From: a bacterium
GTDB lineage: Bacteria > SZUA-182 > DTGQ01
Assembly (NCBI GenBank): GCA_023512255.1
Contig: JAILZY010000023.1
Location: 1-43,473, forward strand
Reading direction: 5' to 3'
DNA length: 43,473 nucleotides
Made by a program: the position numbers and the translations under genes. Below are positions 1-43,473 of this stretch, in pieces. Position 1 is the first letter of the stretch; each line of letters opens with the position of its first letter. A model generated the notes under the pieces. That model ran no database searches. It saw nothing but the letters and a program-made list of their open reading frames with translations, and was not told the origin of the DNA.

Positions 1-199
1 AACTTTCTTCTCTCTTTATTTTCTCTCCTCCCCTTTATATTTTCAACATTATTTTTTCAACATGGGGAACATCTGGGAGTGAATTATTTCCTTTGACATA
101 CTAACTAATTGTTTATATACTGATACTAATAGTGAAAAACATACTGAAGAGATTGCTCGGCTGTCCTACTTATCTGCTTAATGATTAGGATGTTAGGAT

Positions 200-268
200 A
201 TGAGCATGCTAGAGAGAATTACTATCAAGGATGATTTGATTACAAAAGCTCTTGATGAGTATTTGTGA
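200..268 (+). pseudogene. Possible remnant of a VapB-like antitoxin N-terminus (22 codons)
   Basis: A 22-codon ATG-initiated frame reads MSMLERITIKDDLITKALDE and two more residues before a stop. The pattern of a short beta strand followed by DDLITKAL resembles the first residues of ribbon-helix-helix antitoxins of the VapB/CopG kind, which typically run 60-90 residues. If the resemblance is real, only the DNA-binding start survives. It could equally be chance. The next gene begins 45 bases downstream on the same strand. No toxin gene is visible here. Confidence 0.2.
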
Positions 269-313
269 ACGGCGTTCAATCAACCAAGATCAGCTTACAA
301 TAGTAGGGAAGCG

Positions 314-652
314 ATGATGCTCTCAAAAGATACGGTTAAGACCATAGTCAAAAAGGTTACTCTCGAAGTAATCTATGAAGCCATAGAGGAGAGGACGGAA
401 GAGTTTAAACACCAATTGAATGACCGAACAGAAGAGCTCAAGAAAGATATAGCAGAGCTTCGAGATAAGCAGGAAACCGACTTTCGCTATCTCAACCAGC
501 GTATTGATAAGCTCGATCAGAAGCTCGATACTCATATTGGCCAAGTACGGCAGGAAATTGGTCTGGTTAGGCAAGAGCTAAGACAAGAGATCGGCCAATT
601 AAATCAGCGGCTCGATACTATCCTCCAAATTTTGGCATCAAGGAAAGAGTAG
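314..652 (+). CDS. Small coiled-coil protein of unknown function
   Basis: A 112-residue charged protein without a signal peptide or membrane segment. From about residue 25 to 108 it is almost continuous heptad repeat, rich in Glu, Gln, Lys and Leu. Near-repeats RQEIGLVRQELRQEIGQLNQ at residues 78-97 and NQRIDKLDQKL at 61-71 point to a long parallel coiled coil. The two ATGs at 314 and 317 are both possible; the second lies better placed behind an AGGGAA. No enzyme domain is recognisable. Small coiled-coil proteins of this kind often sit beside toxin-antitoxin or nuclease genes, but nothing downstream confirms that here. It is the first gene of the window and stands alone. Confidence 0.6.
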   Translation: MMLSKDTVKTIVKKVTLEVIYEAIEERTEEFKHQLNDRTEELKKDIAELRDKQETDFRYLNQRIDKLDQKLDTHIGQVRQEIGLVRQELRQEIGQLNQRLDTILQILASRKE

Positions 653-844
653 GCACCCCATTAGTATTGGGGTAATGGAACATAACCTGCTTTTCGTGCA
701 GGCTTTATGGAAGAACACAGCTAATTAATGTCTTTTTAAGATCTTCTGAAGGGCTTCTTGCGGCCACTTGCTCAATCTCTGCTCCTGTATAGGAGAGTTT
801 AAACTATTTTTGTATTAATTCATCAAAACTGACAAGTAGCTAGG

Positions 845-918
845 TGGCGGTGCAGGGATTTGAACCCCGGACACTGCGGATATGAGCCGCATGCTCTGAC
901 CAACTGAGCTACACCGCC
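845..918 (-). tRNA. tRNA-Met (anticodon CAU)
   Basis: On the minus strand a complete cloverleaf is visible. The acceptor stem GGCGGTG pairs with CACCGCC, the D arm carries AGCTCAGTTGGTCAGAGC, the anticodon stem TGCGG/CCGCA encloses CTCATAT with anticodon CAU, and the T arm contains GGTTCAAATCC. The discriminator base is A. The next bases are CCT, so the CCA end is not encoded in full. The Watson-Crick first acceptor pair argues against initiator tRNA. Elongator Met is most likely; a lysidine-modified Ile2 tRNA with CAU cannot be excluded. A TATATA lies a short way upstream on the same strand. Confidence 0.9.
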
Positions 919-1190
919 ATTTTTGTTTGCTGCTTTTTATATACCCAAGAAGGCTGGCTATTTCCTTAAGGAAAAAGAATCACCCTCTTTAGGACTTGTC
1001 CTTTGAGTTTTTGGGCTCAACCAAACTGAGCATACTCACCTTCGATAATGTTTTGTCGGGCTTTGCTGCTCAGTTCAGACTTAGCTAAAGTGAGCGGACT
1101 CACCTCTTGGATCAAGACGAAACATCTTTATAATACAGAGATTTCGATTTCTTGTCAAGAGAAATTGCCTGAAAAATTTTTGCCGCGTAG
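919..1190. other. Non-coding gap between tRNA-Met and the murA promoter
   Basis: No credible gene. The stretch holds two related short segments, at about 1036-1051 (CTGAGCATACTCACCT) and 1091-1107 (AGTGAGCGGACTCACCT). The second is preceded by CTTAGCTAA, which resembles the ends of the repeat family described at 13391, 15770, 20827 and 21646. It may be a decayed copy. Confidence 0.3.
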
Positions 1191-1219
1191 TTGATTTTTG
1201 ATGATCGAAACGGTATTAT
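1191..1219 (+). promoter_or_regulatory. Predicted sigma70-type promoter for murA
   Basis: TTGATT at 1191-1196 and TATTAT at 1214-1219 are separated by exactly 17 bases. The -10 box matches the consensus in five of six positions and the -35 box in four. Transcription would start near 1226, leaving a leader of about 70 bases before murA. Confidence 0.5.
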
Positions 1220-1294
1220 GAGAGCTTATAGTGGGTCATAGAGATTGTTGCTCTTTATGCTTCTACCTTTGGTGTAAGAAAAGGGTTAAAAGAG

Positions 1295-3987
<2,693 letters not shown>

Positions 3988-4029
3988 AATCTATACAAGC
4001 CTCCAAAATGGGTGCTCTTCCTATTATCA

Positions 4030-4086
4030 CTCCCGAAAGTGAAAAAGAAAAAAAGAATTAATTTTTCACTTTCGGGAGGTTTTTTT
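4030..4086. terminator. Rho-independent terminator between convergent ahcY and the DUF711 gene
   Basis: Perfect 17-bp arms at 4030-4046 and 4062-4078 (CTCCCGAAAGTGAAAAA and its complement) with a 15-base loop. The second arm is followed within two bases by a run of T on the plus strand. The A-rich arms also allow it to act for the minus-strand DUF711 transcript. Confidence 0.85.
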
Positions 4087-4087
4087 A

Positions 4088-5446
4088 CTAATTTTTAAGA
4101 CTGGTTATCGGCGCCGGGATTCTGCCTCCTCTTTGGATGAAGTTACGGCTCGAAAATTTACTGACTTCCATAATGGGTGCCCTCCCTAACAAGCCTCCAA
4201 ACTCAGCCCATTCTCCAACTTTTTTCCCCCAGACCGGGATAATCCTGACCGCGGTAGTTTTATTATTTATAATCCCAATAGCGGCCTCATCAGCAATGAT
4301 GGCCGATATAGTTTCCGGGCTAGTATCTCCGGCAATAGCAATCATATCAAGCCCAACAGAGCATACACAGGTCATGGCCTCGAGTTTTTCTATATTGAGC
4401 GCACCCTTTTCAACCGCGGCTATTATCCCCTCATCCTCGCTGACCGGAATAAAAGCTCCACTCAATCCCCCTACGTGGGATGAGGCCATGATCCCTCCCT
4501 TTTTGACCGCATCGTTCAAGAGGGCTAAGGCGGCTGTTGATCCTGGGGCCCCAAAGCTTTCAAGCCCCATCTCCTCAAGTATTCGGGCAACGCTGTCACC
4601 GATTGCCGGTGTTGGAGCAAGTGAAACATCGACAATGCCAAATGGCACCCTTAGCCTTTTTGATGCTTCGTAGGCTACCAATTGTCCAAGCCTGGTTATC
4701 TTAAAAGCGACTTTTTTGACACATTCAGCTACGGTGTCAAAATTAGCATCCTTTACCTTTTCAAGAGCGGCCTTGACTGCACCAGGGCCGCTTATGCCGA
4801 TGTTTATTGAGCATTCAGCCTCTCCAGGCCCATGAAATGCTCCGGCCATAAAAGGGTTATCTTCCACAGCGTTAGTTAATACCATAAGCTTTGCGCATCC
4901 AAGGCTGTCCTTCTCCCTGGTGAGAAATGCAGTCTCTTTAATAATTTCTCCCATATGTTTGACTGCATCCATATTAATTCCAGATTTTGTAGTCGCCAGA
5001 TTTACAGATGAGCAGACCCTTTCGGTAGTGGCCAGAGCCTCCGGTATTGAGGCCATAAGCCTCATGTCTCCCTTCGTAAAGCCCTTATGGACAAGAGCGG
5101 TAAAGCCGCCGATAAAATTGACCCCTACTGCTTGGGCCGCCTGATCGATAACCTGGGCAAAGGCTACATAATTTTCATCCCCTGATGGCTCAGCAACTAT
5201 AGAAATCGGAGTGACAGCGATCCTTTTGTTGATTATTGGGATTCCATATTCAATGGAGATCTCGTCGCCGACGCGAACAAGGTTTTTGGCACAGTAGGTG
5301 ATTTTATCGTAGATCTTCCTTCTGGCCACAGCTCCATCAGAATCAGCACAGTCCCTGAGCGAAATACCCAGGGTGATGGTTCTGATATCTAGCTTTTCAG
5401 ATTCGATCATTCGAATAGTCTCTGTTATCTCGCTTTGACTTATCAT
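4088..5446 (-). CDS. DUF711 / UPF0210 family protein (PFL-like fold)
   Basis: A 452-residue cytosolic protein of the UPF0210 (DUF711) family, full length. Recognisable stretches are the N-terminal [93 protein letters not shown] and [20 protein letters not shown]. As I recall, the family has a fold related to pyruvate formate-lyase and anaerobic ribonucleotide reductase. I see no obvious glycyl-radical site, and its biochemical role is not established. It lies downstream of an ACT-domain gene, a pairing conserved in many bacteria, so that ACT protein is probably its ligand-sensing partner. The ATG at 5446 has a GAGG six bases upstream. Confidence 0.85.
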
Positions 5447-5527
5447 TGTTTGCCTCTGATTCCAGCTCCCTGAAGAATTATCATTAGTGGTTAGTTATCT
5501 GATAAAACGCCTTCTTTTTTTCACTTT

Positions 5528-5797
5528 TTATATCTGGTGCATAGCCTTAAATACCTCTTCACGCTGTATCTTGATCTGCACCCCTATAGTTTCCCCTTTT
5601 TCTTCTAATCTCCGGTGTAGCTCAGAAAAAGAGATGCTCATGTTCGAAAGATCAACCAGCATAATCATGGTAAAATAATCCTGAAGTATAGTTTGACTGA
5701 TATCCAGGATATTTACCATATTTTCTGCTAGCACAGTGCTTACCTGAGCGATAATTCCTACCTTGTCTTTACCGATTACAGTAACAATTGCTTTCAT
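5528..5797 (-). CDS. ACT domain protein (UPF0237 type), partner of the DUF711 protein
   Basis: An 89-residue protein consisting of one ACT domain: MKAIVTVIGKDKVGIIAQVS, then a helix and NILDISQTILQDYFTMIMLV, then a second helix and a C-terminal strand ending GVQIKIQREEVF. ACT domains bind small ligands, usually amino acids, at a beta-sheet dimer interface. The GKDKVGI loop with its conserved Gly is intact. The protein has no catalytic domain, so a regulatory role is inferred. The gene lies 81 bases upstream of the DUF711 gene on the same strand and 86 bases downstream of the shikimate-kinase-like gene. The ATG at 5797 is preceded by GAGG at a slightly long distance. Confidence 0.85.
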   Translation of the reverse strand: MKAIVTVIGKDKVGIIAQVSTVLAENMVNILDISQTILQDYFTMIMLVDLSNMSISFSELHRRLEEKGETIGVQIKIQREEVFKAMHQI

Positions 5798-5883
5798 ATC
5801 ATCTTGTTCCTCATCTTATTCCTCATATTTTAGTATATGTTAGTAATTTTTCTTATTTGATCCTACTTGCTCAAACTTATATT

Positions 5884-6396
5884 TCACTTAAGTCTAGTAA
5901 GGATCACCTTGATGACCTCTTCATGCCCTAAGCCTGTGCAGTCAACCGTAGTGTCTGCATACTGCTCATAGAGTGGCATTCTTTCTCGGTAGAGTTCAAT
6001 GAAGGTTTGGGAGGATTTTTTGACCACACCACGGGTTAGGAGATTGGATAATCGTTTTTCTAAAATATGAACGGGCAAAAAAAGATGCAGGACCACGCCC
6101 TGAGACCGAAGATGCCTCATGGCAAGATCGCTATAGATGACGCTTCCCCCCGTAGCAATAACCAATCCTTTCCCAGCTATAGAGATGACATAGCGCTCTT
6201 CAAGCTCGCAAAACCTTTTCAAACCCTCCTGGTCAATAATCTCTTGGAGGCTCCTTCCTTCCTTTGATTGGATATAGACATCGGTGTCGAGAAAATCCCG
6301 TGACAGGACCTTTGCCAGAATCACCCCAATGGTACTTTTGCCAACCCCGGGCATTCCAATGAGAACTATATTGCGATCTTTTTGAAAATCGATCAT
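5884..6396 (-). CDS. Shikimate kinase family protein with altered substrate-site residues
   Basis: A P-loop small-molecule kinase of 170 residues, the size of AroK/AroL. Walker A is GMPGVGKST at residues 14-22, the DTD motif that holds shikimate and Mg in AroK is at 37-39, and the RMPLY lid motif is at 139-143. Two substrate-site motifs are changed. The FR of FRxxE is FC (residues 62-63), removing the arginine that binds the shikimate carboxylate. The GGG motif is GGS (83-85). I know of related shikimate-kinase-like proteins in deltaproteobacteria with the same changes, so a different substrate is possible. The ATG at 6396 is chosen over a TTG at 6420 because GAGG stands nine bases before it. 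It is the first gene of the minus-strand group with the ACT and DUF711 genes. Confidence 0.75.
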   Translation of the reverse strand: MIDFQKDRNIVLIGMPGVGKSTIGVILAKVLSRDFLDTDVYIQSKEGRSLQEIIDQEGLKRFCELEERYVISIAGKGLVIATGGSVIYSDLAMRHLRSQGVVLHLFLPVHILEKRLSNLLTRGVVKKSSQTFIELYRERMPLYEQYADTTVDCTGLGHEEVIKVILTRLK

Positions 6397-6616
6397 GGTC
6401 TTATTCCTCAAGTCCCTCAAGGCTTTTTGCCTAGCGCTTCTGTTGTTAAGCCGCCTTAAAGTTGTCAGGAAATTAAGAGCCTTTTACTTGTGAGCAGTAT
6501 ATCTTAAATCATGATTGAAATCCATGATAAAGATCTTTCTTTAAGAGATCTTACCTTTTGTCCTTCTTATGTGCTTAATTCTCTTTATTGTGCCTGTCCT
6601 TGCTCAAGCTATTTTC

Positions 6617-6645
6617 TTGCATTTTCGAGCTGACGACACTATAAT
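6617..6645 (+). promoter_or_regulatory. Predicted promoter of the pssA-leu-asd operon
   Basis: A perfect TATAAT at 6640-6645 is preceded, after a 17-base spacer, by TTGCAT at 6617-6622. Transcription would start near 6652, about 90 bases before pssA. No T-box, leader peptide or attenuator is evident in that short leader. Confidence 0.55.
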
Positions 6646-6742
6646 AAAATTTAACCTTTTAAGAAGATTGTAAGGATGAATTGATCACTTCTTCCTCACT
6701 CATGGGAAATGTCCATGAGTGGAGACAAGGAGGGGCTTTCCC

Positions 6743-7504
6743 ATGAAGAGAGGTATTTATATCCTGCCCAATTTATTTACGCTGGGTAACATGCTGTGCG
6801 GATTTTATTCTATTATTTCTACCATCAATGGTCAATTTCAGTCTGCGGCGGTGGCTATTTTTGTGGCTGGGCTTTTCGATGGGCTGGATGGGAGAGTGGC
6901 TCGGCTTACGGGAACGTGCAGTCGGTTTGGCGTGGAGTTTGACTCTCTGGCTGATTTACTCTCCTTTGGTATGGCGCCGGCGCTTTTAATTTATATTTGG
7001 GCACTTCGGCCCTATCAGCGGATAGGATGGCTGGCTGTTTTTTTGTTTGTTATCTGCGGAGCTTTGCGTCTGGCTCGCTTTAATGTGCAGGTGTATTCTT
7101 CCGAAAGCAAGCATTTTACGGGGCTTCCTATTCCGGCTGCGGCCATCACCATAGCCTCTTTTGTTCTGCTGCATCAGTTTCTCTTTGGAGAGGAAGGCAA
7201 CAAACCGATTTTGATTGCTGCTTTGGCTTATCTTTTGGCCTTTTTGATGGTGAGCAACATCAAATATCGCAGTTTCAAGCAATTTAAACTACGGGAGCGA
7301 AAACCTTTCAATCTGCTGGTCTTGATCGCCCTGCTACTGCTGGTGATTTTGGCTCAACCTCAGGTGATGATTTTTATTATGATCTCTGGGTACGTCCTTT
7401 CTGGAATCGTTGAAAAAGTCTTTCGGCACGGTTATGAGCCCTCCGGGGAAAAGAGCAAGCATTTTGTCAGCCTGCCTAACTTTCATAGAAGGAGAAAAGG
7501 ATGA
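6743..7504 (+). CDS. pssA: CDP-diacylglycerol--serine O-phosphatidyltransferase
   Basis: An integral membrane enzyme that makes phosphatidylserine from CDP-diacylglycerol and serine, the route to phosphatidylethanolamine. The 253-residue protein carries the CDP-alcohol phosphotransferase signature DG-x2-AR-x8-G-x3-D-x3-[10 protein letters not shown], then a Gly, then DSLAD. Several hydrophobic membrane segments follow. The basic C-terminal tail is typical of the short bacterial class. The frame is open to a GTG at 6719, but the ATG at 6743 sits seven bases after AAGGAGGGG and is the better start. It overlaps leuA by four bases (ATGA). The phosphatidylserine decarboxylase gene often found beside it is absent. 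The pssA-leuA junction is common in deltaproteobacteria. Confidence 0.93.
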
Positions 7505-9051
7505 ATCAGGTTATAATCTTTGATACTACCCTACGGGATGGAGAACAATCTCCTGGTGCCAGTCTCAATCATGAGGAAAAGCTGATTATTGCCGAGCAAC
7601 TGGCCCGGCTTCAGGTTGATGTGATCGAAGCTGGCTTTCCTATAGCCTCGGATGGTGATTTTAGGGCGGTGAGGGAAATTGCTCAGAAGGTCTGCGGCCC
7701 GACAATAGCGGCTTTGGCTAGGGCTATCCAGAAGGACATTGACCGGGCTTGGGAAGCGATTCAGGCTGCCCAAAAGCCGCGTATTCATACCTTTATCGCC
7801 ACCTCGGATATCCATCTACAATATAAGCTTAAGAAAAGTCGGCAGGAGGTTTTGCAGCAGGCGGTAGAGGCCGTGCGCTACGCCCGAAAGTACGTGAGTG
7901 ATGTTGAGTTTTCCGCCGAGGATGCCTTCCGCTCGAATCGAGACTATCTGTGTCAGGTGGTTAGCGAAGTCATTAAAGCCGGGGCCACGACGGTCAATAT
8001 TCCCGATACGGTGGGTTATGCCATACCTTCAGAGTTTGGAAATCTGATCGCTTACCTTTTTGAGCATGTGCCCAATATCGCCGATGCGGTCATAAGTGTT
8101 CATTGCCATAATGATCTTGGCTTGGCGGTGGCCAATTCTCTGGCTGCGGTCCAGAATGGGGCCAGGCAGGTCGAGTGTACCATAAACGGGCTAGGTGAGC
8201 GGGCCGGCAATGCCGCACTTGAAGAGGTGGTTATGGCTTTGGCTACCCGCCGGGCCCTGTTTGGAGTTACCACCGGGATCAAAACCGAAGAGATCATGAA
8301 AACCAGCCGTCTCGTCAGCCACCTTACCGGCATGATTGTTCAGAAGAATAAAGCTATTGTTGGTGAAAACGCCTTTGCTCATGAGTCGGGCATCCATCAG
8401 GATGGATTTTTGAAGGAAAAATCCACCTACGAAATCATGACCCCTGAGTCAATCGGCCTCAAGGAAAGCAAGCTTGTCCTGGGCAAGCACTCTGGCAGGC
8501 ATGCCTTCTCTGAGAGGCTGAAAGAGCTGGGATATAACTTGGCTCCTGAGGAGCTTGAGAAGGTTTTTATTAAGTTTAAGGACCTAGCTGACAAGAAAAA
8601 GGAAATATTTGATGAGGACCTGCGGCTTTTGGTTGAGGAAGGGCTTCAGCAGATTCCTGAAACCTACACCCTTGAATATATCCAGATCAGCAGCGGGGAT
8701 AAAACCATTCCCACCTCTACGGTAGGGCTTCGCCGGGCAGATGGTGAGGTCTTCCTTGAGGCTTCCTATGGAGACGGTCCGGTTGATGCTACCTATAAAT
8801 GTATTGATCAGATTACCGGCATGTCGGGAAAATTGCTGAGTTATTCCATTCAATCAGCCACGGTAGGCAAGGATGCTCTGGGTAATGTGTATATTCAGGT
8901 CCAGTTTGACGACCAGATTATTACTGGTCGAAGTTCCTCATCGGATATTATTATTGCTAGTGCTAATGCCTACTTGAATGCTATCAACAAGGCTCTTTAC
9001 ATAAACGGTCGAGAAAAAAAGAAAGAGAAGGATGAAGTATTATGCCAATGA
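7501..9051 (+). CDS. leuA: 2-isopropylmalate synthase
   Basis: Condenses acetyl-CoA with 2-oxoisovalerate, the entry step of leucine synthesis. The 516-residue length fits the bacterial type I enzyme: an N-terminal TIM barrel with [15 protein letters not shown] at residues 8-22 and the metal-binding [13 protein letters not shown], a linker with HESGIHQDG, and a C-terminal LeuA dimer domain from about residue 390, where leucine feedback inhibition usually acts. The close relatives homocitrate synthase and citramalate synthase are less likely because leuC, leuD and leuB follow directly. The start ATG overlaps the pssA stop and has AGGAG upstream, so translation is probably coupled. Confidence 0.96.
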
Positions 9052-10310
9052 CCATCACCGAAAAGATTCTGGCTGCTCACGCTGGACGGGATCAGGTTGT
9101 GCCAGGCGAATTTATCGAAGCCAGGGTTGATATTGCTCTGGGAAATGATGTTACTGCCCCGATTGCCATCAGAGAGTTTGAATCATTCGGAGCCAGGGAG
9201 GTCTTTGACCGAAACCGTCTAGTTCTGGTTCCTGATCACTACGCCCCTAATAAAGATATAAAGTCTGCCGAGCAGTGTAAGATCATGCGGGATTTTGCCC
9301 GCAGGCAAGCGATCACCAATTACTTTGAAGTCGGTCAGATGGGGGTTGAACATGCTCTTTTGCCGGAGCAGGGGCTGGTTCTGCCAGGGGATCTAATCAT
9401 CGGGGCCGACTCCCATACCTGCACCTATGGAGCCCTGGGAGCTTTCTCTACCGGAGTGGGCAGCACAGATTTGGCAGCAGTCATGATTACTGGCAAGATC
9501 TGGCTCAGGGTGCCAGAGTCGATTAAAATTATCTTTGACGGCCCGCTCAATCCCTGGGTATGCGGCAAGGATCTTATCCTGTATACTATCGGTCAGATTA
9601 CAGTTGATGGTGCCCTCTATATGGCTATGGAATTTGACGGATCAACCATCCGCGGCCTTGATATAGATAGCCGCTTCAGTATCTGCAATATGGCTATTGA
9701 GGCTGGAGCCAAGAGTGGGATCATCGCCCCGGATGAGATCACGCTTCAGTATGTTCGGGAGAGAGCCCGCCGCGATTTTTCTATTTTTACCAGTGATCCT
9801 GAGGCTAACTACTGCCGAACCTTGCATTTTTGGGCTGAGGAGATTCAGCCCCAGGTAGCTCTGCCACCTCTTCCCGAAAACAGCCGGCCTGTTGATCAAA
9901 TTGGAGACATTCCGATTGATCAGGTGGTCATCGGCTCCTGCACCAATGGTCGAATTTCGGACCTTCGCCAGGCCGCGCAAATCCTCAAAGGGCATAAGGT
10001 CAATCCCAATGTCCGCCTGATAATTATTCCGGCTACTCAGAGCATTTACCGGCAGGCCATGAAAGAGGGCCTCCTCGATATCTTCCTTGAGGCCGGAGCA
10101 GCGGTCAGTACACCGACCTGCGGCCCGTGTCTGGGAGGCTATATGGGGGTTTTGGCTGCTGGAGAGCGGGCCTTGGCCACGACAAATCGTAATTTCATTG
10201 GCCGGATGGGGCATCTTCAGAGTGAAGTTTATCTATCAAATCCGGCGGTAGCTGCTGCTTCGGCTATCACTGGCAAGATCAGCCACCCAAGGGAAGTTGT
10301 CTCTGACTAA
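9042..10310 (+). CDS. leuC: 3-isopropylmalate dehydratase, large subunit
   Basis: With LeuD, isomerises 2-isopropylmalate to 3-isopropylmalate through a [4Fe-4S] cluster. The 422-residue protein is the short, archaeal-like LeuC/HacA type. The cluster cysteines are in GSCTNGR and in [27 protein letters not shown] carries the substrate-site His and Ser/Thr residues. The start overlaps leuA by ten bases, with AGAAGGA upstream; an alternative ATG is two codons in. A homoaconitase role is possible for this subfamily, but the setting with leuA, leuD and leuB argues for leucine synthesis. Confidence 0.95.
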
Positions 10311-10346
10311 ATCAAAATAAGGCGTTCTAATCAAAATAAGGCGTTC
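10311..10346 (+). repeat. Short tandem duplication in the leuC-leuD gap
   Basis: ATCAAAATAAGGCGTTC occurs at 10311-10327 and again at 10330-10346, starting directly after the leuC stop codon. The 106-base gap between leuC and leuD is unusually wide, and this duplication accounts for part of it. Confidence 0.8.
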
Positions 10347-10416
10347 GATAAGGGATATAAATAGGAAATTATAATACAGAGTCTCTACAAGAATATAGCT
10401 AGGAAAGTAAGGAATC

Positions 10417-10932
10417 ATGAAGAGAATTTTGGGTAAGGCATGGAAATATCGTGACAATATTAACACCGATGAGATTATTCCGGCAAAGTATCTGAATACC
10501 TCAGACCCCAAAGAGCTAGCTCAACACTGTATGGCGGGAATTGATGAGGATTTTGTCCGCAAGATTTCTTCCGGCGATCTGATTGTGGCTGGAGAAAACT
10601 TTGGCTGTGGATCATCTAGGGAGCATGCTCCCTGGGCCATCAAGGAGGCAGGAATATCTTGTGTGATCGCTAAAACCTTTGCCAGGATCTTTTTCCGAAA
10701 CGCCATCAATATCGGTCTGCCGATTGTCGAGTGCCGACAGGCGGCTGAAGAGATCCAGCCAGGGGATACGATTGAAGTGGATGTGGATGCTGGAAAAATT
10801 ATCAATCACAGCCAGGGAAAAGAGTATAAGATCGCGGCCTACCCCCCGTTCATGCAAAGATTGATTGCTGCCGGCGGGCTGCTCAATTATATCAAAGCAA
10901 GCCAAACGAGTTGTGAAAATAAAATTTCTTAG
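10417..10932 (+). CDS. leuD: 3-isopropylmalate dehydratase, small subunit
   Basis: The swivelling-domain partner of LeuC. The 171-residue protein fits the short LeuD type that goes with the short LeuC. It shows [13 protein letters not shown] at residues 13-25, the substrate-loop signature [17 protein letters not shown] at about 55-71, and [15 protein letters not shown]. The ATG at 10417 is preceded by AAGGA at a short distance. Its stop is about 30 bases before leuB. Confidence 0.95.
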
Positions 10933-10963
10933 TACACACAGAGAGAGAGGCAAAAGAGATAGT

Positions 10964-12043
10964 ATGGCTCATAAAAAAATTGCTGTTATTCCGGGTGATG
11001 GAATTGGCCCGGAAGTGATAAGGGAAGGTTTGAAGGTTTTAGATGCGGTTTCCAAAGTATCTGATTTTTCATATGAAAAGGTGGATTATGACTTCAGTGG
11101 AGAGCGCTATCTGCGTACGGGAGAGCTTATCCCTGATTCGGCCATTTCTGAATTGCGGCAGATGGATGCCATATACCTTGGTGCGGTTGGTCATCCGGGA
11201 GTCAAAACTGGGGTCCTGGAAAAGGAAGTCTTGCTGCGACTTCGGTTTGAACTCGACCTCTATATTAATCTTAGGCCAATAAAACTTTACCCTGGAGTGC
11301 AAACCCCGCTCCGAGATAAAGGGCCAAAAGATATTGATTTTGTGGTGGTTAGAGAAAATACCGAAGGCTTATATATCGGCGTTGGAGGATTCTTCAAAAA
11401 AGGAACCCCAGATGAGATAGCTACCCAGGAGATGATCAATACTCGCAAAGGGGTAGAGCGCTGTATCCGGTATGCTTTCGACTACACCAGGGCTAGAAAT
11501 CAGAAGAAGAAGCTGACCTTGTGCGACAAATCGAATGTTTTGACCTATGCCCATGATCTCTGGCAGCGGGTTTTCAAGGAAGTGGGAGCTGAATATCCAG
11601 ATATTCAAAAGGATCATGCCCATGTCGATGCTACTTGTATGTGGATGGTGAAAAATCCTGAATGGTTTGATGTTATTGTAACTTGCAATATGTTTGGTGA
11701 TATTATCACTGACCTTGGAGCGGCGATTCAAGGCGGGATGGGCATTGCCGCCTCGGGGAATATTAATCCGACCGGAGTATCCATGTTTGAGCCTATCCAC
11801 GGATCGGCGCCTAAATACGCTGGGAAGAATGTCATCAATCCTCTGGCCACAATTTGTGCTGGACAGATGATGCTGGATTTTCTGGGAGAAAAGCAAGCCT
11901 CAGCGCTGCTAGAGAAAGCCATCGCCGATGCTCTGGCTAGCGGTAGACTTAAGGATTTATCAGCTAACAGCGGAGTCAGCACCACTGAGGTAGGGGACAT
12001 GATTGTTGATTATGTCTTTCGGGCTGCTGGCTCGAAATCTTGA
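10964..12043 (+). CDS. leuB: 3-isopropylmalate dehydrogenase
   Basis: NAD-dependent oxidative decarboxylation of 3-isopropylmalate to 2-oxoisocaproate. The 359-residue beta-decarboxylating dehydrogenase begins [15 protein letters not shown] and has the metal-binding region [20 protein letters not shown] and a C-terminal [15 protein letters not shown]. The substrate loop reads [10 protein letters not shown] followed by [10 protein letters not shown], closer to the actinobacterial-type LeuB (REGTEGPY) than to the RELTGGIYFG of enterobacterial enzymes, and partly like isocitrate or homoisocitrate dehydrogenases. The frame is open back to a TTG at 10865, but the ATG at 10964 begins the conserved fold and follows leuD. 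Operon position supports LeuB. Confidence 0.9.
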
Positions 12044-12068
12044 TTTCGGAAAGGATGCATGAGAGACT

Positions 12069-13124
12069 ATGAATGGGAGAAAAGAATATGTCGTGGCTGT
12101 AGCTGGGGCTACAGGAGCAGTTGGTCGGGAGATGATTTCTGTTTTAGAGGAGCGCTGCTTTCCAGTTAAAGAGCTTGTTCCTCTAGCCTCATCACGCTCT
12201 GCTGGAAGCCGGATTACCTTTAATGATCAAGAGATTGTAGTTAGGGAACTTAAGGATGATTCTTTCCGGGGGGTTGATATTGCCCTTTTTTCAGCCGGAG
12301 CCTCGGTTAGCCGGGAATTTTCTCCAAAGGCTGCCAGGGCTGGAGCAGTGGTTATCGACAATAGCAGCGCCTTCCGAATGGAACCTGATGTTCCTCTGGT
12401 AGTGCCGGAAGTGAATCCAGAGGCTATCTTTACCCATAAGGGAATTATCGCCAATCCCAACTGCTCCACCATCCAGATGGTGGTGGCTTTAAAGCCGATT
12501 CACGATCGGGCTAAAATCAAACGGATTGTGGTTAGCACCTACCAGTCGGTCTCTGGCACTGGCAAAAAGGCTATGGATGAGCTGTTTAATCAGACCCAGA
12601 TGATGCTTTCCTTTAAAAAGGAAGATATCAAGCCAAAAGTCTATCCTCATCAGATAGCTTTTAACTGTCTGCCTCACATCGATGTATTCCAGGAAAATGG
12701 CTACACTAAAGAAGAGATGAAGATGGTTAACGAAACCAAGAAGATTATGGGTGATCCTTCGATCCGGGTAACAGCCACCACGGTGAGGGTGCCGGTCTTC
12801 ATCGGGCATTCGGAATCGGTGAATATTGAGACCGAGCGGAAAGTTACAGTGGCGGAGTGCCGGGAGCTGCTCAGGAAAGCCCCAGGGGTAGTTGTGATCG
12901 ATGATCCGGCCAATAACCTGTATCCTCTGGCCTTGGAGGCTGCGGGCAAGGATGAGGTTTTCGTCGGCCGGATTAGAGAGGATGAATCCATCGAGTGCGG
13001 ATTAAATATGTGGATAGTGGCTGATAACCTACGCAAAGGAGCTGCTTTGAACGCGGTTCAGATCGCCGAGATTCTGGTCGGCCACAAGGTAATGAAGGCA
13101 GTCATTGATATTGAGTATAAATAA
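12069..13124 (+). CDS. asd: Aspartate-semialdehyde dehydrogenase
   Basis: Reduces aspartyl phosphate to aspartate semialdehyde with NADPH, the branch point to lysine/diaminopimelate, threonine and methionine. The 351-residue protein has the N-terminal NADP loop VAGATGAVGREM, the catalytic NPNCSTIQ with its cysteine, SVSGTGKKAMDEL, and the C-terminal VPVFIGHSESVNIE with the active-site His. It is the last gene of the pssA-leuACDB-asd run, 25 bases after leuB and ahead of a hairpin terminator. Confidence 0.95.
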   Translation: MNGRKEYVVAVAGATGAVGREMISVLEERCFPVKELVPLASSRSAGSRITFNDQEIVVRELKDDSFRGVDIALFSAGASVSREFSPKAARAGAVVIDNSSAFRMEPDVPLVVPEVNPEAIFTHKGIIANPNCSTIQMVVALKPIHDRAKIKRIVVSTYQSVSGTGKKAMDELFNQTQMMLSFKKEDIKPKVYPHQIAFNCLPHIDVFQENGYTKEEMKMVNETKKIMGDPSIRVTATTVRVPVFIGHSESVNIETERKVTVAECRELLRKAPGVVVIDDPANNLYPLALEAAGKDEVFVGRIREDESIECGLNMWIVADNLRKGAALNAVQIAEILVGHKVMKAVIDIEYK

Positions 13125-13289
13125 GATTTGCTCTCATATCAGACACCAATGAGGGAAACTCCTGAAGAAAGATATTCGTATTCCTTGAGTTTACGAGGCC
13201 TTCTTTATTCTTTTGAAGAATAGGTATGTCATCATAAAAAATAAATAAGAGCGATAAGATCTGAGTATAAATAACCTGAATTTTATATG

Positions 13290-13346
13290 CGCAATTTGAT
13301 TGTAATTTGGGCGGCTACAGGAAGCCGCCCTTATTTATAAATTGCG
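13290..13346 (+). terminator. Hairpin terminator after the leu-asd operon
   Basis: GGGCGGCT at 13309-13316 and AGCCGCCC at 13323-13330 close a six-base loop, followed by TTATTTAT. Outside this, CGCAATTT and AAATTGCG extend the symmetry to about 13290-13346. It lies about 165 bases after the asd stop. Confidence 0.6.
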
Positions 13347-13390
13347 AATTGATCTGCTGCTCTAGCACTTAGCGAGAAACCTACTTAGTC

Positions 13391-13510
13391 TTTCGCTAAC
13401 AAAGTGCGCAAGCTGGGGGCGGCCCTAAGTGCCACCTTTGCAATTGATTAGGTAATTACCCTTACAATTGAGTGAGTAATTGTGTCTTTCCTAGCACTTA
13501 TTTCTGCTCT
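13391..13510 (+). repeat. Repeat family R1, copy A
   Basis: Starts TTCGCTAACAAAGTGCGCAA, continues with a G-rich GGGGGCGG block, then ATTGATTAGGTAATTACC and TACAATT, and ends near CTAGCACTTA. It matches copy D (21646) in the same orientation and copies B (15770) and C (20827) in reverse. An additional end-like GCACTTAGCGAGAAA precedes it at 13365-13379. No open reading frame is contained. Confidence 0.65.
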
Positions 13511-13592
13511 TCGCCCTCTTCTTTCTTGATTCTTGGCCACAAGATTAGGATCCTGTTGGTCGATAAGAGATAAGAAGAGGAGAGCTTTGAGC

Positions 13593-14363
13593 ATGGAAAA
13601 GGCCTTTTTGATCTATCCTGATCGCTGTATTGCCTGTCGAGCCTGTCAGGTTGCCTGCAAGCAGTGGAATCAACTTCCGGCTGAATCGACCATCAATTGG
13701 GGCTCTTATGAAAACCCTCCTGGTCTTTCGTTCCACACTTATACCCAGATTCATTTCCATGAATTGAAAACAGAGCAGGGAATAGAGTGGCTATTTCTCA
13801 AGCGCCAGTGCTACCATTGCACCGATGCCGCCTGCATGTTAGTTTGCCCCACGGTGGCTATTGAGAAAACACCAGAAGGGGTGGTGGTTTTGAATCAGGA
13901 AAAATGCATCGGCTGTAAATATTGTGTGTATCTTTGCCCCTTTGAGGTCCCCCAGTTTGACCAGGCCAGCCGTAAAGTCAGCAAGTGCAATTTTTGCTAT
14001 GAGCGGATCGCTATGGGCCTTATACCGGTCTGTGCCCAAGTCTGCCCCGTGGCAGCTATCCGCTTCGGGGATCGAAATGAGCTGCTTCAGCAGGCCAAAA
14101 GCTCAGGATCAGGATACAAATACATCTATGGTGAAAGGGAGGTCGGGGGGCTGCACGTGATGTTTGCCCTAAAATTTCCTCCTCAAAAATACGGGCTTGC
14201 GGCCCATCCTAAGGTATCAAATGCTCTTTTTTGGTGGAGGAGGTTGTGTCCGCCGCTGTTTGGTGCTGGTATTGGGCTTGCACTGCTTGGGGTTATTGCC
14301 CATTTCTTCCGCCGTAAGATAAGCTGTAGGGAGGAATCCAAAGAAGAGGCGAGCAGCCTATGA
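13593..14363 (+). CDS. Formate dehydrogenase iron-sulfur (beta) subunit, four [4Fe-4S] clusters
   Basis: An electron-transfer subunit of the FdnH/FdhB group in molybdo- or tungsto-formate dehydrogenases. The 256-residue protein shows sixteen cysteines in four clusters: C12/15/18/22 in CIACRACQVAC followed by KQWNQLPAE (a sequence typical of this subunit), C73/76/81/85, C105/108/111/115 and C132/135/147/151. A single C-terminal membrane segment at about residues 226-245 ends in RRK, as in FdnH. There is no signal peptide; such subunits are normally exported together with a Tat-bearing catalytic subunit. None is present in this window. The ATG at 13593 has GAGGAG upstream, so the TTG at 13533 is not used. 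The next gene overlaps by four bases. Confidence 0.88.
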   Translation: MEKAFLIYPDRCIACRACQVACKQWNQLPAESTINWGSYENPPGLSFHTYTQIHFHELKTEQGIEWLFLKRQCYHCTDAACMLVCPTVAIEKTPEGVVVLNQEKCIGCKYCVYLCPFEVPQFDQASRKVSKCNFCYERIAMGLIPVCAQVCPVAAIRFGDRNELLQQAKSSGSGYKYIYGEREVGGLHVMFALKFPPQKYGLAAHPKVSNALFWWRRLCPPLFGAGIGLALLGVIAHFFRRKISCREESKEEASSL

Positions 14364-14923
14364 GGCAAGACAGATACTCAAGTGGCCGACACCTTTCCCG
14401 GATCGAGCGCATCGGACATTTGATCTTGGCAGTAAGTATTTTGCTTTTGCTCCTTACCAACGGGGGCCTTTTGTTTACTCCTCTCCAGCAGTTAGCCTGG
14501 AGGCTCTTTGGCAATACTCATAGAGCGTCCTTTATCCACCGCTGGGTGGGATTGGTTTTCTCTATCGGCCTGATCATTATCTTGAGCGCCTTATGGAGAG
14601 AGTACCGGCCTTATCGGGCAGTTTTGAGCCGGCTGAGAGGAAGGAAAGATTACGCCAGTCGAGGCGAAATCTATGGGGCCGGACAAGAGGGGAGATTCAC
14701 TCAGGGTCAAAAGGTTCATTTTCTGAGCGTTATATTAGGCGGCATCCTAGCCTCGGTGAGCGGTTTTATCCTATGCACTCCGTATCTATATGGGCAAGAG
14801 CTCGTGGCTTGGAGCTGTGCTCTCCATGCTTTTTCAGCCACTTTTTTCGCTGTTAGCGGGATAATTCATATCGGCCTGCGCCACATGGGGGGACCGATCG
14901 CTGCTGGTAAAAAGTGCCATTGA
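14360..14923 (+). CDS. Formate dehydrogenase gamma subunit, membrane cytochrome b
   Basis: A 187-residue protein with about four membrane helices, matching the cytochrome b556 (FdnI-like) subunit that passes electrons between the iron-sulfur subunit and the quinone pool. Candidate haem-ligand histidines lie in IERIGHLILA, FIHRWVGL, QKVHFLSV, LHAFSATF and IIHIGLRH. Together with the overlapping beta-subunit gene (ATGA), it forms a membrane electron-transfer pair without a catalytic subunit. The pair could serve a catalytic subunit encoded elsewhere or a different oxidoreductase. Confidence 0.8.
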   Translation: MRQDRYSSGRHLSRIERIGHLILAVSILLLLLTNGGLLFTPLQQLAWRLFGNTHRASFIHRWVGLVFSIGLIIILSALWREYRPYRAVLSRLRGRKDYASRGEIYGAGQEGRFTQGQKVHFLSVILGGILASVSGFILCTPYLYGQELVAWSCALHAFSATFFAVSGIIHIGLRHMGGPIAAGKKCH

Positions 14924-14954
14924 CCTTAGCATAATAAAATGATAATATTAAAAA

Positions 14955-15086
14955 GTTACTGTAAGTTTAACTAACTGACCATAAAGGTTTATGACTCGAC
15001 ATAATGACGTAGCCATGACAAGTGAAATAATTATCCTGGCCAGGATGTTATAAACTTATTATGGTCGGTTACTTAGTTGGTTACTT
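14955..15086 (+). repeat. Repeat family R2, complete copy with terminal inverted repeats
   Basis: The left end contains TAACTAACTGACCATAAAGG and the right end ATAAACTTATTATGGTCGG then TTACTTAGTTGGTTA, which are imperfect inverted repeats of about 35 bases. The interior includes ACTCGACATAATGACGTAGC and AAATAATTATCCTGGCCAGG, repeated almost exactly at 15884-15969. The size and ends resemble a miniature inverted-repeat element; no transposase frame is present. Confidence 0.65.
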
Positions 15087-15175
15087 ATATGGGAAGGTAA
15101 ATTAAATCTGGAGGATAAATTTAGGAGATAGATTCCGCATACTAAGGTAAGTTACTGGAGAGCAAATTAGATCCC

Positions 15176-15502
15176 ATGACTACTAGCCTTGTAACCATCA
15201 ATCAAGATGATCAAACCTATAGCGGGCATGAGTGGGCGATCATCCTTTTTGAGAGCCCCTGGTGCGGCTCCTGCAAGGAGCTAGAGCGTTTCATGGAAAA
15301 GCTCTCTCTGCCTAGCGGCATTGATTGTTTTTTCGGCAAGGTGGATATTACCCAGAATCAACCTTTGGCTGTCCAGTACGGGGTGATGAGTCTTCCGACC
15401 GTGGTCATTCTTCAAAAGGGTGTCCTAAGGGAGAAATTCTCGGGCAGAATGCCAGAAGAAAAATTTCTTCGAAAGATTAACCAGTATATTAACCTTGGTT
15501 AA
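15176..15502 (+). CDS. Thioredoxin-family protein (active site CGSC)
   Basis: A 108-residue single-domain thioredoxin fold. The redox motif is WCGSC (Cys30 and Cys33), preceded by ILFESP and followed by a helix, with the cis-proline in SLPTVV. There is no signal peptide, so it should act in the cytoplasm. The motif CGSC instead of CGPC suggests a redox potential or partner different from housekeeping thioredoxin. It sits between formate dehydrogenase subunits and CcdA; it may donate electrons to CcdA for transfer across the membrane to the TlpA-like lipoprotein encoded next. It is flanked on both sides by R2 repeats. Confidence 0.85.
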   Translation: MTTSLVTINQDDQTYSGHEWAIILFESPWCGSCKELERFMEKLSLPSGIDCFFGKVDITQNQPLAVQYGVMSLPTVVILQKGVLREKFSGRMPEEKFLRKINQYINLG

Positions 15503-15507
15503 GTACT

Positions 15508-15625
15508 ACAACGAGACTTCCGAAACATCTTTCCTGCTTGAAGTCGGAATTTAGAGGATAACGCGTGGATTCTCTCCATCGCGGGATAGATGAAATGGCT
15601 GGTATAGGGAACAATGTCTCGTTGT
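15508..15625 (+). repeat. Hairpin-ended intergenic element (R3)
   Basis: ACAACGAGAC at 15508-15517 is repeated in inverted form as GTCTCGTTGT at 15616-15625, enclosing about 100 bases without a gene. It begins directly after the thioredoxin stop codon. Only one copy is visible in the window. Confidence 0.45.
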
Positions 15626-15639
15626 AAATAAGTATCTTG

Positions 15640-15766
15640 GCCATAATAAGCTTATAACCTTCTTTATAACCTTTATGGTAGGATAAGCGCCTCCGTTTCC
15701 AGCACAGGCGAGATGCTTGCGCGCTAGGGGAGTACAATATATCTTTATGGTCGGACTATTTAAGTA
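15640..15766 (+). repeat. Diverged R2 copy
   Basis: GGCCATAATAAGCTTATAACC near 15648 matches the inverted end of the R2 copy at 14955-15086, and CTTTATGGTCGGACTATTTA near 15743 matches the opposite end. The interior is different and includes ACCTTTATGG. It abuts R1 copy B. Confidence 0.4.
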
Positions 15767-15769
15767 GTT

Positions 15770-15876
15770 TTTTCGCTAAGTGTGTAACACAAGTGCGCAG
15801 CTGATATCAATTAAGCTATCAATTATAGCGTGCGGACCTTCTGCCGCCGCAGCTTGCGCACTTTATTAGCGAAGAG
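15770..15876 (-). repeat. Repeat family R1, copy B
   Basis: The right end CAGCTTGCGCACTTTATTAG then CGAA is the reverse complement of the start of copy A. The left end TTTCGCTAAGTGTGTAACAC then AAGTGCGCAGCTG is an inverted version of it, giving terminal inverted repeats of about 25 bases around an interior containing AGCTATCAATTATAGCGTGC. Confidence 0.6.
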
Positions 15877-15883
15877 ACCAATT

Positions 15884-15989
15884 AAGTAGCCGACACTAAA
15901 GGTTTATAACTCGACATAATGACGTAGCGATAGATAAATGAAATAATTATCCTAGCCAGGATGTTATAATCCTAGCCAGGATATTATAG
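15884..15989 (+). repeat. Repeat family R2, partial copy with an internal tandem duplication
   Basis: 15884-15969 repeats the interior of the copy at 14971-15052, including ACTCGACATAATGACGTAGC. Then the 20-base unit CCTAGCCAGGATGTTATAAT is duplicated at 15951-15989. The inverted right end seen in the first copy is missing. The remaining 75 bases before ccdA show nothing else. Confidence 0.6.
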
Positions 15990-16063
15990 CTCATTACGTT
16001 CTGGCTCTTATACTTTTATTTTAATTTTCAATTAAACTGAACCAGTATTAATAAGCTTAAACT

Positions 16064-16777
16064 ATGCTTCATAACCTTTTTCAGGTAGCTCAAGAGGCTA
16101 TTCAATCAATCTCTCTCATTGCCTATCCACTGGTTTTTCTTGCCGGGGTGGCTACTTCATTTACCCCTTGTGTCTATCCGGTTCTGCCAATCATTGTCGG
16201 CTATATCGGTAGCCAGGGTGAGCAGTCTAAGATAGGTGGTTTCATCCTTTCCTCATCCTATGTTTTAGGCATGGCCATAACCTATTCTTTTCTTGGGGCC
16301 TTTGCCGCTCTGAGCGGTATGCTTTTCGGCCAGATCCAGAATAACCCGATCGCTTATCTCATAGTGGGCAATATAATAATATTTTTTAGTCTTTCCACGC
16401 TTGGGCTCTTTTCGCTTCCGGTGCCATCCTTCCTGAGTCGGTCAGGAGGAGGCATGGTGCGGCGCCGGGGCATAATCGGAGCTTTCGGCCTTGGCCTTGC
16501 CTCAGGCCTCATTACTGCACCTTGTACTGTGGCTATTCTGGGAGTGCTGCTGACTTTCATCGCCACGAAGCAAAATCTCTTCTTTGGCATCAGTCTTCTC
16601 TTTACCTATGCCCTGGGAATGGGCTTTTTACTCATTTTGGCAGGAACCTTTACCGGCTTTCTGGCTGCTCTCCCCAAATCAGGGGTATGGATGAAGCGGG
16701 CACAGACAGTGTTTGGGCTTCTTATGCTCGCCCTGGGTGAGTATTATCTTGTTCAGGCAGGAAGGCTTTGGCTATAA
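16064..16777 (+). CDS. ccdA: CcdA-type thiol-disulfide transport protein (DsbD transmembrane family)
   Basis: A membrane protein that carries reducing equivalents from cytoplasmic thioredoxin to extracytoplasmic thiol proteins, for cytochrome c maturation or disulfide control. The 237-residue protein has six predicted membrane segments and the two conserved half-site cysteines, FTPCVYP (Cys36) and ITAPCTVA (Cys154). It lacks the periplasmic domains of DsbD, which defines the CcdA type. The TlpA/ResA-like lipoprotein gene lies 189 bases downstream and a thioredoxin gene upstream, giving a complete relay. No strong ribosome binding site precedes the ATG at 16064. Confidence 0.9.
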   Translation: MLHNLFQVAQEAIQSISLIAYPLVFLAGVATSFTPCVYPVLPIIVGYIGSQGEQSKIGGFILSSSYVLGMAITYSFLGAFAALSGMLFGQIQNNPIAYLIVGNIIIFFSLSTLGLFSLPVPSFLSRSGGGMVRRRGIIGAFGLGLASGLITAPCTVAILGVLLTFIATKQNLFFGISLLFTYALGMGFLLILAGTFTGFLAALPKSGVWMKRAQTVFGLLMLALGEYYLVQAGRLWL

Positions 16778-16965
16778 CCCTTTTGGGCTATAACCCTCTG
16801 GGGAGGATAATAGGAGTACATTGCTGCGGGGGGCGGCGGTGTTGAAGTGTGTAGAGCTTTGGCTATAATCAAAGCTTAAAGGATGGGTTAATATTAAAAG
16901 AATGGGTTAATTTAGAAAATACTTAATTCAAGAAAGAAAAAATCATTCAAGAAAGGGAAAAAATC
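16770..16965 (+). repeat. Cluster of three short tandem duplications between ccdA and the tlpA-like gene
   Basis: GGCTATAACCCT occurs at 16770-16781 and 16786-16797, GGATGGGTTAATATTAAAAG is followed by AATGGGTTAATTTA at about 16881-16914, and ATTCAAGAAAGAAAAAATC at 16926-16944 is repeated with small changes at 16945-16965. The last unit supplies the purine-rich leader of the lipoprotein gene. Confidence 0.7.
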
Positions 16966-16966
16966 A

Positions 16967-17617
16967 ATGAAGATGGCAATACTTCGAAAGGTCATGATTA
17001 TCCCAGTAGTGGGAATTTTCCTGATGGCATCAAGTTGTAAGGCGCAAAAACAGCCCTCGGAACAGACTGAGGTGAGTCAAGAAAAGGCGGGATTGCCAGC
17101 CTCAGATGAGGCCCGGCAAAAGGCCCCGACCGAGCAGAAGCCTTCAGCCGAGCAGAAGCCTTCTGCTGAGCAGAAGGCTTCAACCGAGCAGTCAAAGAGC
17201 AGCCCTTCTAAGACTATGTTGATCCCGGATTTTACCCTACAGAGTATCCGCAATCAAAAGGTTAGCCTGAGTGATTTTGTCGGAAACAAGATTATTCTTA
17301 TAAACTTTTGGGCAACCTGGTGTCCGTATTGTGTAGCCGAAATTCCTCATCTTAACAAGATTGAAAAATCCCTGTCTGAGCAGGTGAAGTTTCTGTCAAT
17401 CGACATTGGTGAAAAGCCGGAAAAGGTTCAGAGCTTTGCCAAGCAAAAGGGACTCTTATTCGATGTTCTGCTTGACCAGCAGGGGGAAGTGGCCCGCAGA
17501 TACAGGGTGAGAGGTACTCCAACCAACATCGTCATAGATAAGAAAGGCGAGATTGTCTACTACGGCTACGAACTCAATAAGGCTGAGCAGGTGATTATGA
17601 GTCTCCTGGGCAAGTAA
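16967..17617 (+). CDS. TlpA/ResA-like thioredoxin-fold lipoprotein
   Basis: A membrane-anchored extracytoplasmic thiol-disulfide oxidoreductase, likely the acceptor for CcdA and a reductant of apocytochrome c or other exported thiols. The 216-residue protein has an N-terminal hydrophobic signal with a possible lipobox ending ASSC, then a low-complexity linker of about 60 residues with repeats of AEQKPS (residues 45-70). A TlpA-type domain from about residue 80 has WATWCPYC with the CPYC pair at Cys119 and Cys122, and a cis-proline in RGTPTN. The linker is also visible as a DNA tandem repeat near 17125-17195. The ATG at 16967 follows a purine-rich tract. Confidence 0.88.
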   Translation: MKMAILRKVMIIPVVGIFLMASSCKAQKQPSEQTEVSQEKAGLPASDEARQKAPTEQKPSAEQKPSAEQKASTEQSKSSPSKTMLIPDFTLQSIRNQKVSLSDFVGNKIILINFWATWCPYCVAEIPHLNKIEKSLSEQVKFLSIDIGEKPEKVQSFAKQKGLLFDVLLDQQGEVARRYRVRGTPTNIVIDKKGEIVYYGYELNKAEQVIMSLLGK

Positions 17618-17746
17618 ATGCGCTCTTTGGCTCGTGGTGCTTGGTTAGGCTTAGCGCACATCTTTTTTATACTTGTATAAATTGCCTATAAAAAGAAATC
17701 GCTTTTTATTCAGAACCTTCCCTCATACACAAATCTTGCCCACAAA

Positions 17747-17796
17747 AAAACAAGGGGATTCAGATTGATTATGCTGAAAATCCCCTTGTTTTATTT
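17747..17796. terminator. Bidirectional terminator between the tlpA-like gene and tRNA-Arg
   Basis: Arms AAAACAAGGGGATT (17747-17760) and AATCCCCTTGTTTT (17779-17792) pair perfectly over 14 bases, with an inner CAG/CTG pair. The outer A and T tracts give a T-run on either strand. It can end the plus-strand lipoprotein transcript and the minus-strand tRNA. Confidence 0.8.
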
Positions 17797-17798
17797 AG

Positions 17799-17872
<74 letters not shown>

Positions 17873-18059
17873 ATAAGTTTACCCTTATGCCAGAGCGAAT
17901 ACTTGATCGCGTTTTAAAATCAATTAGTTAATTTTCACAAAATGTGTGAGTTAACATTCTGGAATATAAAGCTTTTCAGGTGTTCGCTCTAGATTCAGGT
18001 TTAATCCTGCAAATCAGGCATCTGGCACAATTATCCAGATCTATCAAAATTATCAGGCC

Positions 18060-18125
18060 CTATCCTCAAATTATTTGCCGCTATCCTCAAATTATCTGCC
18101 TCTATAAATTATCTGCCTCTATCCC
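18060..18125. repeat. Degenerate tandem repeat, about 20-base unit
   Basis: CTATCCTCAAATTATTTGCC is followed by CTATCCTCAAATTATCTGCC, then a shortened CTATAAATTATCTGCC and a final CTATCCC. The rest of 17873-18251 shows no gene or other structure. Confidence 0.7.
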
Positions 18126-18251
18126 CTCTGATTAATCCTCATGGCTTGCCCTAATTAATTAGCATAACCTATCTACAGTTGTCAACACCTTTCCCACCTT
18201 GTCTCCAAGCTCTTTTTGTGCCCTCTTGACAGCGCTTTTCTCCCTTAGCGG

Positions 18252-19379
18252 CTACCATATTCTGCTGACCACAAATTCTCCCGCCTCTGTGGCTGCACCA
18301 CTATTCTGATTGATGATCATATACTCTCCGCGGCAGGTATCACCCCTGACCTCTCCCTCAAAGAAAATAGTCAGCTTAGACCCATCCTGGCTGCTGACCG
18401 CGCTCATCTGAACCTGATTTCCCTCTATTAGGCCGGTGGCGCTCAGGGCGTTGATTGTCGAGTGGCCGACAAACAGAAAGACTCCGCTGACGGATCTGCC
18501 TGTTTGAGCTAGATTGATCGAAGCGGCATTACTGGTTTGGCTTTGCTGAGAAGAATGGAAGCTTGCAGTCCAGGTACCGATCCAAACTCCATCTACCTGA
18601 GCAGGGGGCTCCGTCTGGTTGCTAGCCGAAGAGGTTGAGGTATAGGCGTTTTGGTTAGGGTCGCCACTTGGGTTGATTGCCTGCTGCTGGCTTGCCACAA
18701 GATCCAGATTATAATAGCCGCCCGGATAAAAACCTGGACCCGGATAAGAACCTGGAGAAGCTGGATAAGAAGGATATGGAGAGGGCCAAGGAGCAACAGG
18801 ACCAAGAGAAGAGAAAAACCCTGTCGGGCTAAATCCCCCTTGGGTGGTTCCAGGATAAGGAGATGAGCCGCCAGGATAAGCAGAGGAAGGCGGCGGCGGA
18901 TAAGCCGACATAGTTGGCTGATAGCCAAAGATTGAAGGATAGCTTGTAGTAGGGGGATAAGAGACAGAAGGATAAGAGGCGGCTGATGAGGGCAAGAGAG
19001 TGGAATTGACATACCAAGACCAGGGGCTGCCAGTGGCAGAGGATGGAGCAATTCCTAGAAGATCCGGCGTCGGCCCAAGGGATGGGCCAATTCTCCAGTT
19101 GAAAGTAGGGGCTGGATTAGCTGCCTGGGGTGGCCACAAAGGGAAGGGGGGCGATGGGGTGAACGCTCCGTTTGGGATAGTTTGAAGAGGCGCCCATCCC
19201 TGAGAAAGTGGGGGCAGCGGCGGCGATGTCGGCGGAAGGGGATTAGGCATAATAGAAGGAAGCGGCGGTGGGCCGGCAACAGGGGTGGTGGTCCACTGGG
19301 CTTTAGCTCTTTTGCCGAAAGAGATGAGCCCTGCCAAGGAGATGGAGGTGATGATTATGAGCCTGATTAGTCTGGTCAT
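18252..19379 (-). CDS. Secreted proline-rich protein with C-terminal beta-domain
   Basis: A 375-residue protein. An N-terminal signal peptide (MTRLIRLIIITSISLAGLI, cleavage expected after AKA near residue 28) is followed by some 230 residues rich in Pro, Ser, Tyr and Gly, with loose repeats such as SYPSVSYPP and SAYPGG. From about residue 265 a compact domain begins GVWIGTW and contains alternating strands (SINLAQTGRSVSGVFL, GLIEGNQVQM, KLTIFFEGEV, CRGEYMI), like a small lipocalin-like or cell-surface beta-barrel. The function is unknown. The long disordered part would suit spanning or decorating the envelope. Start: ATG at 19379 with GGGAGAG upstream, not the TTG at 19433. Divergent from lepB. 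Confidence 0.7.
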   Translation of the reverse strand: MTRLIRLIIITSISLAGLISFGKRAKAQWTTTPVAGPPPLPSIMPNPLPPTSPPLPPLSQGWAPLQTIPNGAFTPSPPFPLWPPQAANPAPTFNWRIGPSLGPTPDLLGIAPSSATGSPWSWYVNSTLLPSSAASYPSVSYPPTTSYPSIFGYQPTMSAYPPPPSSAYPGGSSPYPGTTQGGFSPTGFFSSLGPVAPWPSPYPSYPASPGSYPGPGFYPGGYYNLDLVASQQQAINPSGDPNQNAYTSTSSASNQTEPPAQVDGVWIGTWTASFHSSQQSQTSNAASINLAQTGRSVSGVFLFVGHSTINALSATGLIEGNQVQMSAVSSQDGSKLTIFFEGEVRGDTCRGEYMIINQNSGAATEAGEFVVSRIW

Positions 19380-19607
19380 GGTCTTTCTCTCTCCCGGATC
19401 AAAAAAAGGAAAAAAAAATGGAAAAGTTTTCAAAAGAGTCTTTCCTTGGATAAAGTTTTTTAGTCTATTTTAAGATGCAATAAATGTACCGTAAGTTAAG
19501 GTCTGGGCAAAGGGTTAAAAGGCTAGGTTTTGCCTTGGTGTGGGGGGTGGGGTGAGGGATGGGGCATGGGTAATTTTTTGCATATTATGCAAAATTATTC
19601 CTAATAC

Positions 19608-19641
19608 AGGTCTAATATGTAAAATTATGCATATTAGACCT
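19608..19641. promoter_or_regulatory. Perfect palindrome in the divergent intergenic region (possible operator)
   Basis: AGGTCTAATATG (19608-19619) and CATATTAGACCT (19630-19641) are exact inverted repeats around ten AT-rich bases. A further small palindrome TGCATATTATGCA lies just upstream near 19579. With no T-run after either arm, a protein-binding site between the divergent proline-rich gene and lepB is more likely than a terminator. Confidence 0.4.
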
Positions 19642-19804
19642 TGGCCAGGTAAGCAACTAGCCCAAAACGAGATATTATTATTGCTTATGCTTCTCAAAAT
19701 GAGCAGAATTTGACCTTATTATACGATAAATAGATGTCAGATGTTAGGTGTTTACCTGCTAAAATGTCTCATCGCTCCTTCTATGGCGTATGGCGGGAGG
19801 AAAA

Positions 19805-20734
19805 ATGGCTATTGCAGAACCAGACAGGGAAGCAAGGAATCTTCCTAATGAAATCCCTGATTGGGGGGATAACTTTTCAGAATCGGGCGATTTGATCCAA
19901 AAAAGACGCCGGCCCTGGGTAGCCGGCCTTTTAACCTTGCTGGTCATCGGATTGGGACAGGTGTATAATGGCGAATTTATTCAAGGGGTTTGGTACTATC
20001 TTGGGTCAGTCGGCTTAAGCCTGCTGGCAGCCTTTCTGATCCTTTTCCTTCCCCCTCCCCTGAATCTCCTGGCCCTTGCCTTGGGCTTTATTTACTTTAT
20101 CTATATCTTTCTGGTAAGCTGGGCGGAAGCTCAACGCAAAGGAAGCACTTACTGCCTCAAGCCATATAACAGAACCTATATTTACATTCTCCTGGTATTC
20201 TTTAGCTGGTATGTGGTTAATCCGCTTGTCTCTCAAATTACCCAAAATAATATCGTTCACGCCTACCGGGTAGTGGCCACCTCCATGCTACCTACCATTT
20301 TGGATGGCGATCATATTCTGGTAAATGAATTGATTTATAAATTTTCTTCACCACAGCGGCTCGATGTGGTCGTATTTAAATATCCTAGAAATGAGAGTCA
20401 GTATTTCATCAAGAGGGTCATCGGCCTTCCCGGGGAAACGATTCAAATCCGGGCTAAACAATGCTATATTAATGGGCAGCCAGTTCAGGAAAAATATGTG
20501 ATTCATGCCGGAAGCAGTCCAGCAGATTATCCCGAGCTGGATAACTTCGGCCCCTTGACCATCCCGGCTGACTCTTTCTTTGTTATGGGTGACAACCGAG
20601 ACTGGAGCATGGATAGCCGCACCTTTGGTCCGATCAAACGATCAAAGATTCTAGGCAAGGCGTTCATGGTCTATTGGCCAGGGACCATACACGGGGAGAT
20701 GATTTGGAGTCGGATCGGAAAGAAGATTGATTGA
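19805..20734 (+). CDS. lepB: Signal peptidase I with N-terminal membrane domain
   Basis: Removes signal peptides from exported proteins at the membrane. The 309-residue protein has the Ser-Lys pair: Ser160 in ATSMLPT and Lys203 in FIKRVIGLPGE, plus FVMGDNRDWSMDSR and a closing KAFMVYWP. The first 150 residues are unusual: a cytosolic acidic start, then about three hydrophobic segments (VAGLLTLLVIGLGQVYNGEF, a second to residue 80, LLALALGFIYFIYIFLV) resembling small integral membrane domains found on their own in other bacteria, before the usual anchor at about 130-145. Starts at 19790 and 19805 are both possible; GGGAGG precedes 19805 closely. Confidence 0.9.
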   Translation: MAIAEPDREARNLPNEIPDWGDNFSESGDLIQKRRRPWVAGLLTLLVIGLGQVYNGEFIQGVWYYLGSVGLSLLAAFLILFLPPPLNLLALALGFIYFIYIFLVSWAEAQRKGSTYCLKPYNRTYIYILLVFFSWYVVNPLVSQITQNNIVHAYRVVATSMLPTILDGDHILVNELIYKFSSPQRLDVVVFKYPRNESQYFIKRVIGLPGETIQIRAKQCYINGQPVQEKYVIHAGSSPADYPELDNFGPLTIPADSFFVMGDNRDWSMDSRTFGPIKRSKILGKAFMVYWPGTIHGEMIWSRIGKKID

Positions 20735-20770
20735 TGATCGCATATTGATTGATGATTGATGATCGCCTGA
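20726..20770 (+). repeat. Short tandem duplication after lepB
   Basis: GATTGATTGATGATCGCATA is followed by TTGATTGATGATTGATGATCGCC, i.e. two copies of a GATTGATGATCGC unit overlapping the lepB stop codon. Confidence 0.7.
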
Positions 20771-20826
20771 AGATGGCTCAATTCATGAGAAATTGTGAGT
20801 TTTAACCTGAGAGGGCCTGAGCGGGT

Positions 20827-20940
20827 TCTTTCTCTTAAGTGCGCAACACAAAGTGCGCAAGCAGATCAATTATCCGCTATCAATTGTAGATTCAAGACCT
20901 TGTGTCCGCCCCCAGCTTGGGCATTTTATTAGCGAAAAGA
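20827..20940 (-). repeat. Repeat family R1, copy C
   Basis: Read on the minus strand it begins TTTTCGCTAATAAAATGCCC then AAGCTGGGGGCGG, as in copy A, and ends in GCGCACTTTGTGTTGCGCAC. Its interior GCTATCAATTGTAG matches the interior of copy B. It fills most of the gap between lepB and the convergent pyrE. Confidence 0.65.
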
Positions 20941-21032
20941 TCACTTAATTTACAAGTCAAATTTATGAGTTTAGATTAGAATAGATAACTTGCAAACCCG
21001 CAACTTTGCCACCTCATAACTCACTTCATAAC

Positions 21033-21590
21033 TCACATATCCCCTATGCCTAGGTCTCTAATGGTGAAAATCGGCTCATACCTGTAGCCTGCCTTTTTGA
21101 TATTTTCTGCCCCACCAATCAGGCGATCAACCAAGCTCATAACCTTGACGATCTTGCATTCGGGAAACTCTTCCAAGATCTTCTGAATCGCTTTTAACAC
21201 CGAGGTGCCGGTGGTAATGACATCATCAACCACAATAATTCTATCCCTTGGTCCTAGCGCACCCTCAATCCACTTTTTGGTTCCTCTGCTCTTTGGTTCT
21301 TTTCTAACAAAAAAGGCAGAAATATTCTTTTTTTCAACTCCAGACAGTGTAGCTACTGCCATCCCTATGGGAATTGCTCCTACCTCAAGGCCGCCGATAG
21401 CCTCTATCTCATCGGGTAAGATTGAGTCAAGGATTATCCTGGCTACAAGATAGGCTCCCTGGGGGGTAGTGGTAGTCATTTTCCCGTCGATATAATAGTT
21501 ACTTTTTCCTCCATAGGCTAGCTCAAATTCACCGAATTTGAGAGACTTTTCTTTAATGATAGTCAGCAGTTGATTTCGATAATCGCTCAT
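21033..21590 (-). CDS. pyrE: Orotate phosphoribosyltransferase
   Basis: Joins orotate to PRPP to make orotidine 5'-monophosphate in pyrimidine synthesis. The 185-residue protein shows the PRPP-binding motif IIVVDDVITTGTSV, the substrate region FELAYGGKSNYYIDGK near residue 20, and a lysine-rich loop FVRKEPKSRGTKKWIEG at the position of the flexible catalytic loop. ATG at 21590 is preferred over a TTG at 21623 because it matches the usual N-terminus. The gene is convergent with lepB and followed by a tandem CATAACTCACTT duplication at 21015-21037. Confidence 0.93.
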   Translation of the reverse strand: MSDYRNQLLTIIKEKSLKFGEFELAYGGKSNYYIDGKMTTTTPQGAYLVARIILDSILPDEIEAIGGLEVGAIPIGMAVATLSGVEKKNISAFFVRKEPKSRGTKKWIEGALGPRDRIIVVDDVITTGTSVLKAIQKILEEFPECKIVKVMSLVDRLIGGAENIKKAGYRYEPIFTIRDLGIGDM

Positions 21591-21645
21591 GATCTCAAAG
21601 CCAAATAGGCTGCTCCTTTCCAAACGAAGTCTTAAAATTTAACGG

Positions 21646-21791
21646 TCCTCTCACTAACAAAGTGCGCAATTTGGGCGGACCCCCTTGTGTCCGCCCCTCT
21701 AATTGACCCCTCTAATTGATTAGGTAGTCATCCTACAATTAATTATGTAATAATTATGTAATTGGATCTGCTTTTGCACTTAGCGACAAAA
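21646..21791 (+). repeat. Repeat family R1, copy D
   Basis: CACTAACAAAGTGCGCAA is followed by GGGCGGACCCC, then TTGTGTCCGCCC, TGATTAGGTAGTCATCCTAC and TTTGCACTTAGCGACAAA. The two ends are inverted relative to each other (TAACAAAGTGC / GCACTTAGCG). Within it CCCTCTAATTGA is duplicated at 21695-21720, as if the element itself had acquired a tandem duplication. Confidence 0.65.
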
Positions 21792-21813
21792 CCAACCTTA
21801 GCCCAGGCCTTTT

Positions 21814-22668
21814 TTAGCGGGCCATTCTTTCCAGTCTAGCGATTCTCTCCTCAATCGGTGGATGGGTGCTGAAGAGGTTTTGAATGCCTACACCGCGCAG
21901 TGGGTTAACGATAAACATATGGGCAGTTGAGGGATTAGCCTCTAGGGGAATCATTCTAGTCCCCCGCTGGAGCTTGCGCAAGGCATCAGCCAGCCAGAGG
22001 GGATGTCCGCTTATTTTTGCTCCCTCATCATCGGCCATATACTCTCTAGAGCGCGAGATAGCCATCTGAATCAGCATAGCGGCAATCGGGGCCAGGATCA
22101 TCATTGCCAGAGCAGCCAGGGCGTTTCCTCCTCCTCCCCGGCGATCTCGGTCGTCTCCCCCAAGTCCGCCGAACAGAAGTGCCCATCTGGCCATTGAGGC
22201 CAGCATGGTAATTGCTCCAGCCATAACCGCAGCAATGGTGCTGATTAGGATATCCCGGTGTTTGATATGGGAGAGCTCATGAGCCAATACACCGGCCAGC
22301 TCATCACGGTCTAGCATCCTCAAGATGCCTGAGGTAACCGCGACCGCGGCATGCTTTGGATTTCTGCCAGTAGCAAAAGCGTTTGGGGATTCCTGTGGGG
22401 TGATATACACCCGTGGCATGGGCAGCCCAGCCTTTTTGGCCAGCGATTCCACAATGTCATAAAGCTCCGGAGCCTGCTCACGGCTGACCTCCTGAGCGCG
22501 GTACATGGCCAGGACAATCTTGTCACTGAACCAATAGGTGCCAAAATTCATGACTAGGGCCAAAATAAACGCGACCATCAATCCTTGCTGGCCGCCGATA
22601 GCATTCCCTGCAAGAACAAGTAACACAGTCAATAAAACCATCAGAAATGTAGTTTTTAGTGAATTCAT
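21814..22668 (-). CDS. htpX: HtpX-type membrane zinc metalloprotease
   Basis: A stress-linked inner-membrane protease that degrades damaged membrane proteins. The 284-residue protein has two N-terminal membrane segments, the zinc motif HELSH in [12 protein letters not shown], two further membrane segments after it, a Gly-rich loop [10 protein letters not shown], and the third zinc ligand in [11 protein letters not shown]. The C-terminus [14 protein letters not shown] is characteristic. The ATG at 22668 has AAGGAGG upstream at a slightly long spacing. Its neighbours are pyrE downstream and fmt upstream on the same strand. Confidence 0.94.
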
Positions 22669-22783
22669 TTAAGATCACAACCTCCTTTCCTTATAGGACC
22701 TCAAAAAACAAAGTCATCTCAAAGTTAGCTCTTTTTTTCTTTTTTAAGAGGGGATCCGGGAAGTTTATTTGCCTTAAAAACAC

Positions 22784-23746
22784 CTATGAGCTTGAGGAGC
22801 CAAATCGGTATTGGCCCTCCGGCTCCCGATGGCGAATTCCCTGAATATATTCCCAAGCAGGCATAGCCTCTTTCCCCTCAGGCTGAATTTGGATAAGGGC
22901 TAGGCTGCTGTTTTCTCCGGCCTCGACCACTAACCCCTCCTGACGACTAGCTCGTACGATTCTGCCAGGACAGTGATATCCTTGCTGTGAGTGCTCAGCA
23001 ACTTTAGCTTGAAGGAATTTTATCCGCCGTCCCATTAGATAGGAAAACGCTCCTGGCCAAGGGTTCAGTCCTCGGATCAATCTGCAGATTCTATCGGCTG
23101 GTTGGGTCCAGTCGATCAGTCCATCCTCCTTTTTTAAAAGCCGGCTATAGGTAGCTAACTCATTCTGCTGCCGGCAGCGGATTATCTTCCCCTCCTCATA
23201 CTGGCTAAGAGTTTCCAGCAAAGCCTCTGCTCCGAGCCTGGCTAGCCGCACCGAGAGAGTGCCAGCCGTATCGTCGGGCAAAATGACCTCCTCCCTCTGA
23301 AGGAGGATATCACCTGTGTCCACTCCCGCATCCATCTGAATAACGGTTACGCCTGTCTTTTCATCTCCCTCGATGATCGCCCACTGAATCGGCGAAGCGC
23401 CGCGATGTCTTGGCAGGAGCGAGCCGTGCACATTGATAAAGCCGTGGACCGGAATTGACAAAAGAGCATGTGACAGAATCTGTCCATAGGCTACCACTAC
23501 TCCAATGTCCGGCTTTGCCTGCTGCACTAGCTGCCGGCTGTGCGGGCTTGAGGCCCGCTCAGGCTGCTCGACCCGAATCCCTGCTTTCTGGGCCAAGACC
23601 TTGACTGGCGAAGGACAAAGTCGCTGCCCTCGCCCCTTTGGCCTGTCAGGCTGAGTGATCACTAGCTCGACCTTATGGTGGCTATGAATAAGGGCTTCGA
23701 GAGAAGGGCAGGAAAACTCCGCGGAGCCAAAAAAAACAATTTTCAA
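22784..23746 (-). CDS. fmt: Methionyl-tRNA formyltransferase
   Basis: Formylates initiator Met-tRNA using 10-formyltetrahydrofolate. The 320-residue protein has FFGSAEFSCPSLEALI near the start, the catalytic region HGSLLPRHRGASPIQWAI with Asn/His/Asp, and MDAGVDTGDIL, followed by the C-terminal OB-like tRNA-binding domain. The start codon is TTG at 23746, placed seven bases after GGAGG; no in-frame ATG fits. It lies downstream of def on the same strand, the common def-fmt order. Confidence 0.95.
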   Translation of the reverse strand: MKIVFFGSAEFSCPSLEALIHSHHKVELVITQPDRPKGRGQRLCPSPVKVLAQKAGIRVEQPERASSPHSRQLVQQAKPDIGVVVAYGQILSHALLSIPVHGFINVHGSLLPRHRGASPIQWAIIEGDEKTGVTVIQMDAGVDTGDILLQREEVILPDDTAGTLSVRLARLGAEALLETLSQYEEGKIIRCRQQNELATYSRLLKKEDGLIDWTQPADRICRLIRGLNPWPGAFSYLMGRRIKFLQAKVAEHSQQGYHCPGRIVRASRQEGLVVEAGENSSLALIQIQPEGKEAMPAWEYIQGIRHREPEGQYRFGSSSS

Positions 23747-23798
23747 ATCTCATCCTCCCACATTTCTATTATTCGATTTATTATTCGCTCTTATCTTT

Positions 23799-23861
23799 TT
23801 CACATTCGATCTTCTCTCTTCACCCTGGTTCACATTCGATCTTCTCTCTCTTTCACCCTGG
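23799..23861. repeat. 30-base tandem duplication between def and fmt
   Basis: TTCACATTCGATCTTCTCTC then TTCACCCTGG at 23799-23828 is repeated at 23829-23861 with a three-base insertion. Confidence 0.85.
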
Positions 23862-23872
23862 ACAACAATTCA

Positions 23873-24385
23873 TTATCTGGCTGCCAATTTAGCCTTTTTT
23901 CGCAACTGCGACTTGAGCAGATCTCGTTTGACCTTACTCATTCGGTCGATAAATAGAACCCCATCCAGATGATCAAGCTCATGTTGGATCACCCGAGCCA
24001 GCAGGTCTTCCGCGGTCAGCTCGTGCACGACTTCCTCTAGATCCAGAAATTTCACCCTGACAAGCCGCGCCCGGCTTACATCCCCATAAACTTCAGGGAT
24101 GCTCAAACAGCCCTCTTCTCCGGTTATCTCTCCCGCCGAATACAGGATTTGGGGATTGATCATGACAAGCGGATTTCTGTCCTTAGCTTCATGAGCGATA
24201 TCGATCACTACCAGCCGCTTGAGCACTCCTACCTGAGGAGCGGCCAGACCTACGCCTGGCGCGGCATACATTGTCTCCAGCATATCCGAAGCCAGCCTCT
24301 TGATAGAGGAGTCAATCTGACCGATCGGAGCAGATTTATCTCGCAAAACAGAGGCTGGATATTTATAAATTTCTAAGATGGCCAT
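23873..24385 (-). CDS. def: Peptide deformylase
   Basis: Removes the formyl group from nascent proteins; a ferrous or zinc metalloenzyme in the cytosol. The 170-residue protein carries the three family motifs: GVGLAAPQVG, EEGCLSIPE with the metal-binding Cys, and QHELDHLDG with HExxH. It ends in a lysine/arginine-rich helix. ATG at 24385 begins MAILEIYKYPASVLR, the standard N-terminus. Co-directional with fmt, 126 bases apart. Confidence 0.96.
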   Translation of the reverse strand: MAILEIYKYPASVLRDKSAPIGQIDSSIKRLASDMLETMYAAPGVGLAAPQVGVLKRLVVIDIAHEAKDRNPLVMINPQILYSAGEITGEEGCLSIPEVYGDVSRARLVRVKFLDLEEVVHELTAEDLLARVIQHELDHLDGVLFIDRMSKVKRDLLKSQLRKKAKLAAR

Positions 24386-24536
24386 CGTGGTATCGTCTCT
24401 CTGCTTATTCAGGAATTATCTTGGGCCTTAAATATTACTGGATTATTCTCGATTAAAATCCTTTCTTTTCATAAGCATATGCTAAAATATTCTGCTTGTC
24501 AATGACTAATGGGAGCCGCCCAGATGTTCCCCAGGT

Positions 24537-24626
24537 AAAAAACAATAGTTGAAAGTGGGAGATCTAAGCGAAAAAACCTCTTTTTTTACCCCTGAAAGTG
24601 GTAAATGAGAAACTCCCCTCTATTGT
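24537..24626 (-). terminator. Probable terminator downstream of lolA
   Basis: Read on the minus strand, ACAATAGAGGGGAG near 24613-24626 can pair with CTCCC and CTATTGT near 24542-24562, followed by TTTTTT. A partial inner stem uses ACCACTTTCAGGGG. The pairing is imperfect and the loop large. Confidence 0.4.
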
Positions 24627-24644
24627 AATCTGGTCAATATCATA

Positions 24645-25439
24645 CTAGGATTGGATATAAATGGGGGAGCTTCCGGGAGCCGCCTCCCCATGCTCGGCCG
24701 CATTTGGCGGCAGATCCTCTTCGATTACATCTACCCCCTTGGGTGGAGTAAAATGAAATATGCTCTCTGACAATCCCTGGTTAAGCCGAACATTGAAAAA
24801 GTCGATCTCGTTGGTATTGCCGTATGGATCGATCAGAATGATCCCAGAGATTTCTAGGCTTTTAGCTTTGAGTTTTAATTGCATTTTCTTCATACTGGCC
24901 TGGGCTCGCTTAGGCAGAAGGTTTAAGAGAATGATGCTAGCGGCAGAGTCATTCGGTTTTGCCCCTTCGTCAGGCAGGCTGATGATGAAGCTTTGGCGCA
25001 GATTTCCAAGTCCTGCGAGGAAGGACAGCGGCGTTGTATCTTGCAGCACCGTGCTGGCCTTTCTTTTTACTACCTGGGCATCCTCGGGTACATACCAGAA
25101 GAAGTCTTTCTGGTTGATGACATAGAGCTGCTTTTCGGGAGACTCATAATCCCACTTCATCAGATTAGGCTTTTTGAAATACAGTTTTCCCTTGGCCTCG
25201 GTGGTTGTGTTCAGGGTTTGACTAAAGCTTTTTTGTCGAAAATCGGCCTGAAGATCGGAGAGTTTATCGTACCAGTCCTGAACGTGTTGGACGATTGGCT
25301 CTAGTTGCGCACCCGGCGCTGCGGCCAGGCACAGAGGAGGCCAAAGCCCAGCCGATACGGCGGCCGCAGCTGCTATTGTGGCTATAGTCACCATAAGGTT
25401 AACACTTGCCATAAGTTTACTTTTCATAGTCACTGCCAA
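24645..25439 (-). CDS. lolA: Outer-membrane lipoprotein carrier LolA
   Basis: A periplasmic chaperone that ferries lipoproteins from the inner to the outer membrane. The 264-residue precursor has a long hydrophobic signal (residues 10-40, possible cleavage after CLAAA) and a LolA domain: LQADFRQKSFSQTL, GKLYFKKPNLMKWDYESPEK, QLYVINQKDFFWYVPEDAQV, then DPYGNTNEIDFFNVRLN. The C-terminus is extended beyond the usual end. The TTG at 25439 is chosen as start because GGAGG lies six bases before it; the ATG at 25427 has no such site. It overlaps the ftsK end by 23 bases, implying coupled translation. Confidence 0.88.
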   Translation of the reverse strand: MAVTMKSKLMASVNLMVTIATIAAAAAVSAGLWPPLCLAAAPGAQLEPIVQHVQDWYDKLSDLQADFRQKSFSQTLNTTTEAKGKLYFKKPNLMKWDYESPEKQLYVINQKDFFWYVPEDAQVVKRKASTVLQDTTPLSFLAGLGNLRQSFIISLPDEGAKPNDSAASIILLNLLPKRAQASMKKMQLKLKAKSLEISGIILIDPYGNTNEIDFFNVRLNQGLSESIFHFTPPKGVDVIEEDLPPNAAEHGEAAPGSSPIYIQS

Positions 25440-27711
25440 TTAACACCTCCCGTGGTTTCCCCCCTTGGGGTTTGCTCACTACGCCGTCTCGCTCCATCAG
25501 CTCGATCATCCGGGCTGCCCGGTTGTATCCGATCCGCAAACGGCGCTGAATCATAGAAATTGAGGCTTGTCTGGTTTTAATTACCAGATCCACAGCTTTA
25601 TCATAAAGATCATCGTACTCTTCCTCATCGGCCTGCTTGCTCCCGCCGCCGGCTTTGATATCATCGGCAGAAAAGGTCAGGATGGTATCGTTATATTCTG
25701 GTCTGCCCAGCGCACGGAGATAGTTTACCAGCCGCTTGATTTCGCCCTCAGTAATAGATGAGCCATGAAGCCGGACAAGATCAGAGCTTCCAGGCGGCAG
25801 AAAGAGCATATCTCCTTGCCCTAGCAGCTTTTCTGCTCCATTGGCATCCAGAATGGTTCGAGAGTCGGTTTTCGAGGACACCCGGAATGAGATTCGGCTG
25901 GGGAAATTGGCCTTGATCAGCCCGGTAACCACATCAACGGAAGGCCGCTGGGTAGCGATGATCAGATGGATGCCTACGGCCCTGGCCATTTGAGCCAGGC
26001 GAATCAGCAGGGTTTCCACTTCACGGGCCGACATAATCATCAGATCGGCAAATTCATCAATAACAATGACAATATAGGGCAGGGGAGCGGCCGGCAGTAA
26101 TGGTTCCTTTTGGGATGGTTCCTCTTGGCTGGATGTTTTCGAGAGCTCATCGGGCAAAAGCTTTTGAGGCTGCTCATCTTGCTGCGGCTGGCCCTGTTCT
26201 TTGGAGAGGATGAGGTGATTATACTGGCTGATATTTCGGACTGCCGCCTCAGCTAGGAGCCGGTAGCGGTTTTCCATCTCCTGGGTAGCCCACCGCAAGG
26301 CACTGGCCGCCTCCTTCGGATCCACAACCACCGGAGTCAAAAGGTGAGGAATATCATTGTAGATTCCAAGCTCCAGCATCTTGGGGTCGATCATGATAAA
26401 CTTCACCTCATCGGGTGTGGCATTAAACAGAATACTGCAAATTAGAGCATTGATGGCCACACTCTTGCCTGATCCTGTAGCTCCGGCGATCAGCAGGTGA
26501 GGCATCTTGGCCAGATCGGTAACATAGGGACTGCCAGCAATATCCTTCCCAAGAGCCAGAGTTAGCCGAGAATTTGACTTGGCGAATTGCTCTGATTCCA
26601 GAATTTCCCGAAGATAGACCACCTCACGCTGCTGATTAGGAATTTCCAAGCCGACCACACTCTTGCCAGGCACAGGGGCCACGATCCGCACCGAGAGAGC
26701 CTTCATGGCCAGCGCCAGATCATCGGATAGATTAGCTATTTTCGAAATCTTGATCCCAGGCGCCGGCTCAAACTCATATCGAGTAACCACCGGCCCAGGA
26801 AGCACCTGGGTAACCTTACCCTGGACCCCAAAGTTTAGAAGTTTTTCTTCGAGCTTGCGGCAGCTCTCTTGAATCCACTGCCTGCTTTCAGCAGTATCCA
26901 CCTTTTTCGGCTGCTCAAGCAAAGAAAGGGGTGGGAGAGCTCCTTGCGGCAGGGAGGCGGCAGCAGGGGAGGGAGTCTCCTCAGGCAGATCTTCCACCTC
27001 ATCCCTCCTGGGCTGCTTCCCTTTGTGCTTGCTGCTGCGGCCTGCGGCTGATGGTTCGGATTGCTTTTTCTTGCCCCTCTTTTCTAGCGATGAGGCTTTA
27101 TGACCATCCCTTTGCCTGCTGAGCAGCAGCGGAATTTGGCTCCACAAAAAGCTTGCGGTTCGGCAGGTGGCTGAAGGCAGAAGGCAAATAAGATTTAGTA
27201 TGGAAATTTGTGTCAGGAGGATGACAGAAATTGAAAAAACCGTCAGCAGGATAAGACAGGTGCCTGCGGTGCCAAACGAGTAAACCATTTTCAAAGAATT
27301 GATGACCAGCTCTCCGAGCAGGCCGCCGTGGGAAAATCTGCCGAAGGGCTCACCCCCTGCTCCGCGCAGGCTCGGCGAAAGCAGGCCGCAGGCCGAGGGG
27401 AAAAACAGGAGAAGCCCCAGCACCTGGGAGAGTGTGTGCTTCATCTGGCGGCGGCTGATCTGGCTCCAGCCCCAAAATCCAAGCAGCAGCGGAATAAGGA
27501 AAGCAACCCCGCCGATTATGGTCAGGAGACGATCTGACAGCCAGGCACCGAACCTGCCCATGAGATTGTGAACCGCAGTCGTCGCTCCAAAGCTATTGAA
27601 GGATGGATCCTCAGGGTGATAGCTCAGCAGACTTACCAGGATGAACAGGGCCAGAGCAAAGAAGACAAGACCAAGAATTTCCTGAGTCAGTCGATGTTTT
27701 TCTGAATCCAT
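25417..27711 (-). CDS. ftsK: DNA translocase FtsK/SpoIIIE
   Basis: A septum-located ATP-driven DNA pump that clears chromosomes and aligns the dimer-resolution site. The 764-residue protein has four N-terminal membrane helices (residues 10-190), a short charged linker with Pro/Ser runs, and the alpha-beta motor with Walker A GATGSGKS from Gly410 and Walker B IVIVIDEFADLM. The C-terminal winged-helix gamma domain (ASISMIQRRLRIGYNRAARM, last 65 residues) reads KOPS-type polarity sequences. Unusual is a Gln/Pro/Glu/Ser-rich insertion of about 40 residues (about 497-540) between the motor strands just before Walker B. The start lies seven bases after the uppP stop. Confidence 0.95.
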   Translation of the reverse strand: MDSEKHRLTQEILGLVFFALALFILVSLLSYHPEDPSFNSFGATTAVHNLMGRFGAWLSDRLLTIIGGVAFLIPLLLGFWGWSQISRRQMKHTLSQVLGLLLFFPSACGLLSPSLRGAGGEPFGRFSHGGLLGELVINSLKMVYSFGTAGTCLILLTVFSISVILLTQISILNLICLLPSATCRTASFLWSQIPLLLSRQRDGHKASSLEKRGKKKQSEPSAAGRSSKHKGKQPRRDEVEDLPEETPSPAAASLPQGALPPLSLLEQPKKVDTAESRQWIQESCRKLEEKLLNFGVQGKVTQVLPGPVVTRYEFEPAPGIKISKIANLSDDLALAMKALSVRIVAPVPGKSVVGLEIPNQQREVVYLREILESEQFAKSNSRLTLALGKDIAGSPYVTDLAKMPHLLIAGATGSGKSVAINALICSILFNATPDEVKFIMIDPKMLELGIYNDIPHLLTPVVVDPKEAASALRWATQEMENRYRLLAEAAVRNISQYNHLILSKEQGQPQQDEQPQKLLPDELSKTSSQEEPSQKEPLLPAAPLPYIVIVIDEFADLMIMSAREVETLLIRLAQMARAVGIHLIIATQRPSVDVVTGLIKANFPSRISFRVSSKTDSRTILDANGAEKLLGQGDMLFLPPGSSDLVRLHGSSITEGEIKRLVNYLRALGRPEYNDTILTFSADDIKAGGGSKQADEEEYDDLYDKAVDLVIKTRQASISMIQRRLRIGYNRAARMIELMERDGVVSKPQGGKPREVLIGSDYEK

Positions 27712-27718
27712 AGCGTTT

Positions 27719-28552
27719 TTAGGTTCTTGTCAAAAAGAGGATAAGGCCGCTGCCAAGGGCCACAAGCCAGCAGTACCAGGCAAACATAGACAGACGATGT
27801 TGGCAGATGAGCCTTACCAGGTACTTGATGGCCAAATAGCCTACCACCGAGGCTGCCAGCGTGCCGGCTAGGATGGCCGGAAGGTTTGTTGTCGGCTGCC
27901 AGAAGAGATAGAGGCTGTCCTTCCCTTCCAGAATGGTTGCTCCCAGGATGGCTGGTATGGAGAGGAGGAAGGAATACTCAACGCAAGCCGAAGGCTCAAG
28001 GCCGCAAAATATGCCCATAGCGATGGTTGTTCCGGAGCGGGAGATGCCAGGGGTTATGGCTAACCCCTGAAAGAGCCCGATCAAAAGCGCATCTCGAATG
28101 GTCATCTCCTCAAGTTTTCGGCTAGTGGTGGGCATGCGTCTGCTGGCTAGCCAGAGCAGCCCTCCGGTGAGGCCAAGAGCCACAAGGACTAGAGATGGGG
28201 CTGAAAAGGTCTGCTCAAACAGATCCTTGAAGGCAAATCCAATAATAGCTGTGGGCACCGATCCGAGCACGATCATCAGCAAAACCTTCCTTCCCCGCTG
28301 AGTGGACCTAGAGGAGAGCGAATCTGATTTCCATCTAAACAGCCCCTCGACCATCTGAGCAATTTGCCTTCGATAATAGGTGAAAATGGCCAAAAGTGTA
28401 CCTAAATGTAAAAAAATTTCAAACAATAACCCAGGACGGTCAAAATTTTTAAAAAAAGATTCGATAATCACTAGATGACCCGAGCTGCTTACTGGGAAAA
28501 ATTCAGTCAATCCCTGAACGGTTCCAAGGAGAATAGATTGAAAAAAACTCAT
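27719..28552 (-). CDS. uppP: Undecaprenyl-diphosphatase UppP (BacA)
   Basis: Recycles undecaprenyl pyrophosphate to the monophosphate lipid carrier for cell-wall and polysaccharide synthesis; its gain of function confers bacitracin resistance. The 277-residue polytopic membrane protein carries both signature regions: GLTEFFPVSSSGHLVI near residue 15 and GISRSGTTIAMG with the catalytic Arg near residue 175. The ATG at 28552 has AAGGA nine bases upstream. It heads a minus-strand operon with ftsK and lolA, divergent from the exporter genes. Confidence 0.95.
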   Translation of the reverse strand: MSFFQSILLGTVQGLTEFFPVSSSGHLVIIESFFKNFDRPGLLFEIFLHLGTLLAIFTYYRRQIAQMVEGLFRWKSDSLSSRSTQRGRKVLLMIVLGSVPTAIIGFAFKDLFEQTFSAPSLVLVALGLTGGLLWLASRRMPTTSRKLEEMTIRDALLIGLFQGLAITPGISRSGTTIAMGIFCGLEPSACVEYSFLLSIPAILGATILEGKDSLYLFWQPTTNLPAILAGTLAASVVGYLAIKYLVRLICQHRLSMFAWYCWLVALGSGLILFLTRT

Positions 28553-28822
28553 GGAAATTTTTCCTTACCGCCTGTAGCTTGCGCTGTTTTATGGATACTT
28601 GTAGTTTTTTGAGATTTTATTTTTTTGCTATTTTATTTATTGATATATCTATTGATACTTAAAGAAGCGTCGCCAAATCACCTATCTGGCAAGTATATAT
28701 CGTTCTCTACATTATGTAAAGCTCAAAATGGAGAGATCAGAAGTTCCCCACTTTCCCTTCCAAAGAGATTACGATCTTCCTCATTTTTTGGTCTCTCTAA
28801 CATTTTTCTTGGTTAATTTAAA

Positions 28823-28851
28823 TTTTCAATTACCTATAAATTAAATAAAAT
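28823..28851 (+). promoter_or_regulatory. Predicted promoter of the exporter operon
   Basis: TTTTCA at 28823-28828 and TAAAAT at 28846-28851 are separated by 17 bases in a very AT-rich stretch. Transcription would start near 28858, about 75 bases before the adaptor gene. The rest of the 28553-28934 gap shows no supported gene. Confidence 0.45.
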
Positions 28852-28934
28852 TTCATCGTTATGCCGATCTTGCTATGAGGATCGGCCGCGGTACAAAATC
28901 AGTTGACTATCTTACAAGACAAGGGGAGACAGCA

Positions 28935-30155
28935 ATGTCGAGATTTTTTTCCCGTTCTCTGCGTGCTCTTGGGGCGGATAGCTACAGGTGGTCAGTGGTG
29001 TGTCTGCTTTTGGCCGCTGTGATTTTCCTTCTCTGGGCGATCTGGTTTTTTGGGGCTAAAGTTACCCTTTATGAGGTGAGTGAGGAGGCAAAATTAGAAC
29101 TTGAGCGGGCGGCCTATGCGCTCGATGCCCCGATTGGAGGCCGGATTGTGGCCAATAATATGACTCTTGGCCGAATGGTGCAGGCTGGGGAAGTGCTGAT
29201 TGAATTAGATACAGCCACAGAGCGCCTGATGATAGATGAGGAGCGCTGCGGCCTAGATGCTCTCAGCCGACAGCTCGAAGCGCTTTCCGCTGAGCTTAAA
29301 GCCCAACGGCAGGCCCATTCTGAACATCAGCAGATGATGCGAAAGGCTATTGATGAGGCCCGGGCCAGGCAGCGGGAGGCAGAGGTGGACCTTCTGCTAA
29401 TGGAGGATGAGCTTGAGCGAATGATTGCCTTGCGGAATAAGGGCATGGTGTCTGAAGTGGATCTTCTTCAGGCTAAGGCTGAGATGCAAAAACGCCGTCA
29501 GGCGGTTGCGGCCCTTGAATTTCGCACCCATCAGCTCGAGTGGGAGGAGAAAAACCGCAAGAGTGAAAGCCAGGTGCAGATTGAGCAGATCAAGCGCCAG
29601 ATAGCTATGATCAAGGGAGAGATAGCCGCCAAAAATCTGGCCATTGAGCGAATCCGCCGCCGAATTGGCCAGGGGTTTATTCGGGCGCCAGTCTCTGGAC
29701 AAATTGATGGTCTGAAGGATTTGAGGATCGGGTCGGTGATCCGCGAGGGAGAAAGACTAGGAACGATTCTCACTCGCGGGCGGCTTACCATTACAGCCGA
29801 GTTTTCTCCATCAGAGGCGGTAGGCCGCATCCGACCCGGACAGACAGCCAGGCTTCGACTAGACAGCTTTCCCTGGACCCAATACGGCACTATTCCGGCC
29901 AGGGTCGCCAGGGTCGCCAGCGAGATTCGGGATGGCCGTGTGCGGGCCGAACTCGTCCCTGGTCCAAATCTTCCCTCTTCCATCCCTCTCCGGCATGGTT
30001 TGTCAGGGGCGGTTGAGGTTGAGGTGGATCGAACTACACCGGCAGAGCTGCTGCTGCGGCTTGCAGGAAAGCTGCTGGCAAGACCATCGACCATCGTGGG
30101 CTCACCAGCCAGATTCGTAATTTCAGCTCAAGCCGGAGGACAGGATGTCCACTGA
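28935..30155 (+). CDS. HlyD-family membrane fusion (periplasmic adaptor) protein
   Basis: A 406-residue adaptor of a type I-like secretion system. One membrane helix (about residues 16-42) is followed by a first biotinyl-lipoyl half with DAPIGGRI and GEVLIELDTATE, and then a coiled-coil hairpin from about residue 105 to 235, rich in Glu, Arg and Gln. The second lipoyl half is RAPVSGQIDGLKDLRIGSVI, with a beta-barrel region beyond it. Such adaptors link inner-membrane ABC exporters to the outer membrane or stabilise peptide export. The frame opens at 28875, but the ATG at 28935 has AGGGGAGA six bases before it. It overlaps the next gene by 11 bases, so the three exporter genes are one operon. 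No outer-membrane channel gene is present. Confidence 0.88.
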   Translation: MSRFFSRSLRALGADSYRWSVVCLLLAAVIFLLWAIWFFGAKVTLYEVSEEAKLELERAAYALDAPIGGRIVANNMTLGRMVQAGEVLIELDTATERLMIDEERCGLDALSRQLEALSAELKAQRQAHSEHQQMMRKAIDEARARQREAEVDLLLMEDELERMIALRNKGMVSEVDLLQAKAEMQKRRQAVAALEFRTHQLEWEEKNRKSESQVQIEQIKRQIAMIKGEIAAKNLAIERIRRRIGQGFIRAPVSGQIDGLKDLRIGSVIREGERLGTILTRGRLTITAEFSPSEAVGRIRPGQTARLRLDSFPWTQYGTIPARVARVASEIRDGRVRAELVPGPNLPSSIPLRHGLSGAVEVEVDRTTPAELLLRLAGKLLARPSTIVGSPARFVISAQAGGQDVH

Positions 30156-33105
30156 TACTTCCTCATCCCATACTTCCTCATCCCGCCTGCCCTTCCCGCT
30201 CTCGCTCTGGCGAGCCTGGCAGCAGAGCCGCCAGCGTTTCCTTATTCCAGAAATTGTGCAAACTTCGAGCATGGATTGCGGGCCGGCCTCCCTCAAGTGC
30301 CTTCTCGAAGGATTTGGCATCCAGATAAGCTATGGTCGGCTCCGTGAGGCCTGTCAGACCGATGTCGATGGCACCTCACTGAATACCCTAGAGCAGGTAG
30401 CCGTGCAGCTTGGACTTGAGGCAGAGCAAATCATCCTGCCAGCCGATCATCTCCTGCTTCCCCAAGCCAGGGCCTTGCCAGCCATCGCTGTGGTTTGTAG
30501 CCCAAGCGGGCTGACCCACTTTATCGTCATCTGGCGGGTTCATGGCCGCTTGGTCCAGGTCATGGATCCGGCTACCGGCAGAAGGTGGCCCACAAGGCAG
30601 CAGATGCTCAATGAGCTATATATCCATACCATACCTGCTCCAGCTTCTGCCTGGCGAGAGTGGACAGAGACAGCCGAATTTGTGGGAGCTCTCTGCCAAA
30701 GACTAGCCAAGCTCGGGCTGTCGCTTAAAGAAAGGGCTTTGCTCGCTCAAGAGGCTCTTCAACACCCTGCCTGGCAGCCGATAGCCATCCTAGATGCAGC
30801 CTGCCGGATGGTCGATTCATTCACCAGATCAGGCGGCCTAAAGCCAGGAAGACAAGCTAAGAGTCTACTCAGGGCTTTGTTCGACCGCGGCCTAGAAAGT
30901 GCCTCTGAGATAGAGAAAATCATTCCAGCTGCCTATTGGTCAGTCCAGTCTACTACCCAGGTTGGGCCACAGGGCGAGGAGCAGCTTATCGTGCGCGGTG
31001 CTGTGCTTGTGCGGGTGCTTGGCAGACTGGCTACAGGCAGCATCAGCCACCTAATCCCAGAGCAGCCTAAGGCTTTGACTGATAAGCAGGATATCTCAAA
31101 AGGGCAAGCTATCCCAAAAGGGGAGGATAATCAAGCCGCGGCGGGGATGGACAAAAGCCGTGGGAGAGATGAGGCGAAGGCTCCTTCTCCTTCCCCACTC
31201 TCGCCTGAGCTTGAGGCGGCCCTCCATGAGCGGCCACTAAGCCCTAGCCGCGAGATTCTAAAGCTTCTAGCCCAAGATGGATTTTTCTCTCCCTTGCTTC
31301 TTTTAGCCGCGCTAGCTTTGGCTGCGCTCAGTGTCATCGTTCAGGCCTTGTTATTTCGCTCTCTCTTTGACCTTGTCCGTGAGCTTGGCCTGGCTGGGCA
31401 GCGATTTGAATTTATGGCCGCAATAGTCATTTTTGCCATCGCCGCTCTTCTCCTTGAGCTTCCGATCGCGGCCGAGCTGCTTCGTCTTGGTCGGCACCTT
31501 GAGATGCGCCTTCGTCTGGCCTTCATGGAAAAGCTCCCCCGACTCCATGACCGGTATTTTCAAAGCCGCCTTACCTCAGATATGGCCGAGCGAAGCCACA
31601 GCGTTCACCTGTTGAGGCTACTGCCAAGCCTTGGCGGGCAAATCATCCGCACAGCCTTTGAACTCATTCTGACTGTGGCTGCGATCTGCTGGCTCTATCC
31701 GGCAAGCGGCCTGATTGCCCTTGCGGCCGCTGTGCTCAGCCTCGGCCTCCCTCTGGCCGTAAGCCCTTGGTTAGCTGAGCGAAATCTGAGGGTCAGAAAT
31801 CACGCCGGAGCCTTGAGCCGCTTCTATCTCGATGCGCTGCTTGGCCTAGTGCCGATTCGGGCTCATGGAGCCCAAAGAGCGGTCCGCCGTGAACATGAGG
31901 ATCTGCTCATCGAGTGGGCGCGGGCTGGCTTTGGCTTTCAATCGGCAGTGGTGATGATCGAAGGGCTATCCTCCCTTATCGGCTTTGGGTTAGCTGCCTG
32001 GCTTCTGTTCAGCTACCGGGCAGGAGGAGGTGAGCCTGGTGGGGTTCTCTTGTTGGTTTACTGGGCGCTAAATCTGCCAAACCTTGGTCAGACGGTGGCC
32101 ATGCTGGCCCGGCAATATCCCAATCAGCGCAATGTGGTCTTGCGGCTGATCGAGCCTCTCGGCGCTCCCGAAGAGTCTACTGCTGAAAAAGTGATCATCC
32201 CTCGCCCACACTCTCCTGGAGTAGCCACAAACCGCCGGGCCGGCGTATCCCTACACCTTGAGGGGGTAAGTGTTCGGGCCGCTGGACAGATCGTTCTTGA
32301 AGATATAACCTTGGCCATTGAGCCAGCAAGCCACGTGGCTATTGTTGGCCGCTCAGGTGCCGGCAAATCTACCCTGGTTGGCCTTTTTCTCGGCTGGTAT
32401 CGGCCATGTGCCGGAAGAATCCTGGTCGATGGCTGTCCTCTGACCGCTGAGCGGCTTGAGCGGCTCCGTCGCCAGACAGCCTGGGTCGATCCAGCGGTTC
32501 ACCTGTGGAATCGCTCCCTGCTCGAAAATCTCCTGTTTGGAGTCGATCCAGACCAAGAGCTTCCAATCGGGCAAGCGATCAAGAAGGCCGGCCTTCAGGG
32601 TGTTCTGGGACGGCTGGCCTCAGGGTTCCAGACTCGGCTCGGCGAAGATGGTCGCCTGGTTTCAGGCGGTGAGGGACAGCGAGTGCGCCTTGGTCGAGCC
32701 ATGATCCGACCAGGGGTGCGACTGGTGATCCTGGATGAGCCGTTCCGTGGACTCGATTACCAGCAGCGGCGAGAGCTTCTGACCAACAGCCGCACCCTTT
32801 GGCCACAGGCCACCCTCCTTTGCATAACCCATGATATCGCTGAAACCAAGACCTTTGATCAGGTCCTAGTGATGGAAGGGGGCCGGATCGTGGAAAGCGG
32901 CTCTCCAGCCGATCTTGCCCAAAGAGCAAACTCTCGCTATCGGGCTTTGGCCAAGGCCCAAGAGATGGTCAGAAAGGGTTTTTGGTCAGCTCCGGCCTGG
33001 CGCAAACTTCGGCTCGAAGGAGGGCAATTAACTGAAGCTACTGATGCCTTGAAGGAAATCGAAGAGGCAAACCGGGTATTAGCCGCCCAAGGGGATTACG
33101 AATAA
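30145..33105 (+). CDS. ABC exporter with N-terminal C39 peptidase domain
   Basis: A peptidase-containing ATP-binding transporter (PCAT) of 986 residues, well above the usual 700. Residues 35-160 form a C39 cysteine-protease domain with an apparently intact triad: Cys45 in SMDCGPASL, His126 in LTHFIVIW and Asp142 in VMDPATG. Such domains cut double-glycine leaders while the carrier exports the core. Residues 160-375 are an unrecognised insert ending in a Lys/Gly/Pro-rich linker. The transmembrane domain spans about 378-640. The nucleotide-binding domain has Walker A GRSGAGKST (735-743), signature SGGEGQR (840-846) and Walker B VILDEP (Glu865). It resembles the peptidase-bearing half of NHLM-type bacteriocin exporters. 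No substrate peptide gene is visible. Confidence 0.88.
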   Translation: MSTDTSSSHTSSSRLPFPLSLWRAWQQSRQRFLIPEIVQTSSMDCGPASLKCLLEGFGIQISYGRLREACQTDVDGTSLNTLEQVAVQLGLEAEQIILPADHLLLPQARALPAIAVVCSPSGLTHFIVIWRVHGRLVQVMDPATGRRWPTRQQMLNELYIHTIPAPASAWREWTETAEFVGALCQRLAKLGLSLKERALLAQEALQHPAWQPIAILDAACRMVDSFTRSGGLKPGRQAKSLLRALFDRGLESASEIEKIIPAAYWSVQSTTQVGPQGEEQLIVRGAVLVRVLGRLATGSISHLIPEQPKALTDKQDISKGQAIPKGEDNQAAAGMDKSRGRDEAKAPSPSPLSPELEAALHERPLSPSREILKLLAQDGFFSPLLLLAALALAALSVIVQALLFRSLFDLVRELGLAGQRFEFMAAIVIFAIAALLLELPIAAELLRLGRHLEMRLRLAFMEKLPRLHDRYFQSRLTSDMAERSHSVHLLRLLPSLGGQIIRTAFELILTVAAICWLYPASGLIALAAAVLSLGLPLAVSPWLAERNLRVRNHAGALSRFYLDALLGLVPIRAHGAQRAVRREHEDLLIEWARAGFGFQSAVVMIEGLSSLIGFGLAAWLLFSYRAGGGEPGGVLLLVYWALNLPNLGQTVAMLARQYPNQRNVVLRLIEPLGAPEESTAEKVIIPRPHSPGVATNRRAGVSLHLEGVSVRAAGQIVLEDITLAIEPASHVAIVGRSGAGKSTLVGLFLGWYRPCAGRILVDGCPLTAERLERLRRQTAWVDPAVHLWNRSLLENLLFGVDPDQELPIGQAIKKAGLQGVLGRLASGFQTRLGEDGRLVSGGEGQRVRLGRAMIRPGVRLVILDEPFRGLDYQQRRELLTNSRTLWPQATLLCITHDIAETKTFDQVLVMEGGRIVESGSPADLAQRANSRYRALAKAQEMVRKGFWSAPAWRKLRLEGGQLTEATDALKEIEEANRVLAAQGDYE

Positions 33106-33128
33106 TGGAGCGGAGAGAGTATATATAA

Positions 33129-35420
33129 ATGGAAGAGAGTAGAGAGTTGACAGAAAAATTTTCCTCTGAAGATGAGGCTTTCTCCTGGCCAATATCTCGA
33201 TTGGGTGAAGCCCTGGAAATGCTGGCCCAAAAAAGTTCTCTCAAGCCGCGATCAATAAAGATACCACCGCCGCCGCAGAGTATATTGCTATCCCTCTCAG
33301 CCGAATCCATAAGCGAAGCTCTTGGGGCATGGATCGACTCCGCAGCCCGCTGCCTTGGGCTTGAGGCTGAGCCGATCGAGATCACCTATGCCATGAGCGG
33401 TAAAATTTTACCGCGCGTGGCACCTGCCCTAATTCTCCTGCCTGGACAGCCTCAATCGCCCGCAAGACAGCAGCAGCAGCCCGCACCAGAGCAACCCGAG
33501 GCCGCCTGGCGCTTTTTGGTCCTCATTCCCGCTCGCCGGCAAGGCCGAAGAAGCAGATCCTTATCCGTACTTAGATCCGATCACAAGGTCCAGCGAATCG
33601 ACCTTGAAATTGTCCGAAGCCTGCTTTGCTGGAAATTGGAGGCATACCTTGCTCCTGAAATCGACCGATTGTTTGACCAGGTCAAGGCCGTGGTCAACAA
33701 GTCGCACCGCGGGCGGATGCGAGCAAAGATTTTAGCCGAACACCTTGCTCCTTTTAAGGTTTCCTGTGGCTGGCTACTTCGACTATCCCCTGGGGCGAGC
33801 TTTTGGGAGCAGATGAAGCAGGCTCGTCTTTGCGGCTACTTTTTCGCCCTCACCGGCACCTCGGCGGCTCAGTACGCATTGATGATCTTCTCCTGGTGGC
33901 TCATTGGCCGGGGAGCACTGCAAGGCAGACTCGATTTGGGGTGGCTTATAGCCTGGGCCCTGCTTCTCCTTAGCATGATCCCCTTGCAGATGCTCACTAC
34001 TTGGTTTCAGGGATGTCTGGCCATTAATGCCGCCGGGCTTCTAAAACAGCGACTCTTATATGGCGCCTTGCAGCTTGAGCCAGAGGAAATCAGCCACCAG
34101 GGGACAGGGCAGCTCCTTGGTCGGGTAATAGAGTCAGAGGCCTTAGAATCCCTGGCCTTAAGCGGCGGATTAAGCAGCTTGAGCCTGATGATCGAGCTTG
34201 TGGCTGCCAGCGCTATCCTAGTTGTCGGTGCCGCCGGTAGATTGAGCAGCCTTCTTTTTCTTGCCTGGATGGGAATCGGCCTCCTCTTAGGCTGGCGCTA
34301 TTTTGCCGCCCGCTGGCAGTGGACCAAGGCGCGGCTTGAGATAACCCACGATCTGGTTGAGCGGATGGTTGGCCACAGGACTAGGCTTGCTCAGGAGCGC
34401 CGCCAAAGCTGGCATGAGGGAGAGGATCATTCGGCTGAGCACTACCTTGAACTGTCAAAGACGATGGATAGACGCAGCGTACTGCTTACCACCCTGGTGC
34501 CCTCAGGCTGGCTAGTTTTGGGACTCATCGGCTTGTCTGTAGCCTTTGTTTCAGGCCAGGCACAGACAGCCTCAGCTATGGCCGTTGGCCTGGCCGGTAT
34601 CCTTCTTGCCCAGCGGGGGCTGGGAAAGCTTCCGTCAGGGCTTTTGAGTCTGGCTGATGCGGCTATCGCCTGGAAGCAGGTCGCACCCCTCTTTCATGCC
34701 GCAGGCCGCGACAGCTTGGCAACCGATAGCTTACCCTCCTCTTGCGCTCTTGCCTACACCGCCGCTGGCCCCTATTTTCACCAAGATGGACAGCCAGCCG
34801 ATGAGCGCTATCCGCTGATTGAGGCCCAAAACCTTACCTTCCGCTACCGAGGCCACAGCCAACCAGCAATCTTTGGATGCAGCCTGCAAATCTGGCCCGG
34901 TGATCAGCTCCTGCTCGAAGGCCCCTCCGGAGGCGGAAAATCTACCCTCGTCTCTTTGCTCATCGGCCTGCGAGTGCCCGAATCAGGCCTTCTCCTGATG
35001 AGCGGCCTTGATCTTTCAACCATAGGCGGAAAAGAGTGGCGACGCCGAGTGGTGGCTGCTCCGCAGTTCCATGAAAATCATGTCCTGAGTGCCCCCCTAG
35101 CCTTCAATCTTCTTATGGGGCGACGCTGGCCACCACAGCCGGCTGATCTTGAAGAGGCTGAAAAAGTCTGCCGAAAGCTTGGCCTTGGCGATCTCCTTGA
35201 CCGAATGCCAGCCGGTCTTATGCAGCCAGTCGGTGAGACTGGCTGGCAGCTGTCTCACGGAGAAAAGAGCCGCCTCTACATCGCCAGAGCCCTCCTTCAG
35301 GCCGCAGACCTGATCATCCTCGATGAGAGCTTTGCAGCACTTGACCCTGAGAGCCTAAATCAAGCCTTGAGCTACGTTCTTGAGCAGGCCCCAACTCTTC
35401 TGGTGATCGCTCATCCATAA
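33129..35420 (+). CDS. Second ABC exporter half with divergent N-terminal domain
   Basis: A 763-residue ABC transporter, probably the heterodimer partner of the preceding protein. The first 230 residues contain a globular region with RVAPALILLPG and RFLVLIPARRQGR that parallels the strand pattern of C39 domains but lacks the catalytic Cys and His; this reading is inference. The transmembrane domain runs from about 235 to 530, and the nucleotide-binding domain has Walker A GPSGGGKST (598-606), signature LSHGEKSR (708-715) and Walker B LIILDES (Glu733). The signature reads SHGE instead of SGGE, so one of the two ATP sites may be degenerate. The gene follows 23 bases after its partner, with GGAGAGAG upstream. 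Confidence 0.82.
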   Translation: MEESRELTEKFSSEDEAFSWPISRLGEALEMLAQKSSLKPRSIKIPPPPQSILLSLSAESISEALGAWIDSAARCLGLEAEPIEITYAMSGKILPRVAPALILLPGQPQSPARQQQQPAPEQPEAAWRFLVLIPARRQGRRSRSLSVLRSDHKVQRIDLEIVRSLLCWKLEAYLAPEIDRLFDQVKAVVNKSHRGRMRAKILAEHLAPFKVSCGWLLRLSPGASFWEQMKQARLCGYFFALTGTSAAQYALMIFSWWLIGRGALQGRLDLGWLIAWALLLLSMIPLQMLTTWFQGCLAINAAGLLKQRLLYGALQLEPEEISHQGTGQLLGRVIESEALESLALSGGLSSLSLMIELVAASAILVVGAAGRLSSLLFLAWMGIGLLLGWRYFAARWQWTKARLEITHDLVERMVGHRTRLAQERRQSWHEGEDHSAEHYLELSKTMDRRSVLLTTLVPSGWLVLGLIGLSVAFVSGQAQTASAMAVGLAGILLAQRGLGKLPSGLLSLADAAIAWKQVAPLFHAAGRDSLATDSLPSSCALAYTAAGPYFHQDGQPADERYPLIEAQNLTFRYRGHSQPAIFGCSLQIWPGDQLLLEGPSGGGKSTLVSLLIGLRVPESGLLLMSGLDLSTIGGKEWRRRVVAAPQFHENHVLSAPLAFNLLMGRRWPPQPADLEEAEKVCRKLGLGDLLDRMPAGLMQPVGETGWQLSHGEKSRLYIARALLQAADLIILDESFAALDPESLNQALSYVLEQAPTLLVIAHP

Positions 35421-35546
35421 GGGGAAAACCCTTTTGAAAAAGGGTTTTCCCCTTATCACCCCTTTCCTAAAACTTTAATAGCTAGCTATTAAAGTTTTAG
35501 GAGGATGGTTTGGAAGGAACCCTTTTTCAAAAGGGTTCCTTCCAAA
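35417..35546. repeat. Three consecutive long perfect palindromes
   Basis: Hairpin 1 at 35417-35456 has 19-bp arms around a 2-base centre and includes the stop codon of the exporter gene. Hairpin 2 at 35465-35502 is an uninterrupted 38-bp palindrome centred on GCTAGC. Hairpin 3 at 35509-35546 has 18-bp arms around a 2-base centre. The cores of hairpins 1 (AACCCTTTTGAAAAAGGGTT) and 3 are reverse complements of each other, so the whole block is symmetrical about hairpin 2. Neither hairpin 1 nor 3 is followed by a T-run, so simple terminators are not the full explanation. hrpA starts 15 bases later. Confidence 0.85.
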
Positions 35547-35561
35547 AATCAAATAAAATAA

Positions 35562-38500
35562 ATGCTATCTGAAAAAATTGAAAAGATTAGCCAAAAGCCA
35601 AAAAAAAGCTCTCACCAAAGGCGAAAGCGGGCTTCTCTTTGCTCTGCTCAGCCTGTCTCTATCACCTATCCGGCTGATCTGCCCATTGTGGCCAAACGCG
35701 CTGAGATTATTCAGGCCATCTTGAAAAATCAGGTGCTGATCATTACCGGAGACACTGGCTCAGGAAAAACTACCCAGATCCCGAAGATGTGCCTTGAGGC
35801 TGGCCGTGGCCGCGCTGGAAAGATCGGCTGTACTCAACCCAGGCGGCTGGCTGCTATGTCTGTCGCTAGGCGGGTGGCTGAAGAGCTAGGTGATGTGGCT
35901 AGGGAACTCGTAGGGTATCAGATCCGCTTCCAGGACCGAACCTCTCCCAAAACCCGAATCAAGTTTATGACTGACGGTATACTGCTGGCTGAGACCCAGA
36001 GCGATCCCTCTCTTTTTAGCTATGATACCATAATCATTGATGAGGCTCATGAGCGCAGCCTGAATATTGATTTTCTCCTTGGTATCCTGAGACAGCTTCT
36101 AGTCAAGCGAAAGGATCTTAAGGTTATCATCACCTCAGCTACTATTGACACGGAAAAATTCTCCCAAAGTTTTGGCGAAGCGCCGGTAATAGAGGTTTCA
36201 GGCCGCAGGTATCCGGTTGAGGTTTGGTATCGGCCCATCGATCATGAGCTGGAAGATGCCGGAGATATTACCTACATTGACCAGGCCATCAAGGCTGTGG
36301 AGGAATTGAAGAGGCAGAGACGCCAGGGAGATATTTTGATCTTTATGCCCACCGAGCGAGACATCCGGGAGACGCAGCAGCGGCTTGAGGGCAGACAATA
36401 TCCCAACACGCTTATCCTGCCCCTTTTGGGTCGTCTGACCGCTGATGAGCAGAGCAGAGTGTTTCAGCCCGTCTCAGAACAAAAGATTGTTATTGCCACC
36501 AATGTAGCTGAGACCTCGATTACGGTTCCAGGCATAAAATACGTAATCGATACAGGCCTGGCCCGTATCTCCCAGTACAATGCCCGCACAAGAACCCAGA
36601 GCCTGCCCATTCAGCCTATTTCCCGAAGCAGTGCTGATCAGCGCAAAGGGCGATGTGGCCGCACTGAGTCGGGCATTTGCATCCGGCTCTACTCTGAAGC
36701 CGAATACCTAGAGTGGCCGCAGTTTACCCCACCGGAAATCAAACGGTCCAATCTGGCCCGGGTTATTCTGCAAATGGTTTTTCTCAACTTGGGCAATGTG
36801 GCTACTTTTCCCTTCATTGATCCTCCTACGCCTTCGGCCATTCGGGATGGATATGCGACCTTGAGAGAGCTTGGAGCATTGGATGCCCAAAATAAACTGA
36901 CGCCTATTGGCCGGATGATGGCCCGGCTACCCCTTGATCCTCGAATTGCTCGGATGCTGATTGAGGCCAAGAAAGAAGGGGCGATCAAAGAGGTAGCGAT
37001 TATTGCTGCGGCCTTGAGTATTCAGGATCCGCGGGAGCGGCCCCTGGAGCAGGAGGCCAAGGCAGATGAGATGCACGCCGGATTCCGAGAGCAAAACTCT
37101 GACTTTCTTACCCTGCTCAAGATCTGGAACACCTACCACCAAAGTTGGGAAAAGCTCAAGACCCAGAACCAGATGAGGAAGTTTTGTAAAACTCACTTTC
37201 TCTCCTACAACCGCATGAGGGAGTGGCAAGACATTCATGAGCAGATTCTAACCATTCTCGCCGAGTTAGGGGACTATCCCCTGAACCAGCAGCCGGCAAG
37301 CTATGAAGCTATTCACCGCTCCATCCTGAGCGGGCTGCTCAGTCATGTTGCCCAGCGAATCGAAGATAACCCAAGGGAGAAAAATCTCTACCGAACCTCC
37401 CGCGGCCGAGAGGTCATGATCTTCCCCGGCTCTGGCCAGTTTGGTAAAGCCGGACCGTGGATCGTGGCAGCTGAGCTAGTTCGCACCTCAAGGCTGTTTG
37501 CCCGGATAGTGGCCACCATCCAACCAGAGTGGCTTGAGTCCTTAGCAGGCAATCTCTGTAAAAGGTCGTATTTTGATCCTCACTGGGAAAAGGATCGTGG
37601 GCAGGTAGTGGTCTTTGAGCGGGTCAGCCTCTATGGCTTGATCATTGTTCCAGGCCGCAAGGTTAATTACGGTTCGATCAACCCACAAGAAGCTCATGAG
37701 ATTTTCATCCGCTCTGCCCTGGTTGAAGGGCAGGTTAAGGAGAAATTCTTTTTCCTGGAACACAATCAGCGCCTTATCGAGCAGATCGAAGAGCTAGAGG
37801 ATAAAACTAGGCGCCGAGACATGCTGGTCGATGATGAGACCCTGTTTCAATTTTATGCCGAGCGGATCAGCGAGCCGATCAGCGATGTGCGCTCCTTCAT
37901 TCGATGGCTGAAAGAGCGAGGAGGAGATGAATTTTTGAGGATGAAGCCACAGGACCTCCTGCGGACCACCCTAGATGAGGAAGCGATCAGTCAGTTTCCC
38001 GATACCCTGAAGATTGCCGGCACTTGCCTGCCTCTGACCTATCGCTTTGAGCCTGGTCATGAAGAAGATGGCGCAACCTTACATGTTCCGGCTCATCTTT
38101 TGCCCCGCATCCCGGCTCAGGCTCTGGAATGGCTTGTCCCAGGGCTACTCCCAGAGAAAATCGGCTTTCTCTTGAAAGCCTTACCTAAGGCCTACCGAAA
38201 GCAGCTCATCCCTATTCAGCAGACTGCTCAGCGGCTCTCAGAGCAGCTTTTAGCCATCTGGCCAGGAGGTGGCGCGGCCAAAGAAGGCTATCAGCTCTCT
38301 CTCTCCGAGGCCCTCGAGCAGGCTATCTTTAAGGAATACCATATTTCGATTCCTCGAAGTGCTTGGCCTGAATCAGAGCTGCCGCCGCATCTTCGCCTAC
38401 GCCTTTCGGTAGAAGATGGGCGTGGAAGAGTGCTTGGCCAGGGAAGAGACCTCTTTAGCCTAATCAAAACAGTGCCTAGACAGCAGGAGGACAACCAATG

Positions 38501-39464
38501 GAAAGAAGCCTGCCAGAGGTGGGAGCGAGATGGCATCGTAAGCTGGGATTTTGAAAATTTGCCAAACGAGATCATCCTGAACCCGCATGATCCTGGTCCT
38601 CCTCGGCTGGCCTATCCAGGGCTAGTAGCTGCTGCGGCAAAGCCACTGCTCGATAATGACAGCGTCAGCCTTCGCCTCTTCCCTACACCCCAGGAGGCAG
38701 CCAGAGCAACCCGCATGGGCCTGCTCACCCTATATGCTATTTCATTACGGGAGGAGCTTCGGCAGCTGAAAAAAAGCTGGGAGCCTCCACCCAACTGGAA
38801 GCGGCTCTTGCAGCCTATTGGCCATCAACAGAACTTCCACGAACTGCTCTTGGTCAAGATCCTCCAGGGTATTTTCCCCGTCCAAGATGGCCGCATTCCC
38901 AGTCGACAGGAATTCTTTGACCAGGTTGAGCGAGCCAGGCGGGGCAGCCTGCTAATCAAGGGCCGGCTGATCATGAGCAAATTGCAAGATCTTCTGACCG
39001 AGTGGCAAGAGACGGTGAGTTTCATCGCTCGCTTTCGGCGTCTGGCTGCTGGCAATGCTCTGCTGAGTCAACTGCTTCAAGAGATCGAGACTGAGGAGGT
39101 TGGCGGGCTTCTCCCACCAGATTTTTTGATTCGCTATGAAATGGACCGCTTGGTTGAGATTCCCCGCTATCTGAAAGCCATTCGTCTTCGAGTCGAGAGG
39201 GCCTATGCTGCACCGCAAAAAGACCTGGTTAAAGCCAAGCAACTGGCCCCCTATCGGTTAATGCTCAAGGAGGCACTGGCTATGCTAGACAGTAGCCCAT
39301 CGCCAGATAAGGCTGAGCAGATCGAAGAATTTCGCTGGATGATCGAAGAGTTTAAGATTTCGCTATTCGCCCAGGAGGTAGGCACTGCTTATCCGATATC
39401 GGCCAAGCGGCTTGATAAAAAATGGGAGGAGATTTGCGGGGGGAAAAGCCGCCTTTTAACTTAG
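35562..39464 (+). CDS. hrpA: ATP-dependent DEAH-box RNA helicase HrpA
   Basis: A 1300-residue DEAH/RHA helicase acting on RNA, known in E. coli to rescue stalled ribosomes or process fimbrial mRNA. It has the full HrpA layout: motif I GDTGSGKTTQ from Gly63, motif II DEAH from Asp160, motif III SAT, GRRYPVEVWYRP, motif V NVAETSITVPG, motif VI QRKGRCGR, then the HA2/OB region and a long C-terminal DUF3418-type extension (DDETLFQFYAERISEPISDV onward), found mainly in proteobacterial HrpA. The basic N-terminal 45 residues are variable. The ATG at 35562 has no ribosome binding site, only A-rich sequence between it and the palindrome block. It ends just before the AT-rich small-protein/PIN pair. 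Confidence 0.93.
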   Translation: MLSEKIEKISQKPKKSSHQRRKRASLCSAQPVSITYPADLPIVAKRAEIIQAILKNQVLIITGDTGSGKTTQIPKMCLEAGRGRAGKIGCTQPRRLAAMSVARRVAEELGDVARELVGYQIRFQDRTSPKTRIKFMTDGILLAETQSDPSLFSYDTIIIDEAHERSLNIDFLLGILRQLLVKRKDLKVIITSATIDTEKFSQSFGEAPVIEVSGRRYPVEVWYRPIDHELEDAGDITYIDQAIKAVEELKRQRRQGDILIFMPTERDIRETQQRLEGRQYPNTLILPLLGRLTADEQSRVFQPVSEQKIVIATNVAETSITVPGIKYVIDTGLARISQYNARTRTQSLPIQPISRSSADQRKGRCGRTESGICIRLYSEAEYLEWPQFTPPEIKRSNLARVILQMVFLNLGNVATFPFIDPPTPSAIRDGYATLRELGALDAQNKLTPIGRMMARLPLDPRIARMLIEAKKEGAIKEVAIIAAALSIQDPRERPLEQEAKADEMHAGFREQNSDFLTLLKIWNTYHQSWEKLKTQNQMRKFCKTHFLSYNRMREWQDIHEQILTILAELGDYPLNQQPASYEAIHRSILSGLLSHVAQRIEDNPREKNLYRTSRGREVMIFPGSGQFGKAGPWIVAAELVRTSRLFARIVATIQPEWLESLAGNLCKRSYFDPHWEKDRGQVVVFERVSLYGLIIVPGRKVNYGSINPQEAHEIFIRSALVEGQVKEKFFFLEHNQRLIEQIEELEDKTRRRDMLVDDETLFQFYAERISEPISDVRSFIRWLKERGGDEFLRMKPQDLLRTTLDEEAISQFPDTLKIAGTCLPLTYRFEPGHEEDGATLHVPAHLLPRIPAQALEWLVPGLLPEKIGFLLKALPKAYRKQLIPIQQTAQRLSEQLLAIWPGGGAAKEGYQLSLSEALEQAIFKEYHISIPRSAWPESELPPHLRLRLSVEDGRGRVLGQGRDLFSLIKTVPRQQEDNQWKEACQRWERDGIVSWDFENLPNEIILNPHDPGPPRLAYPGLVAAAAKPLLDNDSVSLRLFPTPQEAARATRMGLLTLYAISLREELRQLKKSWEPPPNWKRLLQPIGHQQNFHELLLVKILQGIFPVQDGRIPSRQEFFDQVERARRGSLLIKGRLIMSKLQDLLTEWQETVSFIARFRRLAAGNALLSQLLQEIETEEVGGLLPPDFLIRYEMDRLVEIPRYLKAIRLRVERAYAAPQKDLVKAKQLAPYRLMLKEALAMLDSSPSPDKAEQIEEFRWMIEEFKISLFAQEVGTAYPISAKRLDKKWEEICGGKSRLLT

Positions 39465-39496
39465 TAATTTTTATCGAGTTAATAATTTTTATCGAG
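39465..39496 (+). repeat. 14-base direct repeat in front of the small-protein/PIN module
   Basis: TAATTTTTATCGAG occurs exactly at 39465-39478 and 39483-39496 (period 18), the first copy beginning directly after the hrpA stop codon and the second running into the GAGGAG ribosome binding site of the next gene. It may be an operator for autoregulation or a duplication at the insertion edge. Confidence 0.75.
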
Positions 39497-39505
39497 GAGT
39501 AGATA

Positions 39506-39826
39506 ATGAACAAGAAATTGATTTGGATATCATATGACTTGGGTCTTAAAGGAGATTATGAAAATCTTTACTATTGGCTAGATAAGCATAAAGCGAAAGA
39601 ATGCGGCAGTAGCGTTGCCGCCTTATTTTATGAGTATAATGATGATCTTATCAGAGAATTAACTAAAGATTTAAAGGATAATATAAATTTTAGTAAAAAT
39701 GATCGAATATATGTAATTTTTAGAAACGAAGAAAATATAATAAGAGGTAAATTTATTATTGGAAATAGAAAACCTTCTCCCTGGGCTGGATATGCTGAAA
39801 CAGAAGAAGGTGAAGATGAAGAATGA
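39506..39826 (+). CDS. Small protein with Cas2/VapD-like features, partner of the PIN protein
   Basis: A 106-residue protein, family not recognised with certainty. It begins KLIWISYDLGLKGDYENLYY: a first strand ending in an Asp, then a helix, like the YDx start of Cas2 and VapD ferredoxin-like folds. A second strand SSVAALFYEY, a helix with IRELTKDLKDNI, then NDRIYVIFRNEENIIRGKFI and a conserved-looking PSPWAGY follow; the tail is acidic. Codon use is AT-rich, unlike neighbouring hrpA. It overlaps the PIN gene by four bases and has GAGGAG seven bases upstream, so the two are co-translated. Likely roles are antitoxin to the PIN nuclease or a second component of a defence module; the Cas2-like reading is inference from pattern. 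Confidence 0.6.
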   Translation: MNKKLIWISYDLGLKGDYENLYYWLDKHKAKECGSSVAALFYEYNDDLIRELTKDLKDNINFSKNDRIYVIFRNEENIIRGKFIIGNRKPSPWAGYAETEEGEDEE

Positions 39827-40269
39827 GAATTAGTAGTAGAATTAATAAATATACACTCTTAGATTCGTGTTTTTGGATCGCTTTGTACGAGGAAAAAGAT
39901 AAAAACCATGAAACTGCGCAAGAAATTGCTGAAGATATCTTTAAGACTAATATAGTAATTCCATGGCCCACGTTGTATGAGTTTATGAATACCCGTTTTA
40001 CAAAAAGAGAGGAGAATATTACTAATTTTCAAAGAATTATTAAAAATCCCAATACATTTCTTATTGAAGATAACGACTATAGAAAGGATTCCTTGGATAT
40101 CTTTTTTAGGTTAAACTTATCGCAGAGAAAGTTAAGCTTAGTAGATATCATCATTAGAGCTATTATAGAAGACAAGAAGATAAAAATAGATACTCTGGTA
40201 ACATTTAATCCTGGTGATTTTCAAGATATCTGTAGAAAAAAAAAGGTAGAATTGTTGGACAAAGTGTAG
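39823..40269 (+). CDS. PIN-domain ribonuclease (putative toxin)
   Basis: A 148-residue PIN domain protein. Expected acidic metal ligands are present: Asp14 in LLDSCFWIALYEE, Glu53 in PTLYEFMN, Asp108 in LSLVDIIIRA, and the C-terminal FNPGDF (Asn129/Asp132) in place of the more common TxDxDF. VapC toxins of similar length cut tRNA or rRNA and are neutralised by a small partner encoded just upstream. That layout is met here, but the partner looks unlike VapB, Phd or MazE antitoxins. The gene is AT-rich like its partner, suggesting joint acquisition. The start ATG lies within the ATGA overlap. Confidence 0.8.
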   Translation: MRISSRINKYTLLDSCFWIALYEEKDKNHETAQEIAEDIFKTNIVIPWPTLYEFMNTRFTKREENITNFQRIIKNPNTFLIEDNDYRKDSLDIFFRLNLSQRKLSLVDIIIRAIIEDKKIKIDTLVTFNPGDFQDICRKKKVELLDKV

Positions 40270-40319
40270 TACAATTAGGTCAAAATTTCGTGATAAGTAG
40301 CTGGGAGCCGGAGAAAAAG

Positions 40320-40769
40320 CTACAGCATAATAGACATAGCAATCTCATCACAGTCGGGAAATTTGACGCACTTTATGCAGTCTGACCAAACTTTTTGCGG
40401 AAGTTTTGATTTGTCAATCAATTGAAACCCCACCTTTTCAAAAAATTCTTTTTTATAGGTCAAAAGAAAAACCTGTTTGATACCTAAATCCCGGCCTTCA
40501 TCAAGGCATCTTAAGACCAAAGCCTTGCCAATACCCCGCCTCTGGTAGTCAGGATGAACAGCCATGGAGCGGACCTCGGCCAGATCTTCCCAAATCACAT
40601 GAAGGGAAGCAACTCCCACGATTTGATCCTCGATCTTATAGACGAAAAATTCCCGAATCCGCTCATAAATATCGTGTAGGGACAAGGGGATAAGTAACCC
40701 TTGGACTGCGTAGAGGTTTACCAGTTGTTGAATCGCTTTTCCTTCAGTTACCTTGGGGCGAATAATCAT
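40320..40769 (-). CDS. GNAT N-acetyltransferase, ArgA-like short N-acetylglutamate synthase
   Basis: A 149-residue acetyl-CoA-dependent transferase. The acetyl-CoA loop is QRRGIGKAL, preceded by the strand WEDLAEVRSMAVHPDYQ and followed by VFLLTYKKEFFEKVGF. The C-terminal LPQKVW and CxxCxxFPDCDEIAM stretch, with four cysteines, matches the short ArgA-like family found in deltaproteobacteria and others, proposed to make N-acetylglutamate for arginine synthesis. The ATG at 40769 has AAGGAG eight bases upstream, better than a TTG at 40808. It overlaps the end of the oxidoreductase gamma-subunit gene by 26 bases and so belongs to that operon. No other arginine gene is nearby. Confidence 0.8.
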   Translation of the reverse strand: MIIRPKVTEGKAIQQLVNLYAVQGLLIPLSLHDIYERIREFFVYKIEDQIVGVASLHVIWEDLAEVRSMAVHPDYQRRGIGKALVLRCLDEGRDLGIKQVFLLTYKKEFFEKVGFQLIDKSKLPQKVWSDCIKCVKFPDCDEIAMSIML

Positions 40770-41340
40770 CGCTGAGACTCCTTTTCTTTTGGCAGTAGTC
40801 GATTCCAACTTGTAGGGCGCGAAGATTTAAATCGATAAGACTATGATCATGAGAATTCATCAGGATGAAGCGAAGGCTATCTTCGATGCTCTCTCTGGGC
40901 ACAATCCCTGTCTTGGCACACAATACCCCAAGCATGACCATATTAGCTAGCTTTGTAGATCCTAAGGCTGCCTTGGCGGTCTCAAGAGCAGGCAAAAACA
41001 CCATTTCTACATCCTGGCGAATAAATTGAGATTCGAAAGAAGACTGATTAGCCAACACCAGGCCTCCGCTGACCACTTTATGAGAATGCTTTTCCAGACT
41101 CTGGCTGCTCATGGCTATCAAAATCTCAGGTTTATTTACCACCGGAGAGCCAATATCTTCATCGGCAATAATAACTGCACAATCTGAGATTCCACCGCGC
41201 ATTTCTGCACCATAGGAGGGCATCCAGGTTACATTCTTCCCATCCAGCATACCTGCCGTAGCTAATATCTTGCCTAGAAGTAGCACTCCTTGGCCGCCAG
41301 TGCCTGAAATTAAAATTCTTTTCTCCTTACATATCTGCAT
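40744..41340 (-). CDS. 2-oxoacid:ferredoxin oxidoreductase, gamma subunit
   Basis: A 198-residue subunit of the PorG/KorC/VorA group. It begins ILISGTGGQGVLLLGKIL, the dinucleotide-fold-like motif typical of gamma subunits, and has WMPSYGAEMRGG and NKPEILIAMSSQSLEKH. It structurally completes the alpha-beta-gamma enzyme that oxidatively decarboxylates a 2-oxoacid to an acyl-CoA with ferredoxin reduction. ATG at 41340 or GTG at 41346 are the best starts; GAGGGG lies upstream of the latter. The 137-base gap to the beta subunit contains CTTAGCGAGAAAACC, like an R1 repeat end. Confidence 0.87.
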   Translation of the reverse strand: MQICKEKRILISGTGGQGVLLLGKILATAGMLDGKNVTWMPSYGAEMRGGISDCAVIIADEDIGSPVVNKPEILIAMSSQSLEKHSHKVVSGGLVLANQSSFESQFIRQDVEMVFLPALETAKAALGSTKLANMVMLGVLCAKTGIVPRESIEDSLRFILMNSHDHSLIDLNLRALQVGIDYCQKKRSLSDDYSPQGN

Positions 41341-41477
41341 CTGCACGCTTTTATTTACCCCTCTTCGATTTACTGGTTCTTTCACTAAGTACGGAATCAC
41401 TAAAATTAAAAGCTAATCTTAAGGTTTTGGCCTCAAGAGGTTATCGTTAAAGTATATTTACTTAGCGAGAAAACCAT

Positions 41478-42209
41478 TTACCCCTTATATACCCCAAGGG
41501 GAAAGGTCTTGGTCATGGTGTCCTCAATCCACTGGTTTGCTTCAATCGGGGTCATCTTCCAGTTAGTTGGACAGGCGGAGAGAACCTCCACCAGGCTAAA
41601 GCCCCGATTTTCGATCTGCATTTGAAAGGCCTTGCGAATGGCATATCGGGCTTTTCTGATATTTACCGGATTATTGACTGCCACCCGCTCGATATAGACT
41701 GGCCCATCCAAAGTAGCCAGAAGCTCGCAGACCCGCAGCGGAAAACCATCTGACCGCGGATCCCGTCCCTGGGGAGTAGTTTTGGTTATCTGTCCGCTCA
41801 AGGTCGTGGGTGCCATCTGACCTCCAGTCATCCCGTAGGTAGCGTTATTGACAAAGATAAAAGAAACATTTTCTCCCCGATTGGCCGCGTGAATGGTTTC
41901 AGCCATGCCTATTGAGGCTAAATCGCCATCCCCCTGATAGCTGAAGATGATATTTTCCGGCCTGGCCCGCTTCATACCGGTAACTGCTGCTGGAGGACGG
42001 CCATGAGCAACTTCGATCATATCGACATTGAAATAATCGGAGGCAAAGACTGCACAGCCTACTGGAGCAACGCCGATAGTTTTATCTGCAATGTCAAAAA
42101 AATCAATCGCTTCAGCAATCAGGCGATGAATTATCCCATGATGGCATCCAGGACAGTACCTCATCGGTACGTCTCTGAGCGATTGTGGTCGGGCAAAAAT
42201 CTGCCTCAT
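41478..42209 (-). CDS. 2-oxoacid:ferredoxin oxidoreductase, beta subunit (thiamine diphosphate)
   Basis: A 243-residue catalytic subunit binding thiamine diphosphate. Motifs are YCPGCHHGI at residues 18-26, VGCAVF, HGRPPAAVTGMKRA and the ThDP-Mg signature GDGDLASIG followed by NNATYGMTGGQMAPTT. The short length and lack of ferredoxin-cluster cysteines fit the KorB/VorC type. Its substrate could be 2-oxoglutarate or branched-chain 2-oxoacids; the VorB-like alpha subunit favours the latter. The ATG at 42209 has GGAGG six bases upstream and lies 36 bases after the alpha-subunit stop. Confidence 0.9.
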   Translation of the reverse strand: MRQIFARPQSLRDVPMRYCPGCHHGIIHRLIAEAIDFFDIADKTIGVAPVGCAVFASDYFNVDMIEVAHGRPPAAVTGMKRARPENIIFSYQGDGDLASIGMAETIHAANRGENVSFIFVNNATYGMTGGQMAPTTLSGQITKTTPQGRDPRSDGFPLRVCELLATLDGPVYIERVAVNNPVNIRKARYAIRKAFQMQIENRGFSLVEVLSACPTNWKMTPIEANQWIEDTMTKTFPLGVYKG

Positions 42210-42245
42210 GCTCTTCCTCCCAGCATCCTCACTGAGTTTTAAATT

Positions 42246-43343
42246 TCAAGCTTGCCCCATCAACCGAAGACAATACTGAAATATCTCCTCATGGTCAAAG
42301 ACTCCTCCTCCTGGTCGCCCGTAGAAGAAGGTCTGACAGCTTCCATTTACAGCTAGTCTTACATCCTCAATCATCTGGCCGGTATTCATTTCAACGGTCA
42401 AAACTCTGCCGATTTTGACTGCTCTGGCTGCCAGGGCTGCCGAGGGAAAGGGATACAGGCTAATGGGCCGAAAGAGGCCAAGGGCAATCCCTCGCTTTCT
42501 AGCCATATTAACGGCAGCTTTGCTAATTCTAGCCGAGCTGCCGTAAGCAACCAGAAGAAGGTTAGCATCATCGACCCAATATTCCTCATATCTAACCTCT
42601 TGAGATTGAATCTTTCGATATTTTTTGTCCAGGCGCAGATTGTGCTCTTCAAGCTCTCCCTCTCCCATATAGAGCGATTTAATCACTCTTGGTGGACGAT
42701 TTTTAGCGCCAGTCAAAGCCCAATTTTTTTCGGGCAGGTCTGAGCGAGACCTGCGGTCAGGATCGAGAACTACAGGCTCCATCATCTGGCCCAAGACCCC
42801 ATCGGCCAGAATCATCACTGGAATCCGATAATAATCCGCTAGGTCAAAAGCCGCAAAGGTAAGATCGTACATCTCCTGAACCGAAGCTGGCCCAAGGACT
42901 ATTGTCCGATAATCTCCATGCCCCCCTCCTCGGGTAGCCTGAAAATAGTCTCCCTGTGAGCCTGAGATATTCCCAAGGCCAGGGCCTCCACGACAGATAT
43001 TGACAATTACTGCTGGCAACTCTGCTCCGGCCAGATAGGAGATGCCCTCTTGCATCAGGCTAATGCCAGGACTAGAAGAAGAGGTCATGCATCGGACACC
43101 GACAGCCGCAGCTCCAAAAACCATATTGATGGCTGCCAACTCACTCTCAGCCTGAACAAAGCATCCTCCCACCTGCGGCATTCTTTTGGCCATGTGGGCT
43201 GGAATCTCATTTTGCGGCGTAATCGGATAGCCAAAGTAATAGCGACAGCCGGCCAAAATGGCTCCCTCGGCAATAGCTTTATTGCCAGCCATGAGAATTT
43301 TGTTCGATTTTTTAGGTGTGGTGATCATCGCTGCGGACGGCAT
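42246..43343 (-). CDS. vorB: 2-oxoacid:ferredoxin oxidoreductase, alpha subunit (VorB-like)
   Basis: A 365-residue pyrimidine-binding subunit. It has GNKAIAEGAILAGCRYYFGYPITPQNEIP, then AESELAAINMVFGAA, MTSSSSPGISLMQEG, CRGGPGLGNISGSQGDYFQA and GQMMEPVVL, a pattern I associate with subunits named VorB (3-methyl-2-oxobutanoate:ferredoxin oxidoreductase); KorA-type 2-oxoglutarate enzymes are close relatives. The enzyme would link branched-chain amino-acid breakdown, or acyl-CoA carboxylation in reverse, to ferredoxin. The ATG at 43343 has AAGGAG close upstream. The short delta ferredoxin subunit usually found just before vorB is not in the 130 bases upstream. Confidence 0.88.
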   Translation of the reverse strand: MPSAAMITTPKKSNKILMAGNKAIAEGAILAGCRYYFGYPITPQNEIPAHMAKRMPQVGGCFVQAESELAAINMVFGAAAVGVRCMTSSSSPGISLMQEGISYLAGAELPAVIVNICRGGPGLGNISGSQGDYFQATRGGGHGDYRTIVLGPASVQEMYDLTFAAFDLADYYRIPVMILADGVLGQMMEPVVLDPDRRSRSDLPEKNWALTGAKNRPPRVIKSLYMGEGELEEHNLRLDKKYRKIQSQEVRYEEYWVDDANLLLVAYGSSARISKAAVNMARKRGIALGLFRPISLYPFPSAALAARAVKIGRVLTVEMNTGQMIEDVRLAVNGSCQTFFYGRPGGGVFDHEEIFQYCLRLMGQA

Positions 43344-43473
43344 ATTCTCCTTAACTATCTCCTCCTTCCCTTAGTTTTTCTCCTTGCCAGTTCATTTATC
43401 GCTCTTATATATCAGACACCATAAACCCTATATCAGAACAACCATAAACCCTCGAAGGGGCTTAGCTCTTATT

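Follow-up and report, generated by a model that had tools for sequence, protein, structure and literature searches.

A candidate heterodimeric C39-ABC exporter of the SZUA-182 lineage and its putative K-x-x-T-N-x-K-A-G-tagged peptide substrates

Exporters in which a C39 peptidase is fused to an ABC transporter (PCATs), such as PCAT1, ComA, LahT and CvaB, cut the leader of their substrate during export. Classical C39 sites have Gly at position -2. In the NHLM/NHLP systems (TIGR03794, TIGR03796 and TIGR03797), an HlyD protein and a C39-ABC protein are accompanied by a second ABC protein without an active peptidase, while HlyB-type T1SS have a non-catalytic C39-like domain expected to bind the substrate, HlyD and TolC partners, and large, C-terminally signalled substrates. 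In class II and III microviridin clusters, GG motifs are processed by C39 transporters, class I being mostly devoid of GG (PMC13039773). Finally, HetC of Nostoc is a C39-ABC exporter (an orphan PCAT) with no GG precursor nearby and no neighbouring gene for a membrane fusion protein; an atypical signal and a distant gene are the two explanations for the missing precursor that its authors raise as a question (PMC10986499).

The stretch of DNA analysed here (43,473 nt, hereafter the window) is the whole of contig C156 of a draft, probably metagenome-assembled genome (G000), as are many of the genomes used for comparison. As the original prediction had stated, it contains an operon of three genes, all on the + strand (28935-35420): an HlyD-type periplasmic adaptor (28935..30155; PF13437, 2.5e-15) and two ABC proteins, ABC1 (30145..33105, 986 aa, homologues in 68 loci) and ABC2 (33129..35420, 763 aa, homologues in 52 loci). 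The adaptor, whose presence sets the locus apart from that of HetC, is 71% identical to its counterpart in a sister species (G001); its longest open reading frame opens at 28875, while the conserved start MSRFFSRSLRAL, common to the homologues, lies at 28935. Several TolC-like proteins are encoded in the genome, and no large RTX-type substrate was found among the open reading frames beside the operon. Inverted repeats 3' of the operon (35421..35545, no strand assigned; paired motif at 35428-35536) are, on direct reading of the sequence, probably terminator hairpins. They are long, consecutive and located directly after ABC2, and may be either a stack of terminators or a repeat element of palindromic type.

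ABC1 consists of a C39 peptidase, a family-specific domain, a membrane domain and an ATPase, with Pfam matches to Peptidase_C39 (PF03412, 1.9e-21), ABC_membrane (PF00664) and ABC_tran (PF00005), and thus has the make-up of a PCAT, an N-terminal C39 domain with Cys, His and Asp fused to an ABC exporter. The peptidase domain (30253..30612) is the only PF03412 match in the whole genome. Its catalytic residues Cys45 (30277-30279), His125 (30517-30519) and Asp141 (30565-30567) are unchanged in 60 of 60 homologues; the triad had been correctly recognised as intact from the sequence, Cys45 included, while its other two members had been misnumbered as His126 and Asp142. Along with the triad, the Walker and signature residues of ABC1 are invariant across the family. 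Structure prediction, proposed earlier as a check on both N-terminal regions, gave for ABC1 a model with pLDDT 87 that matches PCAT1 (2.2e-8) and the peptidases of LahT and ComA. The unrecognised insert of about 215 residues between peptidase and membrane domain is real but not foreign: residues ~167-297 (30643..31035) form a helical and beta-hairpin domain conserved in an alignment of 59 homologues (AlphaFold pLDDT mostly >95), and only the disordered linker of residues ~298-350 (31036..31194; pLDDT about 45) is variable.

The sole Pfam match of ABC2 is ABC_tran. Its residues ~20-160 (33186..33608) nevertheless align with the C39 domain of ABC1 (hhalign probability 93.7, E 1.9e-7), with other residues at the catalytic positions, in agreement with the previously noted lack of catalytic residues in this region. 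The model of the ABC2 N-terminus (pLDDT 88) has PCAT1 as its top Foldseek match, followed by other papain-like folds, none of them below E 0.001; therefore, assignment of a C39-like fold is good by profile comparison and suggestive by structure. The proposed combination of one active and one degenerate peptidase half agrees with these data. It distinguishes the locus from PCAT1, ComA, LahT and CvaB, which have neither an inactive C39-like half in a heterodimer nor the extra domain of ~130 residues. A degenerate C39-like domain without the catalytic Cys, characteristic of HlyB-type systems, is seen in ABC2 only and with a weak fold match; here it is paired with an active C39 half, and the predicted substrates are short, N-terminally tagged peptides.

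The ATPase domain of ABC2 (34878..35420) is unusual in two respects. Its signature reads LSHGE, the alteration to SHGE having been noticed at the outset; SHGE stands in place of SGG(Q/E), and the His is kept in 43 of 47 homologues and replaced by Gln in the remaining 4. Moreover, the protein stops at VIAHP, directly after the H-loop and ~40 residues short (the TIGR03797 match ends at position 643 of 686). Every ABC2 homologue with an intactly read ATPase end stops likewise at (A/S/C)H(P/S), right after the H-loop; thus, the early stop is a family trait rather than damage, and a broken or frameshifted ABC2 was rejected on this ground. It is also a difference from PCAT1, ComA, LahT and CvaB. The Walker A Lys, Walker B Glu and H-loop His are conserved among the homologues.

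The C39-plus-insert region was used to search named genomes, which yielded 73 loci, the last seven (L091-L097) being marginal. Homologous operons, in which the order HlyD-ABC1-ABC2 recurs, number about 70 and span at least seven phyla. According to record titles, the carriers belong to Acidobacteriota, Chloroflexota, Planctomycetota, Myxococcota, Gemmatimonadales, Desulfobacterota-type bacteria and Gammaproteobacteria, the latter represented by Microbulbifer, Alteromonadaceae and Parabeggiatoa. Viral contigs yielded no relatives. The exporter belongs to a widespread branch of the peptidase-containing exporters that is apparently undescribed. Genes for ECF-like sigma factors, TPR proteins and kinases are repeatedly found in its vicinity, mainly in Acidobacteriota and Planctomycetota, possibly with a role in regulation; the observation covers L026, L027, L033, L041 and about 17 loci with Ser/Thr kinases. 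A short HlyD-like protein (about 150-200 residues) lies beside ABC1 in L028, L037, L044-L047, L053, L060 and L067, mainly in Chloroflexota and also in Desulfobacterota-type loci.

Many of these exporters adjoin tiny open reading frames whose products start with MK[VIT]K[TS]N[VIL]KAG. A strict N-terminal regular expression gave 65 matches in 22 of 70 exporter loci, compared with a single match when the sequence was reversed, 0-1 when it was shuffled (five times) and none in control loci amounting to 190 kb; a leave-one-locus-out profile gave about 80 matches at a score of at least 13, with a null of 0. Almost all isolated tagged copies are preceded by a Shine-Dalgarno sequence. A tagged peptide is encoded in the fetched flank of 34 of 68 exporter loci, at a median distance of 1.1 kb from an exporter gene; the flanks of the other 34, some of them on short contigs, contain none. 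The genomes of at least eight such tag-less loci have pattern matches elsewhere, and about two dozen loci remain without an identified precursor. In 49 whole genomes, nearly all of them exporter carriers, the pattern matched 66 times, with 1 match in the control, and some of the matches lie far from the exporter; therefore, substrates encoded apart from their exporter appear to be common. Instead of a leader of the GG, GA or GS type, the linked precursors have one that closes with the Ala-Gly of KxxTNxKAG, and in most of them Ala replaces the canonical Gly at -2. The GG/GA search image recommended originally thus turned out to be the wrong one, MKxxTNxKAG standing in its place. Four representative precursors compared with Pfam and NCBIfam fell into no family and produced only scattered matches below the cut-offs. 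The motif strings gave no match in the open-access papers covered, and among the papers listed in a second literature search only unrelated uses of "KAG motif", mostly concerning HLA and diabetes, were encountered. The tag K-x-x-T-N-x-K-A-G is unfamiliar.

As expected from the original prediction, which had found no substrate gene nearby, the window contains no motif-bearing peptide gene, a situation resembling that of HetC. The guess that substrates are encoded elsewhere was borne out by a pattern search of the genome, which revealed four tagged genes on contig C83, encoding the candidate precursors MKITTGLKAGFRVTPWSLTLLNIFGITPFGLFHLFA (973-1083), MKIAANLKAGFRVTPWSLTIFSWSVLTPWGFFNFFA (1356-1466), MKIATNLKAGFRVTPWSLTIFSWTALTPWSFFNLFA (1553-1663) and MKVKTTLQAGILITPFFIWIPWIRILTPFGFFRYL (1865-1972); reversed-pattern controls gave 0-2 matches. 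The pattern was taken from the leaders of the sister species; an earlier one, stricter at position 4, had given one chance match. These precursors contain neither PFFARFL nor TxKxPSD motifs. The genome has 43 radical SAM matches, and the precursors were found without such a gene nearby. In the sister species, five precursor homologues are located directly behind ABC2, and the flank amidase-yicC-gmk-coaBC is common to this cluster and the one on C83; codon differences between the two species are concentrated at third positions. In a more distant genome (G003), four precursors follow ABC2. Among 60 genomes, clusters of the pattern were found only in these three, which are the three with the exporter; four others have single matches, probably due to chance. 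Since the precursors of the sister species lie behind ABC2 and share flanking genes with C83, it is probable that the genes for exporter and substrates were neighbours in an ancestor and became separated in the present genome. As they occupy separate contigs here, their pairing is drawn from the sister species and from homology. The comparison of gene neighbourhoods suggested at the start was informative, as it placed tagged tiny genes beside the exporters of relatives; with these and the four genes on C83, the reading of an orphan exporter was rejected. In the sister species, the interval that separates the precursor cluster from the amidase gene (L022:7469-13807) holds a second candidate peptide system, which has no counterpart at the equivalent position on C83. 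Judged from sequence, its members are an ABC transporter, a separately encoded C39-like peptidase whose start resembles a signal peptide, a beta-barrel-like protein, and two proteins of the radical SAM and PqqD-like kinds.

The predicted cargo differs greatly between lineages. Precursors of the tiny-leader type, such as MKVKTNVKAGSVNWG in Chloroflexi, have cores of 4-9 residues, and Microbulbifer has 16 or more copies in one locus; the cores of the lineage studied here are hydrophobic and 25-26 residues long, those of the present organism being rich in Trp and Phe; a further type, found in eight loci, consists of tandem NHN repeats. Five loci (Sorangium, Planctomycetota) have ATP-grasp ligases or microviridin-type precursors. 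In all nine graspetide precursors of these five loci, K/R-[TS]-x-[VI]-[KR]-A-G lies between a PFFARFLE-type leader and the core, the place occupied by GG in class II and III microviridins, and a TxKYPSD-type core is present in eight of the nine. Since the cargo includes 4-9 residue peptides, hydrophobic 25-mers, NHN repeats and microviridins, the tag appears to be a portable export signal, not part of one product. ATP-grasp ligases together with a PFFARFL...TxKxPSD precursor beside the exporter occur in related loci; the window yielded neither an ATP-grasp homologue nor a PFFARFL gene. As in class II and III microviridin clusters, a C39 exporter would remove the leader of the PFFARFL...TxKYPSD precursors (PMC13039773); unlike in those clusters, the motif is KTxVKAG instead of GG, and the same exporter family serves unmodified-looking tiny peptides without a ligase. 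The 15-residue precursor MKVKTNVKAGSVNWG occurs in three copies in one Chloroflexota genome (L040:5896, 6005, 6113) and unchanged in another (L034:5689), which fits a conserved pentapeptide product. Other Chloroflexota loci share a tagged protein of 60 residues, which differs from the tiny cores of the remaining loci and has a conserved tail of the form CGCD-R-Q-LN (L044:6741-6923, L045:6788-6973, L046:5203-5400, and L053 near 6887).

Taken together, the data make it very probable that a heterodimeric C39-ABC exporter, with HlyD and a TolC-like channel encoded in the genome, carries small ribosomal peptides tagged with K-x-x-T-N-[VIL]-K-A-G out of the cell. In the tiny precursors, the tag (residues 1-10) would constitute the entire leader. 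The C39 domain of ABC1 would recognise it and cleave behind Ala-Gly. The leader may be held by the C39-like domain of ABC2, perhaps with the helical domain of ABC1; such a role has been proposed for domains of this kind in other exporters (see the discussion in PMC10986499). The C-terminal part released in this way, a peptide of about 25-26 residues here, would leave the cell via HlyD and one of the TolC-like proteins. Because the KAG motif separates the PFFARFLE leader from the core in the graspetide precursors, it most likely marks the site of C39 cleavage and export as a counterpart of the double glycine. Uncut export of the 14-60 residue peptides, with the motif retained and C39 serving another purpose, is unlikely: leaders of only 10 residues, Ala at -2 and precursors in which cutting leaves only 4-5 residues (e.g., MKIQTNVKAGMKIR of L071) are in its favour, but the invariant triad of the 60 homologues speaks against it, as do the leader-core position of the motif in microviridin precursors and its repetition before each unit of tandem precursors.

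Two further readings assign the exporter other substrates. The resemblance to NHLM bacteriocin exporters noted in the original prediction extends to the three-gene make-up, and NHLM models are among the best NCBIfam matches; however, none of the three proteins comes near its curated cut-off (43.9/156.2 bits for TIGR03794, 187.8/853.3 for TIGR03796 and 102.4/709.4 for TIGR03797), which led us to reject membership. Nor did the genome contain a match to the Nif11 leader (TIGR03798; one positive control matched) or to the NHLP leader (TIGR03793; a search without a positive-control match), and the tagged peptides, which differ from the precursors of NHLM/NHLP systems, already account for substrates. 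A standard NHLM/NHLP exporter with NHLP or Nif11 precursors elsewhere is thus extremely improbable. It is also very unlikely that the exporter moves something else (a protein toxin, a small thiol as in CydDC, or a lipid), as the original prediction had allowed, with the tagged peptides as unrelated neighbours. CydC, CydD and MsbA models of NCBIfam do match the ATPase and membrane parts, and tagged genes are missing from about two dozen exporter loci, but the co-occurrence of tag and exporter is tight and specific across many phyla, including unlinked genes in the same genomes, and neither CydDC nor MsbA works with a C39 domain.

The tagged-peptide exporter would thus work like a PCAT. As the double-glycine leader of PCAT substrates is replaced by KxxTNxKAG, it is not a plain PCAT; nor is it an HlyB-type system alone, and the most fitting description is a new subfamily of PCATs that has a tag of its own. 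Most likely it serves to export peptides that act as antagonists or signals; the presence of several paralogues with variable cores would suit bacteriocins and signals alike. In a broader sense, we regard it as reasonably likely that this is a general peptide-secretion system of at least seven phyla, in which the tag K-x-K-T-N-V-K-A-G replaces the double glycine, the cargo is very different and includes 4-9 residue peptides whose genes, at 14-19 codons, would be missed by annotation pipelines, and the partner ATPase works without the ~40 C-terminal residues found after the H-loop in related ABC exporters.

If so, one motif would open a large, unannotated set of secreted peptides encoded by genes of 14-40 codons, beside the exporter or far from it, in Acidobacteriota, Chloroflexota, Planctomycetota, Myxococcota, Microbulbifer and others. 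It would also provide a testable answer to orphan-looking C39 exporters, the question posed for HetC, and suggest where the leader is removed in one group of microviridin clusters. The conserved end of ABC2 at the H-loop is a puzzle for the mechanism of ABC ATPases, and the predicted leader would offer a very short export tag of 10 residues.
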